From contig JAJRQB010000029.1 in the NCBI GenBank assembly GCA_024280485.1, forward strand, positions 1-55,029: a stretch of 55,029 nucleotides of DNA, in the 5' to 3' direction. Position numbers and translations under genes: made by a program. The notes under the pieces are model-generated. The model was not told where the DNA came from. It ran no database searches and saw nothing but the letters and a program-made list of their open reading frames with translations. Position 1 is the stretch's first letter, and the number at the start of each line of letters is the position of its first letter. This stretch comes from Deltaproteobacteria bacterium. GTDB taxonomy: Bacteria; Desulfobacterota; Desulfuromonadia; Desulfuromonadales; Geopsychrobacteraceae. This document shows positions 1 through 55,029 of the stretch, piece after piece.

Positions 1-84
1 CCCCCGCTGATCGTAAAACAGGAGGCCGAACTCTTCCTGCCGCACGCGGCAGGCGGGATGCAGCTTGATGCCTGCCGCAGCCAT
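1..84 (-). CDS. mftB: Mycofactocin RRE protein MftB, 5' end only (runs off the left edge)
   Basis: Twenty-eight codons are visible, starting at ATG 84-82, one base after the mftA stop. The visible protein contains HPACRVRQEEFGLLFYDQRG. This matches the start of MftB, whose N-terminus typically reads V-R-x-E-x-F-G-x-L-x-Y before a PqqD-like (RRE) fold. In the known pathway MftB binds the MftA leader and presents the C-terminal Val-Tyr to the radical SAM enzyme MftC. The identification rests on this short stretch and on the position directly behind mftA. The rest of the pathway (mftC onward) would lie to the left of the window and cannot be seen. Confidence 0.8.
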   Translation of the reverse strand, partial: MAAAGIKLHPACRVRQEEFGLLFYDQRG

Positions 85-85
85 C

Positions 86-205
86 TCAGTACACCCCGCA
101 GATGCCGTCGATAGCGAGCTCTTCGACCTGAATTTCTTCCAAAACCAGTGGCTCTTCGTTACTGACTTCGACTTCTTCGAGATCGTTTTCAAACTTCTTT
201 TCCAT
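86..205 (-). CDS. mftA: Mycofactocin precursor peptide MftA (39 aa)
   Basis: A 39-residue acidic peptide that ends IDGICGVY, the hallmark of MftA, whose C-terminal Val-Tyr is decarboxylated and cross-linked by MftC to give the redox cofactor premycofactocin. The start at 205 is chosen because GGAG sits 7 bases upstream; an in-frame ATG at 211 is too close to it. The leader (residues 1-30) is Glu-rich, as usual for recognition by MftB. It is the first gene of an operon reading off the left edge, with mftB following after one base. A sigma-54 promoter (270-285) and activator-type palindromes (335-448) lie upstream, so control is likely sigma-54 dependent. The peptide is too short for ordinary ORF calling. 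Confidence 0.92.
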   Translation of the reverse strand: MEKKFENDLEEVEVSNEEPLVLEEIQVEELAIDGICGVY

Positions 206-269
206 TGTCATACTCCTTTAGGTAGATGAGATACGCATAAGTAATGATGCGCTGTTGCTCAATCCATAT

Positions 270-285
270 TGCAACGGCAATGCCA
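270..285 (-). promoter_or_regulatory. Sigma-54 promoter of the mft operon
   Basis: On the minus strand this reads TGGCAT-TGCCG-TTGCA, with GG and GC separated by exactly 10 bases. It is a near-perfect fit to the -24/-12 consensus TGGCAC-N5-TTGCW. Transcription would start near 258, leaving about 50 nt of leader before mftA. The enhancer-like palindromes at 335-448 lie 50-180 bp upstream, the usual arrangement for an NtrC-type activator. Confidence 0.85.
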
Positions 286-334
286 AATTATAATATTGAT
301 TTTCTTCGCAATATCAGCTAGTTAGCTGTGCATA

Positions 335-375
335 CAATATCTCTACATTTATTGATTATGTAGAGATATTGGACA
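335..375. promoter_or_regulatory. Activator-site palindromes upstream of mftA
   Basis: Two perfect 14-nt inverted arms, CAATATCTCTACAT (335-348) and ATGTAGAGATATTG (358-371), flank a 9-nt spacer. Read differently, 359-375 is TGTAGA-GATAT-TGGACA, matching 36944-36960 (TGTAGA-GATTT-TGGACA) at 16 of 17 positions. It belongs to a palindrome family (TGTRGA-N5-TCYMCA) repeated at several loci in this window. It is likely the binding site of an NtrC-family activator of the mft sigma-54 promoter. Confidence 0.7.
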
Positions 376-413
376 CAAAACACCTCGAGGTCGCCAGTTC
401 GCGACCAAAAGGC

Positions 414-448
414 TGTGGCTTTTCTCCACAGTGGCCATTTAATCCACA
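414..448. promoter_or_regulatory. Tandem activator sites upstream of mftA
   Basis: TGTGGC-TTTTC-TCCACA (414-430) is followed 18 bp further by a second, weaker site ending in TCCACA (443-448). The 18-19 bp centre-to-centre tandem arrangement is the same as at 36997-37032, 42653-42687 and 29037-29071. The sites also lie upstream of the divergent NUDIX gene. Confidence 0.55.
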
Positions 449-534
449 GACAAAAATAGAACTATGGTTTCATTGATTCGAGGTTTTCCAGTAGAGTGGA
501 ATTAAAGCTGATTTTTTTCTTGGAAGGATTATTC

Positions 535-1032
535 ATGCTGACAATAAACAGCCACTGCTCTTATTGCGGAAACAGATATCCCGGCACAGCAGCTTGGCCA
601 AGACATTGCCAGGCCTGCCACAACACCAGCTACCTGAATCCGTTGCCGGTGGTGGTTGTCTTGTTGCCGCTAGGAGATGGCCTAATCGTCATTCGCAGAA
701 ATATTGAACCGCAAAAAGGGACCCTGACCCTCCCCGGAGGGTACCTCGATCTCGGCGAGACCTGGCAACAGGGCGCCCGCCGGGAATTACACGAGGAGAC
801 CGGCATCGATATCGCCGCCAGCGAAATCAGTCTATACGACATCCAAAACGGCCTCGACCACACCCTGGTCATCTTCGGCCTGGCCAAGCCACAGCCGCTT
901 AAGCTGTTCAAACCCTTCACTTCAGCCGAAACCCAGGAGGTCGCGCTGATCGAAGAACCGATCAAACTCGGTTTTACGATGCATACCGAGGTGATGCGGC
1001 GCTATTTTGCCGCATCACCGGTAAGCACGTAG
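535..1032 (+). CDS. NUDIX hydrolase with N-terminal zinc ribbon
   Basis: 165 aa. Residues 5-30 hold two Cys pairs (CSYC and CQAC) forming a NudC-like zinc ribbon, followed by a NUDIX domain with a full NUDIX box: G-x5-E-x7-R-E-x2-E-E-x-G, around GGYLDLGETW and RRELHEETGI. NUDIX enzymes cleave nucleoside diphosphates linked to another group; the substrate here is unknown. The start at 535 is preferred over an upstream ATG because GGAAGGA lies 7 nt before it. It is transcribed divergently from mftA across a 330-bp control region carrying sigma-54-type activator sites, and convergently with the AOR gene. Co-control with mycofactocin is possible but unproven. Confidence 0.85.
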   Translation: MLTINSHCSYCGNRYPGTAAWPRHCQACHNTSYLNPLPVVVVLLPLGDGLIVIRRNIEPQKGTLTLPGGYLDLGETWQQGARRELHEETGIDIAASEISLYDIQNGLDHTLVIFGLAKPQPLKLFKPFTSAETQEVALIEEPIKLGFTMHTEVMRRYFAASPVST

Positions 1033-1110
1033 TGAGCCTGAAGAGGGGAAGATAGATCATATTCCTCTATCTGAGGAAGCAGGGTTGAACCAATTTCGAA
1101 GTGATTCTGC

Positions 1111-2838
1111 TTAAAAATTCCAGAACTCGTCGATCTCTTCCCCGCTAAAATCCCAAACGGCATTGTGAGGAGGAATCGGCTCACTGAAAAACTCCGGCAG
1201 GCGATCGTCCTTGTTGGTAAAGCCTGCCGCCAGATTAAATTCGCGCTCAAGAAGAAGAACTTTTTTCCCTAGCGCAGCGACATCTTCACCGGCCAACGAT
1301 TCTCCGTAGCGGGCGCTGAGCATTGTGACCAGGGCGGGAAAGGCCTCGGGATCATCGGAGAGCGCCAACGCAACAAAGAGGCACAGACCGGTACTGTCGA
1401 CTGCGGCAGTCACTATCTGCAATTCCCGCGATAGCTCTATCTGTCCCTCCTTGCTCAGCGGATTTACCAGCCCGCCGATCCCCATGATATTCGAAGCCAC
1501 AGCGTATCCTGCGGTATGATCAGCCCCCATGGGAGTTGTACAGTAGGTGATGCCGATCCCCTTGATCGCCCGCGGATCATAGGCCGGAATCGCCTGCCCC
1601 TTGACCACCGGCACCCGGGTCACGCCATAAGCCTTGCCGACTGAAGCCGCACCATTGCCGAGAATGCGTCCCAAAGGAGTGCCGGAACCGATCTCCCTGA
1701 TCAGACTGACGGCGGCATCGCCGTCACCAAAAGGTAATGCACCTCCCTCCATCGCCACTCCGACAGCAACCACTGTTTCGATGGAATCGACGCCGATATC
1801 ATCCATAAGCTGATCAGCCAGTGCGATACAATCCAGATCCTCCACGCCGCTATGGGCGCCGAGCCCCCAGATGGTTTCGTATTCAAATCCTGAAGTCAGA
1901 TAGTTGCCATCCTTGTCGTTATAGACCTGGGAGCACTGGATGATACAGCCGGGATGACAGCCATGACGGGGTTTTCCCCCTCTCTCCAGAATACGCTCGC
2001 GCATGGTCTCGCCGGAGAAGTTATCGTGCCCCGCGCATTGCCCGTAACGGAAGTTTCTGGTCGGCAACCCACCCGCCTCATTAATGACATTGACCAGAAC
2101 GTTCGTTCCGAAATTCGGCAGACCTTCCCCGCTCACCGGATGCCCCAGCAATGCTTTGGAAAAAGCCCGGGAGGCACTTTTGAACTGCTCCGGATCAGCG
2201 ATTTCCACCCCGGGGCCATCAGTGGCGTCCAGGGTGATGCATTTAATCCTCTTTGCGCCCATAACGGCACCGAGACCGCCGCGGCCGAAACTGCGAATTT
2301 TCCCTTCCGGATCGCAAACAGAAATATTGGCCGCAGACATTTTCATTTCACCGGCGCTGCCGATACTGAGCACCCCAACCCGTTTGCCCATTCTCAGCCT
2401 GAGGGTCTCAATCACCGCGAAATTGCCCTGGCCAACCAGTTCGGTATCTTCACTGATCTCAACATTATCCTTGGTGATGTGCAAACGGTAGAAGCCGTCA
2501 CCAGTCGGTTGTCCCTCAATGATAAGCGCCCTGATCCCCATCCGTGCGTATAGCTGACCGGCTGTCCCGCCGACGTTGCTCTCCTTGATACCACCGGTCA
2601 GTGGGCTTTTGGCCCCGGCCGACATACGCCCCGAATTGGCAGCAGGTGTGCCAGTCAATAATCCCGGGGCAAAAACCAGTTTATTGTGCTCGCCAAGCGG
2701 ATGACAGGTCGGCGGCACTTCCTCGGCGACGATGGTCGAGGTCAGCCCCCGTCCTCCGAGTCCCGCCCATTTGGCGGGAAACTCTTCTATGCTCACCGAC
2801 AGATTTGACATATTGACGCGAAATACTTCTCCGGGCAT
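1111..2838 (-). CDS. Aldehyde:ferredoxin oxidoreductase (tungsten AOR family)
   Basis: 575 aa, the usual length for AOR. The [4Fe-4S] ligands appear as C294-x3-C298-x3-C302 (HGCHPGCIIQC) with the distant fourth ligand at C486 (STGLC). The N-terminal RVNMS...GGRGL segment and AGAKSPLTGG fit the bis-pterin binding domain. AORs oxidise aldehydes to carboxylates in the cytoplasm with ferredoxin as acceptor, or run in reverse. The gene is the last in the amine dehydrogenase run, 75 nt behind the protease gene, so a role in disposing of aldehydes made by amine oxidation is an attractive inference. The start is supported by AAAGGAT upstream. A MoaD-like protein (18528-18752), MoaA and MOSC elsewhere in the window could serve its cofactor. 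Confidence 0.93.
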   Translation of the reverse strand: MPGEVFRVNMSNLSVSIEEFPAKWAGLGGRGLTSTIVAEEVPPTCHPLGEHNKLVFAPGLLTGTPAANSGRMSAGAKSPLTGGIKESNVGGTAGQLYARMGIRALIIEGQPTGDGFYRLHITKDNVEISEDTELVGQGNFAVIETLRLRMGKRVGVLSIGSAGEMKMSAANISVCDPEGKIRSFGRGGLGAVMGAKRIKCITLDATDGPGVEIADPEQFKSASRAFSKALLGHPVSGEGLPNFGTNVLVNVINEAGGLPTRNFRYGQCAGHDNFSGETMRERILERGGKPRHGCHPGCIIQCSQVYNDKDGNYLTSGFEYETIWGLGAHSGVEDLDCIALADQLMDDIGVDSIETVVAVGVAMEGGALPFGDGDAAVSLIREIGSGTPLGRILGNGAASVGKAYGVTRVPVVKGQAIPAYDPRAIKGIGITYCTTPMGADHTAGYAVASNIMGIGGLVNPLSKEGQIELSRELQIVTAAVDSTGLCLFVALALSDDPEAFPALVTMLSARYGESLAGEDVAALGKKVLLLEREFNLAAGFTNKDDRLPEFFSEPIPPHNAVWDFSGEEIDEFWNF

Positions 2839-2913
2839 CGATTCGATCCTTTCTCTATAGTTGGAGGATGTAAACGTACGATAAATTCGAAAAATACAGA
2901 CAATACGCGCAAC

Positions 2914-3597
2914 TCAAAGGCAAAGGGATAAGCTATCCTCTTCGCCCAGGCTGGTATTCAGCGCCAAATCGAGACTGACCCGAGCACAGGCAAAAGAATT
3001 GCCCCACAGGTTCGCCGCAGGTGGCAGGCCTTTTAGATCGCGCGGCCAACCTGAGGTCTGGTGTGAATAAGAACGCTGCGGATCAATCTCAATCTCCCCC
3101 GGATCAAGATGCTCAGCGGAGATCACACCAACCACACCGGCCAAGGCTGCAGGGAGCAGACCCGGCTTCTGTGGATGACCAGCCGCCACCAGCACAGATC
3201 CTGCCTCCAGAGCAGCTCGGCAGGCCTGCTCAAGAACATCGCTTCCTGGACCGGGAGGCATTCCCAAGCTGAGATTAATAATCTGGCACCCTTCAGCAGC
3301 GGCCCTCAGAAGAGCCCGGGCCACCAACGATGGATAGGAATTCAACTCCCCATCAAAGACCCGCAGTACAAAGAGTTCGGCATCGGGCAACCCTTGACGC
3401 AAAATTCCGGCGACCGCCGTACCGTGGCCGACAATGTCCCGAAAATCTTCATCCTCCTGAATTCTCCCTTGAGAGTCCGAAAAAATCCGCATACCACTCA
3501 CCTGCCCGCGAACATGGGAATGCCAGGGGTTCACTCCAGTATCGATAATCCCAATCCGAAGTGTCCTTTCGGCTGCGGAGTTCAACTGCTGATTCAT
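2914..3597 (-). CDS. qhpE: Subtilisin-like serine protease of the QHNDH cluster (QhpE-like)
   Basis: 227 aa without a signal peptide, so cytoplasmic. The catalytic triad is visible: D19 (IIDTG), H58 (GHGTAVAG) and S201 (GNSFACAR). The oxyanion-hole region reads AAGH at residues 138-141, where subtilases normally have Asn. In characterised QHNDH systems QhpE removes the leader of the gamma subunit after cross-linking; the gene position between the exporter and AOR fits this role. The ATG overlaps the stop of the ABC transporter gene by 4 nt, indicating translational coupling. Assignment by family plus context. Confidence 0.86.
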   Translation of the reverse strand: MNQQLNSAAERTLRIGIIDTGVNPWHSHVRGQVSGMRIFSDSQGRIQEDEDFRDIVGHGTAVAGILRQGLPDAELFVLRVFDGELNSYPSLVARALLRAAAEGCQIINLSLGMPPGPGSDVLEQACRAALEAGSVLVAAGHPQKPGLLPAALAGVVGVISAEHLDPGEIEIDPQRSYSHQTSGWPRDLKGLPPAANLWGNSFACARVSLDLALNTSLGEEDSLSLCL

Positions 3598-5342
3598 GCC
3601 GATCTCCGTTCTACTTCAAGAGTATGGATGTTGTGTGCTGGTTGAACAATTGGTTGAATTGCAGCTTTTTTATCTGCTCCAGTTTCACTGAGAGTGGGTA
3701 CCCCCAGAGCCGTAACAAGCCCCTTTTCGTCAACCTCACGAAGATGCCCGTTCTGCAGTAGATAAAGATGATCGAACTCGTCCAATCCCCCGAGCCGATG
3801 CGTTATCATCAAAATGATCTGCTGCTGGAAATGGTTCCAGAGGTTGCGCCGTACCAGAGCCTCGGTTTCGGGATCCAGCGCCGAAAAGGCTTCGTCAAAA
3901 ACCAGAATATCGGGGTGCTTCAGAACCAGCCGGGCAATTCCCAACCTCTGTCGCTGCCCATCAGAGAGCACCAGGCCCCGACCGCCGATGATCGTCTGAT
4001 AGCCCTGCGGGAGTTCTTCAACAAAATCGTGAACCGCAGCAATACGCGCCGCAGCAACGACAGTATCAAAACTGGCCTGAGGATTACCGTAGCGTAGGTT
4101 CTCCTCGACCGATGCATGCAGCAGAAAGGGCTCGCTCCCCGCATAACCGATGCTCCTTCCGCCCAATAAAACTTGTCCCTGTTGTGCCCGCCGCAGGCCG
4201 AAAAGAATCTGCACAAGAGTCGACTTCCCCGCTCCAGACGTACCGAAAAGAGCCACCTGTTCCCCGGCAGAGATCTGAAGAGTTACGCCATGCAACAGCT
4301 CTGGGTTTCCCGGATAAGTAAAGGAGACCTCCTTGATGAGGAGGCCAGCCTCGCAGTGATCATCCATCTTCGTCTGGCCACAGAGTTCGCCATCATCATC
4401 GAGGATCTCTGTGACCCGTTCCAGACTCACACGCACCTCCTGAAGATTCCGCACCAACCCCAACAGTCCTCGCGCAGGTCCGTACAGACGGCCCTGATAA
4501 AGGATGAAGGCGACAAAGGTGCCCAAGCTGATTTCGCCCCGCTCCAATAACCCACCCCCCAAGAGGTAGATCCAGGCCAGATTTGCGGTCAGGGTGATGC
4601 CGGGCAGGCCTGAAGCCGCCGCATCCAGCACCTGAAACTTCAGCAGTTTGCTGACCAGATCGGCATTATGTCGGCCGAAGCGCTGCTGCTCCTCTTGCTG
4701 AGTGGCATGCAAGCGTATAGCGCGCAAGGCCCCCAGCCGTTCCGAAAGAAAGTGCGAGAGCCCGGCCATGACCTCCCGAATGCCCCTGGTCCCAGATTCA
4801 ATCGGGCCCCGAAAGGCTGCGGTAATCACCAGTGCGATGGCAATCCCCAGAAAACTCCAAAGCGCCAGACTACTGGAGAGGTTGAATAGAATCGCCGCCG
4901 CCACGCTCAGAAAGATCAGGTTTTGAATAAAACCGAGAGCTCCATCAACCAACAGAGTCTGAATCTTGGAGATGTCGGTACCAAACCTGCTCAGCAGATC
5001 GCCGTGGCGAAAACGCTCAAGCGCTGTCAGTGGCGCATTAATACAGTGCGCAAAAATTCGCTCCCTGATCTCGACCAGCACCGCCGCCGAGAGTTTGGTA
5101 TGCACCACCCGGGTCAGCGTCCCCAGTAACAGATCAGCTACGGCCAACCCGAGCAGAGCTGCGGCAATGAGCGGCACGCCGGAAAAATCTCTCCGCTCCG
5201 CCACGGCATCGATAAAGCTCTTGCCGATCAGTGGCGTCGCCAGAGATGTTGCCGACCCGGCCAAGCCAAGAAGAAATACTGCCGTAAGCAATCCCTTCTT
5301 ACCCCGCAAGTGGCGTGTGAATTGTTTAACCGCTTTCAGCAT
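3594..5342 (-). CDS. qhpF: ABC transporter, fused membrane and ATPase domains (QhpF-like exporter)
   Basis: 582 aa half-transporter: about six membrane segments in residues 15-300, then an ATPase domain with Walker A GTSGAGKST (367-375), signature LSDGQ (459-463, Asp in place of the usual Gly), Walker B ILVFDE (479-484) and switch His at ITHR (515). In QHNDH clusters this transporter is required to bring the modified gamma subunit to the periplasm. The start overlaps the end of the upstream U32 gene (ATGCTGA), and its stop overlaps the protease start, so the three genes are translated as a block. An ordinary lipid or multidrug exporter is the alternative by sequence alone; context decides. 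Confidence 0.88.
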   Translation of the reverse strand: MLKAVKQFTRHLRGKKGLLTAVFLLGLAGSATSLATPLIGKSFIDAVAERRDFSGVPLIAAALLGLAVADLLLGTLTRVVHTKLSAAVLVEIRERIFAHCINAPLTALERFRHGDLLSRFGTDISKIQTLLVDGALGFIQNLIFLSVAAAILFNLSSSLALWSFLGIAIALVITAAFRGPIESGTRGIREVMAGLSHFLSERLGALRAIRLHATQQEEQQRFGRHNADLVSKLLKFQVLDAAASGLPGITLTANLAWIYLLGGGLLERGEISLGTFVAFILYQGRLYGPARGLLGLVRNLQEVRVSLERVTEILDDDGELCGQTKMDDHCEAGLLIKEVSFTYPGNPELLHGVTLQISAGEQVALFGTSGAGKSTLVQILFGLRRAQQGQVLLGGRSIGYAGSEPFLLHASVEENLRYGNPQASFDTVVAAARIAAVHDFVEELPQGYQTIIGGRGLVLSDGQRQRLGIARLVLKHPDILVFDEAFSALDPETEALVRRNLWNHFQQQIILMITHRLGGLDEFDHLYLLQNGHLREVDEKGLVTALGVPTLSETGADKKAAIQPIVQPAHNIHTLEVERRSA

Positions 5343-6304
5343 TTGACCCCCTCTGGTTCCTGACCGGCCCAGACATCGGGATAGTAGCAGAGGTGCCCTC
5401 CCTGACAGAGCGAGGCGCCACCACGCAGTTCAATCACCGCTACGCGGATCTCCTCAGGACCGGCACCGGCCCGCGCCAATTTTAACGCCATGGCGGCCAG
5501 ACGCACCGAGGCCTCTTTCCTGGGCAGCGAAGCTTCGCGCCCCACCACCTTGAGGCTGCTCATGCCGATTTGCAGCAAGCGCGGCAGAGCACACAAGCCG
5601 CAAGGGCCGACCGGATAGCCGCGATTGGTCTTGCAACCGCAATGGTTGAGGGTCCACTTCCAAAATTCATAGTTCTCCAGGGTCTGCCCCGAGACACCCT
5701 GTGTTTCTTCGCCATCGTTCAGGCAGAAGGCCCCAGCGGCATGGGTGGTCGCACACAGCCCTTCCTCAAAGACACAGCCATCGTTCAACAAGAAGGCTTC
5801 GAACTCCAACCCGGGAACCAGGCTCGCTTCAATTTCTGCCAGAGTCAGATGGCGCGGCAGAATGATCCGGGAGACTCCCAGTTCCTGATAGAAAGCTGCG
5901 GAGCCAGGATTGGTGCAGGTCGCCAGACTAGAAAGATGAATTTTAGCGGCCAGCCCGGCTTCTGCCAGGGTGAGCAACAGGTCGAGGTCGGCGACGATCA
6001 GACCGGAGGCCCCCGCGTCAAGCAGCGCAGTGCTGAACTCGGTGAGCATCTCCAGGGCCTCGGCCGGGTAATAGGGCGCGTTGAGAGCCACAAAAACGGG
6101 GCGGCCCGAAGCACGCGCCAGAATCCGCTTGAAATCGGTATGATCAGCAACGCCAGCCGAACCTGGCGAACGCCGGTTGATCCAACTCTGACTGAAACGC
6201 TCCTGCCAATCTGGTGGGGTTATTCCACAGTAGAACTCCTCCGCCCCAGCCGCCAGCAAAGTCTCCACCTCTGAAGAATCTCTTAAGGGAGCAAGCAGTT
6301 TCAT
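5336..6304 (-). CDS. U32-family protein, UbiU-like; candidate O2-independent hydroxylase for CTQ
   Basis: 322 aa with the U32 fold signature: N-terminal LLAPLRDSSEVETLLAAGAEEFYCG and a conserved middle (LAEIEAS...LNDGC). Cys residues at 177, 184, 194 and 235/238 give the spacing expected for a [4Fe-4S] site; C177-x6-C184 equals the UbiU pair. UbiU with UbiV hydroxylates the ubiquinone ring without O2, and other U32 members (RlhA, TrhP) hydroxylate RNA bases. The gene overlaps its UbiV-like partner by 4 nt and sits inside the amine dehydrogenase operon where aerobic clusters keep the flavin monooxygenase qhpG. I infer that the pair hydroxylates the gamma-subunit Trp anaerobically. Family annotations as peptidase U32 should not be read as proof of proteolysis. 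Confidence 0.82.
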   Translation of the reverse strand: MKLLAPLRDSSEVETLLAAGAEEFYCGITPPDWQERFSQSWINRRSPGSAGVADHTDFKRILARASGRPVFVALNAPYYPAEALEMLTEFSTALLDAGASGLIVADLDLLLTLAEAGLAAKIHLSSLATCTNPGSAAFYQELGVSRIILPRHLTLAEIEASLVPGLEFEAFLLNDGCVFEEGLCATTHAAGAFCLNDGEETQGVSGQTLENYEFWKWTLNHCGCKTNRGYPVGPCGLCALPRLLQIGMSSLKVVGREASLPRKEASVRLAAMALKLARAGAGPEEIRVAVIELRGGASLCQGGHLCYYPDVWAGQEPEGVKC

Positions 6305-7125
6305 GGTAGCGGCCTTTGGTGGATGACGATTCGGTCAGTCCGGGCCAGATGGGCTTCGACCGCGGTTTGGGTAGCCTCATAGAAGATAGTGTTCCCCGCC
6401 CGCCAGAGGGGCAGACTGAGATCTGCCCGTTCCTCCGCGTGCCAGCGTCCACGGCAGGGCGCCGGACAGGGGTTGCTCAGCCACTTGGCAAAATTCTTAT
6501 CATCCTGCTGTGTATCGGCCTTGAGCAGGCAGTTGCGCCCCGAAGCCGCGAACACGTAAGGGAGGTGCAGCACCCGCTGTAGATTGCTCGTCCCATCGCC
6601 AAGATAGCTCCCTTCCAGATCGGCATCGGTCTCCAGCCCGGCAACCGCGTAGCGCAACAACAGGGTTCGGATTGCCCCGCCTCTGGACGTCTGCCGGGGT
6701 TGTGCTTCCAGCGGCTGCACGGCAAGACGCGGATCACGCAACGCACGGTTGATCAACCGGCCGGCCTGAAGTTTGGTCGCAGGGTGTTCGTTGTGCAGCA
6801 TCCGCAGCACCCCCAAGTCGTTGAAAACCAGGGTCGGAGCCCAGCCCCGGTTTTCGAGGTCGGTGACCAGCTTCAGCACCCGGCTAAGGCCGTCCGCCCT
6901 GACCACCGGAGTCAACAGCAACGCTTCCAGGTCGGCTTCTTTGGCCAGCGCGCAGAAATTTTCCGCTTCGGCGACTGTCGGGAGCAGATCCTGACAGAAC
7001 TCGGAGCCGAAATAGACCGCCCTAAGAGGTCCTGCTGGCAGCAGCTTCTGCCAGCTCTCTGAACACCACTGGCGTGGGTCTTCGGGAAGTGGTCCGGGGT
7101 TCGCTAGACGTACCGCGTATTCCAT
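6301..7125 (-). CDS. U32-family protein, UbiV-like; partner of the UbiU-like protein
   Basis: 274 aa. It has the four-Cys pattern of UbiV: one near the N-terminus in YFGSEFC (C44), then C199 (SGRNC), C220 and C224 (NPCPAPC), likely binding a [4Fe-4S] cluster. UbiV works as a heterodimer with UbiU. Here the stop overlaps the UbiU-like start by 4 nt, so a complex made at 1:1 ratio is likely. The segment LPYVFAASGRNCLLKAD resembles the conserved U32 region. The N-terminal MEYAVRLANPGPLPED and residues 62-145 are less conserved. A hairpin (7145-7176) separates it from qhpB. Role as in the neighbour: inferred O2-independent hydroxylation in CTQ formation. Confidence 0.8.
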   Translation of the reverse strand: MEYAVRLANPGPLPEDPRQWCSESWQKLLPAGPLRAVYFGSEFCQDLLPTVAEAENFCALAKEADLEALLLTPVVRADGLSRVLKLVTDLENRGWAPTLVFNDLGVLRMLHNEHPATKLQAGRLINRALRDPRLAVQPLEAQPRQTSRGGAIRTLLLRYAVAGLETDADLEGSYLGDGTSNLQRVLHLPYVFAASGRNCLLKADTQQDDKNFAKWLSNPCPAPCRGRWHAEERADLSLPLWRAGNTIFYEATQTAVEAHLARTDRIVIHQRPLP

Positions 7126-7144
7126 ATCTGCCTTTCAAACAGTA

Positions 7145-7176
7145 GAGCGCGGAGCCCGAATTCAGGCTCCGCACTC
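7145..7176 (-). promoter_or_regulatory. Strong hairpin between structural and maturation genes
   Basis: Twelve paired bases (one G-T wobble): GAGCGCGGAGCC at 7145-7156 pairs with 7165-7176, with an 8-nt loop. No U-run follows on the minus strand, so this is not a standard terminator. It lies between qhpB and the U32/exporter/protease genes and could stabilise the upstream mRNA segment or reduce read-through, setting different levels for enzyme subunits and maturation proteins. Confidence 0.6.
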
Positions 7177-7182
7177 TTGGTT

Positions 7183-8193
7183 CTATAGGGTCAACCTGCG
7201 CATCCCCATGCCATCGGTTTCCATCTGCAATATTTTGATTGGCTGCATGGTTGCGACATCGAAGACCGTAACCGTCGATCCCCCTGCTCCGGCATAAATC
7301 TTCTTGCCGTCAGTGGTCGGTATGACGCCGTAACAAGTGCCTTCTGGAATCGGCACGATCTTGGTGTAGGTCTTGGTCTTCAGATCGATGACCGCGACCT
7401 CATCCATAACCGCGTAAGCCTGGGTCTTGTCCGGGGAGTAGATTGCATTGTAAGCAAAAGGCGGTTCACCCTGCAGCATGGTCATGTCGACCTTGCCGCT
7501 CTGGGTGTCGATGCTCAGCAGCCCCATCCCTTCGGCAGAGTAATAGGGAGAGAGCCAGACCCCGTCGTTCTCTGCGGTGTAGTGCCAGAGCGCCAGGATA
7601 TTGATCCCCTTATCAAACATGGAAATAGTATCAACGATCCTCATCTGCTTCTTTGAGATGTCGAGGGTATAAATGTCTTGCCCGATGGCATAGAGTTTGG
7701 TGTCATTTTCGACCAGAGACAAGCTAACAACACCGAAGGGGACCTCGACGCTACGCAGGATCTTGCCGGTGTCGAGGTTAATCTGCAGGACCTGCGGATG
7801 GCCTATGACCACCTCGCCAGCTTCGGTCCGGCGGGAAAAGACATTGACGTAGCCGGTCTTGCCATCCTGGCTGACGGCGAGCCCATAGATGAAGCGTTCC
7901 CAGCCTTTTTCTTCGACCTTAATATTGTTGACGATCTGCATCTTCTGCAAATCAAGTTTTTGAATGTTTCTGCGCGTGCCGGTTACATAGAGAAACTTCT
8001 TGTCGGCAGAAAAAACCGAATCGCGGGCAGCCCCCTTGATCGGGATGTTGATTATGGCATCGGTGTCGGCGTCGATGACCTGGATCATCTCGTACCCCAT
8101 GTGGAATATCAGGTCCTTGGCTTCAACCCGATCACCGACCGTCATACTACAAAGCAGTAGTGCTGCAATAAAAGCGTACTTTTTGATATTCAT
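7183..8193 (-). CDS. qhpB: Quinohemoprotein amine dehydrogenase beta subunit
   Basis: 336 aa. The start at 8193 (MNIKKYAFIAALLLC) is chosen over a longer frame because GGAG lies 6 nt upstream and it gives a clean signal peptide ending near VEA-KDL. The mature part is built of repeated beta-propeller blades typical of YVTN/QHNDH-beta proteins (for example YVTGTRRNIQKLDLQKM, GYVNVFSRR, KIYAGAGGSTVTVFDV). In the enzyme the beta subunit is a seven-bladed periplasmic propeller that packs against the CTQ-bearing gamma subunit and forms part of the active site. It follows qhpC by 73 nt. Confidence 0.92.
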   Translation of the reverse strand: MNIKKYAFIAALLLCSMTVGDRVEAKDLIFHMGYEMIQVIDADTDAIINIPIKGAARDSVFSADKKFLYVTGTRRNIQKLDLQKMQIVNNIKVEEKGWERFIYGLAVSQDGKTGYVNVFSRRTEAGEVVIGHPQVLQINLDTGKILRSVEVPFGVVSLSLVENDTKLYAIGQDIYTLDISKKQMRIVDTISMFDKGINILALWHYTAENDGVWLSPYYSAEGMGLLSIDTQSGKVDMTMLQGEPPFAYNAIYSPDKTQAYAVMDEVAVIDLKTKTYTKIVPIPEGTCYGVIPTTDGKKIYAGAGGSTVTVFDVATMQPIKILQMETDGMGMRRLTL

Positions 8194-8266
8194 GAATGAC
8201 TCCTGTTTTTCACTAATGAAGGGATTGTTCGCCGCCGGTCTAACCCCGGCTAACTTCCGCACCTCC

Positions 8267-8596
8267 CTATTTCAGGGTGCGCCAGTCCCGGGCGATATTG
8301 GGGCAGGCCACATCAAAATCCGGATTATTGGTGAGTCCATCCGGGACCTGTGCCGGCCACCAGCAATCCCCGGCGCAACCGTGAAAGTCCCGCGCTGACG
8401 AAAGGCAGTTCCCGATCGGCGTAGCCGGGCGCGGGTTGGTTTCCCAGCCGGTATCAAAGATGGTGGTACAACCGACCGGCATATTCAGAGGATCTCCTTC
8501 AGCGAGAGCCTCCACCGATTTCTTTTCCCCCTCGGACAACGCTTCTATGGCCCGGGCTTTCTGGTTCAGGGCCTCGATCCGTCTTTTCTTATCCAT
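8267..8596 (-). CDS. qhpC: Quinohemoprotein amine dehydrogenase gamma subunit precursor (CTQ peptide)
   Basis: 109 aa. All residues known to be cross-linked in the family are present with exact spacing: C43-E52, C64-D70 and C78-D86 for the three Cys-to-acid thioethers, and C74-W80 for cysteine tryptophylquinone (CTQ), within FHGCAGDCWWPAQVPD. By homology the mature chain begins six residues before C43, so residues 1-36 form a leader, rich in Glu, Lys and Ala, lacking hydrophobic signal features; export would need the ABC transporter. C98 is an extra Cys near the tail not assigned to any known bridge. Substrate of the radical SAM enzyme QhpD next door, the protease and, by inference, the U32 pair. 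Confidence 0.96.
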   Translation of the reverse strand: MDKKRRIEALNQKARAIEALSEGEKKSVEALAEGDPLNMPVGCTTIFDTGWETNPRPATPIGNCLSSARDFHGCAGDCWWPAQVPDGLTNNPDFDVACPNIARDWRTLK

Positions 8597-8629
8597 GAGT
8601 TCTACCTTTCGTGATAGGTGTCGATAAAG

Positions 8630-10021
8630 TTAACAGGCGGCCCGTTTCTCCAAGCGCTCAAGCAAAGAGTCAGCACCTGTACTACGTAATTCAGCATAAA
8701 GTTCGATACCGAGTTGCAGCCAACTACGGATAAAATAACAGCTGCTTCCCGGAGGCAGACCCAGCTTGCTCTCTCTGAGGTGGTTTTCGTAATGACAGCC
8801 CCCAGTACAGAGAGTTCTGGCCCAGCAGTCGGAACACATCTGTTCTTTGCCTGCGGTAAGGATGGCCAGACTCGACTCGATTTTCTGCATATCGGCTCCA
8901 GTATCGAGATCGCCGACCTGAAACATTTCCTCCCCGGCCAGTCTGTGACAGGGGAAAAAGTTCCCCTCGGCATCGACCGCCAGGTAGCCGAACCCGGCTC
9001 CACAGGCCACAGATTTCGTCTGTCCCAGATGAAGCCGCCCCAGCAGGTCAAGAATGTTACTGAACGGAAGGATCCGTCCCTTAACGGCCTCCTCCTTAAA
9101 GCGGTGCGTCATTGCGGCGAACCCCTTGAGGAGAATCTCTTCCTGCACAAGACTGGGAAGCAGTTCATTGGTAATCGGGCTGGCCGGAGCAATTCCGACC
9201 TCATGAAACCCAAGACCGCTCAGGTGATCGAGAACCTCTTCGATCCGTCCCCACTGGTCCGGGGTCAAGGTTACCCGGGCGGCAACCGGTGCCGGGCTGT
9301 TCTTAAGTAGCCTTTTCAGGTTTGGCAGAATTCTGGCGTAGCTGCCCTGTCCGGCAGCGTCAGGCCGATTGGCATCGTGCAGATCTGGCGGGCCATCGAG
9401 GCTGACTGAAACCGCCACACGATTTTGCTGTAAAAAGCTGATGATCTTTGGATTTAAGAGCGTGCCATTGGTGGTCAAAGACATTTGGACCCTTTTACCG
9501 GTCTCTTGACCTCTGAGCTCGGCCTCCTCGACCGCCGCTTCGATCGCCGGCATGTTGAGTAGCGGTTCGCCACCAAACAAAACCAGAGTGACCAGCTCGC
9601 GGTCGCCCGCCTCCTGAATCAGGAGACGGACGGCTTTGCGGGCCATTTGCGGAGTGAGCAGGCGCCGATCTCCTCCGTAAGCTCCCCCTTCGGCGTAACA
9701 GTAGGTGCAGCGCAGGTTACAATCCTGAGCCACTTCCAGAACCATTGTCACCAATGGAATCCCTTGTGGGTGCGGAAGTTCGGGAGCAGGCCTTTTCGCC
9801 TCCTCTTCCGTCAACAGAATCCTGGCGTCTCGCAACGCGGCCAGAATTTCCCGATCTTGCTGAACGGTTTCGTTGAGATTCAGTGACTGCTGCGTACCCA
9901 GGCGCTGAATAACCTCACGAGTCTCCGCGTCGATGGAGAACAGACTTGCATGATCCACCCCGAAGAGGATCGCGCTATCGCCGACAGCAAAAACTCTATG
10001 ATCTGCCCACAGGTGATTCAT
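8630..10021 (-). CDS. qhpD: Radical SAM/SPASM enzyme QhpD, thioether-forming QHNDH maturase
   Basis: 463 aa. The radical SAM cluster motif is C101-x3-C105-x2-C108 (CNLRCTYC). The C-terminal SPASM region supplies further Cys ligands at 340, 358, 396, 399, 405, 409 and 428, for two auxiliary [4Fe-4S] clusters. GGEP (150-153) marks the SAM-binding loop. In the family QhpD makes the three Cys-to-Asp/Glu thioether bonds in QhpC, acting processively in the cytoplasm. The N-terminal 90 residues may hold the substrate-recognition part. It lies 2 nt from qhpA and 33 nt from qhpC, tightly operonic. Confidence 0.95.
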   Translation of the reverse strand: MNHLWADHRVFAVGDSAILFGVDHASLFSIDAETREVIQRLGTQQSLNLNETVQQDREILAALRDARILLTEEEAKRPAPELPHPQGIPLVTMVLEVAQDCNLRCTYCYAEGGAYGGDRRLLTPQMARKAVRLLIQEAGDRELVTLVLFGGEPLLNMPAIEAAVEEAELRGQETGKRVQMSLTTNGTLLNPKIISFLQQNRVAVSVSLDGPPDLHDANRPDAAGQGSYARILPNLKRLLKNSPAPVAARVTLTPDQWGRIEEVLDHLSGLGFHEVGIAPASPITNELLPSLVQEEILLKGFAAMTHRFKEEAVKGRILPFSNILDLLGRLHLGQTKSVACGAGFGYLAVDAEGNFFPCHRLAGEEMFQVGDLDTGADMQKIESSLAILTAGKEQMCSDCWARTLCTGGCHYENHLRESKLGLPPGSSCYFIRSWLQLGIELYAELRSTGADSLLERLEKRAAC

Positions 10022-10023
10022 AG

Positions 10024-11574
10024 CTATTTTATCCTTGGGATATAATCGGGTTCAGTGACCACCAGTCTGGCCTCAGCCGCGTAACTCCGATCGCCACGCT
10101 TATACTCAGCGACGACCTTGACGAGGCCGATCCCTTCAGCGTGAAATTCTCTCACCTCTATTGGTCCGTAATCCGAGGTAGGGAGATAGGTCCCAGCGGC
10201 CCCAATCTCTCCCAACCAGACCAGGTCATCATCCCCGGGCCGGGTCACCAGTTCGCTCAAGCTAAATTTAGCGGCAACCGGTCCCAAAGCGATATCATCC
10301 CCTTTTGATCCCTTGGAATAGGCGATGGCATCGAACTGCACCCCTTCAGCGGGGAAGTGCTGCCCACCATCGACCCTGGCACGCCCCAACTCGGGAGTGA
10401 TGGCGATATAGTCGACCTGCGAGACCAAGTTCAGGCTACCGGCGGCCAGCCCTTTGACACTGATCCTGGTTTTTGCCGAACCTTTGCCGCGATACAGGAC
10501 TTGCAGTTCAATCGCATTGGCGCCCTGCTGTTTTGCTGAGATCACCTTCAAGGCGCCACCGGAAACACTGACATCAGCTACTGTGATCTTCGGCAGTTTT
10601 GTCCCCTCCAGCATCAGAGTGGTTGTTTCACCACTGACCAGATAGCTGGGACTCATCTTGAGGACCTGTGCCTTGCCGTTTAACTGATACCAGGTGCTGG
10701 TGGATGTGCGGAAATTGGGGGCGGGGAAACTATACTGACCACGTAAAACGCCATCAGCAAAGCTGAAAGCTCCCAAGGTTGTTGAGCCGTTATGCTGTGT
10801 ATTGATACGGAATGCACTTCCGCCGTAGAGAGATGCATCGCCGAAGAAACTTTCGCTGTAACCATCGGCATACTGCCAGGAGCCAGCCACATCATAGTCT
10901 CCGTGTGCGGCGTTTTTGATGGTTGCAGTTCCGCGGTAATTCCCCTTACCAGGCTCATACCCCAGAATCAACCAGGCACCAGCGGGAGAATTCTTAGGCG
11001 CTTTCAGGGCTTTGCCATAGGGCTGGCTCTTGGCCAGCTGTGCCAACACGGCATCGGCCTCAGGAATCCATTTCATCTCGCGCATCTGGCCGATAACGGT
11101 CGGAGTCATATAGAGATGGAAGTCGCGAATTTTTGCCCAGGCCGACTCGGTCATTCGATAAGAAAGAATTTTACCCGCACTGTGACAACGCACACAGGTA
11201 ACAAACAGCTTCTCCGGAGCACCGGCCTGGGGTGTCTCCACATTCTGCGGGTTGTTGTACAGATCGAGATATTTAACCTGCTCGGCTTCCTCGACGGTAA
11301 GTCCCTGGGTCGCGCTAAGCTCCTTAATAAGCGGGTTCATCTCACCCGACTCCAGATCCATCCCGTGCAGTCGCGCCATCCGATCGACGATGACCACCCA
11401 CTCCTCAGGCGTGGTACGCAGTTCTTCAACCCTGGAGATCTTCCCTCCTACGGGCACATGACAGCCGGTACATTTTTCCCACACGAGCGACTTCTTCGAG
11501 AAAGCCATCGCATTGGGGGATATGATCGCGATTGAGACAATCAGTACTGCAAAAAACAACAATGGTCTTAACAT
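10024..11574 (-). CDS. qhpA: Quinohemoprotein amine dehydrogenase alpha subunit (diheme cytochrome c)
   Basis: 516 aa with signal peptide (residues 1-24, ending AMA). Two c-type heme sites, CTGCH (35-39) and CVRCH (127-131), sit in the N-terminal domain; the long C-terminal part is beta-rich, as in the known alpha subunit (beta-barrel/Ig-like domains). The subunit passes electrons from CTQ to periplasmic carriers. AGGAGGA precedes the ATG. The upstream neighbour is the porin gene (105-nt gap with no clear promoter), so the whole cluster is likely transcribed from the control region at 13000-13370. Heme attachment implies periplasmic cytochrome maturation elsewhere. Confidence 0.95.
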   Translation of the reverse strand: MLRPLLFFAVLIVSIAIISPNAMAFSKKSLVWEKCTGCHVPVGGKISRVEELRTTPEEWVVIVDRMARLHGMDLESGEMNPLIKELSATQGLTVEEAEQVKYLDLYNNPQNVETPQAGAPEKLFVTCVRCHSAGKILSYRMTESAWAKIRDFHLYMTPTVIGQMREMKWIPEADAVLAQLAKSQPYGKALKAPKNSPAGAWLILGYEPGKGNYRGTATIKNAAHGDYDVAGSWQYADGYSESFFGDASLYGGSAFRINTQHNGSTTLGAFSFADGVLRGQYSFPAPNFRTSTSTWYQLNGKAQVLKMSPSYLVSGETTTLMLEGTKLPKITVADVSVSGGALKVISAKQQGANAIELQVLYRGKGSAKTRISVKGLAAGSLNLVSQVDYIAITPELGRARVDGGQHFPAEGVQFDAIAYSKGSKGDDIALGPVAAKFSLSELVTRPGDDDLVWLGEIGAAGTYLPTSDYGPIEVREFHAEGIGLVKVVAEYKRGDRSYAAEARLVVTEPDYIPRIK

Positions 11575-11679
11575 TTAGCTGTTCCTCCTATCAGTTAGTG
11601 ATGATCCACTGCTTTAAATATGAACATCTTTGTCTGCCCAACCCTGGTGAAAGAATCGAGCTTAGGGCAACCGATCAAC

Positions 11680-12966
11680 TTAAAAGTAGTACATCAGAAG
11701 AACCTGGCCGAAGGTGGCGGTATCGCTCCCCCCGGTAAGTTGCTCGGCAGCATCACCAGGAACCGCGGCTCCAAATCCGAAACTCAGGAACATGTTGTCG
11801 CTGAGTCCTGTATCAATAAACAGGTTCACTTCGTCGGCCCAGTCATCAGCAGTTATACCTAACGCTGCAGGCTCGTTGATTTTGTGGTTCAGGTAATGGA
11901 GAGAAAGGGTGGTCGCTTCCCATGGTGAAAAGCCGACTTCGGCGATAGCGACACTCTTGTTGCTGTTAAGCAGCCAGATTTCTCCAGTCTGCTCACCCTG
12001 AATCCAGCGATTCCAACCGGAAAAGTGATCGAACATCTGGTCATAGTTACCCTCATCGTTATCGGTCAGGTCATCGTCACCGGAGTAGGTCACGTACATT
12101 CCGCGCAGGTAGGGCGACTTGGCAGTCTGGAAGCTGTAGGTCGCCGCCGCAAAACCGGCATATGCATCCCGGTCATCGCCACCCTGAAGAGCGATTTCCC
12201 CCTCAAGGAGAAGATTTTCAACAATTGCCGTCTCACCGCCGAACGAGTAGGTCAGGACATCGCCACCATCATCGATTTTGTTGAAGAGTCCAGCATAGAC
12301 ATAGGAGCCCTCATTAATATCAAGGTGCGCATTCAACCCGAGAAGATCCGTATCACCGGTCTGGCGAATATCACCGCCGGGGCGGGCATAGAAAACCTTG
12401 GTCTGCACCGGACCGAGGCTTGCGCCGAGTTGGACGGCAAAGGGGAAGCTGGAATGGTCCATCAACCAGAAGGCTGTCTGCTGATCTTGAGAAGAGCCGA
12501 CAACGAACCACTTTTCGACTTGGACGTTCTGGCGACCGACCTTCAGCGAAACCGATGAATCGTTGATATTGACAAACTCAATCCAGGCTTGATCCAAAGA
12601 GGTCGTCGAACCGTCCGCAGGGGTCCCATAAACATCCTGTCCGGCGATCGTCGCATAGTAACCACCGACCTGTGCCGAGACCTCGGCCCAATCCAGCTTC
12701 TTGGTCGCTGCAAAGGAAATGCGCGCAGAGACTTCACCCCAGTTCGCATCCTTCTGAGCGACGCCATGCGTCGCGGTGCCTGAAGCGCCGAAGTATGGGT
12801 CCCTGTCGACCCGATACAAAGTACTGACGCCCAGATCCAGTTTCACATCGTCAAAAGCCTCTGCCAGCTTACCCAGGGATACCCCCGGCAACTCAGCGGC
12901 AAAGACACTCGTGGTGCTAAACAATACCAACAACAGTAAACTAAAAAACCGGCCAAACCTCTTCAT
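11680..12966 (-). CDS. Outer-membrane porin-like protein of the amine operon
   Basis: 428 aa from the ATG at 12966, chosen because GGAGGAG lies 8 nt upstream and a good signal peptide follows (MKRFGRFFSLLLLVL to VFAAELPG). Alternating beta-strand segments and a C-terminal aromatic (LLMYYF) mark an outer-membrane beta barrel of the large alginate-export/OprD-like kind. It lies first in the run leading into qhpA, so it may admit amines to the periplasm, where QHNDH works. The substrate is not readable from sequence. Confidence 0.82.
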   Translation of the reverse strand: MKRFGRFFSLLLLVLFSTTSVFAAELPGVSLGKLAEAFDDVKLDLGVSTLYRVDRDPYFGASGTATHGVAQKDANWGEVSARISFAATKKLDWAEVSAQVGGYYATIAGQDVYGTPADGSTTSLDQAWIEFVNINDSSVSLKVGRQNVQVEKWFVVGSSQDQQTAFWLMDHSSFPFAVQLGASLGPVQTKVFYARPGGDIRQTGDTDLLGLNAHLDINEGSYVYAGLFNKIDDGGDVLTYSFGGETAIVENLLLEGEIALQGGDDRDAYAGFAAATYSFQTAKSPYLRGMYVTYSGDDDLTDNDEGNYDQMFDHFSGWNRWIQGEQTGEIWLLNSNKSVAIAEVGFSPWEATTLSLHYLNHKINEPAALGITADDWADEVNLFIDTGLSDNMFLSFGFGAAVPGDAAEQLTGGSDTATFGQVLLMYYF

Positions 12967-13003
12967 GCGAGTACTCCTCCCTATGTGTGTTATGAACCCT
13001 GTT

Positions 13004-13018
13004 TGCGGCTGAGAAACC
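13004..13018 (-). promoter_or_regulatory. Possible sigma-54 promoter of the porin-qhp operon (weak)
   Basis: The minus strand reads TTGGTTT-CTCAG-CCGCA, with GG and GC 10 bases apart but poor -12 bases. A second weak candidate is at 13168-13184 (TGGAAC-AGTGT-TTGAA), which lacks the C of the -12 GC. The regulator carries GAFTGA and activator-like palindromes lie upstream, so a sigma-54 promoter is expected here, but neither candidate is strong. Confidence 0.35.
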
Positions 13019-13313
13019 AAAAGCGGAGTACAGCCTCACCAAATTTCATGAATGAATCGATAACTACAGCTGTGGAAATCTGCAGCAGTCTCGAACTTCC
13101 GGCGTCGGCCGGGGGACCCCAGATCAGCAATTACAGAACTGCGGAACCAAGCTCCTCCCAAGTCACATTTCAAACACTGTTCCATCTCATGAGAAAGGAC
13201 CGTAAGGCGGCTCAGTCATCGCCCAAGCCCCTGTTTTTTCAGGGCATTAAATCCAGCCAATCCAAAACATTGTTATGTATTCTTTGAAGCGCGGAAGAAA
13301 ATCTGGCGGCGAT

Positions 13314-13363
13314 GAGACATGTTTGTCTCGCCTGAGACAAAAAGGCTGAGTCATAAATGTCTC
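13314..13363. promoter_or_regulatory. Palindromic activator sites GAGACA-N4-TGTCTC
   Basis: GAGACA-TGTT-TGTCTC (13314-13329) and GAGTCA-TAAA-TGTCTC (13348-13363) are centred 34 bp apart, and a further GAGACA (13334-13339) pairs with the first TGTCTC to make TGTCTC-GCCT-GAGACA. The sites lie 130-350 bp upstream of possible promoters for the porin-qhp operon and directly downstream of the kinase/regulator genes. They are the likely enhancer (UAS) for the NtrC-type regulator encoded at 13543-14934. The rest of the 12967-13542 gap shows no gene. Confidence 0.72.
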
Positions 13364-13542
13364 GCCAACAGGCGGGAGGGAGGTGAGAAGGATGATTTGT
13401 ACAGATAATCCAGAGGAGTTTTGCTGAAACTAAACCCTGTCAAACGCAGACCCTGACCTGCGCACAACCAAAGCGGCATAGGGATGACAACGGCGCAAAA
13501 GAACCCGCAGGATTAACAGTGGGGCGTTGGGACTAAAATGTC

Positions 13543-14934
13543 TCAGGAGTTGCGATAGCGGGAAGGATCAAGCTCCAGCTTCTGCAAAAGCCGGTGAAGG
13601 TGGCGCCGGTTGAGGCCAGCATGCTCAGCCACCCGGGTAATATTGCCCTGGTAGTGGCTCATCAGTTTCTGGAAATATTCGAGACCCGCCTCATCCAATA
13701 ACTTTTCCTTGAGATCGGCATAGGGACCCGCAGGCAGTGCCGGATCCGCCTCAGCCCGTAAATACTGAGGCAGGTGGGTCAGATCAAGCACCTGAGGATC
13801 ATGAAAGGTCATGATCTGTTCCAACAGGTGGACCAGTTCCCGAATGTTGCCAGGCCAGGAGTAGTGCTGAAGAATCGCCATCGCCTCGGGAGTGATTCGC
13901 TGGACCTTGCGATTTAACTTTCGGTTCAAGCGCCCGAGATAATGACGCACCAGCAAGGGGATATCCTCCGACCTTTCACGCAGAGGGGGAACCTGTATTT
14001 CGATCACCCTGAGCCGATAGAAGAGATCTTCACGAAACCCGCCCTCCTCCACCCATTTTTTGAGATTTCGGTTTGTCGCAGCCACGATCCGCGCTTCAGT
14101 GACTCGTGGACGTGACTCTCCTACGCGGGTAAAGGTTTTTTCCTGAAGGATCCGCAACAGGTTTTTCTGCAGAACTTGAGGAATTTCGCCGATCTCGTCA
14201 AGAAAAACGGTGCCATCAGCAGCAGCCTCGAAATAACCTGCTCGTTCTCGATATGCACCGGTAAAGGCTCCCTTGACATGACCGAACAGCTCACTCTCCA
14301 GGAGAGAATCGGGAATGGAAGCGCAGTCGACAGTCACAAAGGGTTTCTCCTTACGTGAGCCTGCAACATGGACAGCCCGAGCAATCAACTCTTTGCCAGT
14401 TCCACTCTCTCCGGTGATCAAGACCGTGGAATCGGTTTCGGCGACCGCCGTTACAGCATCAATCACCTTACGGATAGCGGCACTCTCTCCAACGATCCCT
14501 TCGAACTCCCCCTTGCGGGCAGTGGTTTCGGCCAAAAGACGGTAACGCCGCTTCTGGCCTCGATAATCGAGGGCCTTGTGCAGCGTCAATTCGATCTTGG
14601 TCAGGTCGAATGGCTTTTCCAGAAAATCGTAAGCTCCTTCCTGTACGGCCTGAACGGCGGTCTCGATGGTCCCGTGTGCGGTCAGGAGCAGAACAGGCAG
14701 TTCGGGCTGGAGCAGAAGCGTGCGCTGCAACAATTCCAGCCCATCCATCCCCGGCATTTTAAGATCAAAGATAGCGGCATCCGGATCCCAGTCGCCGATA
14801 CGGGTCAACCCCTGCTCAGGTTCGAATTCACCGCGAGCCTCGTAGCCCATCGATTCAAGAGCCTGGACGAGAGCTTCAAGCAGTGCTCGATCATCATCAA
14901 CAACCAAAATCCGAGGACGTAAAGCAGTGGTCAT
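13543..14934 (-). CDS. Sigma-54-dependent response regulator (NtrC family), probable activator of the qhp operon
   Basis: 463 aa: receiver domain (phospho-acceptor D57 in IFDLKMPG), AAA+ domain with Walker A GESGTGKE and the sigma-54 contact loop GAFTGA, and a C-terminal Fis-type HTH (NITRVAEHAGLNRRHLHRLL). It overlaps the kinase gene by 4 nt and precedes the palindromic sites and the porin-qhp run on the same strand. By context it should activate that run in response to the kinase; the AraC-type regulator found in known aerobic qhp clusters is not seen here. Confidence 0.9.
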   Translation of the reverse strand: MTTALRPRILVVDDDRALLEALVQALESMGYEARGEFEPEQGLTRIGDWDPDAAIFDLKMPGMDGLELLQRTLLLQPELPVLLLTAHGTIETAVQAVQEGAYDFLEKPFDLTKIELTLHKALDYRGQKRRYRLLAETTARKGEFEGIVGESAAIRKVIDAVTAVAETDSTVLITGESGTGKELIARAVHVAGSRKEKPFVTVDCASIPDSLLESELFGHVKGAFTGAYRERAGYFEAAADGTVFLDEIGEIPQVLQKNLLRILQEKTFTRVGESRPRVTEARIVAATNRNLKKWVEEGGFREDLFYRLRVIEIQVPPLRERSEDIPLLVRHYLGRLNRKLNRKVQRITPEAMAILQHYSWPGNIRELVHLLEQIMTFHDPQVLDLTHLPQYLRAEADPALPAGPYADLKEKLLDEAGLEYFQKLMSHYQGNITRVAEHAGLNRRHLHRLLQKLELDPSRYRNS

Positions 14935-17066
14935 TCTTCTTCTCCTGCTGGAAATACAATGCGAAACCGGCAGCCTCTGGGTTTCAGGTTCTGCACCTCA
15001 ATCGTCGCATTATGTCCTTCAACGATACTGCTGACAACCGCAAGTCCCAGCCCTGTCCCTTTGCCCACTTCCTTGGTAGTAAAGAAGGGATCAAAAATAT
15101 GGGGCAACACATCTGTCGCAATCCCTGGACCCTCATCCTCCACCTCAAGAACGAAAGAGGGCGGCTCTTCTTCAACCAGAACGAGCCGGGTCGTAATCCG
15201 TACCTCTCCGCCTTCAGGCTGAGAAGCGATTGCGTTACCCAGCAGGTTCCACAGGACCTGCTTGACCCCGGACTGATCGAGAGACCACTCTTCAAGAGTG
15301 TCATCCAGAGACAGGTGCAATTCCACCCCCAGTTCGCGGGCCTCATGCCTGGCCATTTCTACGACATCGTTCACCAGGGTATTCGGATTCACCCTGGTTT
15401 TGACAATGCTCTGCAACCGCGAGAGATCCAGAAAATTGCGTAATTTCAACTGAATTCGATCGATTTCACCCATCACCTTCTGCAGATTGGCGGTTGCATC
15501 ATCGGGGAGATCTGATCGCCGCAGCATCAGTTGCGTGTAAGTGGAGATAGTCGCCAAAGGGTTGTTGACCTCGTGAGCCACCCCGGCAGCCAGACGTCCC
15601 ACAGCTGTCAGCTTGCGCCCCTGCTCCACCTCGGCGTTCGCTTTATCCAGGCTCCGTTTATTCGAGAGAATGCTCTCCGCCATAGTATTGAGGGCCTGAG
15701 CAAGTTCACCGAATTCAGTCCCGTCATCATCAATACGATGAAAAAGTTTGCCGCTACCGAATTGTTGAATTCCTCCCAAAAGATTGCGCAGCCCGCGAGA
15801 CTGGTGGGCCATCACCACGTATCCGAGGCTCGCCATCGCAAGTACGGCAAAAATCAGAAGATGTACGAAGTTACCGCGGATTCGCTCAGCTTCTGAAAAT
15901 ATTGCTTGCGCCTTCGCTTCTGCCGGACCGAGCAGGTCTTCTTCTGGAACCAACAGAAAAAGCCGCCAGCCTAAAGGTTCCACTTCAGCATAGCCGACAA
16001 AAAATTTCTGCTCTCCGGTGTCGATTAAGTCTACTCCGATATTATCCGATCGGGGTTTTACAATCGCTTTTCCGATCATAGAGAGGCTATCAAGAAATAG
16101 AGTCTGCCCGTAAGAAGGAAGAGCCGGGTTCAATCCAATCGCGGCTAGGGGAAGATTCTCCGAGGCCGCGATAACCTCGCCGTGCGACAGCAACAAAGTG
16201 CTGGAACCCTCACTCAGCCTGACCTGACTTATCTCCTGGAGCAGGGTCTCTACGGTGATATCAACCGCGACAGTGGCCAGATGCTCGCCCTTGACAAGGA
16301 CTGGTGACAGGCAGGAGATCATATTATCCTGTGTCAGCGGGTCGGTATACACCGGGGTAAAGACCTCTTTTCCCGAAGGATTGTGGGCCGGATCTGAGAG
16401 ATAATAGAAGGGCCAGGATGTCAACTGGGGATAGCGGGGGAGATTCTTGAAATCCCGCCATGGATAGGTCCGGCTGATGAGATCTTGATGAATAAACCAT
16501 CCCAGAACCACCCGCGGTTCCAAATCCACCAATGGCTTCAGTATAATATCCAGACTTTCCGTCGCTGAAATCACGGGATCAAATGATGATCTGTAGCCGG
16601 GGATATTCCGCTTAAAAGATTTGTTGCCAAAATTTTCCATTTCAGGAATCAGTGCATCCAGAGTTGGAAGCTGGGTGGGAACATACAGACTTGAATTTCC
16701 ATCATCAGTGAAATTGCCGTAATCCCCAAACTCATCCAAACGGTATTGACTGCCATTTCGGTATAAAAAACGGGACGGGTTTTCCAAGATAGCCTGAGAC
16801 AGAGAACCCAGCAGATGAACCTCTTCTTGAATATTGGAAAATTCTGTTGATATTTTTTCCGCGTTTTGCGCCAGATGGTTTTTCAAAAAGTCAATTTGCG
16901 CGGTTATCAGCGCATTTCTGACCTCTTGAAGTGAAACTTCCTTGATGGTGCGCAGATGGCGAAAGGTAAGATGGGAGATCACCCCGATAGGCACCAGAAG
17001 TAGTACCATGCCGCAGACGAAGAGCTTGAAAATCAGTCGTTTTTTACTCCAGAAGTTCTGGAACAT
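14931..17066 (-). CDS. Membrane sensor histidine kinase with large periplasmic Cache-like domain
   Basis: 711 aa: membrane segment at residues 12-33, a periplasmic ligand-binding region of about 360 residues (dCache-like by length and by motifs such as GWFIHQDLISRTYPW and LSPVLVKGEHLATVAVDI), second membrane segment near residue 400, HAMP, HisKA with phospho-acceptor His in AGVAHEVNNPLA, and an ATPase domain (NLLGNAI, DEGPGI, GKGTGLGLA). The ATG is preceded by AAGGGATGG. It is the first gene of the run into the amine operon, so it may sense amines or related small molecules in the periplasm; the ligand is inference. Confidence 0.9.
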   Translation of the reverse strand: MFQNFWSKKRLIFKLFVCGMVLLLVPIGVISHLTFRHLRTIKEVSLQEVRNALITAQIDFLKNHLAQNAEKISTEFSNIQEEVHLLGSLSQAILENPSRFLYRNGSQYRLDEFGDYGNFTDDGNSSLYVPTQLPTLDALIPEMENFGNKSFKRNIPGYRSSFDPVISATESLDIILKPLVDLEPRVVLGWFIHQDLISRTYPWRDFKNLPRYPQLTSWPFYYLSDPAHNPSGKEVFTPVYTDPLTQDNMISCLSPVLVKGEHLATVAVDITVETLLQEISQVRLSEGSSTLLLSHGEVIAASENLPLAAIGLNPALPSYGQTLFLDSLSMIGKAIVKPRSDNIGVDLIDTGEQKFFVGYAEVEPLGWRLFLLVPEEDLLGPAEAKAQAIFSEAERIRGNFVHLLIFAVLAMASLGYVVMAHQSRGLRNLLGGIQQFGSGKLFHRIDDDGTEFGELAQALNTMAESILSNKRSLDKANAEVEQGRKLTAVGRLAAGVAHEVNNPLATISTYTQLMLRRSDLPDDATANLQKVMGEIDRIQLKLRNFLDLSRLQSIVKTRVNPNTLVNDVVEMARHEARELGVELHLSLDDTLEEWSLDQSGVKQVLWNLLGNAIASQPEGGEVRITTRLVLVEEEPPSFVLEVEDEGPGIATDVLPHIFDPFFTTKEVGKGTGLGLAVVSSIVEGHNATIEVQNLKPRGCRFRIVFPAGEEE

Positions 17067-17233
17067 AAGACCATCCCTTGATGCGCTACAAAGACCTATA
17101 AAACAACGTCATAAAGCACATGATCAGGACACATTTCGCCAACGGGTGTCAAGACCGAGCGCTGAACCCTGCACGTCGACAACCCCATATTTCCAAGATG
17201 GTGATCTCCACCAATTCAAGCTATCATCCCAAA

Positions 17234-18475
17234 ATGTCCCCAATCAAAACCAACATAAAAAAACTCTACGTTTTCTCCTTCCTGCAGATGAGCCTCTTCC
17301 CGATGGCAATCATCACCCTGTTCTGGAAGGACCAGATCGGCCTCTCTCTGACCCAAATCCTGTTGCTACAGGGAATCTTTTCGGTAGCGATGGTGATCAT
17401 GGAATACCCCTCCGGCTACCTGAGCGACCGGATCGGTTACCGCGCCGCGCTAAATATCGCGGCGCTACTCGGAATCATCGGCTGGGGCCTCTACACCTGG
17501 GCCGACACCTTCAATCAAGTACTGGTCGCCGAAATCATTCTCGGTATCTCCATCTCCTTCATCAGCGGCACTGACAGCGCGCTGCTTTTTGAAAGTTTAA
17601 AGGCCGACGGTGAAGAAGATCAGTACGCCCGTCATCAGGGGCGAATGAGTGGATGCGGCCAGATCGGCGAGGCCTGCGGAGCAATCTTCGCCGGGCTGCT
17701 CTACGTCGCCTTCCCCCTGCTCCCTTTTCTGATTCAGATTATCGTCTGGGTTCTGATCCTGATCCTGACCCGCAGGCTTGTCGAACCGGAGCGCAAGTTA
17801 AAGCCAGCGGTCAGCCACTTTGCCGAAGCCTTAAAGTCGACCCGTTACGCACTTATCGACAACAAACGCCTGCGCTACACCATCCTTTTGAATCTGGTGC
17901 TGGGACTGGCCTCCTACTATCCGGTCTGGCTGATCCAACCCTACATGCAAGATGGCAGCGTGCCGCTCGCCTGGTTCGGCCCGATCTGGGCCGGTGCCAA
18001 CCTGAGCGTCGCCCTCTTTGCCCTGATCAGCCATCGAAGCCATCTGCGCCTCGGCAACCGGGGGATGGTGCTGTCATTCATGCTGTTGGTTATCGCTGGA
18101 TATTTGGGACTGGGACTGGTCGGTGGACTCTGGGGTTTCCTCTTTTACTACCTGATCACCAGCATGCGCGGCATGCGCGGACCGATGATGCTCAACCACG
18201 CCCAGCAGGAGATCCCCTCCGCTAATCGCGCTGGGATCCTCTCGCTGCAGTCACTCTGTTTCCGACTCGCTTTTGTGTGTACCGGACCGCTGATCGGGAT
18301 GCTCGCCGATAAGGTTGGTGTTCAGCAGACCTTTCTACTGCTCTGCTACGCCTTCGCCGTGGTGCTGCCACCGGTAGTCTGGTTGTTTCTCAGGCAACTT
18401 GGCAGAGACAGACATTTGCAGACGAAATCCGCAAGCGGGTCACGGGATGGTCTCAGAAAATCAGAAAGCTCCTGA
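17234..18475 (+). CDS. Major facilitator superfamily transporter
   Basis: About 413 aa with some twelve hydrophobic segments. The loop between TM2 and TM3 carries an MFS-type motif (GYLSDRIGYRAA). The start is uncertain: no strong ribosome site is seen, and ATG codons at 17120, 17198 and 17234 are in frame; 17234 puts the first membrane helix in the usual place. Transported substrate unknown. Divergent from the sensor kinase gene and 52 nt upstream of the MoaD-like gene, with which it may be co-transcribed. Confidence 0.82.
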   Translation: MSPIKTNIKKLYVFSFLQMSLFPMAIITLFWKDQIGLSLTQILLLQGIFSVAMVIMEYPSGYLSDRIGYRAALNIAALLGIIGWGLYTWADTFNQVLVAEIILGISISFISGTDSALLFESLKADGEEDQYARHQGRMSGCGQIGEACGAIFAGLLYVAFPLLPFLIQIIVWVLILILTRRLVEPERKLKPAVSHFAEALKSTRYALIDNKRLRYTILLNLVLGLASYYPVWLIQPYMQDGSVPLAWFGPIWAGANLSVALFALISHRSHLRLGNRGMVLSFMLLVIAGYLGLGLVGGLWGFLFYYLITSMRGMRGPMMLNHAQQEIPSANRAGILSLQSLCFRLAFVCTGPLIGMLADKVGVQQTFLLLCYAFAVVLPPVVWLFLRQLGRDRHLQTKSASGSRDGLRKSESS

Positions 18476-18527
18476 AACGTCTGGCCTTCCCAACGCCATC
18501 AACTGTAATCTAACGGACAGGAACAAG

Positions 18528-18752
18528 ATGATCATCAATGTCAAATTAGTCGGTCTGTTTCAGATCGACCGCTTTAAGCAAATGGATCGAAATTTTCCAG
18601 CAGGTATCACTGCGCAGGGGATCATCGATGCTCTTCTATTGCCTCAAGTGCATATCGGCACCATCCTCATCCACGGCGTCCACGCCGATAAAGATACCGA
18701 GCTATTCGATGGGGACAAGTTGGTGATTTTACCTCTGCTGGGCGGTGGTTGA
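18528..18752 (+). CDS. MoaD/ThiS-family ubiquitin-like sulfur carrier
   Basis: 74 aa, ending LLGGG, with the beta-grasp pattern of MoaD/ThiS (IINVKLVG at the start, DGDKLVILPLLGG at the end). The C-terminal Gly-Gly is where such carriers are adenylated and thiocarboxylated to donate sulfur to molybdopterin or thiamine. The start at 18528 is supported by AGGA 6 nt upstream. MoaD-like proteins commonly accompany tungsten AORs, and this window has an AOR, MoaA and a MOSC protein, so a role in pterin cofactor synthesis is likely though not certain. Confidence 0.82.
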   Translation: MIINVKLVGLFQIDRFKQMDRNFPAGITAQGIIDALLLPQVHIGTILIHGVHADKDTELFDGDKLVILPLLGGG

Positions 18753-18782
18753 GAGTTGAAATATATTTTTGGTTTAGGGTCA

Positions 18783-18952
18783 TGATATTTGAAATTAAAG
18801 AGGCACTGATTAAGTCCAAAGTTTTGGCGATTGGTGCCAGTCCCCTGAAGCGGGGGAACTCCAATATTCCCCTCAAGCACTATTGCGCTGGTGTGAATAA
18901 AGCAGGAATTGAAACAGAAGAAATTCAACTGAGAGATATCGTTACCCATTAA
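18783..18952 (+). pseudogene. N-terminal fragment of a flavodoxin-fold NAD(P)H oxidoreductase
   Basis: Fifty-odd codons encode KVLAIGASPLKRGNSNI, the phosphate-binding loop (G-x-S-P-x-x-x-x-N) of NADPH-dependent FMN reductases, then ...AGIETEEIQLRDI, the next beta strand, and stop at VTH. The rest of the domain (normally 180-200 aa) is absent. The fragment abuts the reading frame of an unrelated membrane protein, suggesting a deletion or recombination joint near 18950. Confidence 0.6.
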
Positions 18953-19352
18953 ACGTCTTGGAGAAAACCGTGGAAAAGATGATGCCGAAGCTGACCTTGA
19001 TTTTCCGCGCGATGATATCGAAAGAAAGATACGGCGCTTTGAGTCAGGGATTGCGAGCATCAGCATCAAGGAAGACAAAAAAATCCTGTGGGGTGCACTC
19101 GGTATTTTTGTTCTTGTCGTTTTATACAAAATATTTCACTTCAATCCGATCATCGTAATCGTAGTGGTTCCATCAGTTGTATTTGGTGGCATTACTTTTG
19201 TAATTTATGAAAATATTCGAAAAAAAAGAGCCCTGCTCGTAAAGTATGGCCTTCAATGCAAAGAGTGCGGATATTTACCAAAGTTTATAAATGCGTCGGG
19301 AATGTATTATTCTAAAGAATGCCTGAAATGTGGAGCCACAATTGATGTTTAA
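18936..19352 (+). pseudogene. Membrane protein with C-terminal zinc ribbon, start codon missing
   Basis: An open frame of about 138 codons has no ATG, GTG or TTG in its first half; the first ATG (19164) falls inside a membrane helix. The product would have a charged N-terminal part (RDDIERKIRRFESG), two adjacent hydrophobic helices (ILWGALGIFVLVVLY and IIVIVVVPSVVFGGI) and a CxxC...CxxC zinc ribbon (CKECG, CLKCG). It is probably a gene that lost its 5' end in the same event that cut the flavodoxin-like fragment. An alternative is a rare start codon such as ATT at 18950. Confidence 0.45.
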
Positions 19353-19470
19353 TAAACAAATCAAGCGGATCGAAAATAACTTGATGCTTCCCAAAAACAA
19401 AATCTAGAATTACGGTAGTTCTCGCAAGTTCGTCGTCACCGTTTAACTCAACAGATAGAAGATTAAAATC

Positions 19471-19770
19471 ATGAATGAAGATCAAATATTGTGGGGCCTT
19501 GCTGGAGTATTAATGTTCCTTTTTTGCTGTAACTGCGGGCTTCTGCTCTATTTTTGCAGGTACTTGAGAACTCGCGGTGTAACCGATATCAGCTTTAAAG
19601 AAACTCTCGTCATGGCTGTATCCGGGCACATACAAGATTTATACAAGGCGTTTTCCGCAACACATGGCCAGGAGTATGGCAAAGCAATAACAAAGGCGCT
19701 GATCATCTGGCAGATCTCATCTGTTGCCTTGATCTTTGTTCTCCCCCTCTTGCTGGCAATCGTGATATAA
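19471..19770 (+). CDS. Small membrane protein of unknown function
   Basis: 99 aa with two hydrophobic helices, one N-terminal (ILWGLAGVLMFLFCCNCGLLLYF) and one C-terminal (ALIIWQISSVALIFVLPLLLAIVI), separated by about 50 polar residues. No family recognised. The ribosome site is weak. Composition and position after a decayed region make it less certain than its neighbours. The 200 bp that follow, up to the transporter at 19973, show only a short GC-rich hairpin near 19895. Confidence 0.5.
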   Translation: MNEDQILWGLAGVLMFLFCCNCGLLLYFCRYLRTRGVTDISFKETLVMAVSGHIQDLYKAFSATHGQEYGKAITKALIIWQISSVALIFVLPLLLAIVI

Positions 19771-19972
19771 AAGCAGGCCGGAGCTCTATTTTCTGAATGG
19801 AGAAACCAGGGTCTCAGGGTTTGGATTCAGCCCCCAAGGGTGTTATTTATGAATCGAACGGCACCTGACCCGTCACTCAACCGGAGCGGGGAGCTTCCCG
19901 CGCTTAAGTAGACACCTCGACCAGGCTCCCGACTTCTGGCTACAGAGCTTTACGGTTTATGGAGGTCGCTCA

Positions 19973-20809
19973 ATGCTCAATCATCGCCTGACGGCACTGA
20001 CCTCACTAACGATGATCGCGTTTGCGGGCAATTCACTTCTCTGCCGGGCGGCCCTCACTCATACTCATATTGATGCAGCGAGTTTCACGACGGTTCGCTT
20101 GGTCTCCGGCGCGCTGACGCTCTGGGTTTTAATCCTTATAAGGCATGAAAAAACCACAAAAATCGGCAGTTGGCTCTCCGCATCTTCTTTGTTTGTCTAT
20201 GCCGCAGGGTTCTCTTTTGCGTATATAAGTTTACCTACAGCAAGTGGGGCGCTAATTCTCTTCGGTGCCGTTCAGACCACAATGATAGGCTATGGGTTTT
20301 GGGCGGGAGAGCGTCTACAGGGTCGGCAATTCATCGGATTGAGTCTGGCGTTCGGTGGCCTTGTCGGGCTATTCCTGCCGGGGCTTTCAGCGCCACCTTT
20401 GTACGGTTCAATGTTGATGTTGGGGGCTGGCATTGGGTGGGGCGTTTATTCATTGCGCGGTAAAAATGGCGCGGATCCTACCGGAATAACTGCGAGCAAC
20501 TTTATCCGTTCCATCCCTTTTGCGGTGGTTTTAAGTCTCTGTTCAATTGACAATCTGGTGATCGACACGACCGGAATTTTCTACGCCATTATGTCTGGAG
20601 CCATAGCCTCTGGAATTGGCTACGCGATCTGGTACAGGGTCTTGCCCGCCATGAAGACCACCAGCGCGGCGACAGTACAACTGAGTGTGCCTGTGATTGC
20701 GGCAATCGGTGGCGTGGCTTTTCTTGGGGAGTCGATAACCTTGCGATTGGCGCTGGCATCGGGAGCTATTCTGGGAGGGATCGCGTTGGTCATTCTCGGC
20801 AAACGCTGA
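19973..20809 (+). CDS. EamA/DMT-family transporter
   Basis: 278 aa, about ten hydrophobic helices arranged as two EamA repeats, including the typical second-repeat ending (VIAAIGGVAFLGESITLRLALASGAILGGIALVI). GGAGG lies 7 nt before the ATG. Exporter of small metabolites in related proteins; the substrate cannot be told. Convergent with the PAS kinase gene, only 7 bp apart. Confidence 0.85.
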   Translation: MLNHRLTALTSLTMIAFAGNSLLCRAALTHTHIDAASFTTVRLVSGALTLWVLILIRHEKTTKIGSWLSASSLFVYAAGFSFAYISLPTASGALILFGAVQTTMIGYGFWAGERLQGRQFIGLSLAFGGLVGLFLPGLSAPPLYGSMLMLGAGIGWGVYSLRGKNGADPTGITASNFIRSIPFAVVLSLCSIDNLVIDTTGIFYAIMSGAIASGIGYAIWYRVLPAMKTTSAATVQLSVPVIAAIGGVAFLGESITLRLALASGAILGGIALVILGKR

Positions 20810-20816
20810 TCAAAGA

Positions 20817-22748
20817 TCAGCCAATCGGCAGCAACACCGTAAACTTCGAGCCCGCACCAACCCGGCTTTCCAGCAGGATTTCGCCACCATAACGTTTGAC
20901 CGTATTGTAGGTCAGAGCCAAACCGAGGCCGACCCCCTTCCCCACTTCTTTGGTCGTAAAGAAAGGTTCCCAGATCCGTTCGAGTATATTCGGGGCCATG
21001 CCGCGCCCGGCATCTCGAATACTGATAGCGATCATAGCGTCGTCAGCTAGCTGGGTGCTGACCTCAACCCGACCCGGCTCATCGAAAGACTGATAAGCAT
21101 TAACCAGAAGGTTCATGAAGACCTGACGTAAGCCGGAAGGATCGCCGAGCACTCGTGGCAGATCCGGTTTTAGAGTACTGACAACCTCTATGGCGTGGTC
21201 GCTGGGTTGATACTTGAGCAGTTCGAGAATTTCGACCAGCGCCAGATTGACGTCGACCTTGACAGGCAGTCCGTCTGATTTGCGGCCGAAGCTGAGGAGA
21301 TGATCAATAATCCCCTTGCAGCGGTAAGATTCCCGTACGATCACCTCCAGATAATTCGGAAAGTCTTCCAGCCGGGTGTCCTCTATCAAATCAGGCGCTT
21401 CACGGAAACGGCGCTGTAAGGCTTCAGCGAAGCCAGCAACCGAAGTGAGCGGGTTGTTGATTTCATGGGCGATTCCGGTCGCCAGCACCCCGATGCTCGA
21501 CATTTTTTCAGTCTGAATAAGATGCAGCTCCTGCAACCGCTTCTGAGTGACATCACGAAAAAAGACCAGGGCGCGGTTTCTTTCACCTAAGGCATCCTTG
21601 ATCGGAGTGGCGGTCACATCCAGATAAAAACTCTTCTCCCCTTCCCGCTCCACAACCAGCGAGGTATCAACCCGTTCTCCCTTGAGTGCTCTTTCTACGG
21701 GACAGATTTGTGACAGGTTGGGGCTTTCGGGATGAAAGATATCACGACAGGACTTGCTCGGCAGAGTCTCGAGCGGAAAGAGTTGCGGGCTGATGAGGTT
21801 ATGGTGCTGAATTGAGCCATCATGATCATAAACCGAGATCCCATCGCCGATTGAGTCGAAAATCGCCTGTAGTTCATTGGTCTTGTTGCTCAACTCGACT
21901 TCGGCCTCTTTACGTGAAGTAATGTCCTGAGTCGTGCCATAAACCTTTACGACCTTGCCGGCGCTGTTGAACGCTGGCTCAACGATCGAATGGACCCAAC
22001 GTAAACTGTCATCGTTAAATTTCAAGCGATGCTCGATTTCATAGCTCTTGCCATGCTCGATCCCCTGGCGCAGATGCTCGATAACGTTATCGTGATCTTC
22101 GGGGTGAACAACGCTGGCAAAATCCTCCTGAGTCGCTTCTTCCGGGCGAAGGTGCATGATGTGCAGCAGTTCAGCCGAAGCCTTAACTTCTTCGCTGACA
22201 GGGTCGAAGCTCCAGGAGCCGACATGGGTCATGGCCTGGGCTTTTGCGAGGTTATCCTCACTCTCTGACAATGCCTTCACCGCCCGTTGCTTTTCGGTAA
22301 TGTCGAGCAATATAGCGAGACACTCCAGACCTGACTCGGTGACCAGAGCTTCGATCCTTACAAACAGTTGCTGAGGCTCCTGCTGCGAAAGCCGCAACCG
22401 ACAGGTCTCCTTCTGCTGCCCGATAAACACCTTGTCGATGAACTTGGCGAAGATATGGCGATCTTCCCCGGCGATAAAACTGCTGAAGTTCTGCCCGATC
22501 AGGAGTTCCCGATCGACATTCAAAAGACGTTCACCCGTCGGGTTGACTGCACGGATTTCGCCCCCAAGATCGAAGGTAAAATAACCGACCGGTGCAAAAT
22601 CATAGAGAAAGGCGTACTGGTTTCTCGATTCCTCGAGTCTCTCCAGGGATCGACTCAATTCTTCGACCTGCAACTCTAACGCGATCTGTTCAGCCGAAAT
22701 GTTTTGACGATTCGTCACGCTTTCATCCTCTTTTTCCGTTACTAGCAC
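20817..22748 (-). CDS. Cytoplasmic PAS-domain sensor histidine kinase coupled to glycerol dehydrogenase
   Basis: 643 aa without membrane helices: N-terminal coiled coil, three PAS-type domains (around residues 45-160, 165-285 and 290-400), HisKA with TGIAHEINNPLTS, and an ATPase domain (NLLVNAYQS, DAGRGM, GKGVGLGLA). It starts with GTG at 22748, overlapping the stop of the gldA gene (GTGCTAG), so translation is coupled; a second GTG at 22718 has a better ribosome site. Its catalytic half is very similar to the kinase at 40101-41324 (both share the LQRRFRE and YRCKGIID segments), so the two are paralogues, each next to an iron-type alcohol dehydrogenase. No cognate regulator gene is adjacent. 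Confidence 0.88.
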   Translation of the reverse strand: MLVTEKEDESVTNRQNISAEQIALELQVEELSRSLERLEESRNQYAFLYDFAPVGYFTFDLGGEIRAVNPTGERLLNVDRELLIGQNFSSFIAGEDRHIFAKFIDKVFIGQQKETCRLRLSQQEPQQLFVRIEALVTESGLECLAILLDITEKQRAVKALSESEDNLAKAQAMTHVGSWSFDPVSEEVKASAELLHIMHLRPEEATQEDFASVVHPEDHDNVIEHLRQGIEHGKSYEIEHRLKFNDDSLRWVHSIVEPAFNSAGKVVKVYGTTQDITSRKEAEVELSNKTNELQAIFDSIGDGISVYDHDGSIQHHNLISPQLFPLETLPSKSCRDIFHPESPNLSQICPVERALKGERVDTSLVVEREGEKSFYLDVTATPIKDALGERNRALVFFRDVTQKRLQELHLIQTEKMSSIGVLATGIAHEINNPLTSVAGFAEALQRRFREAPDLIEDTRLEDFPNYLEVIVRESYRCKGIIDHLLSFGRKSDGLPVKVDVNLALVEILELLKYQPSDHAIEVVSTLKPDLPRVLGDPSGLRQVFMNLLVNAYQSFDEPGRVEVSTQLADDAMIAISIRDAGRGMAPNILERIWEPFFTTKEVGKGVGLGLALTYNTVKRYGGEILLESRVGAGSKFTVLLPIG

Positions 22749-23854
22749 CCATGCTCCTCTTTATATGCCACTCCGAGAGCATCCGCAGTCCAGATCGCCG
22801 CTTCGACACGTGATGCCGTGACGGGCAACCTGGTCACGTGGATCGTTTCACCATCTACAATCGCGGCCTCAGCGACCTGCCTGATCTCCTCGATCGACGG
22901 ATTGGGGAGGTTCAAATCTGCCAGACAGATCGGCAATCCAACATTGAAACAGAATTCCTGTACCTCCAGGATATCGTTGCTGGCCTGCCCTTCCAAAACG
23001 AGTTGTGCCAGAAGACAGAACGCAATTTTTTCGCCATGCATTTTCTTTTTTGTCGCCGGAAGGGTCGTCAAACCATTATGAATGGAATGTGCTGCGGCAT
23101 GGCCTGCGTTTTCTGAGCACAGACCACTGATCAGCGTATTCGCTTCGACGATTGCCTCCAGTGCCGGAGTCACCATGTTGAGTTCTACGGCAATTTTCGC
23201 CTGATAACCTGATTCAAGCAGGGTTTCATAGCAGAGCTTGGATAGAGCTTGCACTGCCAGCGTGGGTGTTTCTCCCCCGGAAAAGGAGTTGGGTTTGCCA
23301 CTACGAATTGAGGTTTTCGCTTCCCAACAAGTGCCTAACGCATCCCCCATCCCGGCCACGAGAAATTTGACCGGCGAACTGGCAATAATTTCAGTATCCA
23401 CCAGCACACAATCTGGGTTGCGTCGCAGGTGAAGATAACTCTCAAACACGCCATCCTCGTTATAGATAACGGCGAGAGCAGAGCCTGGGCCATCAGTCGC
23501 CACAGTCGAGGGGATCACGATGACCGGCAGATTCATTTCGTGTGCGACCGCCTTGGCGGCATCGATCGCGGCACCACCCCCCAGGGCAATGATGATGTCT
23601 GCTTTTTGCTCGGCAGCAATTTTGCTCAGGCGTGCGATCTCCTTGCGCGATGAGACCCCAGCGAATCGCTCCTGGCTGCAGGAGAGTCCTTTGTCGGCAA
23701 GACTCTGCGCTATCTTCTCAGCGCAGATCGATAGCGCCGTTTTTCCGCCGATGACAAAGACTCGCGTCCCGAGACGGGCGGCGTGCAGACCGACTTCATT
23801 GATTGCACCTGCTCCCTGAACATAACGGCCAGGCGCCAACAGTATCCGGCTCAT
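22742..23854 (-). CDS. gldA: Glycerol dehydrogenase-type iron-containing alcohol dehydrogenase
   Basis: 370 aa, the GldA length. The NAD-binding GGGAAIDAAKAVA is visible, along with metal ligands D in GMGDALGT, H in HAAAHSIHNGL and H in MHGEKIAFC. GldA enzymes oxidise glycerol and other vicinal diols to the ketone with NAD+. GGGG lies 5 nt before the ATG. Downstream of tpx by 43 nt and overlapping the kinase gene. The true substrate may be another diol. Confidence 0.88.
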   Translation of the reverse strand: MSRILLAPGRYVQGAGAINEVGLHAARLGTRVFVIGGKTALSICAEKIAQSLADKGLSCSQERFAGVSSRKEIARLSKIAAEQKADIIIALGGGAAIDAAKAVAHEMNLPVIVIPSTVATDGPGSALAVIYNEDGVFESYLHLRRNPDCVLVDTEIIASSPVKFLVAGMGDALGTCWEAKTSIRSGKPNSFSGGETPTLAVQALSKLCYETLLESGYQAKIAVELNMVTPALEAIVEANTLISGLCSENAGHAAAHSIHNGLTTLPATKKKMHGEKIAFCLLAQLVLEGQASNDILEVQEFCFNVGLPICLADLNLPNPSIEEIRQVAEAAIVDGETIHVTRLPVTASRVEAAIWTADALGVAYKEEHGC

Positions 23855-23897
23855 ATGGTCCCCTTTTGATGTAGAGCGCCCGAGTGTTTACAGCGTC

Positions 23898-24455
23898 TCA
23901 ATAGCCTCCACAGACACCATCGCCAGGGATCTCCTTGGTCTCTATTTCGTTCTTTGCCGTGACAAGAACCGCCGCATAATCGGGCTCCTGGGTTATTTCG
24001 GGGACATGCTGGATATAGGTAATCTTATCCTCAGCATCCACAATGAATATTGCGCGGGATAAAAGCTTCAGCTCCTTGATTAGCACGCCATAGGCTAAAC
24101 CAAAGCTGCGATCCTGATAGTCGGAGAGAGTCTTGACCCGTTCGATTCCTGCCCCAGCACACCAGTTTTTCTGGGCGAATGGAAGATCGAGGCTGATAGT
24201 CAGCACGACCATACTGTCGGGAAGTTGAGCGGCCTCCTGATTAAACCTGCGGACTTCGGTATCACAAACCGGAGTGTCGATGGAGGGAACGGTGCAGATG
24301 ATCTTGGTCTTGCCTTTGAAATCGGCGAGCGTCACTGGTGTCAGCGCGGTATCAACCACCTGGAAATCTGGAGCCTGGTCGCCGACCTTGAGTTCTGGAC
24401 CGAGCAAGGTGACGGGGTTTCCTTGGAATTTGGTGACATTGGTTCTTTCTTCCAT
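23898..24455 (-). CDS. tpx: Thiol peroxidase (Tpx, atypical 2-Cys peroxiredoxin) with unusual C-terminal tail
   Basis: 185 aa. The peroxidatic Cys is C64 in PSIDTPVCDTE and the resolving Cys C99 in NWCAGAG, as in Tpx enzymes that reduce hydroperoxides using thioredoxin. The usual family length is about 165-175; here a tail of some 15 residues ends GDGVCGGY, adding a third Cys. AAGGAG precedes the ATG. The tail resembles the last residues of MftA (DGICGVY) in this window, probably by chance. Cytoplasmic oxidative-stress defence. Confidence 0.92.
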   Translation of the reverse strand: MEERTNVTKFQGNPVTLLGPELKVGDQAPDFQVVDTALTPVTLADFKGKTKIICTVPSIDTPVCDTEVRRFNQEAAQLPDSMVVLTISLDLPFAQKNWCAGAGIERVKTLSDYQDRSFGLAYGVLIKELKLLSRAIFIVDAEDKITYIQHVPEITQEPDYAAVLVTAKNEIETKEIPGDGVCGGY

Positions 24456-24489
24456 TATTTGGCTCCTTCATTTTAAAGAGATTAAGGTC

Positions 24490-24720
24490 GGCGGGTTGCG
24501 GCCCGCCAGACGCCTTACTTTCTTGTTACGCGACAAGAAAGTAAGCAAAGAAACGCGCCCGAACTCCTTGCCGCTTGTAGCGGTTCCCTGCTCTACATGC
24601 CGAGTTTGAGCTCACTCGAAAACTCGCCTGCGGCTCAGACATCCTCGTTTGAATTCCTCAAACTCTCTATTGCGTTCCGGCTGCGTCACACGGGAGGGTG
24701 GGCGTATAAGCAAAACCCAA
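24490..24720. repeat. Dispersed-repeat-like sequence with a perfect 12-bp hairpin
   Basis: The stretch opens with GGCGGGTTGCGGCCCGCC and contains TTACTTTCTTGT (24515-24526) pairing perfectly with ACAAGAAAGTAA (24533-24544) over a 6-nt loop. No coding signal is convincing across it. The layout resembles short interspersed palindromic repeats common between genes of Gram-negative bacteria; only one copy is visible here, so repetition in the genome is an inference. Confidence 0.5.
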
Positions 24721-24739
24721 GATCAACCTCACTAAACCT

Positions 24740-24985
24740 TCAAATTTTTCTACCCACATGTGGCTTGCCGATCTCATCGAGGCTGACAACACCGTGGCCA
24801 CCTTCTATGTTGGGCGCATCAGCACCTAAATGAGCGGCGCAGATGTTTTGGATACTGTTTGCTTTGGCACCGCAATGTTTGCATGTGACAACCGGTTTAT
24901 CTGAAAGAAGCTTGGTACAGTCATCCAGCCCTTGTGCTTTGAGGGCACACATGTGTTTAGAGTGATCTTTACTGTCGCAAATCAA
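24740..24985 (-). CDS. Small zinc-ribbon protein
   Basis: 81 aa with several metal-ligand-like residues: CDSKDHSKHMC near the N-terminus, CKHCG at 35-39 and a downstream Cys/His set (ICAAHLG). A TTG start is supported by AGGAG 6 nt upstream. It follows the VWA-domain gene by 32 nt on the same strand, so it may be in one operon with the MoxR/VWA pair. Function unknown. Confidence 0.6.
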   Translation of the reverse strand: MICDSKDHSKHMCALKAQGLDDCTKLLSDKPVVTCKHCGAKANSIQNICAAHLGADAPNIEGGHGVVSLDEIGKPHVGRKI

Positions 24986-25017
24986 GCTGTACTCCTATAT
25001 GGAAATTATTTTTCTAG

Positions 25018-26427
25018 TTACCATTTGCTGCGCCCCGCAGGGTCGAAAACCGGTTCACTGCCGGCATTTTCACCACGGCGATAGTAGTCGGCAGAATCAT
25101 AGGTTTGTGCGGCTTTGGCTTCGCGCAGCAGTTTCCGATCGATGGGGTGAGCCTGATTGGCATAGACATCGCGCAGCAGATCTTCGACCACCAGACTTAA
25201 ATCATCGACAGTTTTCACAACTTCGACCTTGTCGCAATAGGAGCCATAGATATCCATCAGACAATCACCGCGACTCCAGGTGTCACGCTCTTCGGGGGTC
25301 AGCCATAACATGTAACGTGATTTCTCGCGGATTTCATCAAGCACCCAGTCATTGGCTTCACCGTAATTATTACGACCATCTCCCAGGATGATTACCGCCG
25401 GACGCCCACGCAGATTTTCCAGATAATTCTTTTTAAATTTCAGAAAAACCTCGCCGAAACTGCTGTTTTCATCGAGATCGATGATCTCACCAGTGTCGAT
25501 CGTTTCCATCAGATCATTGACCGGCATATTGGCGAGCATTTCGGTGATCTCAGCCAGATCCCGATTATAGATAAAACTGCGCACATCGAGCAGTTGATTA
25601 TGCAGAGTATGAAGTAACAACAACATGAAGCGCGATGCATGACTGACCGAAAAGCTGACGTCACAGAGCACCACCAGCCGTGGTTTCTCGCGGCGCTTAC
25701 GGCGCATGATCACCTGAAACGGGACCATATCATGGCGGTAATTTTTTTGAATGGTTCTGACGACATGCAGCTTGCCGCGATTCTGATTATTCTTCATCCG
25801 CTTCACGTCTTTACGCAGACGCAGCATCATCTTAGAGACGACTTCCTGCATGGCAATCTGTTCTTCGGGACTAAAGGTAATGCTGTCACCGTAACTGTTG
25901 CTTTTATCCAGCTCTATGGTGAGTGGATTTTGCGTATAACGGCGGGTCGGGCGTGGGGGCTTCCGCGCTTTGCCGCGATAGCCCTTCATCTGGATCTGCA
26001 TTTCAGTGCCATCGGTATCATCCGGGTCGATCTCAGTCAGGCTTTTCAGCTCAGTCAGATCTTCAGGGTCGACCTCGCTATCGATCTTGATCAGAGGACC
26101 GAGATCGTCGTCATGGTCATCCTTCACCACGTCGAGATAGGTAAATTCACCTTCCATCTCAGTGATGGCAGCATCCATCAGCGCCGGGAGATCTTCGTCC
26201 GGACTGACAAACTGATAGCGACTGAAGAACAGATTAAAAACTTCATTGAACGTTGGAATGTCATTCACATTTTTCACGAGCGTAAGGCGCAGGAGTTGTC
26301 GGGAAAGCTTCCGGCTTTTCACGCCGCAGACACCTAAAGCTTGTACGGCATCAATACTCTCTCCAGGCGAAACACGGATACCCTGCTCACGCAGAGCGGC
26401 GACAAAGCTGGTAACAATCCGTTCCAT
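25018..26427 (-). CDS. VWA-domain protein, CoxE-like
   Basis: 469 aa. The C-terminal half (from about residue 225) is a von Willebrand A domain: LVVLCDVSFSVS is a modified metal-ion site (D-x-S-x-S), and VIILGDGRNN is typical of the CoxE/VWA family. The N-terminal half (residues 1-110) reads like the CoxE/DUF58-type helical region. Such proteins work with a MoxR AAA+ ATPase in inserting metals or assembling large enzymes. The partner ATPase gene is 2 nt upstream and has a frameshift. The target enzyme is not evident; the next operons encode alcohol dehydrogenases. Confidence 0.82.
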   Translation of the reverse strand: MERIVTSFVAALREQGIRVSPGESIDAVQALGVCGVKSRKLSRQLLRLTLVKNVNDIPTFNEVFNLFFSRYQFVSPDEDLPALMDAAITEMEGEFTYLDVVKDDHDDDLGPLIKIDSEVDPEDLTELKSLTEIDPDDTDGTEMQIQMKGYRGKARKPPRPTRRYTQNPLTIELDKSNSYGDSITFSPEEQIAMQEVVSKMMLRLRKDVKRMKNNQNRGKLHVVRTIQKNYRHDMVPFQVIMRRKRREKPRLVVLCDVSFSVSHASRFMLLLLHTLHNQLLDVRSFIYNRDLAEITEMLANMPVNDLMETIDTGEIIDLDENSSFGEVFLKFKKNYLENLRGRPAVIILGDGRNNYGEANDWVLDEIREKSRYMLWLTPEERDTWSRGDCLMDIYGSYCDKVEVVKTVDDLSLVVEDLLRDVYANQAHPIDRKLLREAKAAQTYDSADYYRRGENAGSEPVFDPAGRSKW

Positions 26428-26429
26428 AC

Positions 26430-27340
26430 TTAGACCAATTCCTGGGTAGCCAACTCCGTAACTTTCGACAGGTCTGTTTGATGCTTGGCGATCACACCCA
26501 CGGTACCGGCAACGATATCAGGAGTCAGCTGATTGGCCTTCATTATTGAAAGAACCTGAGCCCAGTCCAGGGCCTCAGAAACACTCGGCGGTTTTCGCAA
26601 ATTCAACTCACGCGCCTTGTTGAGGAATACCACCATCTGGCGAGCCAGGGTTTCACAGATATCAGGGAACTTGGCGCGAACAATGGCGACTTCTCGCTCC
26701 AGTTCTGGATAACCAATGTACAAATACAAGCAACGACGCCGCAGAGCATCAGAGATCATGCGTGTACCGTTACTCGTCAAAATCACCAGCGGTTTGCGCT
26801 TGGCGGTTATAACCCCCAGCTCGGGAATCGAAACCTGAAAGTCGCTGAGACATTCGAGGAGCAGAGCTTCGAATTCATCATCTGAGCGGTCAATTTCATC
26901 GATCAAAAGCAGTGAACGCTTTTCAGACATGAAGCTACGTAAAATGGGTCTCTGTACCAGGAAGTTTTCAGAAAAGAACAGACTCTCTTCTGACGCGAGT
27001 CGCTCGACGGCCTCTTTTAAATCAGAAGATACGGAGAGATAGTTGTCCAGCTGGGTACGCAGTAATTGAGTATAGAGAAGCTGCTTACCATACTCCCAGT
27101 CATAGAGGGCTTTCCCCTCATCGATCCCTTCATAGCACTGCAGTCGCACTATCGGAAAATCCAGTGCCGCTGAAAGTGCCTTGGCGAGACCTGTCTTTCC
27201 AACACCCGGAGGTCCTTCGATCAAGATCGGTTTTCCATGCGAAGTGCCAGAAAAACTGCGGTTGCGATCGCATCATCGGCTATATAACCGCTGGCCTTAA
27301 GAAGATCTGAAATCGTTTGCTGGGTAATCGTGCTAACCAT
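26430..27340 (-). pseudogene. MoxR-family AAA+ ATPase with a one-base frameshift near the N-terminus
   Basis: The ATG at 27340 opens a frame reading MVSTITQQTISDLLKASG through ATAVFLALRM and then meets a stop; the same protein continues in the next frame from 27224 with the Walker A IEGPPGVGKT and Walker B LLIDEID. Restoring one G at about 27235 (ATGGAAAAC to ATGGGAAAAC) gives LRMGKPILIEGPPG, the normal MoxR sequence, and a protein of about 303 aa. Either the gene is broken or the base is a sequence error. A TTG start at 27224 could yield a shortened ATPase. Partner of the CoxE-like VWA protein. Confidence 0.75.
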
Positions 27341-27393
27341 ACTGACCTCGTATTTATGTTGTATTTATCGATTCGAGAGCTGATTTCCTGAAG

Positions 27394-27448
27394 AAAAAAA
27401 ACCGCTGGCCACCGCGCAGGAGAGAGAGTTTCTTTGCGGGGCCAGCGG
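27394..27448 (-). terminator. Intrinsic terminator of the MDO-like ADH gene
   Basis: On the minus strand CCGCTGGCC (27448-27440) pairs with GGCCAGCGG (27410-27402) over a 29-nt loop and is followed by a run of eight T (27401-27394). It lies 34 nt past the stop codon of the dehydrogenase gene. Confidence 0.8.
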
Positions 27449-27481
27449 CATAACTCATAAAAACACTGAGTTACTTATTTT

Positions 27482-28687
27482 TTACAGGCACTCCTGGAAG
27501 ATGCCGATCATGTCCTGCAGACCGGTATCGGTCGGGTTGCCTTCAGTACAGATATCGGCAACAGAGAACTTGGCCAAACCTTCGATATCTTTTTCGAGCA
27601 GACCGAGATCAGCAAAGGTCTTGGTGATACCCAGATCGGCTTTCAGTTGCAGACAAGCATCAATAAATGCCTGACCGGCTTCCATATCGTTCATGCCATT
27701 AACATCAATACCAGCAGCGATTGCCATCAAGCGGAAACGCTCAGGGCAGGCTGGCAGGTTGAAGGACATGACCGGGCCAAGACCGATAGCGTTACACAGA
27801 CCGTGCGGAGCATCGTACATACCGCCCAGGGCGTGAGCCATACTGTGGATCAGGCCGAGACCGGCGCTGTTGAAACTGTAGGCAGCGGCCATTTCAGCCC
27901 AGACCATTGCTTCGATCGCTTTGTCATTGTTGCGGTTCATTGAAGACTGACGCAGGTTCTCAAAGATCAGGGTGATTGCGCTCAACCCAGGACCATAAGC
28001 GGAAACAACACCCAAACGGGAGGTGATAGCTTCAACGGCGTGAGCCAGTGCGTCCATACCGGTGTAGGCAGCCAGATCGCTAGGCATACACTGATGGATC
28101 AATGGATCGTTGATCGACTTACTTGGGGTACAGTTAGGATCAAACAGGGCCATTTTGTATTTTTTGTCGGTATGGTTGATGATCGAGAAGCATGAGACTT
28201 CTGAACCGGTACCTGAAGTCGAGTTGATCGCCAACTGAGGGATGGTGTTAGCCTTGGTAGCCTGGAAGGCACCTTCAAAGCTTCTTACATCCTGCCCGTC
28301 ATGACTATGAACCAGTTTGATCGCCTTACATGCATCATGTGAGCTACCGCCGCCAAGACTGATCAGACCATCAAAACCACCAGCGGCCAAAACCTTGGCA
28401 CCAGCCATAACTTCATGGTCTTTCGGGTTTGGAGTCACAGCTGAAAAGACTTCGGAGTTCACGCCTGCAGCCTTGAGTACGCCCTGGATTGTTTCGACAA
28501 TACCGGTACCACGCAGACCGGTGGTAACGATCAATGCGTTGGTCATACCCAACGCCTTGGCATCATTGCCAACCATGGTGTGCGCGCCCCAGCCGACATT
28601 AACTGAAGGATAGGCATGCATCATCTTGATCGGGTATTCGAGTCTTTCATTCTTAAGGGTTCTTTGGACGTCTTTATTGTGGGACAT
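27482..28687 (-). CDS. Iron-type alcohol dehydrogenase resembling mycofactocin-linked MDO/Mno enzymes
   Basis: 401 aa from the ATG at 28687 (AGGAGG 8 nt upstream; a longer frame to 28777 has no ribosome site). It has the NAD(P) motif GGGSSHDACKA and the metal-ligand region HSMAHALGGMYDAPHG. Segments such as YPIKMMHAYP, VTTGLRGTGIVE and CTEGNP correspond closely, from memory of the family, to methanol:NDMA oxidoreductases of actinobacteria, whose tightly bound nicotinamide is re-oxidised through mycofactocin. The mft operon in the same window and the shared sigma-54/UAS layout support this. A general NAD-dependent type III alcohol dehydrogenase is the alternative. A terminator follows. Confidence 0.87.
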   Translation of the reverse strand: MSHNKDVQRTLKNERLEYPIKMMHAYPSVNVGWGAHTMVGNDAKALGMTNALIVTTGLRGTGIVETIQGVLKAAGVNSEVFSAVTPNPKDHEVMAGAKVLAAGGFDGLISLGGGSSHDACKAIKLVHSHDGQDVRSFEGAFQATKANTIPQLAINSTSGTGSEVSCFSIINHTDKKYKMALFDPNCTPSKSINDPLIHQCMPSDLAAYTGMDALAHAVEAITSRLGVVSAYGPGLSAITLIFENLRQSSMNRNNDKAIEAMVWAEMAAAYSFNSAGLGLIHSMAHALGGMYDAPHGLCNAIGLGPVMSFNLPACPERFRLMAIAAGIDVNGMNDMEAGQAFIDACLQLKADLGITKTFADLGLLEKDIEGLAKFSVADICTEGNPTDTGLQDMIGIFQECL

Positions 28688-28891
28688 GGATACTTCCTCC
28701 TGTTGTTTTGTACTCAGTCTTATCGTTTGTTCTGAGCACGAGTGAATTAACGAGATACTTTGGTCATGAGTCGTCATTCGAATTTAAGGGCAACAACGCA
28801 ATAACCTCGTTCTAACTACCAACTTGATCTCCAATAGATTGATCTGAACTCTGTGTCACCAAGGCTCTTCAACAACCTGTAATATCCATAT

Positions 28892-28907
28892 AGCAAGCAG
28901 GGTGCCA
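28892..28907 (-). promoter_or_regulatory. Sigma-54 promoter of the MDO-like ADH gene
   Basis: The minus strand reads TGGCAC-CCTGC-TTGCT, an exact match to the -24/-12 consensus. Transcription would begin near 28880, giving a leader of about 190 nt. The 28688-29393 gap otherwise holds activator-type sites (29037-29071) and a hairpin at 29291-29319, with no convincing gene. Confidence 0.88.
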
Positions 28908-29036
28908 ACAGAAAACACTGTTTTAAATCAGCAGGTTGGTAGGTTTTACAGGAAATCAGCAAATTCGCTGAGCTTGAGACTGGGGAGGAAAGAAACACTT
29001 CTATAGGGAAATACGGCAATAACCGGATTATGATAC

Positions 29037-29071
29037 TAGGGAAAATTTCCACACTGGGGAGTTTTGCATCG
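29037..29071 (-). promoter_or_regulatory. Tandem activator sites upstream of the MDO-like ADH gene
   Basis: The first site on the minus strand is TGTGGA-AATTT-TCCCTA (29053-29037); a second half-conserved site begins TGGGGA at 29055 with centre 18 bp away. It is the same motif family and tandem spacing as upstream of mftA (414-448), 36997-37032 and 42653-42687, and lies about 130 bp upstream of the -24 element. Confidence 0.55.
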
Positions 29072-29290
29072 AATCTGAAGCAGTGGGCGGAGAAGAAGAA
29101 CAGAAACAACCGTGGAGTATTAGAATTATCCTTCTGTCATGCGCCAAACCGCCACGACAGGCCAAGATGTGATGATGGGGAACCAGAAACATCGCTCACG
29201 CGTGCCTCAATAATTAGGAGTTATGAGACGGTTATTCTGAATACGGGGTGTACAGTAAATCCTGTGGCAGATTAGGAGAAATAATTGGAG

Positions 29291-29326
29291 CGGCCTTGCC
29301 TGACTTTCGAGTGGGGCCGTTTTTTA
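29291..29326 (+). terminator. Intrinsic terminator-like hairpin without an evident upstream gene
   Basis: CGGCC (29291-29295) pairs with GGCCG (29315-29319), followed by seven T. No plus-strand gene ending just before it could be supported; the open frame at 29030-29275 has no ribosome site or recognisable product. Confidence 0.5.
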
Positions 29327-29393
29327 TTGTAGATGGTGATTTACAAGAACGCTAAAGCACATCAGGGTCTTTTCCGGCTCCCACTGAAGCGAC

Positions 29394-29708
29394 TTACTCG
29401 TCACTTCTAATCTGATCGTCCAGTGTCTTGATTTGGTCAATGATGCTCATCAACTTTTCCCCGTTTAATGTAAGCGAATACTCGGTTCGGGGAGGCACTT
29501 CGGCATAAATCTGTTTGTATAGCAGGCAATAATCAGTCAGTTTACGTAGCCGTTCAGAAAGAACTTTTTTTGAGATTCCTGCCACATGACGCTCCAACTC
29601 GCCAGGGCGTGAAACGCCATCAGCAATAGCTTTCAAAACTGCTACCGACCATTTACATCCAACAACTTCTTCAAGTTGACGATAGATCGCTAGGTTCGGT
29701 CGCGACAT
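29394..29708 (-). CDS. HxlR-family transcriptional regulator
   Basis: 104 aa winged-helix protein: CKWSVAVLKAIADGVSRPGELERHVAGISKKVLSERL is the HxlR DNA-binding core (the Cys near residue 18 is the common redox-sensitive position), ending with the VPPRTEYSLT wing. Divergent from a thioredoxin-like gene, with an inverted repeat CGGTAA...TTACCG between them. HxlR proteins often respond to disulfide or electrophile stress and control a neighbouring redox gene; that fits the CPVC protein next door. Confidence 0.86.
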   Translation of the reverse strand: MSRPNLAIYRQLEEVVGCKWSVAVLKAIADGVSRPGELERHVAGISKKVLSERLRKLTDYCLLYKQIYAEVPPRTEYSLTLNGEKLMSIIDQIKTLDDQIRSDE

Positions 29709-29727
29709 ATTTTTTTCCTTTCATTAT

Positions 29728-29753
29728 CGGTAATTTACACCAATTTGTTACCG
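29728..29753. promoter_or_regulatory. Inverted repeat, probable HxlR operator
   Basis: CGGTAA (29728-29733) and TTACCG (29748-29753) form perfect 6-nt arms 14 nt apart in the intergenic region between the divergent hxlR-type and thioredoxin-like genes. A typical position for autoregulation. Confidence 0.5.
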
Positions 29754-29852
29754 GGGAACCTAAAAGTGCCCACTTTCTCAATGCGCCGATTTTACCTAAT
29801 ATAGAGTTGTGCTGGTAGCACTGACATCACTCTCACTTAGGAGTATACACTT

Positions 29853-30089
29853 ATGAATGCAAAAGCAATTTTCTACCACGCTGGATGCCCAGTATGTGTC
29901 GCCGCCGAACAACACGTTGCTAACGCGATCGACCCTTCGAAATACGATGTTGAAATCGTTCATCTTGGCGAAAGCAAGTCACGTCTGCCAGAAGCTGAAT
30001 CTGCTGGTGTCAAATCTGTACCAGCTCTGGTCCTGGATGGTACGGCATTTCATATCAATTTTGGAGCAGGTATTGAGGAATTGAAGTAG
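29853..30089 (+). CDS. Small thioredoxin/glutaredoxin-like protein (CPVC)
   Basis: 78 aa with an N-terminal redox motif CPVC (residues 12-15) in FYHAGCPVCVAAE and the cis-Pro region VKSVPALVLDG, so a minimal thioredoxin fold. AGGAG stands 9 nt before the ATG. Divergent from an HxlR regulator that likely controls it. A perfect terminator follows at 30112-30145. Likely a cytoplasmic thiol reductase; partner unknown. Confidence 0.85.
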   Translation: MNAKAIFYHAGCPVCVAAEQHVANAIDPSKYDVEIVHLGESKSRLPEAESAGVKSVPALVLDGTAFHINFGAGIEELK

Positions 30090-30111
30090 CGCTGTTATCG
30101 CCTTGTTGTGT

Positions 30112-30145
30112 AAAAGGGCATCCGCCTCGCGGAGGATGCCCTTTT
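30112..30145. terminator. Symmetric intrinsic terminator
   Basis: AAAAGGGCATCC pairs with GGATGCCCTTTT over a GC-rich inner loop, giving a terminator that can work on both strands. It lies 22 nt after the thioredoxin-like gene. From here to 30341 no gene is supported. Confidence 0.85.
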
Positions 30146-30341
30146 CAATGAGCGATCTGCCTATACGACATACACTGCTTGTTTTCAAAGCAATTATTTC
30201 CTGCCTTGGTTTGAGGGGCGTCGTTTTCATGTCCACTGAAAAAGAACTCCTAGAAGACTGATCCACGGATAATCTGCGGCTTGTTCGCTCCACATTGAAG
30301 TGGTTCGAGGACCTGGCGCTGGTGCGATACCGTAGCGGCTT

Positions 30342-31202
30342 CTATGTGAGTGACAGCAATAAAATTGAGCAGGCTGCCGCCGCAACGGCTGCAAGTTTGC
30401 GGGGCGTTAATTGTTCCATCCCGAGCGCTGCAGATAAAAGGAGGGCGAGGACAAAACTCATATTAGCAATGGGGATAACTGTGCTGGCTTGGCCCTGTTC
30501 GATAGCGAGAAGAAGGAAGTTGACAATCAGGAAAACCAACACTCCAGAGATGAGCGAATAGATCGCTTTATTACGGGTCACCCGCAGACGCTTTTCACGA
30601 AAGATTGCGTATCCGGCCCCACCTACAACCCAACTGAGTGCACCGAGAATCAGCATTGGTTGAAGGTCAGCTCCATTCAACAACCCAGCCTTGGAAGTTA
30701 CTCCGTAAAGTGCCCGAAAAAGGGAGGCCGTCACCGCCAGAGAGAAATAGAGCAGAAATGTTCGGTGAGCGGACTGACAATGGTCGTCGCGTCGATATAG
30801 TAGAAAAACTGCCAAGAGTCCTGCCGCTATGCCAAGTCCTTTATAAACACCCAGTGATTCATCAAGAAACAACATGGCAAGCACTATTACGCCCATGGTA
30901 TTGAGTCGATAGATGGTGGAGCCGAGGCTGGCGTCGATATGCGTCAGGCTTTCGAGGAGCAGTAGGTTGGATGTCGTCAAGAGCAGCCCCGCAAGCAACC
31001 CGCAACCCAATGTCACTGTGGCAAAGGGAAGTTCGATCCCGTGAATAAGTGCTGTAGGCATCTGCAAGCTGAACCATACCAGCCCGATCCCAAAGACATA
31101 GGCACCGCGTGAACGATCCTTAGCTGCATAGCGTTTGAATACAACATCATTCGCAGCAGCGAACACAAGACTCAGTAAAGCAAAAAGGATGGGAGATGGC
31201 AC
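30342..31202 (-). CDS. EamA/DMT-family transporter
   Basis: About 286 aa from the GTG at 31202 (VPSPILFALLSLVFAAANDVVFKRYA), preferred over a longer frame to 31274 whose extra residues are polar and unlike the family. Ten hydrophobic helices in two EamA halves; STIYRLNTMGVIVLAMLFLDE is the typical end of the first half. Substrate unknown. No operon partners. Confidence 0.82.
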   Translation of the reverse strand: MPSPILFALLSLVFAAANDVVFKRYAAKDRSRGAYVFGIGLVWFSLQMPTALIHGIELPFATVTLGCGLLAGLLLTTSNLLLLESLTHIDASLGSTIYRLNTMGVIVLAMLFLDESLGVYKGLGIAAGLLAVFLLYRRDDHCQSAHRTFLLYFSLAVTASLFRALYGVTSKAGLLNGADLQPMLILGALSWVVGGAGYAIFREKRLRVTRNKAIYSLISGVLVFLIVNFLLLAIEQGQASTVIPIANMSFVLALLLSAALGMEQLTPRKLAAVAAAACSILLLSLT

Positions 31203-31464
31203 GGCGCAACCCTTCGGTAAAGATCGCCAGATTAACTTCCGACATATCGTCCCATTTCCGGAGCCATCAGGCAATTACATACGATAAGCAATCTGACAGG
31301 GGTGATGTTTTGGATGGGATATTTTAAATCAGAAAAAGGATCGGGAAATATGTACTCAATGTCTACAAAAGTGAGTTTTATGATTACTCAAAATTCCATG
31401 ATGGCCCTTGTGCTGCCCCCTAAAAACTGACCATCCTTAGAAGCAAAGCGAGCGTGCACAAAGG

Positions 31465-31483
31465 TTGAGCATATTGTGCTCAA
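31465..31483. promoter_or_regulatory. Palindrome upstream of gdhA
   Basis: TTGAGCA-TATTG-TGCTCAA, perfect 7-nt arms with a 5-nt spacer, about 120 bp before the gdhA start. Likely an operator or activator site for glutamate dehydrogenase; the regulator is not identified. The rest of the 31203-31604 gap shows nothing further. Confidence 0.45.
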
Positions 31484-31553
31484 TAAGTAGTCTGTTGGCA
31501 CGGAATATGGAGACACGTGGACAGGGCCAATAGTTTTCACCTTAGGGGCATAG

Positions 31554-32954
<1,401 letters not shown>

Positions 32955-32975
32955 GACACAGCAGTAACCACTGAG

Positions 32976-33014
32976 CAGCCTTGTGGATACGATCCAGTGT
33001 TCGCAAGGCTGTTT
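32976..33014 (+). terminator. Terminator-like hairpin after gdhA
   Basis: CAGCCTTG (32976-32983) pairs with CAAGGCTG (33004-33011) over a 20-nt loop, followed by TTTC. Twenty nt past the stop codon. Confidence 0.55.
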
Positions 33015-33117
33015 CTCCATATCTCCCCACTTGCGGTTCCCTTAGCAAGCAGGCAGACTGGCAACACAACTTGCGGACCTAGGTGTAGCGATCAACAAGT
33101 ATTCACTGGAGAAGACG

Positions 33118-35706
33118 ATGCCCAAATCAGAGAAAGTCTCGACAGGCTATGGTGGCCTGGATGAAATCCTTGACAGCTTACGGATCGGTGACAATGTCGT
33201 ACTGAAAGTCGATTCAGTAGAAGACTATCGCTATTTCGTAGGTCCCTTTGTCGACCAGTCTCTGGTAAGCGGGAAAAACGTTGTCTACATGCGCTTCGGC
33301 GACCACCCTCCATTGGTAGACCCCTCACCACAGGTTACGACCTACGAGTTTGATCCTCGGCAGGGCTTTGAGTCCTTCGCCAGCCAGATTCACAAAGTCA
33401 TTACCGATGAAGGGCCGGGTGCGTTTTACGTCTTCGATTGTCTTTCTGACTTACTTTCTGCCTGGGCCACCGATCATATGATCGGCAACTTTTTTCGTGT
33501 GACCTGCCCCTACCTTTTTGATCTCAACACGGTAGCCTACTTTGCCTTGATTCGAGGACATCATGCTGTTCGTACCCAGGAGCGGATTCGTGAAACCACA
33601 CAGGTGCTGATCGACATTTTCAGGCACGACAATCAAATCCATGTTCAACCTCTGAAAGTCTGGCAAAGAAGTTCCACAACCATGTTCCTTCCGCATCGCA
33701 AACAGGGGGAGAAATTCCTGCCCCTGGCCAACAGTTTTGAGGCAACCCAACTATTCAGCACGGTAATCGCCAACCAGGCACAGAGCGCTTCCCGGCAGCT
33801 TGACCATTGGCAGAAATTATTTCTGGAGGCAGAGCGGCTAATTGAGGATCAGGCTTCCGACATTGAACAGGCCCGGATGGTCAGACACATCTGCCGACAC
33901 ATAATCGGAGTTGAAGAACGGATTTTGTCTCTTGCGATAAAGCATTTCAGCCTGGAGTCTTTGCTGAACATCAAGTCCCGGCTAATCGGTACCGGATTTG
34001 TTGGCGGCAAGGCCGTCGGAATGCTGCTGGCTCAGAACATCCTGAGGCAGGACACATCATTTAACTGGGACGAGTACCTCGAAACCCATGATTCCTTTTT
34101 CGTCGGTTCAAACGTCTATTATTCTTACATTGTGCATAATGATCTCTGGCAATTATTTATGCAGCAGAAAACCCCGGAAGGCTATTTCGCGGTCGCCGGT
34201 GAATTGCGTAAAGAGATGCTGCTTGGCAGTTTCCCTGACACGATTAGGGACGGTTTTCGCAAACTGCTTGACTATTACGGGCAATATCCGATTATCATCC
34301 GCTCCAGCTCTCTACTTGAAGATGGGTTCGGAAACGCTTTTGCGGGTAAGTATGAAAGCTTTTTCTGTGTAAATCAGGGAAGTCCAGAAGCGCGGCTTGA
34401 GCAACTGGAAGAGATCGTACGGAAAGTTTTCGCCAGCGCCATGAGCGAAGATGCCCTGACCTACCGTCTGCAAAGAGGTCTCGACCAGAAAGACGAGCAA
34501 ATGGCGCTGCTGGTACAGAGGGTCTCCGGTTCTTATAAACAGCACTACTACTTCCCCGAGTTAGCGGGAGTTGGAGTCTCCTATAATACCTTTGTCTGGG
34601 ACAAGACAATGGACCCTCGCGCAGGAATGCTGCGTCTGGTTCTGGGCCTTGGCACCCGGGCCGTCGACCGTGTCGAAGGTGACTATCCGCGAATTGTTGC
34701 CTTGGACGCTCCAGAAAAGCAGGCCCACAATGGGTTTGAAGACACCCGCAAGTTTTCTCAACGAGACGTTGATCTGCTGAATATCAATGAAAACTGCCTA
34801 CAAACGAAGTCCTTACTCACCCTGACCAAAGAGGGTGTCGATATCCCTTGGCGACGCTATGCAGTACAAGACAAAGAGACCATGCAACTGCTTGAGCGCC
34901 GAGGACAGAAGCAGGATGTCTGGTTATTGACCTTCAATCAACTCTTTGCTGACAAAAAGTTCCCTAAACTGATGCAAAAAATGCTCAAGTCTCTTGAGAA
35001 GGCTTATGACTATCCGGTCGACGTGGAGTTTACAGTCAACTTCACTACCGATCTGGTTCCCAAGATCAATGTTGTCCAGTGTCGACCGTTGCAGACCAAG
35101 GGTGCGGAAAAGGATGTTGACATCCCGAGCGGCATCCCGGATGAGCAGACCTTCTTCCGCACGGAGGGGAATTTCATGGGGGGCAACATTTCCCAGCCTC
35201 TCAAATGGGTTATATGGGTCGATCCGGCCGCATACAGTCTTCTGCCAACCACTGACAAACATGAGATTGCACGCTTAGTTGGTCGTCTCAACAAGAGAAT
35301 CGCCGACAAAGTTGACAGTCCGACCATGCTGCTCGGCCCAGGCCGCTGGGGCACATCTACGCCTACAATGGGAGTGCCTATCACCTTTTCTGAAATCAAC
35401 AACTTTTCCGTGCTAGCCGAAGTCGCGTTTACCAGCGGCAACCTGATGCCGGAACTCTCTTTCGGGTCGCACTTTTTTCAGGATCTGGTCGAAGCTGAAA
35501 TTTTCTATCTTGCGCTTTATCCGGAGAATAAAAACTGCTTTTTTAACAGGGACTGGTTACAAAAACAGCCTAACGCACTGGAAGGACTGGCACCGACCAG
35601 TGCTCGCTTTAAAAAAGTGCTCAAAGTATTTCGGGTCCCAGAAAAGAATCTGTACCTGATGGCCGATGTGGTTTCTCAGCAGCTCATCTGCTTCAAACAA
35701 GAATGA
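33118..35706 (+). CDS. Large protein with KaiC-like N-terminal region and PPDK_N/PEP-synthase ATP-binding domain
   Basis: 862 aa. Residues 1-220 resemble a RecA/KaiC-type domain (STGYGGLDEILDSLRIGDNVVLKV...YVFDCLSDL), but the Walker A is not canonical. From about residue 300 (GTGFVGGKAVGMLLAQNIL) the protein follows the pyruvate phosphate dikinase ATP-grasp domain, with RSSSLLEDGFGNAFAGKYESF and QVVQCRPLQ-like segments. The phospho-His and PEP-binding domains of true PEP synthase are not seen. GGAG is 6 nt before the ATG. Proteins of this kind are usually annotated only as PEP/pyruvate-binding domain proteins; the activity is unknown. Confidence 0.78.
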   Translation: MPKSEKVSTGYGGLDEILDSLRIGDNVVLKVDSVEDYRYFVGPFVDQSLVSGKNVVYMRFGDHPPLVDPSPQVTTYEFDPRQGFESFASQIHKVITDEGPGAFYVFDCLSDLLSAWATDHMIGNFFRVTCPYLFDLNTVAYFALIRGHHAVRTQERIRETTQVLIDIFRHDNQIHVQPLKVWQRSSTTMFLPHRKQGEKFLPLANSFEATQLFSTVIANQAQSASRQLDHWQKLFLEAERLIEDQASDIEQARMVRHICRHIIGVEERILSLAIKHFSLESLLNIKSRLIGTGFVGGKAVGMLLAQNILRQDTSFNWDEYLETHDSFFVGSNVYYSYIVHNDLWQLFMQQKTPEGYFAVAGELRKEMLLGSFPDTIRDGFRKLLDYYGQYPIIIRSSSLLEDGFGNAFAGKYESFFCVNQGSPEARLEQLEEIVRKVFASAMSEDALTYRLQRGLDQKDEQMALLVQRVSGSYKQHYYFPELAGVGVSYNTFVWDKTMDPRAGMLRLVLGLGTRAVDRVEGDYPRIVALDAPEKQAHNGFEDTRKFSQRDVDLLNINENCLQTKSLLTLTKEGVDIPWRRYAVQDKETMQLLERRGQKQDVWLLTFNQLFADKKFPKLMQKMLKSLEKAYDYPVDVEFTVNFTTDLVPKINVVQCRPLQTKGAEKDVDIPSGIPDEQTFFRTEGNFMGGNISQPLKWVIWVDPAAYSLLPTTDKHEIARLVGRLNKRIADKVDSPTMLLGPGRWGTSTPTMGVPITFSEINNFSVLAEVAFTSGNLMPELSFGSHFFQDLVEAEIFYLALYPENKNCFFNRDWLQKQPNALEGLAPTSARFKKVLKVFRVPEKNLYLMADVVSQQLICFKQE

Positions 35707-35790
35707 AGAAGAGGGTGCCAGATGAAAAGATAGTGCTTGGTGGTGGGTTAAACCCAGGTTTGCGCCTGTGGCCATAACTACATACCCCAG

Positions 35791-36888
35791 CTATATTTCT
35801 CTTTCTGTTGCGCTTGCAATCGCACGCCTTTGCTGGCAGCGGTCTTCGGTACGCATAAAATCACCGAAACTGCCCCAGGTGCGCCCCATACAGCCTCCGG
35901 CACAACTCGAGAGCAATTCACAAGCCTGACATTCGGGGAGTGCTGCAGTCCTCTGCCGACTGATCGATTGTAACTCTGACCAGAGCGGAACGCCCTCGCA
36001 CAGGGCAGCAGCAAACCCCTTCTCGAATAGATCCGCTACGGAATATTCCTCAGCATGGCACATCAGACAGGGGTAGAGCACCCCTTGCGCGGTCAGATAG
36101 GGGGTCTCTATGAAGCGACAGCAGCCTGAAGATTGGCTTCTTGCTGAACACCACTCAAAAGCTGCGACGCAACCAATCTTTGCGTAAAGCTCTCGGAAGC
36201 CCTTATCATCCCGAAAACGATCCAGCAATGGTTGGTATTGTTCTGGTTCTGGTGGCGCGATGAGCTCATCCGTTGCTGCTCGCCCATAGCGGACCAGGCA
36301 ACCACTGCTGACCGAACCAACCCCAAGTTCAAGGGCCAGAGCAAAGAGATCAGGGAGCTCATGTAGATTGTGACGCATCTCGGTCATAAACAGCGCCAAC
36401 TGCGACCCCAGCCCGTAACGGACCAGCTGCTTCAAACCCTCCAGAGTTTGCCGAAAGGTCCCTTCTCCGCGGACCAAATCATGGCTTTCAGCAGTGGCCC
36501 CATCCAGACTGACCTGGATCTGCAGGTTGTCCAATCCGAGCTCGCGCAAGGCAGACAGGTCTGCTGGACTGAAGAGCATGCCGTTGGTCTGCAGAATGAT
36601 TTTATCCAAACCGATTTCAGCTGCAAAACCGAGAAGTTCCAGCCAATCTGGATGCAGAAGCGGCTCACCACCGGTCAGACGGACCCCGGACCCTCCAAGT
36701 CGAACAAAATCTCTGAGCACCTGTCGCACGTCCTCCACGGAAACCTGTGCTGCAGATTCGCAAGGCCCTGCTTCAACCCAACAATGTGCACAATCAAGAT
36801 TACATGCGTCGGTGAGAGAAATCGTAAGCATTTCAGGGAGAGATAATTCAGCTTGTTTAAATTCAGAAATAATTTGCAGGTGACCCAT
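35791..36888 (-). CDS. Radical SAM/SPASM protein, possible metalloenzyme or peptide maturase
   Basis: 365 aa. The radical SAM motif is C29-x3-C33-x2-C36 (CNLDCAHC), with GGEP following. The C-terminal SPASM-type Cys clusters (CCRFIE, CLMC, CQACELLSSCAGGC) would hold auxiliary clusters. SPASM enzymes modify peptides or help mature metalloenzymes. It lies downstream of MoaA, MOSC and the Fe-ADH/two-component group on the same strand and is preceded by three copies of the UAS motif shared with mft and ADH operons. No small substrate peptide was found next to it. One option is the radical SAM maturase family linked to tungsten oxidoreductases; this is a suggestion from context. Confidence 0.8.
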   Translation of the reverse strand: MGHLQIISEFKQAELSLPEMLTISLTDACNLDCAHCWVEAGPCESAAQVSVEDVRQVLRDFVRLGGSGVRLTGGEPLLHPDWLELLGFAAEIGLDKIILQTNGMLFSPADLSALRELGLDNLQIQVSLDGATAESHDLVRGEGTFRQTLEGLKQLVRYGLGSQLALFMTEMRHNLHELPDLFALALELGVGSVSSGCLVRYGRAATDELIAPPEPEQYQPLLDRFRDDKGFRELYAKIGCVAAFEWCSARSQSSGCCRFIETPYLTAQGVLYPCLMCHAEEYSVADLFEKGFAAALCEGVPLWSELQSISRQRTAALPECQACELLSSCAGGCMGRTWGSFGDFMRTEDRCQQRRAIASATEREI

Positions 36889-36943
36889 AATCGACCTCAG
36901 GCAGCGCTTGCAGATCTGGTTACGACAGTAATCGAGTCAGAAG

Positions 36944-37032
36944 TGTAGAGATTTTGGACAACATCCGTAAGAAAAAAGAAATATCAGGGGAAAACCTGTG
37001 GATATTTTCCACAACTGTAGAGTTTGTCTACA
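36944..37032. promoter_or_regulatory. Triple activator sites upstream of the radical SAM gene
   Basis: TGTAGA-GATTT-TGGACA (36944-36960), TGTGGA-TATTT-TCCACA (36997-37013) and TGTAGA-GTTTG-TCTACA (37016-37032). The last two are perfect palindromes whose centres are 19 bp apart, and the first is 53 bp away (about five helical turns). The clearest instance of the window-wide motif. A weak -24/-12 candidate for the radical SAM gene lies near 36911-36928. Confidence 0.75.
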
Positions 37033-37084
37033 GGATTTGTCAGATAGAGCTATGAATAAGCTCGTCTGCTACACACTTCCCTCA

Positions 37085-37243
37085 CTACCCTGCGGTCTTA
37101 AGAAAATCACGAAGGCCCTGTTTCAGCACTGTAGAAACATCGATGCCATTTCCCCGTAAAGCTTTCTGGAGCAATGTCCACTCAGTTTCGTTGACCCGCA
37201 CCGAGAGGACATGTTTTTTGACTTGATCATTTTTTCTGTTCAT
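37085..37243 (-). CDS. Small ribbon-helix-helix-like protein (52 aa)
   Basis: A 52-residue basic protein: HVLSVRVNETEWTLLQKAL followed by GIDVSTVLKQGLRDFLKTAG. A beta strand followed by two helices is the layout of CopG/Arc-type ribbon-helix-helix DNA-binding proteins. It sits between the MOSC gene (45 nt upstream) and the activator sites before the radical SAM gene, all on the minus strand. The ribosome site is weak (GGATAGG). It is too short for usual ORF filters. It may regulate the neighbouring genes. Confidence 0.6.
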   Translation of the reverse strand: MNRKNDQVKKHVLSVRVNETEWTLLQKALRGNGIDVSTVLKQGLRDFLKTAG

Positions 37244-37287
37244 CAATCAGCCTATCCAAACTGGAAACGGTTTGATCGTAAAACAAC

Positions 37288-37719
37288 CTAAACCACCCTG
37301 AAATAAGATCCCGACTCGACCTTACCTCCACGTAGAACCTTGGCAAAAATGCCCTCTTTGGGCATCACACAATCTCCGGCCTGATGGTAGATGGCACAGT
37401 GCTGATGGCATTCCTTACCGATCTGAGTCACTTCAAGCAGCGCAGCCCCCAACTCAAATTTGGTCCCCACAGGCAAGGAGACAAGGTCGACCCCACGCGT
37501 GGTGATATTTTCAGCAAAGGCGCCCGGAGCCAATTCGAGGCCCAACTGACGCATCTTGTCGACACTCTCTTCGGCCAGCAAGCTGACCTGACGGTGCCAG
37601 TCTCCGGCATGAGCGTCACCGACAATGCCGTAATTCTCTCTTAGAGCTACCGCCGCGACCTCGATCTTTTGCATCCCTTTTTCTTCACTGATATTGACTG
37701 CTATAACCTGTGCTGCCAT
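37288..37719 (-). CDS. MOSC-domain protein
   Basis: 143 aa from the ATG at 37719 (AGGAG upstream; a longer frame to 37746 lacks a ribosome site). MOSC features: GDAHAGDWHRQVSLL, PGAFAENITTRG, and the conserved sulfur-binding Cys in IGKECHQHCAIY, ending GIFAKVLRGG. MOSC domains carry or transfer sulfur for molybdenum/tungsten cofactor enzymes. It follows moaA, so the two likely act in pterin cofactor synthesis or modification. Confidence 0.9.
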   Translation of the reverse strand: MAAQVIAVNISEEKGMQKIEVAAVALRENYGIVGDAHAGDWHRQVSLLAEESVDKMRQLGLELAPGAFAENITTRGVDLVSLPVGTKFELGAALLEVTQIGKECHQHCAIYHQAGDCVMPKEGIFAKVLRGGKVESGSYFRVV

Positions 37720-37738
37720 CTCATTACTCCTAGAGTTT

Positions 37739-38716
37739 TCAACCACCGATTTGTGCCATGGTGAATGCTGTATGCTGGGCTTCCTGTTCGTTCATCGCGT
37801 GCATGGCCGGTTTGATTGCAACCAGTTTGCGTAACACCGCCTGAATGGCGGCATTATCTCCGTCAGCAAGAACTTGTGTCAAATCAAATTCATCATTGGC
37901 AAAGAGACAGCTTCTGACTTTGCCCGAGGCGGTAATCCTGATCCGGTTACAATCCGCACAAAAGTGTCCGGAGAGAGCGGTAATCACACCGATAGTCCCC
38001 TGCGCACCAGCGACCTTGTATACCCTGGCCGGTCCGTCCAACTCACCGCTGATCACTGGTGAGAAGGGATACTGCTCAGCTATACGTGCCAGGATATCCT
38101 CTCCCGGCATCACCAACGATTGCCAGCCCTCCTCCTTGATCGCCGGCATATATTCGATAAAACGCACTGAGATCTTGTTTTCCAGGGTCATGGCGGCAAA
38201 GTCGACCAGTTCAGCGTCGTTGACACCACGCATCACCACCATATTCAACTTGATCGGCAGACCAACCTCCTCAGCGGCAGCAATTCCGGCCAATACCCTA
38301 TTCAGGCCATCACGCCTGGTAATCGATCTGAACACTTCAGGCCGTAGCGTGTCGAGGCTGATATTCAGACGTTGTACCCCTGAACGCTTCAAATCGGCGG
38401 CCATCTCCGGCAATTGCAGACCGTTGGTTGTCATGACCAGCTGCTTCAGGCCGGGGAGTTCTGACAATTGTGCGAGAAAATCTACAATCCCCTTGCGGAC
38501 AAGAGGCTCACCACCGGTAACGCGAATCTTTTCAATTCCCAATGAAACTGCGGCCTGCGACAAACGGTAAAGCTGTTCATAACTGAGGATATTGTTATGT
38601 TCCAGCTTGGGGATTCCATCTTGTGGCATACAGTAACGGCAACGCATGTTGCAGCGATCGGTAACAGAGAGGCGCAAGTAATTAATTTTTCGCCCATGGC
38701 TATCAATTATCGACAT
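37739..38716 (-). CDS. moaA: GTP 3',8-cyclase MoaA, molybdenum/tungsten cofactor synthesis
   Basis: 325 aa radical SAM enzyme. The first cluster motif is C22-x3-C26-x2-C29 (CNMRCRYC); the C-terminal cluster ligands are in CADCNRIRIT...RSC. The protein ends with Gly-Gly, needed for activity in MoaA. It converts GTP to 3',8-cyclo-GTP, the first step of molybdopterin synthesis. The start at 38716 overlaps nothing and lies behind GGGGTGAT; the frame begins just after the regulator gene, whose stop it nearly touches. Position behind an alcohol-related regulator suggests that cofactor supply is co-induced with the dehydrogenases. Confidence 0.95.
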   Translation of the reverse strand: MSIIDSHGRKINYLRLSVTDRCNMRCRYCMPQDGIPKLEHNNILSYEQLYRLSQAAVSLGIEKIRVTGGEPLVRKGIVDFLAQLSELPGLKQLVMTTNGLQLPEMAADLKRSGVQRLNISLDTLRPEVFRSITRRDGLNRVLAGIAAAEEVGLPIKLNMVVMRGVNDAELVDFAAMTLENKISVRFIEYMPAIKEEGWQSLVMPGEDILARIAEQYPFSPVISGELDGPARVYKVAGAQGTIGVITALSGHFCADCNRIRITASGKVRSCLFANDEFDLTQVLADGDNAAIQAVLRKLVAIKPAMHAMNEQEAQHTAFTMAQIGG

Positions 38717-38721
38717 AATCA

Positions 38722-40098
38722 TCACCCCGGAGTGGGGCCTCCATTTTCCAAATCGTACCTGTCAAGCTTGGTGTAAAGAGTTTTACGATCAATCTCAAGA
38801 ACCTTGGCCGCCTGACTTTTGTTACCTTCAACCGCAGCCATAACTCTGCAAATATGCTCCTTTTCAACTTCCCAGAGCGGTGTCGAGGTGCTGGCGGAGC
38901 TGCCGCTGCTTCTCGTCGGCAGGGGTAATTTTTCTGGCGTAAAGGGGAGAAGATCTGTGGAAATCTTGTTATCCGTTGCAAGGATACAGGCCCGCCGAAT
39001 CGTATTTTTCAACTCCCGGACATTGCCAGGCCAGTGATAGGCCTGCAGCGCGGCGAGGGCCTCATCGGTAATCTGAAAAGGCCCGCCACTGTGCTCGGGC
39101 GAATCTTTCAGAAAGTGCATGGCCAGCGGCAAAATATCACCCGGCCGTTCACTCAAGAGCGGGAGATGGATCGGCAAGAAGTTAATTCTATGATAAAAGT
39201 CCTCGCGAAATTCACCGCGTTCAACGCACAAAGACAGGACTCTATTCGAAGCAAAAACAAAACGGACATCGACAGAAATATCGCGACTTCCACCCAGCCT
39301 GCGAAAGGTTCCGGTCTCAAGAATTCGCAACAGTTTCACCTGGACATCGAGCGACATCTCAGAGACTTCATCCATAAACAAGGTGCCGTTATCGGCCAGC
39401 TCGAACAGACCTGCGCGCGCCTTGTTAGCGCCAGTAAACGCACCTTGCATATGTCCAAAGAGTTCGCTCTCAGCGGTATTCACGTCGAGCCGTCCACAAT
39501 TTATGGTGACGAAGGGCTTATCTTTACGTGGGCTGAAATCATGAACAGCCCTGGCAATCAACTCTTTGCCGGTGCCACTGGCCCCATAAATCAAAACATG
39601 CTCGTCCGTTGCGCCCCACCGCTTAACGGTCTCCAAAACCTTGACCATCTCTTCACTACGACCAACCACCTGATGATTCTCAAGTTTGCTGATTTCGAGG
39701 CGGAGATTGATGTTTTCACGTCTCAAGCGGTTCTTCTCATTCGCCTTACCGATCACCATTTCCAGTTCATCCAGCTTCACCGGCTTGGTCAGATAGTCAT
39801 AAGCGCCCAACTTGATACACTTAACCGCCGTTTCAATATCACCGTGACCCGTAAACATAATGATTTCAGGGATGCTCGAGTGATCGTTCATCCTCTCAAG
39901 CACCTCTACGCCATCCATCTCCGGCATCTTGACATCCAGCAGCACGACATTGAAGCACTCTTCAGCGTAGAGATTCAGCCCTTCCAGCCCATCAGCTGCG
40001 ACCTGAACTGAATAGCCACTACGGGTCAGCTCCGACTTCAGTAGCTCGCGCAAAGGGGTTTCATCCTCAACAATGAGAACTTTTGCTTTTTTTTCCAT
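38722..40098 (-). CDS. Sigma-54-dependent response regulator (NtrC family) of the Fe-ADH operon
   Basis: 458 aa: receiver with phospho-acceptor D55 (VVLLDVKMPE), AAA+ domain with Walker A GASGTGKE and the sigma-54 loop GAFTGA, and Fis-type HTH (NKSQAAKVLEIDRKTLYTKL). The start at 40098, or ATG 40101, overlaps the kinase stop. It is the best candidate for the protein that binds the TGTRGA-N5-TCYMCA palindromes, since it is encoded in one of the operons behind them and the window's other complete activator has a different nearby site. This link is inference. Confidence 0.9.
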   Translation of the reverse strand: MEKKAKVLIVEDETPLRELLKSELTRSGYSVQVAADGLEGLNLYAEECFNVVLLDVKMPEMDGVEVLERMNDHSSIPEIIMFTGHGDIETAVKCIKLGAYDYLTKPVKLDELEMVIGKANEKNRLRRENINLRLEISKLENHQVVGRSEEMVKVLETVKRWGATDEHVLIYGASGTGKELIARAVHDFSPRKDKPFVTINCGRLDVNTAESELFGHMQGAFTGANKARAGLFELADNGTLFMDEVSEMSLDVQVKLLRILETGTFRRLGGSRDISVDVRFVFASNRVLSLCVERGEFREDFYHRINFLPIHLPLLSERPGDILPLAMHFLKDSPEHSGGPFQITDEALAALQAYHWPGNVRELKNTIRRACILATDNKISTDLLPFTPEKLPLPTRSSGSSASTSTPLWEVEKEHICRVMAAVEGNKSQAAKVLEIDRKTLYTKLDRYDLENGGPTPG

Positions 40099-40100
40099 CA

Positions 40101-41324
40101 TCACTCCTGACATACCGGAAAACTCACAATAAATTCAGTCCCTTGACCGACTGTACTATGAACATCTATCTCGCCATGATGTTTTTTAATAATGTCGTAG
40201 GTGACCGCCAGACCAAGCCCCTGCCCCTTACCAACGACCTTGGTCGTGAAAAACGGGTTCCAGATCTGATCAAGGATATCCGGAGCAATACCGACGCCGG
40301 TATCGACGACTTTGGCGACCACCTGAGAACCCACAACCTGAGTTTCAATGCGAACTGAACCCAGGTCTTCAATAGACTGCAGCGCATTCAGAATCAGATT
40401 TAAGAACACCTGCCGTAAAGCACTGGCATCCCCATCTACTAACGGGAGCGGGATAAACAGATTTTCACTTAAGTCTATCTTCCCCTCCCGCCCCTTGTGA
40501 CGCACAAGCTCGAGAACCTCACCAATAATTTCATTGAGATCAACCTTGCCGAACTCTCCTTCAGACTTGCGGCTGAAGCTCAGCAAGCTGTCGATGATTC
40601 CCTTGCAGCGGTAGACCTCACGCACGATAACATCCAGATATTTAGGGAAATCGAGCAGGCGCAAATCACCTGCCAGAGATTTATCCTCGCGAAAGCGCCT
40701 TTGCAAGGCTTCGGCATAACCTGCGACTGAGGTCATGGGATTATTGATTTCATGGGCGACGCCCGCTGCCAGCACGCCGATACTCGACATCTTCTCCGCC
40801 TGCAGTAACTGCAACTCCCTGCTCCGCCGCTCGGTTACATCCCGGATAAAGACCAGAGCCCGGTTTCCTCCCAACGCATTCTCGCTGGGGGTTGCGATGG
40901 GAGTTGCGATAACATCATAAAAATGGTTTCGGCCGCCGTTAGAGTGGGGGGTCGAGAAAGAGAGTTGAGAACTCTCACCGCGAAGTGCTTTTTCGACAGG
41001 ACAATTGATTGCCCCGGTTTCCTGATCTGCATGAAAAAGCGCTCGACAACTCTTCCCAAGAAGGGTCTCTTTAGGAAACATCCGAGGACAAACATGGTTG
41101 CGATGCTGAACCAGCCCCTTACTGTCATAGATAACCACACCGTCGCTGATGGCATCGAAGACCGCCTGCAATTCGGTCTTCTTGACACGAAGGCCGAGAT
41201 TGGCCGCTTCAAGTTCCTGAATTTTCTGCTTTACTTCACCATAAAAGCCCATTTTTGAGCTTTCGATTCCGAGCAGTGTATCCAGAAAGGGTTCATCGAT
41301 CTGAGTGTGTTTAATCTCTTTCAT
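40101..41324 (-). CDS. Cytoplasmic PAS-domain histidine kinase of the Fe-ADH operon
   Basis: 407 aa without membrane helices: N-terminal helix, one PAS domain (about residues 50-165; VFDAISDGVVIYDSKG), HisKA with AGVAHEINNPMTS, and ATPase domain (NLILNALQS, DTGVGI, GKGQGLGLA). A Cys in the CRALFHADQE region and a CPVEKAL motif follow the PAS core, as in the paralogous kinase at 20817-22748. The ATG overlaps the stop of the dehydrogenase gene (ATGA). It senses a cytoplasmic signal, perhaps redox or an alcohol/aldehyde metabolite, and should phosphorylate the regulator that follows. Confidence 0.9.
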   Translation of the reverse strand: MKEIKHTQIDEPFLDTLLGIESSKMGFYGEVKQKIQELEAANLGLRVKKTELQAVFDAISDGVVIYDSKGLVQHRNHVCPRMFPKETLLGKSCRALFHADQETGAINCPVEKALRGESSQLSFSTPHSNGGRNHFYDVIATPIATPSENALGGNRALVFIRDVTERRSRELQLLQAEKMSSIGVLAAGVAHEINNPMTSVAGYAEALQRRFREDKSLAGDLRLLDFPKYLDVIVREVYRCKGIIDSLLSFSRKSEGEFGKVDLNEIIGEVLELVRHKGREGKIDLSENLFIPLPLVDGDASALRQVFLNLILNALQSIEDLGSVRIETQVVGSQVVAKVVDTGVGIAPDILDQIWNPFFTTKVVGKGQGLGLAVTYDIIKKHHGEIDVHSTVGQGTEFIVSFPVCQE

Positions 41325-42487
41325 CAGTAGGATCTCTTTAAAATACCGAGCAAATCTTCTTGATCGGTCTGCCGCGGTGAAGTCAACAAACAGACATCAT
41401 CCAGAGCTTTAGCTGCCAAACTGGACAAGTCCTCTTCACGAACTCCAAGGTTCCGCAGCCCTCGCGGTGCATTCCCAGCATCAAGTAACTGGTCTACCGT
41501 CTCCAGTGCCATCTCCTCAACATACTTGGTTTCAATACCAACCGGGTTGTGGCCCAGCGCTGCAGCAAAGCCCGCAAGCTTTCTCTCAACAACAGGGAAG
41601 TCATAACGCAGAACCTCAGGCAGCAAGACGGCGTTAACATGTCCATGGTTGGCATCGTACAGTCCGCCGATTGGATGAGCCAGCGCATGGCTGATACCAA
41701 GCAAGGCATTAGAAAAGGCCATTCCGGCATGCAAACTGGCGCGCGACAAATCTTCCAGGTCATCGGCACGCCGCTCTTTTACCGCTCTGGAAAAACTCTT
41801 AGCCAACAGAGTTAAGGCCTGTGCCGCGTTTACATCGGTCAAGGTCGAAGCCGCGACAGAGAAATAGGCTTCAACGGCATGGGAGAGAGCATCAATGGCG
41901 CTGCTGCCGAGAAATTCATCGGGCAGGGTCTCGAGGGTATCTGGGTCGGTGAGGCTGATATCGGGAGCGACACAGCGACTCATAATAGTGAGTTTACATT
42001 TTTCAGTACTGTCGTTGATAACCGCAAATTGAGAGACATCGGAACCGGTGCCACAGGTCGTAGGACAGAGCACCAGCGGTGGCAAGGGGCGATGGATCTG
42101 ATCGATGCCCCGGTAATCCTGAATTCGACCGCCATTGGATCCGAGGATCGCAATCCCCTTAGCCGCATCCATGGCGCTACCGCCACCAAGACCAACAATG
42201 ACATCAGCACCCTGAGCCACATATTCGTTAAAACCTGCCTCAATCTCAAAGTCTTTCGGATTAGAAGTGACCTGATCGAACAGAACGAAGTCGAGCCCGG
42301 CATCCTGCAGGCTCTTCATCACCCGATCGACCCACCCGGCGCGCAGCAAGCCTTCATCACTGACCAGAAAAACCTTTTTCCCGCCAAGCCGCTTAGCACA
42401 GGATCCGACCTGGTTCAGCAGTCCACGCCCGAAAATTATTTCTGGAACTTCAAATTTACAATGTTGATTCGGGTTATCAAATCCCAT
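41324..42487 (-). CDS. Iron-containing alcohol dehydrogenase
   Basis: 387 aa type III alcohol dehydrogenase: NAD motif GGGSAMDAAKG, metal ligands in DALSHAVEAY (Asp, His) and HALAHPIGGLYDANHGH (His, His). Converts alcohol to aldehyde in the cytoplasm. First gene of an operon with its own kinase and NtrC-type regulator, then moaA and MOSC. A sigma-54 promoter (42581-42596) and tandem UAS (42653-42687) lie upstream, so expression is probably autoregulated. Specific substrate unknown; it is distinct from the MDO-like enzyme at 27482-28687. Confidence 0.92.
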   Translation of the reverse strand: MGFDNPNQHCKFEVPEIIFGRGLLNQVGSCAKRLGGKKVFLVSDEGLLRAGWVDRVMKSLQDAGLDFVLFDQVTSNPKDFEIEAGFNEYVAQGADVIVGLGGGSAMDAAKGIAILGSNGGRIQDYRGIDQIHRPLPPLVLCPTTCGTGSDVSQFAVINDSTEKCKLTIMSRCVAPDISLTDPDTLETLPDEFLGSSAIDALSHAVEAYFSVAASTLTDVNAAQALTLLAKSFSRAVKERRADDLEDLSRASLHAGMAFSNALLGISHALAHPIGGLYDANHGHVNAVLLPEVLRYDFPVVERKLAGFAAALGHNPVGIETKYVEEMALETVDQLLDAGNAPRGLRNLGVREEDLSSLAAKALDDVCLLTSPRQTDQEDLLGILKRSY

Positions 42488-42580
42488 GGATTAATCCTTC
42501 GTCGCAGCGAATCATCATAGTGGCACAACAAACCGACCCAAAAAGAGCAAAACCACCTGAAAGTCGTGACTAAAAAGCAT

Positions 42581-42596
42581 AGCAATACTCATACCG
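42581..42596 (-). promoter_or_regulatory. Sigma-54 promoter of the Fe-ADH/kinase/regulator operon
   Basis: The minus strand reads CGGTAT-GAGTA-TTGCT, GG and GC 10 bases apart, differing from consensus only in the first T. Transcription starts near 42568, about 80 nt before the dehydrogenase gene. Confidence 0.78.
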
Positions 42597-42652
42597 AAAA
42601 ATAAACGCTGTTCTGTTTTTATCTGAGTGGATATCATTTCCAGCAGCATGAA

Positions 42653-42687
42653 CCGGGAGATTCTCCACAGTGTAGATTCTCTCCCCA
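42653..42687. promoter_or_regulatory. Tandem activator sites between divergent sigma-54 promoters
   Basis: TGTAGA-TTCTC-TCCCCA (42671-42687) and a weaker site ending TCCACA (42664-42669) have centres 18 bp apart. They lie 60-90 bp upstream of the Fe-ADH promoter and about 270 bp upstream of the plus-strand promoter at 42958, so they could serve both. No gene is seen in 42488-43038. Confidence 0.65.
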
Positions 42688-42957
42688 TGCACCCAGAAAC
42701 TTACCTCCGACATCCTCTGCGTTCGATCAACATACCACTATCAGTCCAGGAATAACATCGCAGTTATAATCACTTAGCAATCGTGCCAAGAAAACACAAA
42801 GCAGTTTATCCGCACCTCGTACAACCATTTGAACATGAAAATATCGCCACCATCGCGGCACAGCCATCCCATTTCTCCACAAACCAAGTTGTTTTTGAAT
42901 ATTGGGCAGAGGCCTGGACAGCAAGCAAACACCCATAGATAACGATGTTCTATTGGT

Positions 42958-42973
42958 TGGCACTCTGGTTGCA
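42958..42973 (+). promoter_or_regulatory. Sigma-54 promoter of the DUF4242-channel-porin group
   Basis: TGGCAC-TCTGG-TTGCA, an exact consensus match. Transcription would start near 42985, about 50 nt before the DUF4242-like gene. Confidence 0.88.
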
Positions 42974-43038
42974 CAGGTAGCCGATGTCACCGAGGAAAGC
43001 TCAATTGCAATCCATTTTATTATTGAAAGGAGAACATG

Positions 43039-43311
43039 ATGCCTAAATATATCATCGAAAGGGAAATCCCCCAGGCAGGGAACCTTTCAGCCGAAGATCT
43101 TCAATCAATCTCCCAAAAATCCTGTGGGGTACTACAAGGCATGGGGCCACAAATCCAGTGGGTCCAGAGCTATGTCACCGCAGACAAAATTTACTGTGTC
43201 TACATTGCACCTGATGAAGAAACGATACGGGAGCATGCTCAGCAAGGTGGATTCCCCGCCAACAGCGTTGCCGCGATCAAAACGATCATCGATCCGACGA
43301 CAGCAGAATAA
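43039..43311 (+). CDS. DUF4242-like small protein
   Basis: 90 aa: PKYIIEREIPQAGNLSAEDLQ, SQKSCGVLQGMGPQIQWVQSYVTADKIYCVY and APDEETIREHAQQGGFPANSV follow the DUF4242 ferredoxin-like fold family, some members of which bind nickel. Start at the second ATG (GGAG 6 nt upstream). First gene behind a strong sigma-54 promoter and followed by an AmiS/UreI-like channel gene 49 nt on. Role unknown. Confidence 0.8.
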   Translation: MPKYIIEREIPQAGNLSAEDLQSISQKSCGVLQGMGPQIQWVQSYVTADKIYCVYIAPDEETIREHAQQGGFPANSVAAIKTIIDPTTAE

Positions 43312-43360
43312 CTATCTCTTCCCGTGATTGAACTAACGGGTCAAGTAATGGAGAAAAACA

Positions 43361-43891
43361 ATGACGTTAGCATTACTTTTATTGATTTGCATGATGTGGG
43401 TCCCGGTCGGACTGTTTTTTCTCGGACACGGTGAGGCCAAAAGCACCGGTTTTGTGACTGGGGTTGTCGGCACACTCGTCGTCATCGGCGCAATTCTGCA
43501 AGCCGCCATTTTTGCCGATCCCTTTACCGCCGGATTGTTTTTTGTGTTCGGTGTCCTCTATCTTCAAACAGCCCATGCTCTCTGGACGGGCCTTGAGGAT
43601 ATGCGCACCGTCGGCAACGGCGCGTTAGTGGTAGCCATTGTCTGTGCTGCCTACGCATACCTCTACCTCACCGGCGGTGGCGTTAACGCTGATGGCAATT
43701 CGATTATCAGCATCGTTCCTTATCTGGGATTCATGAACATAACATTCGTCGTCATCTGCCTGGCTGTTACCGGTGTCACCTACGGTAAGCTCAGTGCAAA
43801 AGTGGCAGCCTATATGTTCCTGGTGCTGAGCTTCACCTGCCTGTTTGTTCCCGCTATCGGGCTCATGGGTTACGGAGCACTTCCGTTCTAG
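43361..43891 (+). CDS. AmiS/UreI-family small-solute channel
   Basis: 176 aa, six hydrophobic helices. The family contains UreI (acid-gated urea channel) and AmiS (amide transporter); here the segments ALWTGLEDMRTVGNGALV and YLGFMNITFVVICLAVTGV fit it. GGAG lies 7 nt before the ATG. Inner-membrane passage of a small neutral molecule such as urea, a short amide or a small alcohol. Alcohol-type genes share its control region, so the solute could be a regulon substrate; no urease or amidase is present in the window. Confidence 0.86.
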   Translation: MTLALLLLICMMWVPVGLFFLGHGEAKSTGFVTGVVGTLVVIGAILQAAIFADPFTAGLFFVFGVLYLQTAHALWTGLEDMRTVGNGALVVAIVCAAYAYLYLTGGGVNADGNSIISIVPYLGFMNITFVVICLAVTGVTYGKLSAKVAAYMFLVLSFTCLFVPAIGLMGYGALPF

Positions 43892-44023
43892 CCGAGTGTT
43901 GCCCCCCCCTGCTTTGAGCCCCTACACTGGTGCCGAAGAAACGAACACTTGCTGTCTTTTTAATTTGTTGCCTGCGGTCATGAGCCATAGACGCTCTGAC
44001 AGCTTTTAAAGAAGGGTAAATTC

Positions 44024-45130
44024 ATGAAATCGCCACAGTTATTTAAACTCTTGCTGGCAGGTCTTTTGGTCCTGGCTTTCTGCCTCCCCGCTTCTGCCGC
44101 GATAAAGCTCTATGACAAAGATGAAACAACCTTCAGCGTCGACGGTTATTTCAACGTCTTCTTTGCAAACAGCAAATCGGACGTAGCAGACACACAACAA
44201 TCCCGGGTTAAAATGGGTTTTCTGCCTAACACAATCGGTTTTAATTTCACCAAGCAGGTCGGTGATCTGAAAATGGGCGGCCGCTCTTCTTTCTGGGTGT
44301 CTATCAACGACGACTCGCCAACCGATACCGCTATCGATGTTCGTCAGTTCTACGCCACTATCGATGGTTCCTTTGGTCAGTTTCTTCTCGGCAAAGACTT
44401 CGCGCTCTTTAACCGCGCCAACATCTTTCTCGATGAGGTCCTGTTGGGCTTCGGGAAAACAGGTGGCGTGAGTGCCGGCGGAGTCTCCTTCGGCAATATT
44501 GGCTCCGGGTACACCTATCCACTGCCAGTTGCACAGATTACCTACCGCACCCCCGACCTGAGCGGCTTTAATCTTGCGATCGGCATTGTCGACCCCGCTA
44601 GAACAACCTCGGGTGCAGGTGCTTCAGAAGATACGCCGCGTATCGAAGCTGAAGCAGTCTTCAACAAAAAGTTCATGGATGACAAGGTTTCAATGACCGC
44701 GTGGGCAGGCTTCCTCAACCAATCTTCCGAAAACACAGCGGGAACATCCTCAGATTCTAATGGTGTCTCCTACGGTCTCAACCTGAAATACGCCGGAGCA
44801 AGCGTCACTGCTTCAGGTTTTACTGGTGAAGGACTGTCGGTCCTCGGACCCTGGTCCGCTGCCCCCAACACCAACGTTGACAACGAAGGCCTGCTCCTAC
44901 AAGGGTCTTACACCATCGACAAGGTCCGGTTGGTCGCTTCTTACGGCAAGAATGAAGATGATGCTGCAGGCGTAAAAACTGAAGACCAGACGATCGTCGG
45001 TGCTGTGTTCTATTCATTCAATAGCAACCTCATACTTGTTGCCGACTACAGCGTCGAAGAAACAAAAAATGCTGGCGTGAAAACAGAGGAAATCAGCACA
45101 CTCGCTCTCGGTGCAGTAATCACTTTCTAA
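44024..45130 (+). CDS. Outer-membrane porin
   Basis: 368 aa with a signal peptide (KLLLAGLLVLAFCLPASAA) and beta-strand repeats typical of Geobacter-type trimeric porins (KLYDKDETTFSVDGYFNVFF, SRVKMGFLPNTIGFNF, terminal STLALGAVITF). Last gene of the DUF4242-channel group or separately transcribed; no promoter clearly seen in the 130-nt gap. Terminator at 45161-45193. Permits entry of small solutes through the outer membrane. Confidence 0.88.
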   Translation: MKSPQLFKLLLAGLLVLAFCLPASAAIKLYDKDETTFSVDGYFNVFFANSKSDVADTQQSRVKMGFLPNTIGFNFTKQVGDLKMGGRSSFWVSINDDSPTDTAIDVRQFYATIDGSFGQFLLGKDFALFNRANIFLDEVLLGFGKTGGVSAGGVSFGNIGSGYTYPLPVAQITYRTPDLSGFNLAIGIVDPARTTSGAGASEDTPRIEAEAVFNKKFMDDKVSMTAWAGFLNQSSENTAGTSSDSNGVSYGLNLKYAGASVTASGFTGEGLSVLGPWSAAPNTNVDNEGLLLQGSYTIDKVRLVASYGKNEDDAAGVKTEDQTIVGAVFYSFNSNLILVADYSVEETKNAGVKTEEISTLALGAVITF

Positions 45131-45160
45131 GATTCTGCCCAATGTCGTAGTTCATTATCA

Positions 45161-45193
45161 GCTGTCAGGGGTGAAAGCCCTTGACAGCTTTTT
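45161..45193 (+). terminator. Intrinsic terminator after the porin gene
   Basis: GCTGTCAGGG (45161-45170) pairs with CCCTTGACAGC (45178-45188), with one unpaired base, over a short loop, followed by five T. Confidence 0.85.
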
Positions 45194-45317
45194 GTGTAAA
45201 ACCCGTAACCGTCTGGTTTCAGGCCCTGCCTGAATACAAAAAAGAAACTAGTGACAAAGCTCTGCTACTGGTAAACATTGATTTACAAAAAACATAGCCT
45301 AGGACCTAGGAGCAATA

Positions 45318-46322
45318 GTGAAACCCGAGATGCAGACCATAGAAGAGGTTCGACTCAGGGTATCCCAGGGACACAAACTCTTGTTGGCGGGGGATGAGAG
45401 TTTGTTACGAGAAATCCCCTCGGGAAACTGGATCGGCGGCACCATTCCGTATTTCATGACCAGTGCCGGAGGGTTGACGACCAAGGAGTTGATTTTCGTC
45501 ACAGAACTCCCCGAATATATTTTAGGCATTGAGGTGAAATGTTACGATTCTGAAACAATTTCACAGGTTTATACGGATGCCCCTGAAAACGGTTTCAGCG
45601 TTATCATTATCCCGGCGAAAAGCAGTACCCACTTCTCTTTTGCCCTGAACGTACCGAACTACCCAGCCTTTGCCACGCGCCCCTTGATTGGTTGGATTTC
45701 AGGCATACATCTGGATGAATGGGGGCACGGAACACCAAAAGTCTTTAACGGCCTCACCACCGAGGCTTTTGACGATGGCGCAATCGTCATGCATGTCTGT
45801 TTGCCTGCCAATAAAGTTGCAGATATCGGGGTGCTTAACATGTTCGAGCAGGGGGATGGCGACCGGATCAGCTTCCCGGAATCGGGCTTCAGCAGCAAAG
45901 AGGCGTTCGTCAATGACGTTAAGGTTAACTTCGGTGATTACCTTCATCAAAAACAACTCGACAAGAGGTTGCCGCTAGTCGCCAACTACTTCGGGGCAAT
46001 GCTCAACACCGCTTTTCAGGAAGAGCTCAGACCGGACGGGGGTGTTCAGTTCTACAATGCTGTGTTCAGCTTTCTAGAGTACAAACATGCCAAACCTATC
46101 CAGAACTACGTCGCCTATTTCACGAGTAAGATCACGAGCGGACTCGGCATTCAATCAATTTTCTCGTGTAACTGTATTTTGAATTACGTTTATTCCGAGC
46201 TGGAGGGGAAGCAGATTGGCTGCGCGCCCGGACCGACAACCTTTGGTGAGATCGCCTATCAAACATTGAACCAGACCATGGTCTACCTGAGAATCATCGA
46301 CCTGCACAATCAGCCGCGTTAA
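45318..46322 (+). CDS. Protein of unknown function (334 aa)
   Basis: GTG start with AGGAG 6 nt upstream. No signal peptide or membrane helix. The sequence has a regular, globular look (LLLAGDESLLREIPSGNWIGGTIPYFM, VHVCLPANKV, SCNCILNYVYSELEGKQIG) and a late GCAPGPTTFGEIAY segment. The family appears to be an uncharacterised one (possibly DUF6976); I am not sure. Some elements (gated N-terminal G-G-T-I-P-Y, C-N-C near the end) recall FIST-type sensory proteins, but the match is weak. Convergent with the small membrane peptide gene. Confidence 0.65.
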   Translation: MKPEMQTIEEVRLRVSQGHKLLLAGDESLLREIPSGNWIGGTIPYFMTSAGGLTTKELIFVTELPEYILGIEVKCYDSETISQVYTDAPENGFSVIIIPAKSSTHFSFALNVPNYPAFATRPLIGWISGIHLDEWGHGTPKVFNGLTTEAFDDGAIVMHVCLPANKVADIGVLNMFEQGDGDRISFPESGFSSKEAFVNDVKVNFGDYLHQKQLDKRLPLVANYFGAMLNTAFQEELRPDGGVQFYNAVFSFLEYKHAKPIQNYVAYFTSKITSGLGIQSIFSCNCILNYVYSELEGKQIGCAPGPTTFGEIAYQTLNQTMVYLRIIDLHNQPR

Positions 46323-46346
46323 AAAGGGGAGTTCCCTGTCGAGTAC

Positions 46347-46451
46347 TCATCCCAGGAGAAGGTTAACCCCGACCATCGCCATCGCCATGCCACTCAACAA
46401 AAGAGCGACCGGGAAAACATTAACCAGCAAATTGTAACGCATGTTTTTCAT
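46347..46451 (-). CDS. Small membrane peptide (34 aa) behind a sigma-54 promoter
   Basis: MKNMRYNLLVNVFPVALLL followed by SGMAMAMVGVNLLLG: one hydrophobic helix with a short basic N-terminus. GGAGGAAGTT stands directly before the ATG; a consensus sigma-54 promoter lies about 200 nt upstream (46658-46673) and an activator site behind it (46758). An in-frame ATG at 46478 would extend the N-terminus by MGHDWVEEV. The combination of strong ribosome site, promoter and hydrophobic content argues for a real gene too short for usual ORF calling. Possibly a small subunit or regulator of a membrane complex. Confidence 0.66.
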   Translation of the reverse strand: MKNMRYNLLVNVFPVALLLSGMAMAMVGVNLLLG

Positions 46452-46657
46452 AACTTCCTCCACCCAATCATGACCCATCCAGTTATCAATAGATCTTTCT
46501 TAATAGCGAAGAACATGCCATTCATCAAGATATCTAATTTCATCTTTAATTTAAATGGCTTACAGACTAAAAGCTTAAAACGCTTGTGAGTTACCCCTGC
46601 AAAAAAACACCTAATCTATAAAATCGTGTCAGCGCAGCATCTCTGCACAATCTTATT

Positions 46658-46673
46658 TGCAACCATGGTGCCA
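46658..46673 (-). promoter_or_regulatory. Sigma-54 promoter of the small membrane peptide gene
   Basis: The minus strand reads TGGCAC-CATGG-TTGCA, an exact consensus match. Transcription would start near 46646, leaving about 195 nt of leader. Confidence 0.85.
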
Positions 46674-46757
46674 TCGAAGCCTACCCCTCAAGAACAAGGT
46701 TTTCTTTGTTTAATAGCTACTTAAACAGTAAAAGCCTCTGAGTTTTGCCATCATGAC

Positions 46758-46820
46758 TGTAGAGATTTTCCCCAATATTCGACAAGAAAGAGTATAGAGA
46801 GGCTGTAGACAATTTCCTCG
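46758..46820. promoter_or_regulatory. Activator sites between two divergent sigma-54 promoters
   Basis: TGTAGA-GATTT-TCCCCA (46758-46774), nearly identical to the sites at 36944 and 359, and a weaker TGTAGA-CAATT-TCCTCG (46804-46820). They lie 85-150 bp from the minus-strand promoter at 46658 and 190-250 bp from the plus-strand promoter at 47010. The rest of the 46452-47321 gap holds these promoters and a palindromic element (47093-47265). Confidence 0.62.
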
Positions 46821-47009
46821 TTGGGGAGGGCTGCATCAACTTGAGCAAGGAGAGTCCTTTCTGACTGGAGTTTTTCGGCATCCAATATCGTCAGCAATAA
46901 TCAAAAGGCACTTAAACCCTCATTATAAAACCCGTTAAGTCGCTGTTTTTAAATGTTTTCCATGGATAAAGCCAAAAACTTCCGCTCAAACCTCAGGAAA
47001 TATAATTCT

Positions 47010-47025
47010 TGGTGCAGCTCTTGCT
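47010..47025 (+). promoter_or_regulatory. Sigma-54 promoter upstream of the second radical SAM gene
   Basis: TGGTGC-AGCTC-TTGCT, with GG and GC 10 bases apart and one deviation (G for A) from the -24 consensus. A transcript from near 47037 would carry the 173-bp palindromic element in its leader. Confidence 0.65.
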
Positions 47026-47092
47026 CTTAAGACTCTGTGTACAATCTAAAGCAGTCAAATCTGGCGAACAGAAGGCAGGCAGACTAGCCTGT

Positions 47093-47265
47093 CTCTAGCA
47101 GCCTGTCGGTCTTTCCATGAACCGGCTGCAAATTCGTTCATTTGGCCCAGATTTCCGCTCCTTTTTGCCCCATAGCTATGGCTATGAGCCTGCAAGCGAG
47201 CGAAAACCTGGCCTCAAACGCTCAAATTTTCGCTTCGGCCCGGTAAGTCCGGCAGACTGCTAGAG
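47093..47265. mobile_element. MITE-like imperfect palindrome with terminal inverted repeats
   Basis: The ends are 21-nt inverted repeats, CTCTAGCAGCCTGTCGGTCTT (47093-47113) and its complement at 47245-47265 with three mismatches. The interior also pairs in part over its whole length, with CATAGCTATG at the centre, so the transcript would fold into one long hairpin. Both ends are flanked by CTGT (47089-47092 and 47266-47269), a possible 4-bp target duplication. No ORF inside. It may be a non-autonomous transposable element or a large repeat; only one copy is in the window. Confidence 0.55.
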
Positions 47266-47321
47266 CTGTCATATTCAATTTACGTGCAGTTAATCTTGTT
47301 TAAGAATATGGAGTACAACGA

Positions 47322-48656
47322 ATGCCCTTTCAGCCGGACCCAGCCACAATCAGTGCAGTGCTCTCACCGGCCCTCAGAGATTCCCCGACTAAACTGTTTG
47401 TTGAGACGACGACCAATTGCAACCTGGGATGTTTCATGTGCGTCAAACAGACCGGTAAATGCGGCATCATTGAGGGAGAGATGTCTTCTGCAACATTCAA
47501 GGCCTTAGAAGCTGCTCTGCCTCGTGCTGAAGCCCTGATTCTGAACGGAGTCGGCGAGCCATTGCTCCACCCGGGCATAGACACTTTTATTTCTCAGGCA
47601 AAGAAACTAATGCCTGAAGAGAGCTGGATAGGATTCCAATCCAACGGGCTACTCATCGACGATCAACGCGCCCGTGACCTCCTCGAAGCAGGTCTGGATA
47701 AAATTTGCATCTCGGTTGATGCAATAACACCGGAAAAACTCAAAAAGCTCCGTGAAGGGGCTGAAATTTCGAATCTGGACACAGCTCTCAACGCGTTGGC
47801 AAAAGCTAAGTTCAGTGTCGGTAAACCCAGATTTCAAATTGGCGTCGAAGTCGTTGTCATGCGTAGCAATGTGTCGGAACTACCCGACACATTGGAATGG
47901 GCGGCCAGCCGTGGTGCAACCTTCGCGCTTGTAACTCATGTTCTGCCCTACGATGTAGACCACGCTGATGAAGCGGTCTATCTCTCCTGTTCGGAGGAAG
48001 CGCTCGACCTTTTGCAGCGCTGGCGTGAAAAAGCATCAGCCGAGGGCGTCGATATCGATCAATATCCAAATATCATCTGGAACTACAGTAAAAACCCGGC
48101 AGAACAAAGAGTTATCGAGTTCGTCGAACTGATGAAGGCAGAAGCGGAACAGCAGAATATTTTTCTCGATTTAAAAAAGCTATTTGCTCTGGACACCAGT
48201 TGGCTCGCCCAGGTTACCGAAGTTTTCGCCAAAGCCGAACAGGTTGCCCAAGATGCAGGGTTGGAACTGGAACTACCCAAACTACTCCTCAAAGAGAACC
48301 GCCGCTGTGAATTTGTCGAAGACGGTAGCGCTTTTATCTCCTGGCAGGGCGATGTCCATCCCTGCTACTTCCTCTGGCACAATTACCATTGCTATGCCAG
48401 TGGCTGGGATCAGACAGTTAAACCGAAGATCTTTGGCAATCTGAACGAACAGCCGATTCTCGAGATCTGGAATTCTATAGAATTCACGACATTCAGAGAA
48501 AACGTCACCCGCTATGACTATCCCTACTGTTCCAGTTGTGGACTGGCCCCCTGCGACTATATCCAGACTGAGGAGTTTGAGCAGGATTGTCATATCAATC
48601 AGGAACCCTGCGGCAGTTGTCTCTGGTGCATGGGACTCTTTCAGTGCCTAAGGTAA
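47322..48656 (+). CDS. Radical SAM/SPASM protein, putative metalloenzyme maturase
   Basis: 444 aa. Radical SAM motif C33-x3-C37-x2-C40 (CNLGCFMC). The C-terminal 60 residues are very Cys-rich (YCSSCGLAPC, CGSCLWCMGLFQC), giving several auxiliary-cluster ligands. GGAG stands 8 nt before the ATG. The family is close to radical SAM/SPASM proteins annotated as maturases of tungsten or other metalloenzymes; no peptide substrate or target gene is adjacent. It is under a likely sigma-54 promoter and UAS of the alcohol regulon, so the target may be an alcohol- or aldehyde-oxidising enzyme of this regulon. Followed by a terminator-like structure. Confidence 0.82.
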   Translation: MPFQPDPATISAVLSPALRDSPTKLFVETTTNCNLGCFMCVKQTGKCGIIEGEMSSATFKALEAALPRAEALILNGVGEPLLHPGIDTFISQAKKLMPEESWIGFQSNGLLIDDQRARDLLEAGLDKICISVDAITPEKLKKLREGAEISNLDTALNALAKAKFSVGKPRFQIGVEVVVMRSNVSELPDTLEWAASRGATFALVTHVLPYDVDHADEAVYLSCSEEALDLLQRWREKASAEGVDIDQYPNIIWNYSKNPAEQRVIEFVELMKAEAEQQNIFLDLKKLFALDTSWLAQVTEVFAKAEQVAQDAGLELELPKLLLKENRRCEFVEDGSAFISWQGDVHPCYFLWHNYHCYASGWDQTVKPKIFGNLNEQPILEIWNSIEFTTFRENVTRYDYPYCSSCGLAPCDYIQTEEFEQDCHINQEPCGSCLWCMGLFQCLR

Positions 48657-48675
48657 ACCAAACAAGTTTTTATCT

Positions 48676-48757
48676 CACTGCGGAGGCATTCCCTCCTTAC
48701 AAACTGTCAATGCGGTCTCTCTCCCGGATAGCAGTTGCCTCCGCAGTGATTTTTTTT
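48676..48757 (+). promoter_or_regulatory. Long-looped hairpin with U-run in the leader before nhaD
   Basis: CACTGCGGAGGCA (48676-48688) and TGCCTCCGCAGTG (48736-48748) are perfect 13-nt arms, followed by A and eight T. The 47-nt loop is large for a simple terminator. It may be the terminator of the radical SAM transcript or a regulated leader (riboswitch-type) for the antiporter gene downstream. Confidence 0.6.
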
Positions 48758-48834
48758 ACGGCTTGCTCCCCTCCCCTGGAATTTAACAAATAGAATCGCA
48801 AAAACCCTAACCCTTGAAACGGATTACTCGCACC

Positions 48835-50241
48835 ATGAAAAGCCTATTAATGGGACTGATCGTCACCTGCATGACCTCTCCAGCCTTTGCCTCAGAGCAT
48901 CTATCCGGTTCGCCAAACTTCCAGCACAGTATCTATGGTTATCTGGGTCTGGCTGTATTCTGTCTCGCCTACACGGTGGTCATCTTTGAAGAAAAACTAC
49001 ATCTACGTAAAAGCAAACCGGTCATCATGGCAGCAGGTATCATCTGGATTTTTGTCGCCATTGCCTATGCGACTGTCGGCGACACGCAAACTGCTCATCG
49101 GGCCATTCAGCATAACCTGCAGGAATATGCCGAGCTGTTCCTTTTCTTGCTGGCGGCGATGACCTATATCAACGCCATGTCGGAACGGAATGTTTTCCGC
49201 GCCCTGCGCTACTGGTTGGTCTCCAGGGGGTTCTCACTGAAAACAATCTTCTGGCTTACCGGGGTACTCTCTTTCTTAATTTCACCGATCGCCGACAACC
49301 TGACCACAGCCCTGCTGATGGGCGCTACGGTGACTGCCGTTGCCGGAAATAACAAGCGCTTTGTCGTTCTGGCCTGCATCAACGTCGTCGTTGCGGCCAA
49401 TGCCGGTGGAGCCTTTTCACCTTTTGGGGATATCACGACCCTGATGGTCTGGCAAAAAGGCAAGATCCAGTTAGGTGAGTTTCTGGTTCTGTTTCTCCCC
49501 GCACTGGTTAACTGGCTGATTCCGGCTTTTATGATGAGCTTTTTTGTCAGCAAGGAACAACCGGTCGCATCTGACGAACCATCCATGATGAAGTTCGGCG
49601 CAAAGCGCATCCTGGCGCTGTTCCTGATGACCATTGCGACCGCAGTCTCATTTCACAACTACCTGCATCTGCCTCCGGCGGTCGGTATGATGCTCGGGCT
49701 GAGCTACCTCGGCTTTTTCTCCTACTACATCCGTCACAAAGAAGGGGTTCTGAATATCGCCGACAATCCACTCGACATGACCAGTCACGACAAAGATACC
49801 TTCGATCTCTTTCGTACCATCCGCAAAACCGAATGGGACACCCTGCTGTTCTTTTACGGCGTCATCCTCTGTGTTGGTGGTCTGGGCCAGTTCGGCTATT
49901 TATCGATGCTCTCCCACGCCATGTATCAGAACCTGGGTGCGACGAACGCCAATATTCTGGTTGGGATTATGTCGGCGTTGATTGACAATATTCCGGTGAT
50001 GTTCGCTGTTTTGACCATGGACCCACAGATGTCCCATGGCCAGTGGTTGCTGGTGACCCTGACCGCCGGTGTCGGTGGGAGTTTGCTCTCGGTCGGTTCA
50101 GCAGCTGGCGTTGCCTTGATGGGCCAGGCCCATGGTGTTTACACCTTCGGTCGGCATCTGGTCTGGATGCCGGTCATTGCTCTGGGGTATGTCGCGAGCA
50201 TCTATGTTCACCTGATACTTAATGCAGAGCTATTCCATTGA
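48835..50241 (+). CDS. nhaD: NhaD-type Na+/H+ antiporter
   Basis: 468 aa from the ATG at 48835; a TTG at 48814 is in frame but has no ribosome site. N-terminal cleavable signal-like segment (SLLMGLIVTCMTSPAFASEH) as in NhaD proteins, then 12 or so hydrophobic helices of the ArsB/NhaD superfamily. Conserved segments include SPIADNLTTALLMGA, GGAFSPFGDITTLMVW and SALIDNIPVMFAV. It expels Na+ (or Li+) in exchange for protons, fitting a marine or saline organism. Confidence 0.93.
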   Translation: MKSLLMGLIVTCMTSPAFASEHLSGSPNFQHSIYGYLGLAVFCLAYTVVIFEEKLHLRKSKPVIMAAGIIWIFVAIAYATVGDTQTAHRAIQHNLQEYAELFLFLLAAMTYINAMSERNVFRALRYWLVSRGFSLKTIFWLTGVLSFLISPIADNLTTALLMGATVTAVAGNNKRFVVLACINVVVAANAGGAFSPFGDITTLMVWQKGKIQLGEFLVLFLPALVNWLIPAFMMSFFVSKEQPVASDEPSMMKFGAKRILALFLMTIATAVSFHNYLHLPPAVGMMLGLSYLGFFSYYIRHKEGVLNIADNPLDMTSHDKDTFDLFRTIRKTEWDTLLFFYGVILCVGGLGQFGYLSMLSHAMYQNLGATNANILVGIMSALIDNIPVMFAVLTMDPQMSHGQWLLVTLTAGVGGSLLSVGSAAGVALMGQAHGVYTFGRHLVWMPVIALGYVASIYVHLILNAELFH

Positions 50242-50370
50242 TGCCCCCTTTTTTAACGATCGCTTGAACAGCCTGATCAGGGAAGCTAGCAACTGGTTGC
50301 TTTCTCATTCTTCTGGGTTACGGTTTTAATGAACGCAATTTTCGAGAACTTAAATTGAAGAGAGGTGCTC

Positions 50371-51789
50371 ATGAATATCTATAGCAAATTATTTATTGGT
50401 GGAGAGTGGCGCTCCCCAAGTAGTAACGAAGCCTGCTCGGTCATTAACCCCGCAACGGAGGAGGTCATCGGTAAAATACCTCTCGGGGCCGCTGCCGATG
50501 TTGAGCAAGCGGTCATTGCTGCGACTGAAGCGTTTCCTCTCTGGTCAGGGCTGGCTCCGCAAGAACGTGCCAGTTACCTGCAAAAAATCCACACCGAATT
50601 AGTCGCGCGTTCCACTGACGTCGCGAAGCTGATCACTGCTGAGATGGGCATACCACTCAAACTCAGCCAGCGCATTCAGGTCGGGTTGCCGGTGGCTGTT
50701 CTCGACAGCTATATCAGGCTGCTTGAAACCTATGAGTTTACAGAGAAGATTGGCAGTTCGGTTGTCCACAAAGAGCCGATCGGCGTAGTTGCCGCGATTA
50801 CGCCCTGGAATTTTCCACTCCATCAATTAATGATCAAAGTCGCTGCCGCATTAGCCGCAGGCTGCACCATCATAGTAAAACCGAGTGAACTGGCACCGCT
50901 GAATGCTTTTCTGTTGGCAGAAATAATCGAAAAGTGTGAATTGCCGCCAGGTGTATTTAATCTTGTCAGTGGGCATGGAGCTGTCGTCGGCGAAGCACTC
51001 GCGAGTCATCCAAAGATCGACATGGTCTCCTTTACAGGATCAACCCAGGCAGGCAAGCGGGTCACAATACTCGGGGCCGAATCGGTAAAAAGAGTATCTC
51101 TTGAGCTCGGTGGCAAATCAGCAGCAGTGATTCTGGATGACGCTGATCTGGCCGTTGCCGTCAAGTCAACAGTCAATAATGCTTTTCTCAATTCGGGTCA
51201 GACCTGTAGCGCCCTGACCCGGATGCTGGTCCCCGAGAGCCTTTATCAGGACGCGGCTACAATTGCGATCGAGGTTGCCAGGGGTTTCGTGCCGGGCAAC
51301 CCGACAGAGGCGCAGACCAGGATTGGTCCTCTGATTTCGGCCGAGCAGAGACAACGCGTCTGCAAATATATCCAGTCAGGAATTGAAGAAGGTGCAGAAC
51401 TCCTGATTGGTGGAATCGATAAGCCCGACAACCAGCCACACGGGTACTATGTCCAACCGACTATTTTGGGCAGGGTGACTCCACAAATGAAGGTCGCCCG
51501 CGAGGAGATTTTTGGACCTGTCCTGAGCATTTTAACCTATCAAGACGAAGAAGAAGCGATCAGAATTGCCAACGACAGCAGTTACGGGTTGTCAGGCGCC
51601 GTTTGGTCAGCCAGTAGCGATAGGGCTGAAAAAATAGCCCTCAAAATGCGGACAGGCCAGATCGATATCAATGGCGGCCGTTTTAATGTGCTCGCTCCTT
51701 TTGGTGGTTATCGACAGTCAGGAAACGGCAGAGAGCTTGGGATCTATGGTCTGGAAGAATTTCTTGAGCTGAAATCATTACAATTCTGA
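50371..51789 (+). CDS. NAD(P)-dependent aldehyde dehydrogenase
   Basis: 472 aa. Class motifs are present: ITPWNFPLHQLMIKVAAALAAG, catalytic Glu in SLELGGKSA, catalytic Cys in NSGQTCSAL, and EEIFGPVLS. It oxidises aldehydes to acids in the cytoplasm; subgroup and substrate are not clear. The start at 50371 has AGAGAGG upstream. It gives a second way, next to AOR, of removing aldehydes formed by the alcohol and amine dehydrogenases. No sigma-54 promoter was found in front. The 51790-51959 gap shows nothing. Confidence 0.92.
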   Translation: MNIYSKLFIGGEWRSPSSNEACSVINPATEEVIGKIPLGAAADVEQAVIAATEAFPLWSGLAPQERASYLQKIHTELVARSTDVAKLITAEMGIPLKLSQRIQVGLPVAVLDSYIRLLETYEFTEKIGSSVVHKEPIGVVAAITPWNFPLHQLMIKVAAALAAGCTIIVKPSELAPLNAFLLAEIIEKCELPPGVFNLVSGHGAVVGEALASHPKIDMVSFTGSTQAGKRVTILGAESVKRVSLELGGKSAAVILDDADLAVAVKSTVNNAFLNSGQTCSALTRMLVPESLYQDAATIAIEVARGFVPGNPTEAQTRIGPLISAEQRQRVCKYIQSGIEEGAELLIGGIDKPDNQPHGYYVQPTILGRVTPQMKVAREEIFGPVLSILTYQDEEEAIRIANDSSYGLSGAVWSASSDRAEKIALKMRTGQIDINGGRFNVLAPFGGYRQSGNGRELGIYGLEEFLELKSLQF

Positions 51790-51959
51790 GGAGGCCAGAG
51801 AACGAAATACGTCTCAACTAACCGTAAATATAGCGAAAAGCAGCAAAGATGGCGGGCCGACATTCGACGCCGGTTTCATCTCTTTGTGGACCAGATTTGC
51901 ATGCTGATCGACAGGGGGGACTTACGCAATGAAAAAGCGTGGATATCAATCAGTTATAT

Positions 51960-52643
51960 TTAGGGGTTAGTCATCTCATCATTCTTAGGGTTTAATCCCA
52001 TCTTAATGCGGGCAGTTTCAACACAGTCCGGGCAGATGCCATGAGAGAACTCGATGGCGCTCTTTTTATGGAAATAAGTATCTATCTGTTCCCAGTACCC
52101 CTTGTCATCGCGTATTTTTTTGCAGTAGCAACAGATAGGAAGAAGCCCCTTAAGTTGCTGAATCTCGTCAAGCGCTTGTAAAAGTTCCCGGTTTTTCACT
52201 TCCAGTTCCCGACAGAGATTGAAGCTGCCCATCAAATCAGCATGTCTGGCAACCGCAATCATGATGGCCCTCTTGAGCCGGCTCTTTTCCGGAGGTTTCA
52301 TCAGATAAGCACCGATTCCTGACCTGGTTGCAGATTCAACCACTATTTCCGACTCGTGGGCGGTCAAAACAACTATGGGGGTTGGTTTTTCCTTCTGGAT
52401 GACCCTGGCGGCACACAGGCCGCCCATGTTGGGCATACTGATATCCATAAGGACCACATCCGGGGCTAAGGAGTGAACCATCTCAACCGCCTGAGTCCCC
52501 GTGGATGCGCTGCCAACGTGTTCATAGCCAAGCTGTTTCAACAAGCGCACGATCTCTTCACTGACAAGGTAATCGTCTTCAGCGACAAGCACGCGATAGC
52601 TGGAATTGTTCAGATCGGGGGAGACTGAGTTACTGACTAACAT
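51960..52643 (-). CDS. Response regulator with C-terminal zinc-type module
   Basis: 227 aa: receiver (phospho-acceptor D67 in VVLMDISMPN), a helical linker (residues 135-170, likely coiled coil) and a C-terminal segment with CCYCKKIRDDKGYWEQID...GICPDC, probably metal binding. This tail is common in response regulators of deltaproteobacteria. It lacks a classical HTH, so it may act on RNA or proteins rather than DNA. The start at 52643 (AGGAGCAGG upstream) lies inside the end of the kinase gene, overlapping by 14 nt. Confidence 0.85.
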   Translation of the reverse strand: MLVSNSVSPDLNNSSYRVLVAEDDYLVSEEIVRLLKQLGYEHVGSASTGTQAVEMVHSLAPDVVLMDISMPNMGGLCAARVIQKEKPTPIVVLTAHESEIVVESATRSGIGAYLMKPPEKSRLKRAIMIAVARHADLMGSFNLCRELEVKNRELLQALDEIQQLKGLLPICCYCKKIRDDKGYWEQIDTYFHKKSAIEFSHGICPDCVETARIKMGLNPKNDEMTNP

Positions 52644-54951
52644 AGGCCTGCTCCTCTCGCGGGAATTGAATACTGATGACGGCACCAGCATCGTTGCCAA
52701 GAGCTATTTCCCCCCTCATGCTCTGGGAGACTATTCCCTGCGCCAAGCGCAGCCCGGTATGCCTCCCCTCAAGAGATTCCCAGCTCAAAACAGATTGGGG
52801 AAATCCGGGACCGTTGTCACGATAAGACAGACAAATGAGATTATCCTCCAGGTGCGCTGACACTCGAATGCGAGGTGAGACTTCTTCCTCAAAGGCATAC
52901 TTGATTGAATTGGTCGTCATTTCGTTGATAACCAGCGCCAGATGATGGGCCTGATCGCAGTTGACTTCAATCTGGGTGGCCGAGACTTCGACTTTAGGCC
53001 TTTCTCCGGGCAGGCCATTGACCGTAGCTGTGATGAGACTTGAACATAGTGCACCAAGGTTCAAGGCCTGCCACTCGTTGGCAGACAATAAGCCATGAAC
53101 GGTGGACAGACTCTCGACCCGGCCGACGATCTCCTTGATGATTGAAACGGCCTCATCCTGGTTATTCGCCTCGGCGCTATCCTGCTCCTTATGCAGCAGC
53201 CCGACCAGGGCCATAAGGTTATTTTTGACTCGGTGATTAACTTCCTGAAGCAGGTTCGCCTGCGTCAGCGCTGATTGCCTCAAATTTTCTTTGATTTTTT
53301 TTCGCTCAGTGATGTTGGTGGCAATTTCCAACCTGACCAGTCTGCCATCAGTCCAGGCAATCGCCTGATCATGGCAGTCATACCACTCATCATTTAGCGT
53401 ATTTTGGAATTCCCAACGATAAACGCCCGTTGCCTTGCCATCCATATCCACAAGCTTGTCGTTAGTGCAATGATCACAGGGTCCTGTCTGTTCGGCCTGC
53501 AGGACCTGCCAGCAGATCCGGCCATCGATATCACCAAAAACCTTCTGCGCATGAGAGTTTGACAGAAGAATTTCGTGGGTTTCAAGGTCAGCGACATAGA
53601 TGACGGAGTCGATGCTGTCTATGACAACCTTGAAGCGATCATGCGCCTCCCGGAGTTTTTCATTGGCCAGAGATTGCGCCGTGACATCCCGGAAAGACCA
53701 GACGCGACCCTCAAGCTGATCATCACTAAGCAGCGGGGTGGAGAACCGCTCGAAGACCCGCCCATCTTTGAGCAGTAAGCTATCAAGGTGATACTCATTC
53801 AGTTTGCTCAGGCAAGCCACTTTTTCCCGAAAGGCCTCTGGTTCACGGAGTTGCTGAGCGACAAAGGCAAGACGGTCATCTCCATTTTCATTGTTAATAA
53901 GTTCAGCAGGAAGATTCCAGAGGGCAACAAAATTCGAGTTGGAATGCAGGACCTTGTTGTGCTTGTCGACAACGAGGATCCCCTCTGCCGTCGATTCGAG
54001 AATCGTCTCCAATAAGTAATTATTTTCGTGAAGCAACTCCTTGGCCTTCTGCGCCCCCTGCAAGGCCAAAACATTCTCTCCAAGGGATTTGTCCAGATCT
54101 GCTTTTACCTGCTCCAGATGGGCCGTCCGCCGATAAAGCTTAGTCCAGAGAAGGGCTAAGATTAATGCGACCCCTAACAAAGCACCACCGGAAGTCTTTG
54201 CGGCCTGCAGCCCCTGCTGAAAAATGTCGCGGGGCATACTCATAATAAGGGTTAGTGAGACACGGCTAAATATGTCTTCGAGACCCTGATGTACAACCAG
54301 GGTTTCATCACCGCGCAGCAAATATTTTGCGCCAGCACCGCCGAGCTCTTGCGTCTCACCTATAGCGCTTCCCTCTACACCTTCAGCCCTTAAATGGAAC
54401 TCAATCTCAAGTTTATCTGCCAACTGCTGGATATAATCATCAGAGAGGGCGCGACCTACCAGCAAAACACCCTTTACCGGACCCTCGCCGCTACTATGCA
54501 CAATCGGTCTGACCGCCAGAAGCCACGGCCCTTGTGCGCTACTTAGAATTCCGGAAGTTATTTTTCCAGCCACTGCAGCCTGAAACACTTCACCCTGAGG
54601 GGCGAGAATCGTATCCACAAAATCAGGGGCCTCCAACCCAGTCGAGTCTCCTGAAAGGAGAGATCTACCGCCTACGAGCTGGCCATTCAGGTCGACAATG
54701 AGAAAGGCGTCCAGTTCAATATCTTCATGAAGGTACTTCCAACCCAGGGTTTCCGCCGCATACTCCCTGTTATGATCCTGAACAAAGTCATAGGTATCGT
54801 CCCACTCGGAATACTCTCCGGCCATCTGGAGTAGATGTTGGCCCACAGTGTTTAGACTCTCCTGACAACGATGCAGATTTTTAATGGCTTCCTGTTTTTC
54901 CAAATCACGAAAGGGAGCGGTGGGTGTCAAGATAGTTGTCGCCCCATTCAA
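52630..54951 (-). CDS. CHASE4/PAS HisKA_2-type histidine kinase lacking its first membrane helix
   Basis: 773 aa: the protein opens almost at once in a CHASE4-type sensor region (LEKQEAIKNLHRCQES, EYSEWDDTYDFVQDHN), which in normal kinases follows a first membrane helix that is absent here; the second helix (GALLGVALILALLW) is present near residue 245. Two PAS domains, then HisKA_2/HWE phospho-acceptor QEVNHRVKNNL and ATPase motifs (NEMTTNSIKYAF, DNGPGF). The TTG start at 54951 lies directly after the stop of the upstream gene and has no clear ribosome site. The true start may have been lost or lie in another frame. Paired with the response regulator downstream. Confidence 0.8.
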   Translation of the reverse strand: MNGATTILTPTAPFRDLEKQEAIKNLHRCQESLNTVGQHLLQMAGEYSEWDDTYDFVQDHNREYAAETLGWKYLHEDIELDAFLIVDLNGQLVGGRSLLSGDSTGLEAPDFVDTILAPQGEVFQAAVAGKITSGILSSAQGPWLLAVRPIVHSSGEGPVKGVLLVGRALSDDYIQQLADKLEIEFHLRAEGVEGSAIGETQELGGAGAKYLLRGDETLVVHQGLEDIFSRVSLTLIMSMPRDIFQQGLQAAKTSGGALLGVALILALLWTKLYRRTAHLEQVKADLDKSLGENVLALQGAQKAKELLHENNYLLETILESTAEGILVVDKHNKVLHSNSNFVALWNLPAELINNENGDDRLAFVAQQLREPEAFREKVACLSKLNEYHLDSLLLKDGRVFERFSTPLLSDDQLEGRVWSFRDVTAQSLANEKLREAHDRFKVVIDSIDSVIYVADLETHEILLSNSHAQKVFGDIDGRICWQVLQAEQTGPCDHCTNDKLVDMDGKATGVYRWEFQNTLNDEWYDCHDQAIAWTDGRLVRLEIATNITERKKIKENLRQSALTQANLLQEVNHRVKNNLMALVGLLHKEQDSAEANNQDEAVSIIKEIVGRVESLSTVHGLLSANEWQALNLGALCSSLITATVNGLPGERPKVEVSATQIEVNCDQAHHLALVINEMTTNSIKYAFEEEVSPRIRVSAHLEDNLICLSYRDNGPGFPQSVLSWESLEGRHTGLRLAQGIVSQSMRGEIALGNDAGAVISIQFPREEQAYVSQ

Positions 54952-55029
54952 TTATGCTGCAGCATCGAGGTCCTCTGTTGAGAGCCTTTTAGGTGCTGGG
55001 TTAAGTATGACTGCCTCTATCGGATCCCA
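54952..55029 (-). CDS. 3' end of a gene entering from the right edge
   Basis: Twenty-five codons and a stop on the minus strand (ending LNPAPKRLSTEDLDAAA). Its stop codon abuts the kinase start. Not enough sequence to identify a product. Confidence 0.4.
   Translation of the reverse strand, partial: WDPIEAVILNPAPKRLSTEDLDAAA

Follow-up and report, generated by a model that had tools for sequence, protein, structure and literature searches.

A pair of overlapping genes for U32-type proteins, here called U32a and U32b, very probably replaces the flavoprotein QhpG in a set of qhp operons and hydroxylates Trp80 of QhpC, the gamma subunit of the amine dehydrogenase QHNDH. The replacement itself, proposed in an earlier note on this DNA, is well supported by genome-wide exclusion of the two enzymes and by exchange of the partner on the QHNDH tree. 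Hydroxylation of W80 without O2 would follow by analogy, because the pair substitutes for QhpG and because of the chemistry of its family: characterised U32 oxidases are described as hydroxylating rings or bases without O2 (PMC11574389; PMC6747719). In the characterised route, by the account given in PMC7876137, both CTQ oxygens are added by QhpG and taken from O2. No earlier report of a U32 pair in place of QhpG was found in the literature searched.

The qhp operon and its proposed substrate protein

The window, that is, the whole stretch of 55,029 nucleotides that was analysed, carries a minus-strand qhp operon in which the U32b and U32a genes stand between qhpADCB and qhpFE (Table 1). Going by the nearest named relatives, Desulfuromonadales, the host is presumably an anaerobe. 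QhpC scores above its NCBIfam cut-off, and QhpA (just), QhpB, QhpD, and QhpE each score below their equivalog cut-offs. Despite these scores, the best-named match of each of the four is the respective qhp model, and because of them we regard the window as holding a diverged QHNDH cluster. The family matches agree with the earlier description of an amine dehydrogenase cluster (qhpA, D, C, B, F, E) without a flavin monooxygenase gene. QhpG was not found in the window's genome, where the best match to the QhpG profile has 37.5 bits and covers N-terminal model positions 16-149 of 461. The gene pair at 5336-7125 was also described correctly, with open reading frames that overlap by 4 bases and encode all the listed cysteines.

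Table 1. Genes of the qhp operon in the window
Gene product	Position	Strand	Basis
QhpE, subtilisin-like leader protease	2914..3597	-	NF049966 132.5 bits, cut-off 165
QhpF, ABC exporter	3594..5342	-	PF00664, PF00005; shares 7 bases with U32a
U32a, UbiU-like subunit, 322 aa	5336..6304	-	PF01136 E=1.9e-28; hhalign to UbiU probability 99.9
U32b, UbiV-like subunit of proposed QhpC tryptophan hydroxylase, 274 aa	6301..7125	-	remote profile alignment on UbiV cysteines; predicted fold
QhpB, beta-propeller subunit	7183..8262	-	TIGR03907 83 bits, cut-off 223.2
QhpC, QHNDH gamma subunit, proposed substrate	8267..8596	-	NF037958 (QH_gamma) 124.5 bits, cut-off 50
QhpD, radical SAM/SPASM thioether-forming maturase	8630..10021	-	TIGR03906 342.5 bits, equivalog cut-off 453
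QhpA, diheme alpha subunit	10024..11574	-	TIGR03908 272.8 bits, cut-off 274.35; PF09098, PF09100, PF14930

The window QhpC retains all CTQ and thioether residues. The CTQ residues are C74 and W80; the thioether partners, placed by alignment, we take to be C43/E52, C64/D70, and C78/D86. Among the QhpC proteins of pair-type clusters, C43, E52, C64, D70, C74, C78, and W80 are present in 36 of 36 and D86 in 35 of 36. Since these residues are kept, the tryptophan still needs its oxygens in clusters of this type.

U32a and U32b compared with known U32 proteins

U32a is a clear U32 protein (PF01136, 99.7 bits with a cut-off of 22.4). Its cysteines C177, C184, C194, C235, and C238 are invariant in 23 of 23 aligned rows, as are C300 and C306; C177, C184, C194, and C235 are proposed as Fe-S ligands, and C177/C184 align on C169/C176 of UbiU (hhalign, probability 99.9). 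The UbiU equivalog NF047963 matches at 60.8 bits, its cut-off being 440, and the protein is placed outside the UbiU clade. U32b has no family match in Pfam, including PF01136, or in NCBIfam. Its candidate Fe-S ligands C44, C199, C220, and C224 are invariant in all 24 aligned rows. Direct alignment of the qhp-linked U32b profile with UbiV is weak (hhalign, probability 14, E 0.0019). When the profile was widened with two related groups, the probability rose to 68 for UbiV, 92 for U32a, and 64 for UbiU, with all four cysteines falling on UbiV C39, C180, C193, and C197, whereas control profiles of QhpD, QhpG, and QhpB reached 7 or less; used singly, the profiles of the two related groups gave probabilities of just 6 and 2 with UbiV. 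Thus the likening of the pair to UbiU and UbiV in the earlier note holds clearly for U32a; for U32b the likeness is remote, the four cysteines aligning with those of UbiV through the widened profile but at a different spacing.

The fold of both proteins is predicted from models of single chains. Foldseek ranks 5D88, a U32 protein of solved structure, first for the U32b model (E 4.2e-4), but its VIA-align Z of 12.5 is tied with other TIM barrels. For the U32a model other TIM barrels lead, and 5D88 is not among the best 50 matches listed. Sequence searches of the PDB found no U32 structure apart from 5D88, reached by the U32a profile at E 0.079 only. The cysteine-bearing segments of both models (181-195 in U32a and 196-206 in U32b) have pLDDT below 50, which is too low for the models to show a cluster site.

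UbiU-UbiV resembles the pair in consisting of two adjacent U32-type genes with one cysteine set of each kind and in its proposed O2-free hydroxylation of an aromatic ring. In contrast to the pair, it acts on a lipid ring and forms distinct clades (supports 100/99 and 100/100), and the cysteine spacings differ: CX6CX9CX40C in U32a versus CX6CX16CX38C in UbiU, and CXnCX20CX3C in U32b versus CXnCX12CX3C in UbiV. RlhA and TrhP share the U32 family, and prephenate-dependent hydroxylation of aromatic bases is given as their feature in PMC11574389; however, they are longer single proteins with an RNA substrate and lie with UbiU, away from the pair, on the U32a tree. The closest relatives of the pair on the trees are a second U32a/U32b-like family of Desulfobacterota. 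All 9 of its U32b-like proteins share the four cysteines of U32b, and it stands beside lipB-lipA in 5 of the 10 genomes looked at, but QhpC is absent from its genomes in the phylum sample. On a tree from which rows of loci L099 and L139 were omitted as copies of others, the qhp-linked U32a proteins form one weakly supported clade (64/87). A single clade was also expected for the qhp-linked U32b proteins, and the tree does not separate them from the second, non-qhp family.

Distribution of QhpG and the pair

The earlier note had suggested that qhpG and the U32 pair should be mutually exclusive, and indeed none of the 77 QhpC-bearing genomes searched whole has both: 34 have U32b only, 37 QhpG only, and 6 neither. 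These figures are counts and not proportions, because the QhpC-based sample was limited to those 80 of 539 that most resemble the window and many U32b matches are rows of the search profile; the genomes at the centres of the samples (G000, G399, and G437) were chosen, not drawn. Two U32b genomes with flavoprotein matches of 81 and 97 bits were counted as being without QhpG. Weak matches to the QhpG profile (81 bits in G403, 97 in G422/G077, 87 in G001) were taken as other flavoproteins, since a true QhpG scores 230 bits or more; the only lower score, 89 bits, belongs to a second piece in G441, whose main piece scores 230.7. Nine of the QhpG genomes were searched for U32b at E 1e-40 only and the other 28 at 1e-6, with none found in these 28.

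U32b occurs in 35 of the 84 qhp loci read, never with QhpG, and in the phylum sample of 395 genomes all 9 with QhpC have it beside qhp genes. An unconserved pair combined with a QhpG homologue elsewhere in the genome, which the earlier note named as evidence against its reading, is therefore not what is seen. Wherever a locus holds both U32a and U32b (33 loci), the two are adjacent and share a strand, in at least three operon arrangements. QhpA is present in both types of cluster, as are QhpD, QhpE, and QhpF, some loci being without one of these three (QhpD was not found in locus L034). The records bearing the pair include Burkholderiales, Acetobacteraceae, and Terriglobia, and so are not confined to strict anaerobes. 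Beyond the six genomes mentioned, G784 has neither enzyme at the thresholds used, and G1187 has an A-D-C-B-F-E cluster with neither QhpG nor the pair within 19.9 kb, so that either the gene is unlinked there or some other, third solution is in use. One genome, G399, has separate UbiU-UbiV genes in addition to the qhp-linked pair. In the QhpG locus L052, qhpG is preceded at about 3 kb on its contig by ordinary UbiU and UbiV genes; hence such genes can come to stand near qhp genes by chance.

The Fisher value for the exclusion is 4.7e-16, but it ignores kinship, and we therefore rely on the tree test. The QHNDH tree requires two changes of label between pair and QhpG, and a tree that forces all pair-type members into one clade is rejected (p-AU 3.6e-74).

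Proposed mechanism and its alternatives

We propose that U32a and U32b form a U32-family hydroxylase, an iron-sulfur heterodimer with the architecture of UbiU-UbiV. QhpD would first crosslink QhpC through its three Cys-to-Asp/Glu thioethers. While QhpD probably keeps hold of the leader, the pair would then carry out an O2-independent hydroxylation of Trp80, the CTQ precursor, probably at both C7 and C6 to give 6,7-dihydroxy-Trp, the oxygen donor probably being prephenate. Finally, QhpE would cleave the leader, QhpF would export the protein, and CTQ closure would follow with the QhpA hemes. The pair thus has the genetic slot of QhpG (peptidyl tryptophan dihydroxylase, PDB 7CTQ) and would share its substrate and product, whereas QhpG is a flavoprotein of unrelated sequence that uses O2.

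Within this scheme the pair might hydroxylate Trp80 only once, the QhpA hemes adding the second oxygen as MauG does for TTQ. The diheme QhpA is found in both types of cluster, and MauG, LodB, and GoxB are described as acting on 7-hydroxy-Trp; yet the same source has the replaced enzyme QhpG adding both oxygens (PMC7876137), and PMC6747719 raises the possibility that UbiU-UbiV hydroxylates more than one position of its ring, so that we consider a single hydroxylation unlikely. It is quite unlikely that the pair acts on QhpC otherwise, as a chaperone, in electron delivery to QhpD, or in an extra modification, with the oxygens coming from periplasmic heme chemistry or an unlinked enzyme. The qhp clusters with neither QhpG nor the pair would suit such a role, but it is QhpG that the pair is exchanged for, the clusters keeping D, E, and F, and this exchange is repeated on the QHNDH tree; moreover, O2-independent hydroxylation is what the characterised U32 oxidases are reported to do (PMC11574389).

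That the pair is an ordinary ubiquinone UbiU-UbiV, by chance in the operon, is highly improbable and largely refuted by the qhp linkage: bacteria that are only distantly related have U32b next to qhp genes, it is missing from the QhpG genomes searched at the looser threshold, the pair lies outside both clades, and G399 holds the two systems side by side. The resemblance of U32a to UbiU and the layout of L052 are the points in its favor. We give hardly any credence to a protease acting on QhpC or its leader, which the family name Peptidase U32 alone suggests, as these clusters already contain QhpE and the four invariant cysteines per subunit are what Fe-S binding of the UbiU-UbiV kind would call for.

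Hydroxylation of Trp80 by the pair, if true, would show how bacteria make CTQ without O2 and would provide the first known protein substrate of U32 hydroxylases. It also suggests a function for U32b, a family without a match in Pfam or NCBIfam. The substrates of UbiU-UbiV are described as highly hydrophobic and not commercially available (PMC6747719); QhpC would offer a gene-encoded substrate for studying the poorly understood O2-independent hydroxylation. Overall, we consider it probable that U32 iron-sulfur heterodimers serve as protein modifiers, the pair using an organic oxygen donor to dihydroxylate a peptidyl tryptophan and so give CTQ in anoxic cells, and that the qhp operon has swapped O2-dependent and O2-independent hydroxylases, in either direction, at least twice.

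The qhp operon and its surroundings

The complete cluster qhpA, D, C, B, F, and E described in the earlier note, together with two U32-type genes, was located in the window. U32b overlaps U32a by 4 bases, U32a overlaps qhpF by 7, and qhpF overlaps qhpE by 4, which suggests a single translationally coupled unit. QhpC scores above its NCBIfam cut-off, while the alpha (by 1.5 bits) and beta subunits, QhpD, and QhpE score below theirs, placing the cluster in a diverged QHNDH branch; among QhpA sequences, its closest neighbours by phylogeny are Geopsychrobacter sp. (L011) and other MAGs from Deltaproteobacteria or Desulfuromonadales.

Genes of the qhp operon in the window
Gene	Position	Strand
qhpA	10024-11574	minus
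qhpD	8630-10021	minus
qhpC	8267-8596	minus
qhpB	7183-8262	minus
U32b	6301-7125	minus
U32a	5336-6304	minus
qhpF	3594-5342	minus
qhpE	2914-3597	minus

The operon is followed by an aldehyde ferredoxin oxidoreductase gene (1111-2838), whose enzyme would be suited to oxidizing the aldehyde product. A counterpart with nearly identical first residues is found at L010:15786-17510, whereas in L008, a QhpG cluster, an aldehyde dehydrogenase is present instead.

Distribution of the U32 pair and QhpG

The reported lack of a QhpG-type flavin monooxygenase extends to the whole genome of the window (4.1 Mb, 96% complete), where the QhpG profile found only partial matches, the best, to the N-terminal part, of 37.5 bits; one QhpG seed, L009, matched PDB entry 7CTQ at E 3e-153. 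A QhpG relative 30% identical to this seed adjoins the qhp operon of Paracoccus seriniphilus, where it is annotated as pilus assembly protein CpaD (L007:3515-4768).

The mutual exclusion of qhpG and the pair, for which the earlier note asked for a survey, is borne out. Among the 84 loci read (the best 80 of at least 539 QhpC relatives, three plasmid loci, and the window), 35 have U32b, 31 have QhpG, 18 have neither, and none has both. In 49 whole genomes, taken from 50 loci, U32b was found in 34 (E <=1e-40, many of these being rows of the search profile itself), QhpG in nine (at least 230 bits, none being a row of the QhpG profile), neither in six, and both in none; flavoprotein matches of 81 and 97 bits in two of the 34 were excluded from the QhpG count. 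None of the 28 genomes whose cluster contains QhpG has U32b, even at E 1e-6. The genomes with neither enzyme are those of L017, L039, L051, L054, L056, and L074. Except in L056, the contigs bearing the qhp genes are shorter than 12 kb, so that missing sequence may account for the absence. Ordinary UbiU and UbiV genes lie about 3 kb before qhpG in L052, and in Candidatus Binatia/Binatota (L041, L042, L044, L062, L083) a second qhpA-C-B set without its own qhpD stands behind the qhpA-D-C-B set.

In a less biased sample of 395 genomes of the phylum, including that of the window and sharing G077, G223, and G296 with the whole-genome survey (identical places), QhpC occurs in nine, and the same nine carry U32b beside the qhp genes; in none does a QhpG match reach 230 bits, G077 having two 97-bit matches. 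The pair also turns up in a tenth genome, G001, which lacks QhpC; there it sits on a 2.7-kb stretch with no qhp genes. Of seven QhpC genomes among 385 Alphaproteobacteria, five have QhpG, only the deliberately chosen centre G437 has U32b, and G784, with a 5.4-kb contig, has neither. Among 369 Gammaproteobacteria, QhpC was found in G399 (a chosen centre) and G1187. The qhpA-D-C-B-F-E cluster of the latter (L189) has no QhpG or pair within 19.9 kb; a third way of hydroxylating Trp, or an unlinked gene, is possible.

The QhpA tree (76 rows, 71 labelled as pair-type or QhpG) requires two label changes over the labelled rows, and five pair-type rows (98*) lie inside a set (99*) whose 31 other rows use QhpG. 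The joined QhpA, QhpD, and QhpB tree of 33 loci again requires two changes, and constraining its 16 pair-type rows to a single group costs 137.6 log units (p-AU 3.6e-74). The pattern is one of exchange between the pair and QhpG, and not of descent alone. The pair occupies at least three kinds of operon position (after qhpB, after qhpE, and before qhpA); in all 33 loci with both genes they share a strand, with a gap of at most 135 bases in 32 and of 776 bases in L028. Desulfobacteraceae-type clusters have a cytochrome gene between qhpB and U32b (L028:7702-8307, L033:7615-8169). The L028 protein belongs to the NapC/NirT family (Pfam), its L033 counterpart is alike by first residues, and this cytochrome may perhaps connect the amine dehydrogenase with the quinone pool.

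Family relations of U32a and U32b

The likeness to UbiU and UbiV claimed earlier is clear for U32a, a U32 protein (PF01136, 99.7 bits) whose profile aligns with UbiU (probability 99.9), placing C177 and C184 opposite the UbiU cluster ligands C169 and C176 (PMC6747719). For U32b it is remote: no Pfam or NCBIfam family matched, and the profile widened by related sequences reached UbiV at probability 68 (controls at most 7), with C44, C199, C220, and C224 on C39, C180, C193, and C197. The noted cysteines are invariant in 24/24 U32b and 23/23 U32a rows. The AlphaFold2 model of U32b (pLDDT 82.5, pTM 0.83) found its top Foldseek match, and the sole one at E <=0.001, in 5D88, an experimental U32 structure, but VIA-align tied 5D88 with other TIM barrels; U32a (pLDDT 85.4, pTM 0.86) is also modelled as a TIM barrel, for which Foldseek ranked other TIM barrels first. 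The cysteine-bearing stretches (U32a 181-195, U32b 196-206) have pLDDT below 50, so no cluster site is visible in either model.

That the pair is simply an ordinary UbiU-UbiV is very unlikely: UbiU and UbiV form separate clades (supports 100/99 and 100/100), and G399 carries its own UbiV (43% identical to that of E. coli) with an adjacent UbiU besides the qhp pair (L014). The groups are joined by long branches, and the qhp-linked U32a form one clade with support of just 64/87. The nearest tree relatives are a second Desulfobacterota family of U32a/U32b-like pairs, which adjoins lipB-lipA in five of ten genomes examined, some as short stretches (L136:4985-8395; also L106/L131, L107, L116, L138); several such genomes have a further U32b-like copy elsewhere. 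The genome of the window has non-adjacent UbiV-like and UbiU-like genes on other contigs (G000:C27:5616-6281 and G000:C162:11925-12476).

Proposed role in CTQ formation

In the text available of a 2024 review, ubiquinone and RNA are the sole substrates named for characterised U32 oxidases (PMC11574389). Our search of mainly open-access literature, bioRxiv preprints being outside its scope, found nothing linking U32 with tryptophylquinone or amine dehydrogenase; earlier print is possible.

C43, E52, C64, D70, C74, C78, W79, and W80 of QhpC are kept in 36/36 pair-type and 40/40 QhpG-type sequences, and D86 in 35/36 and 40/40, the type of some loci being assigned from whole-genome searches. With the substrate unchanged, Trp in pair-type QhpC presumably still needs two oxygens. 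Both are inserted by QhpG from O2 (PMC7876137), and characterised U32 oxidases are reported to hydroxylate rings or bases without O2 (PMC11574389), with prephenate the reported donor for ubiquinone and an implied one for RNA (PMC11574389; PMC10470549). Since QhpD, QhpE, and QhpF are shared by the two cluster types, apart from gaps at some loci, and QhpG is the component that changes, the pair is most simply read as performing the step of QhpG. Everything beyond this substitution we infer: the pair would hydroxylate the Trp of QhpC in place of QhpG, without O2. UbiU-UbiV may work on several positions of one ring (PMC6747719), which would suit two adjacent hydroxylations by the pair.
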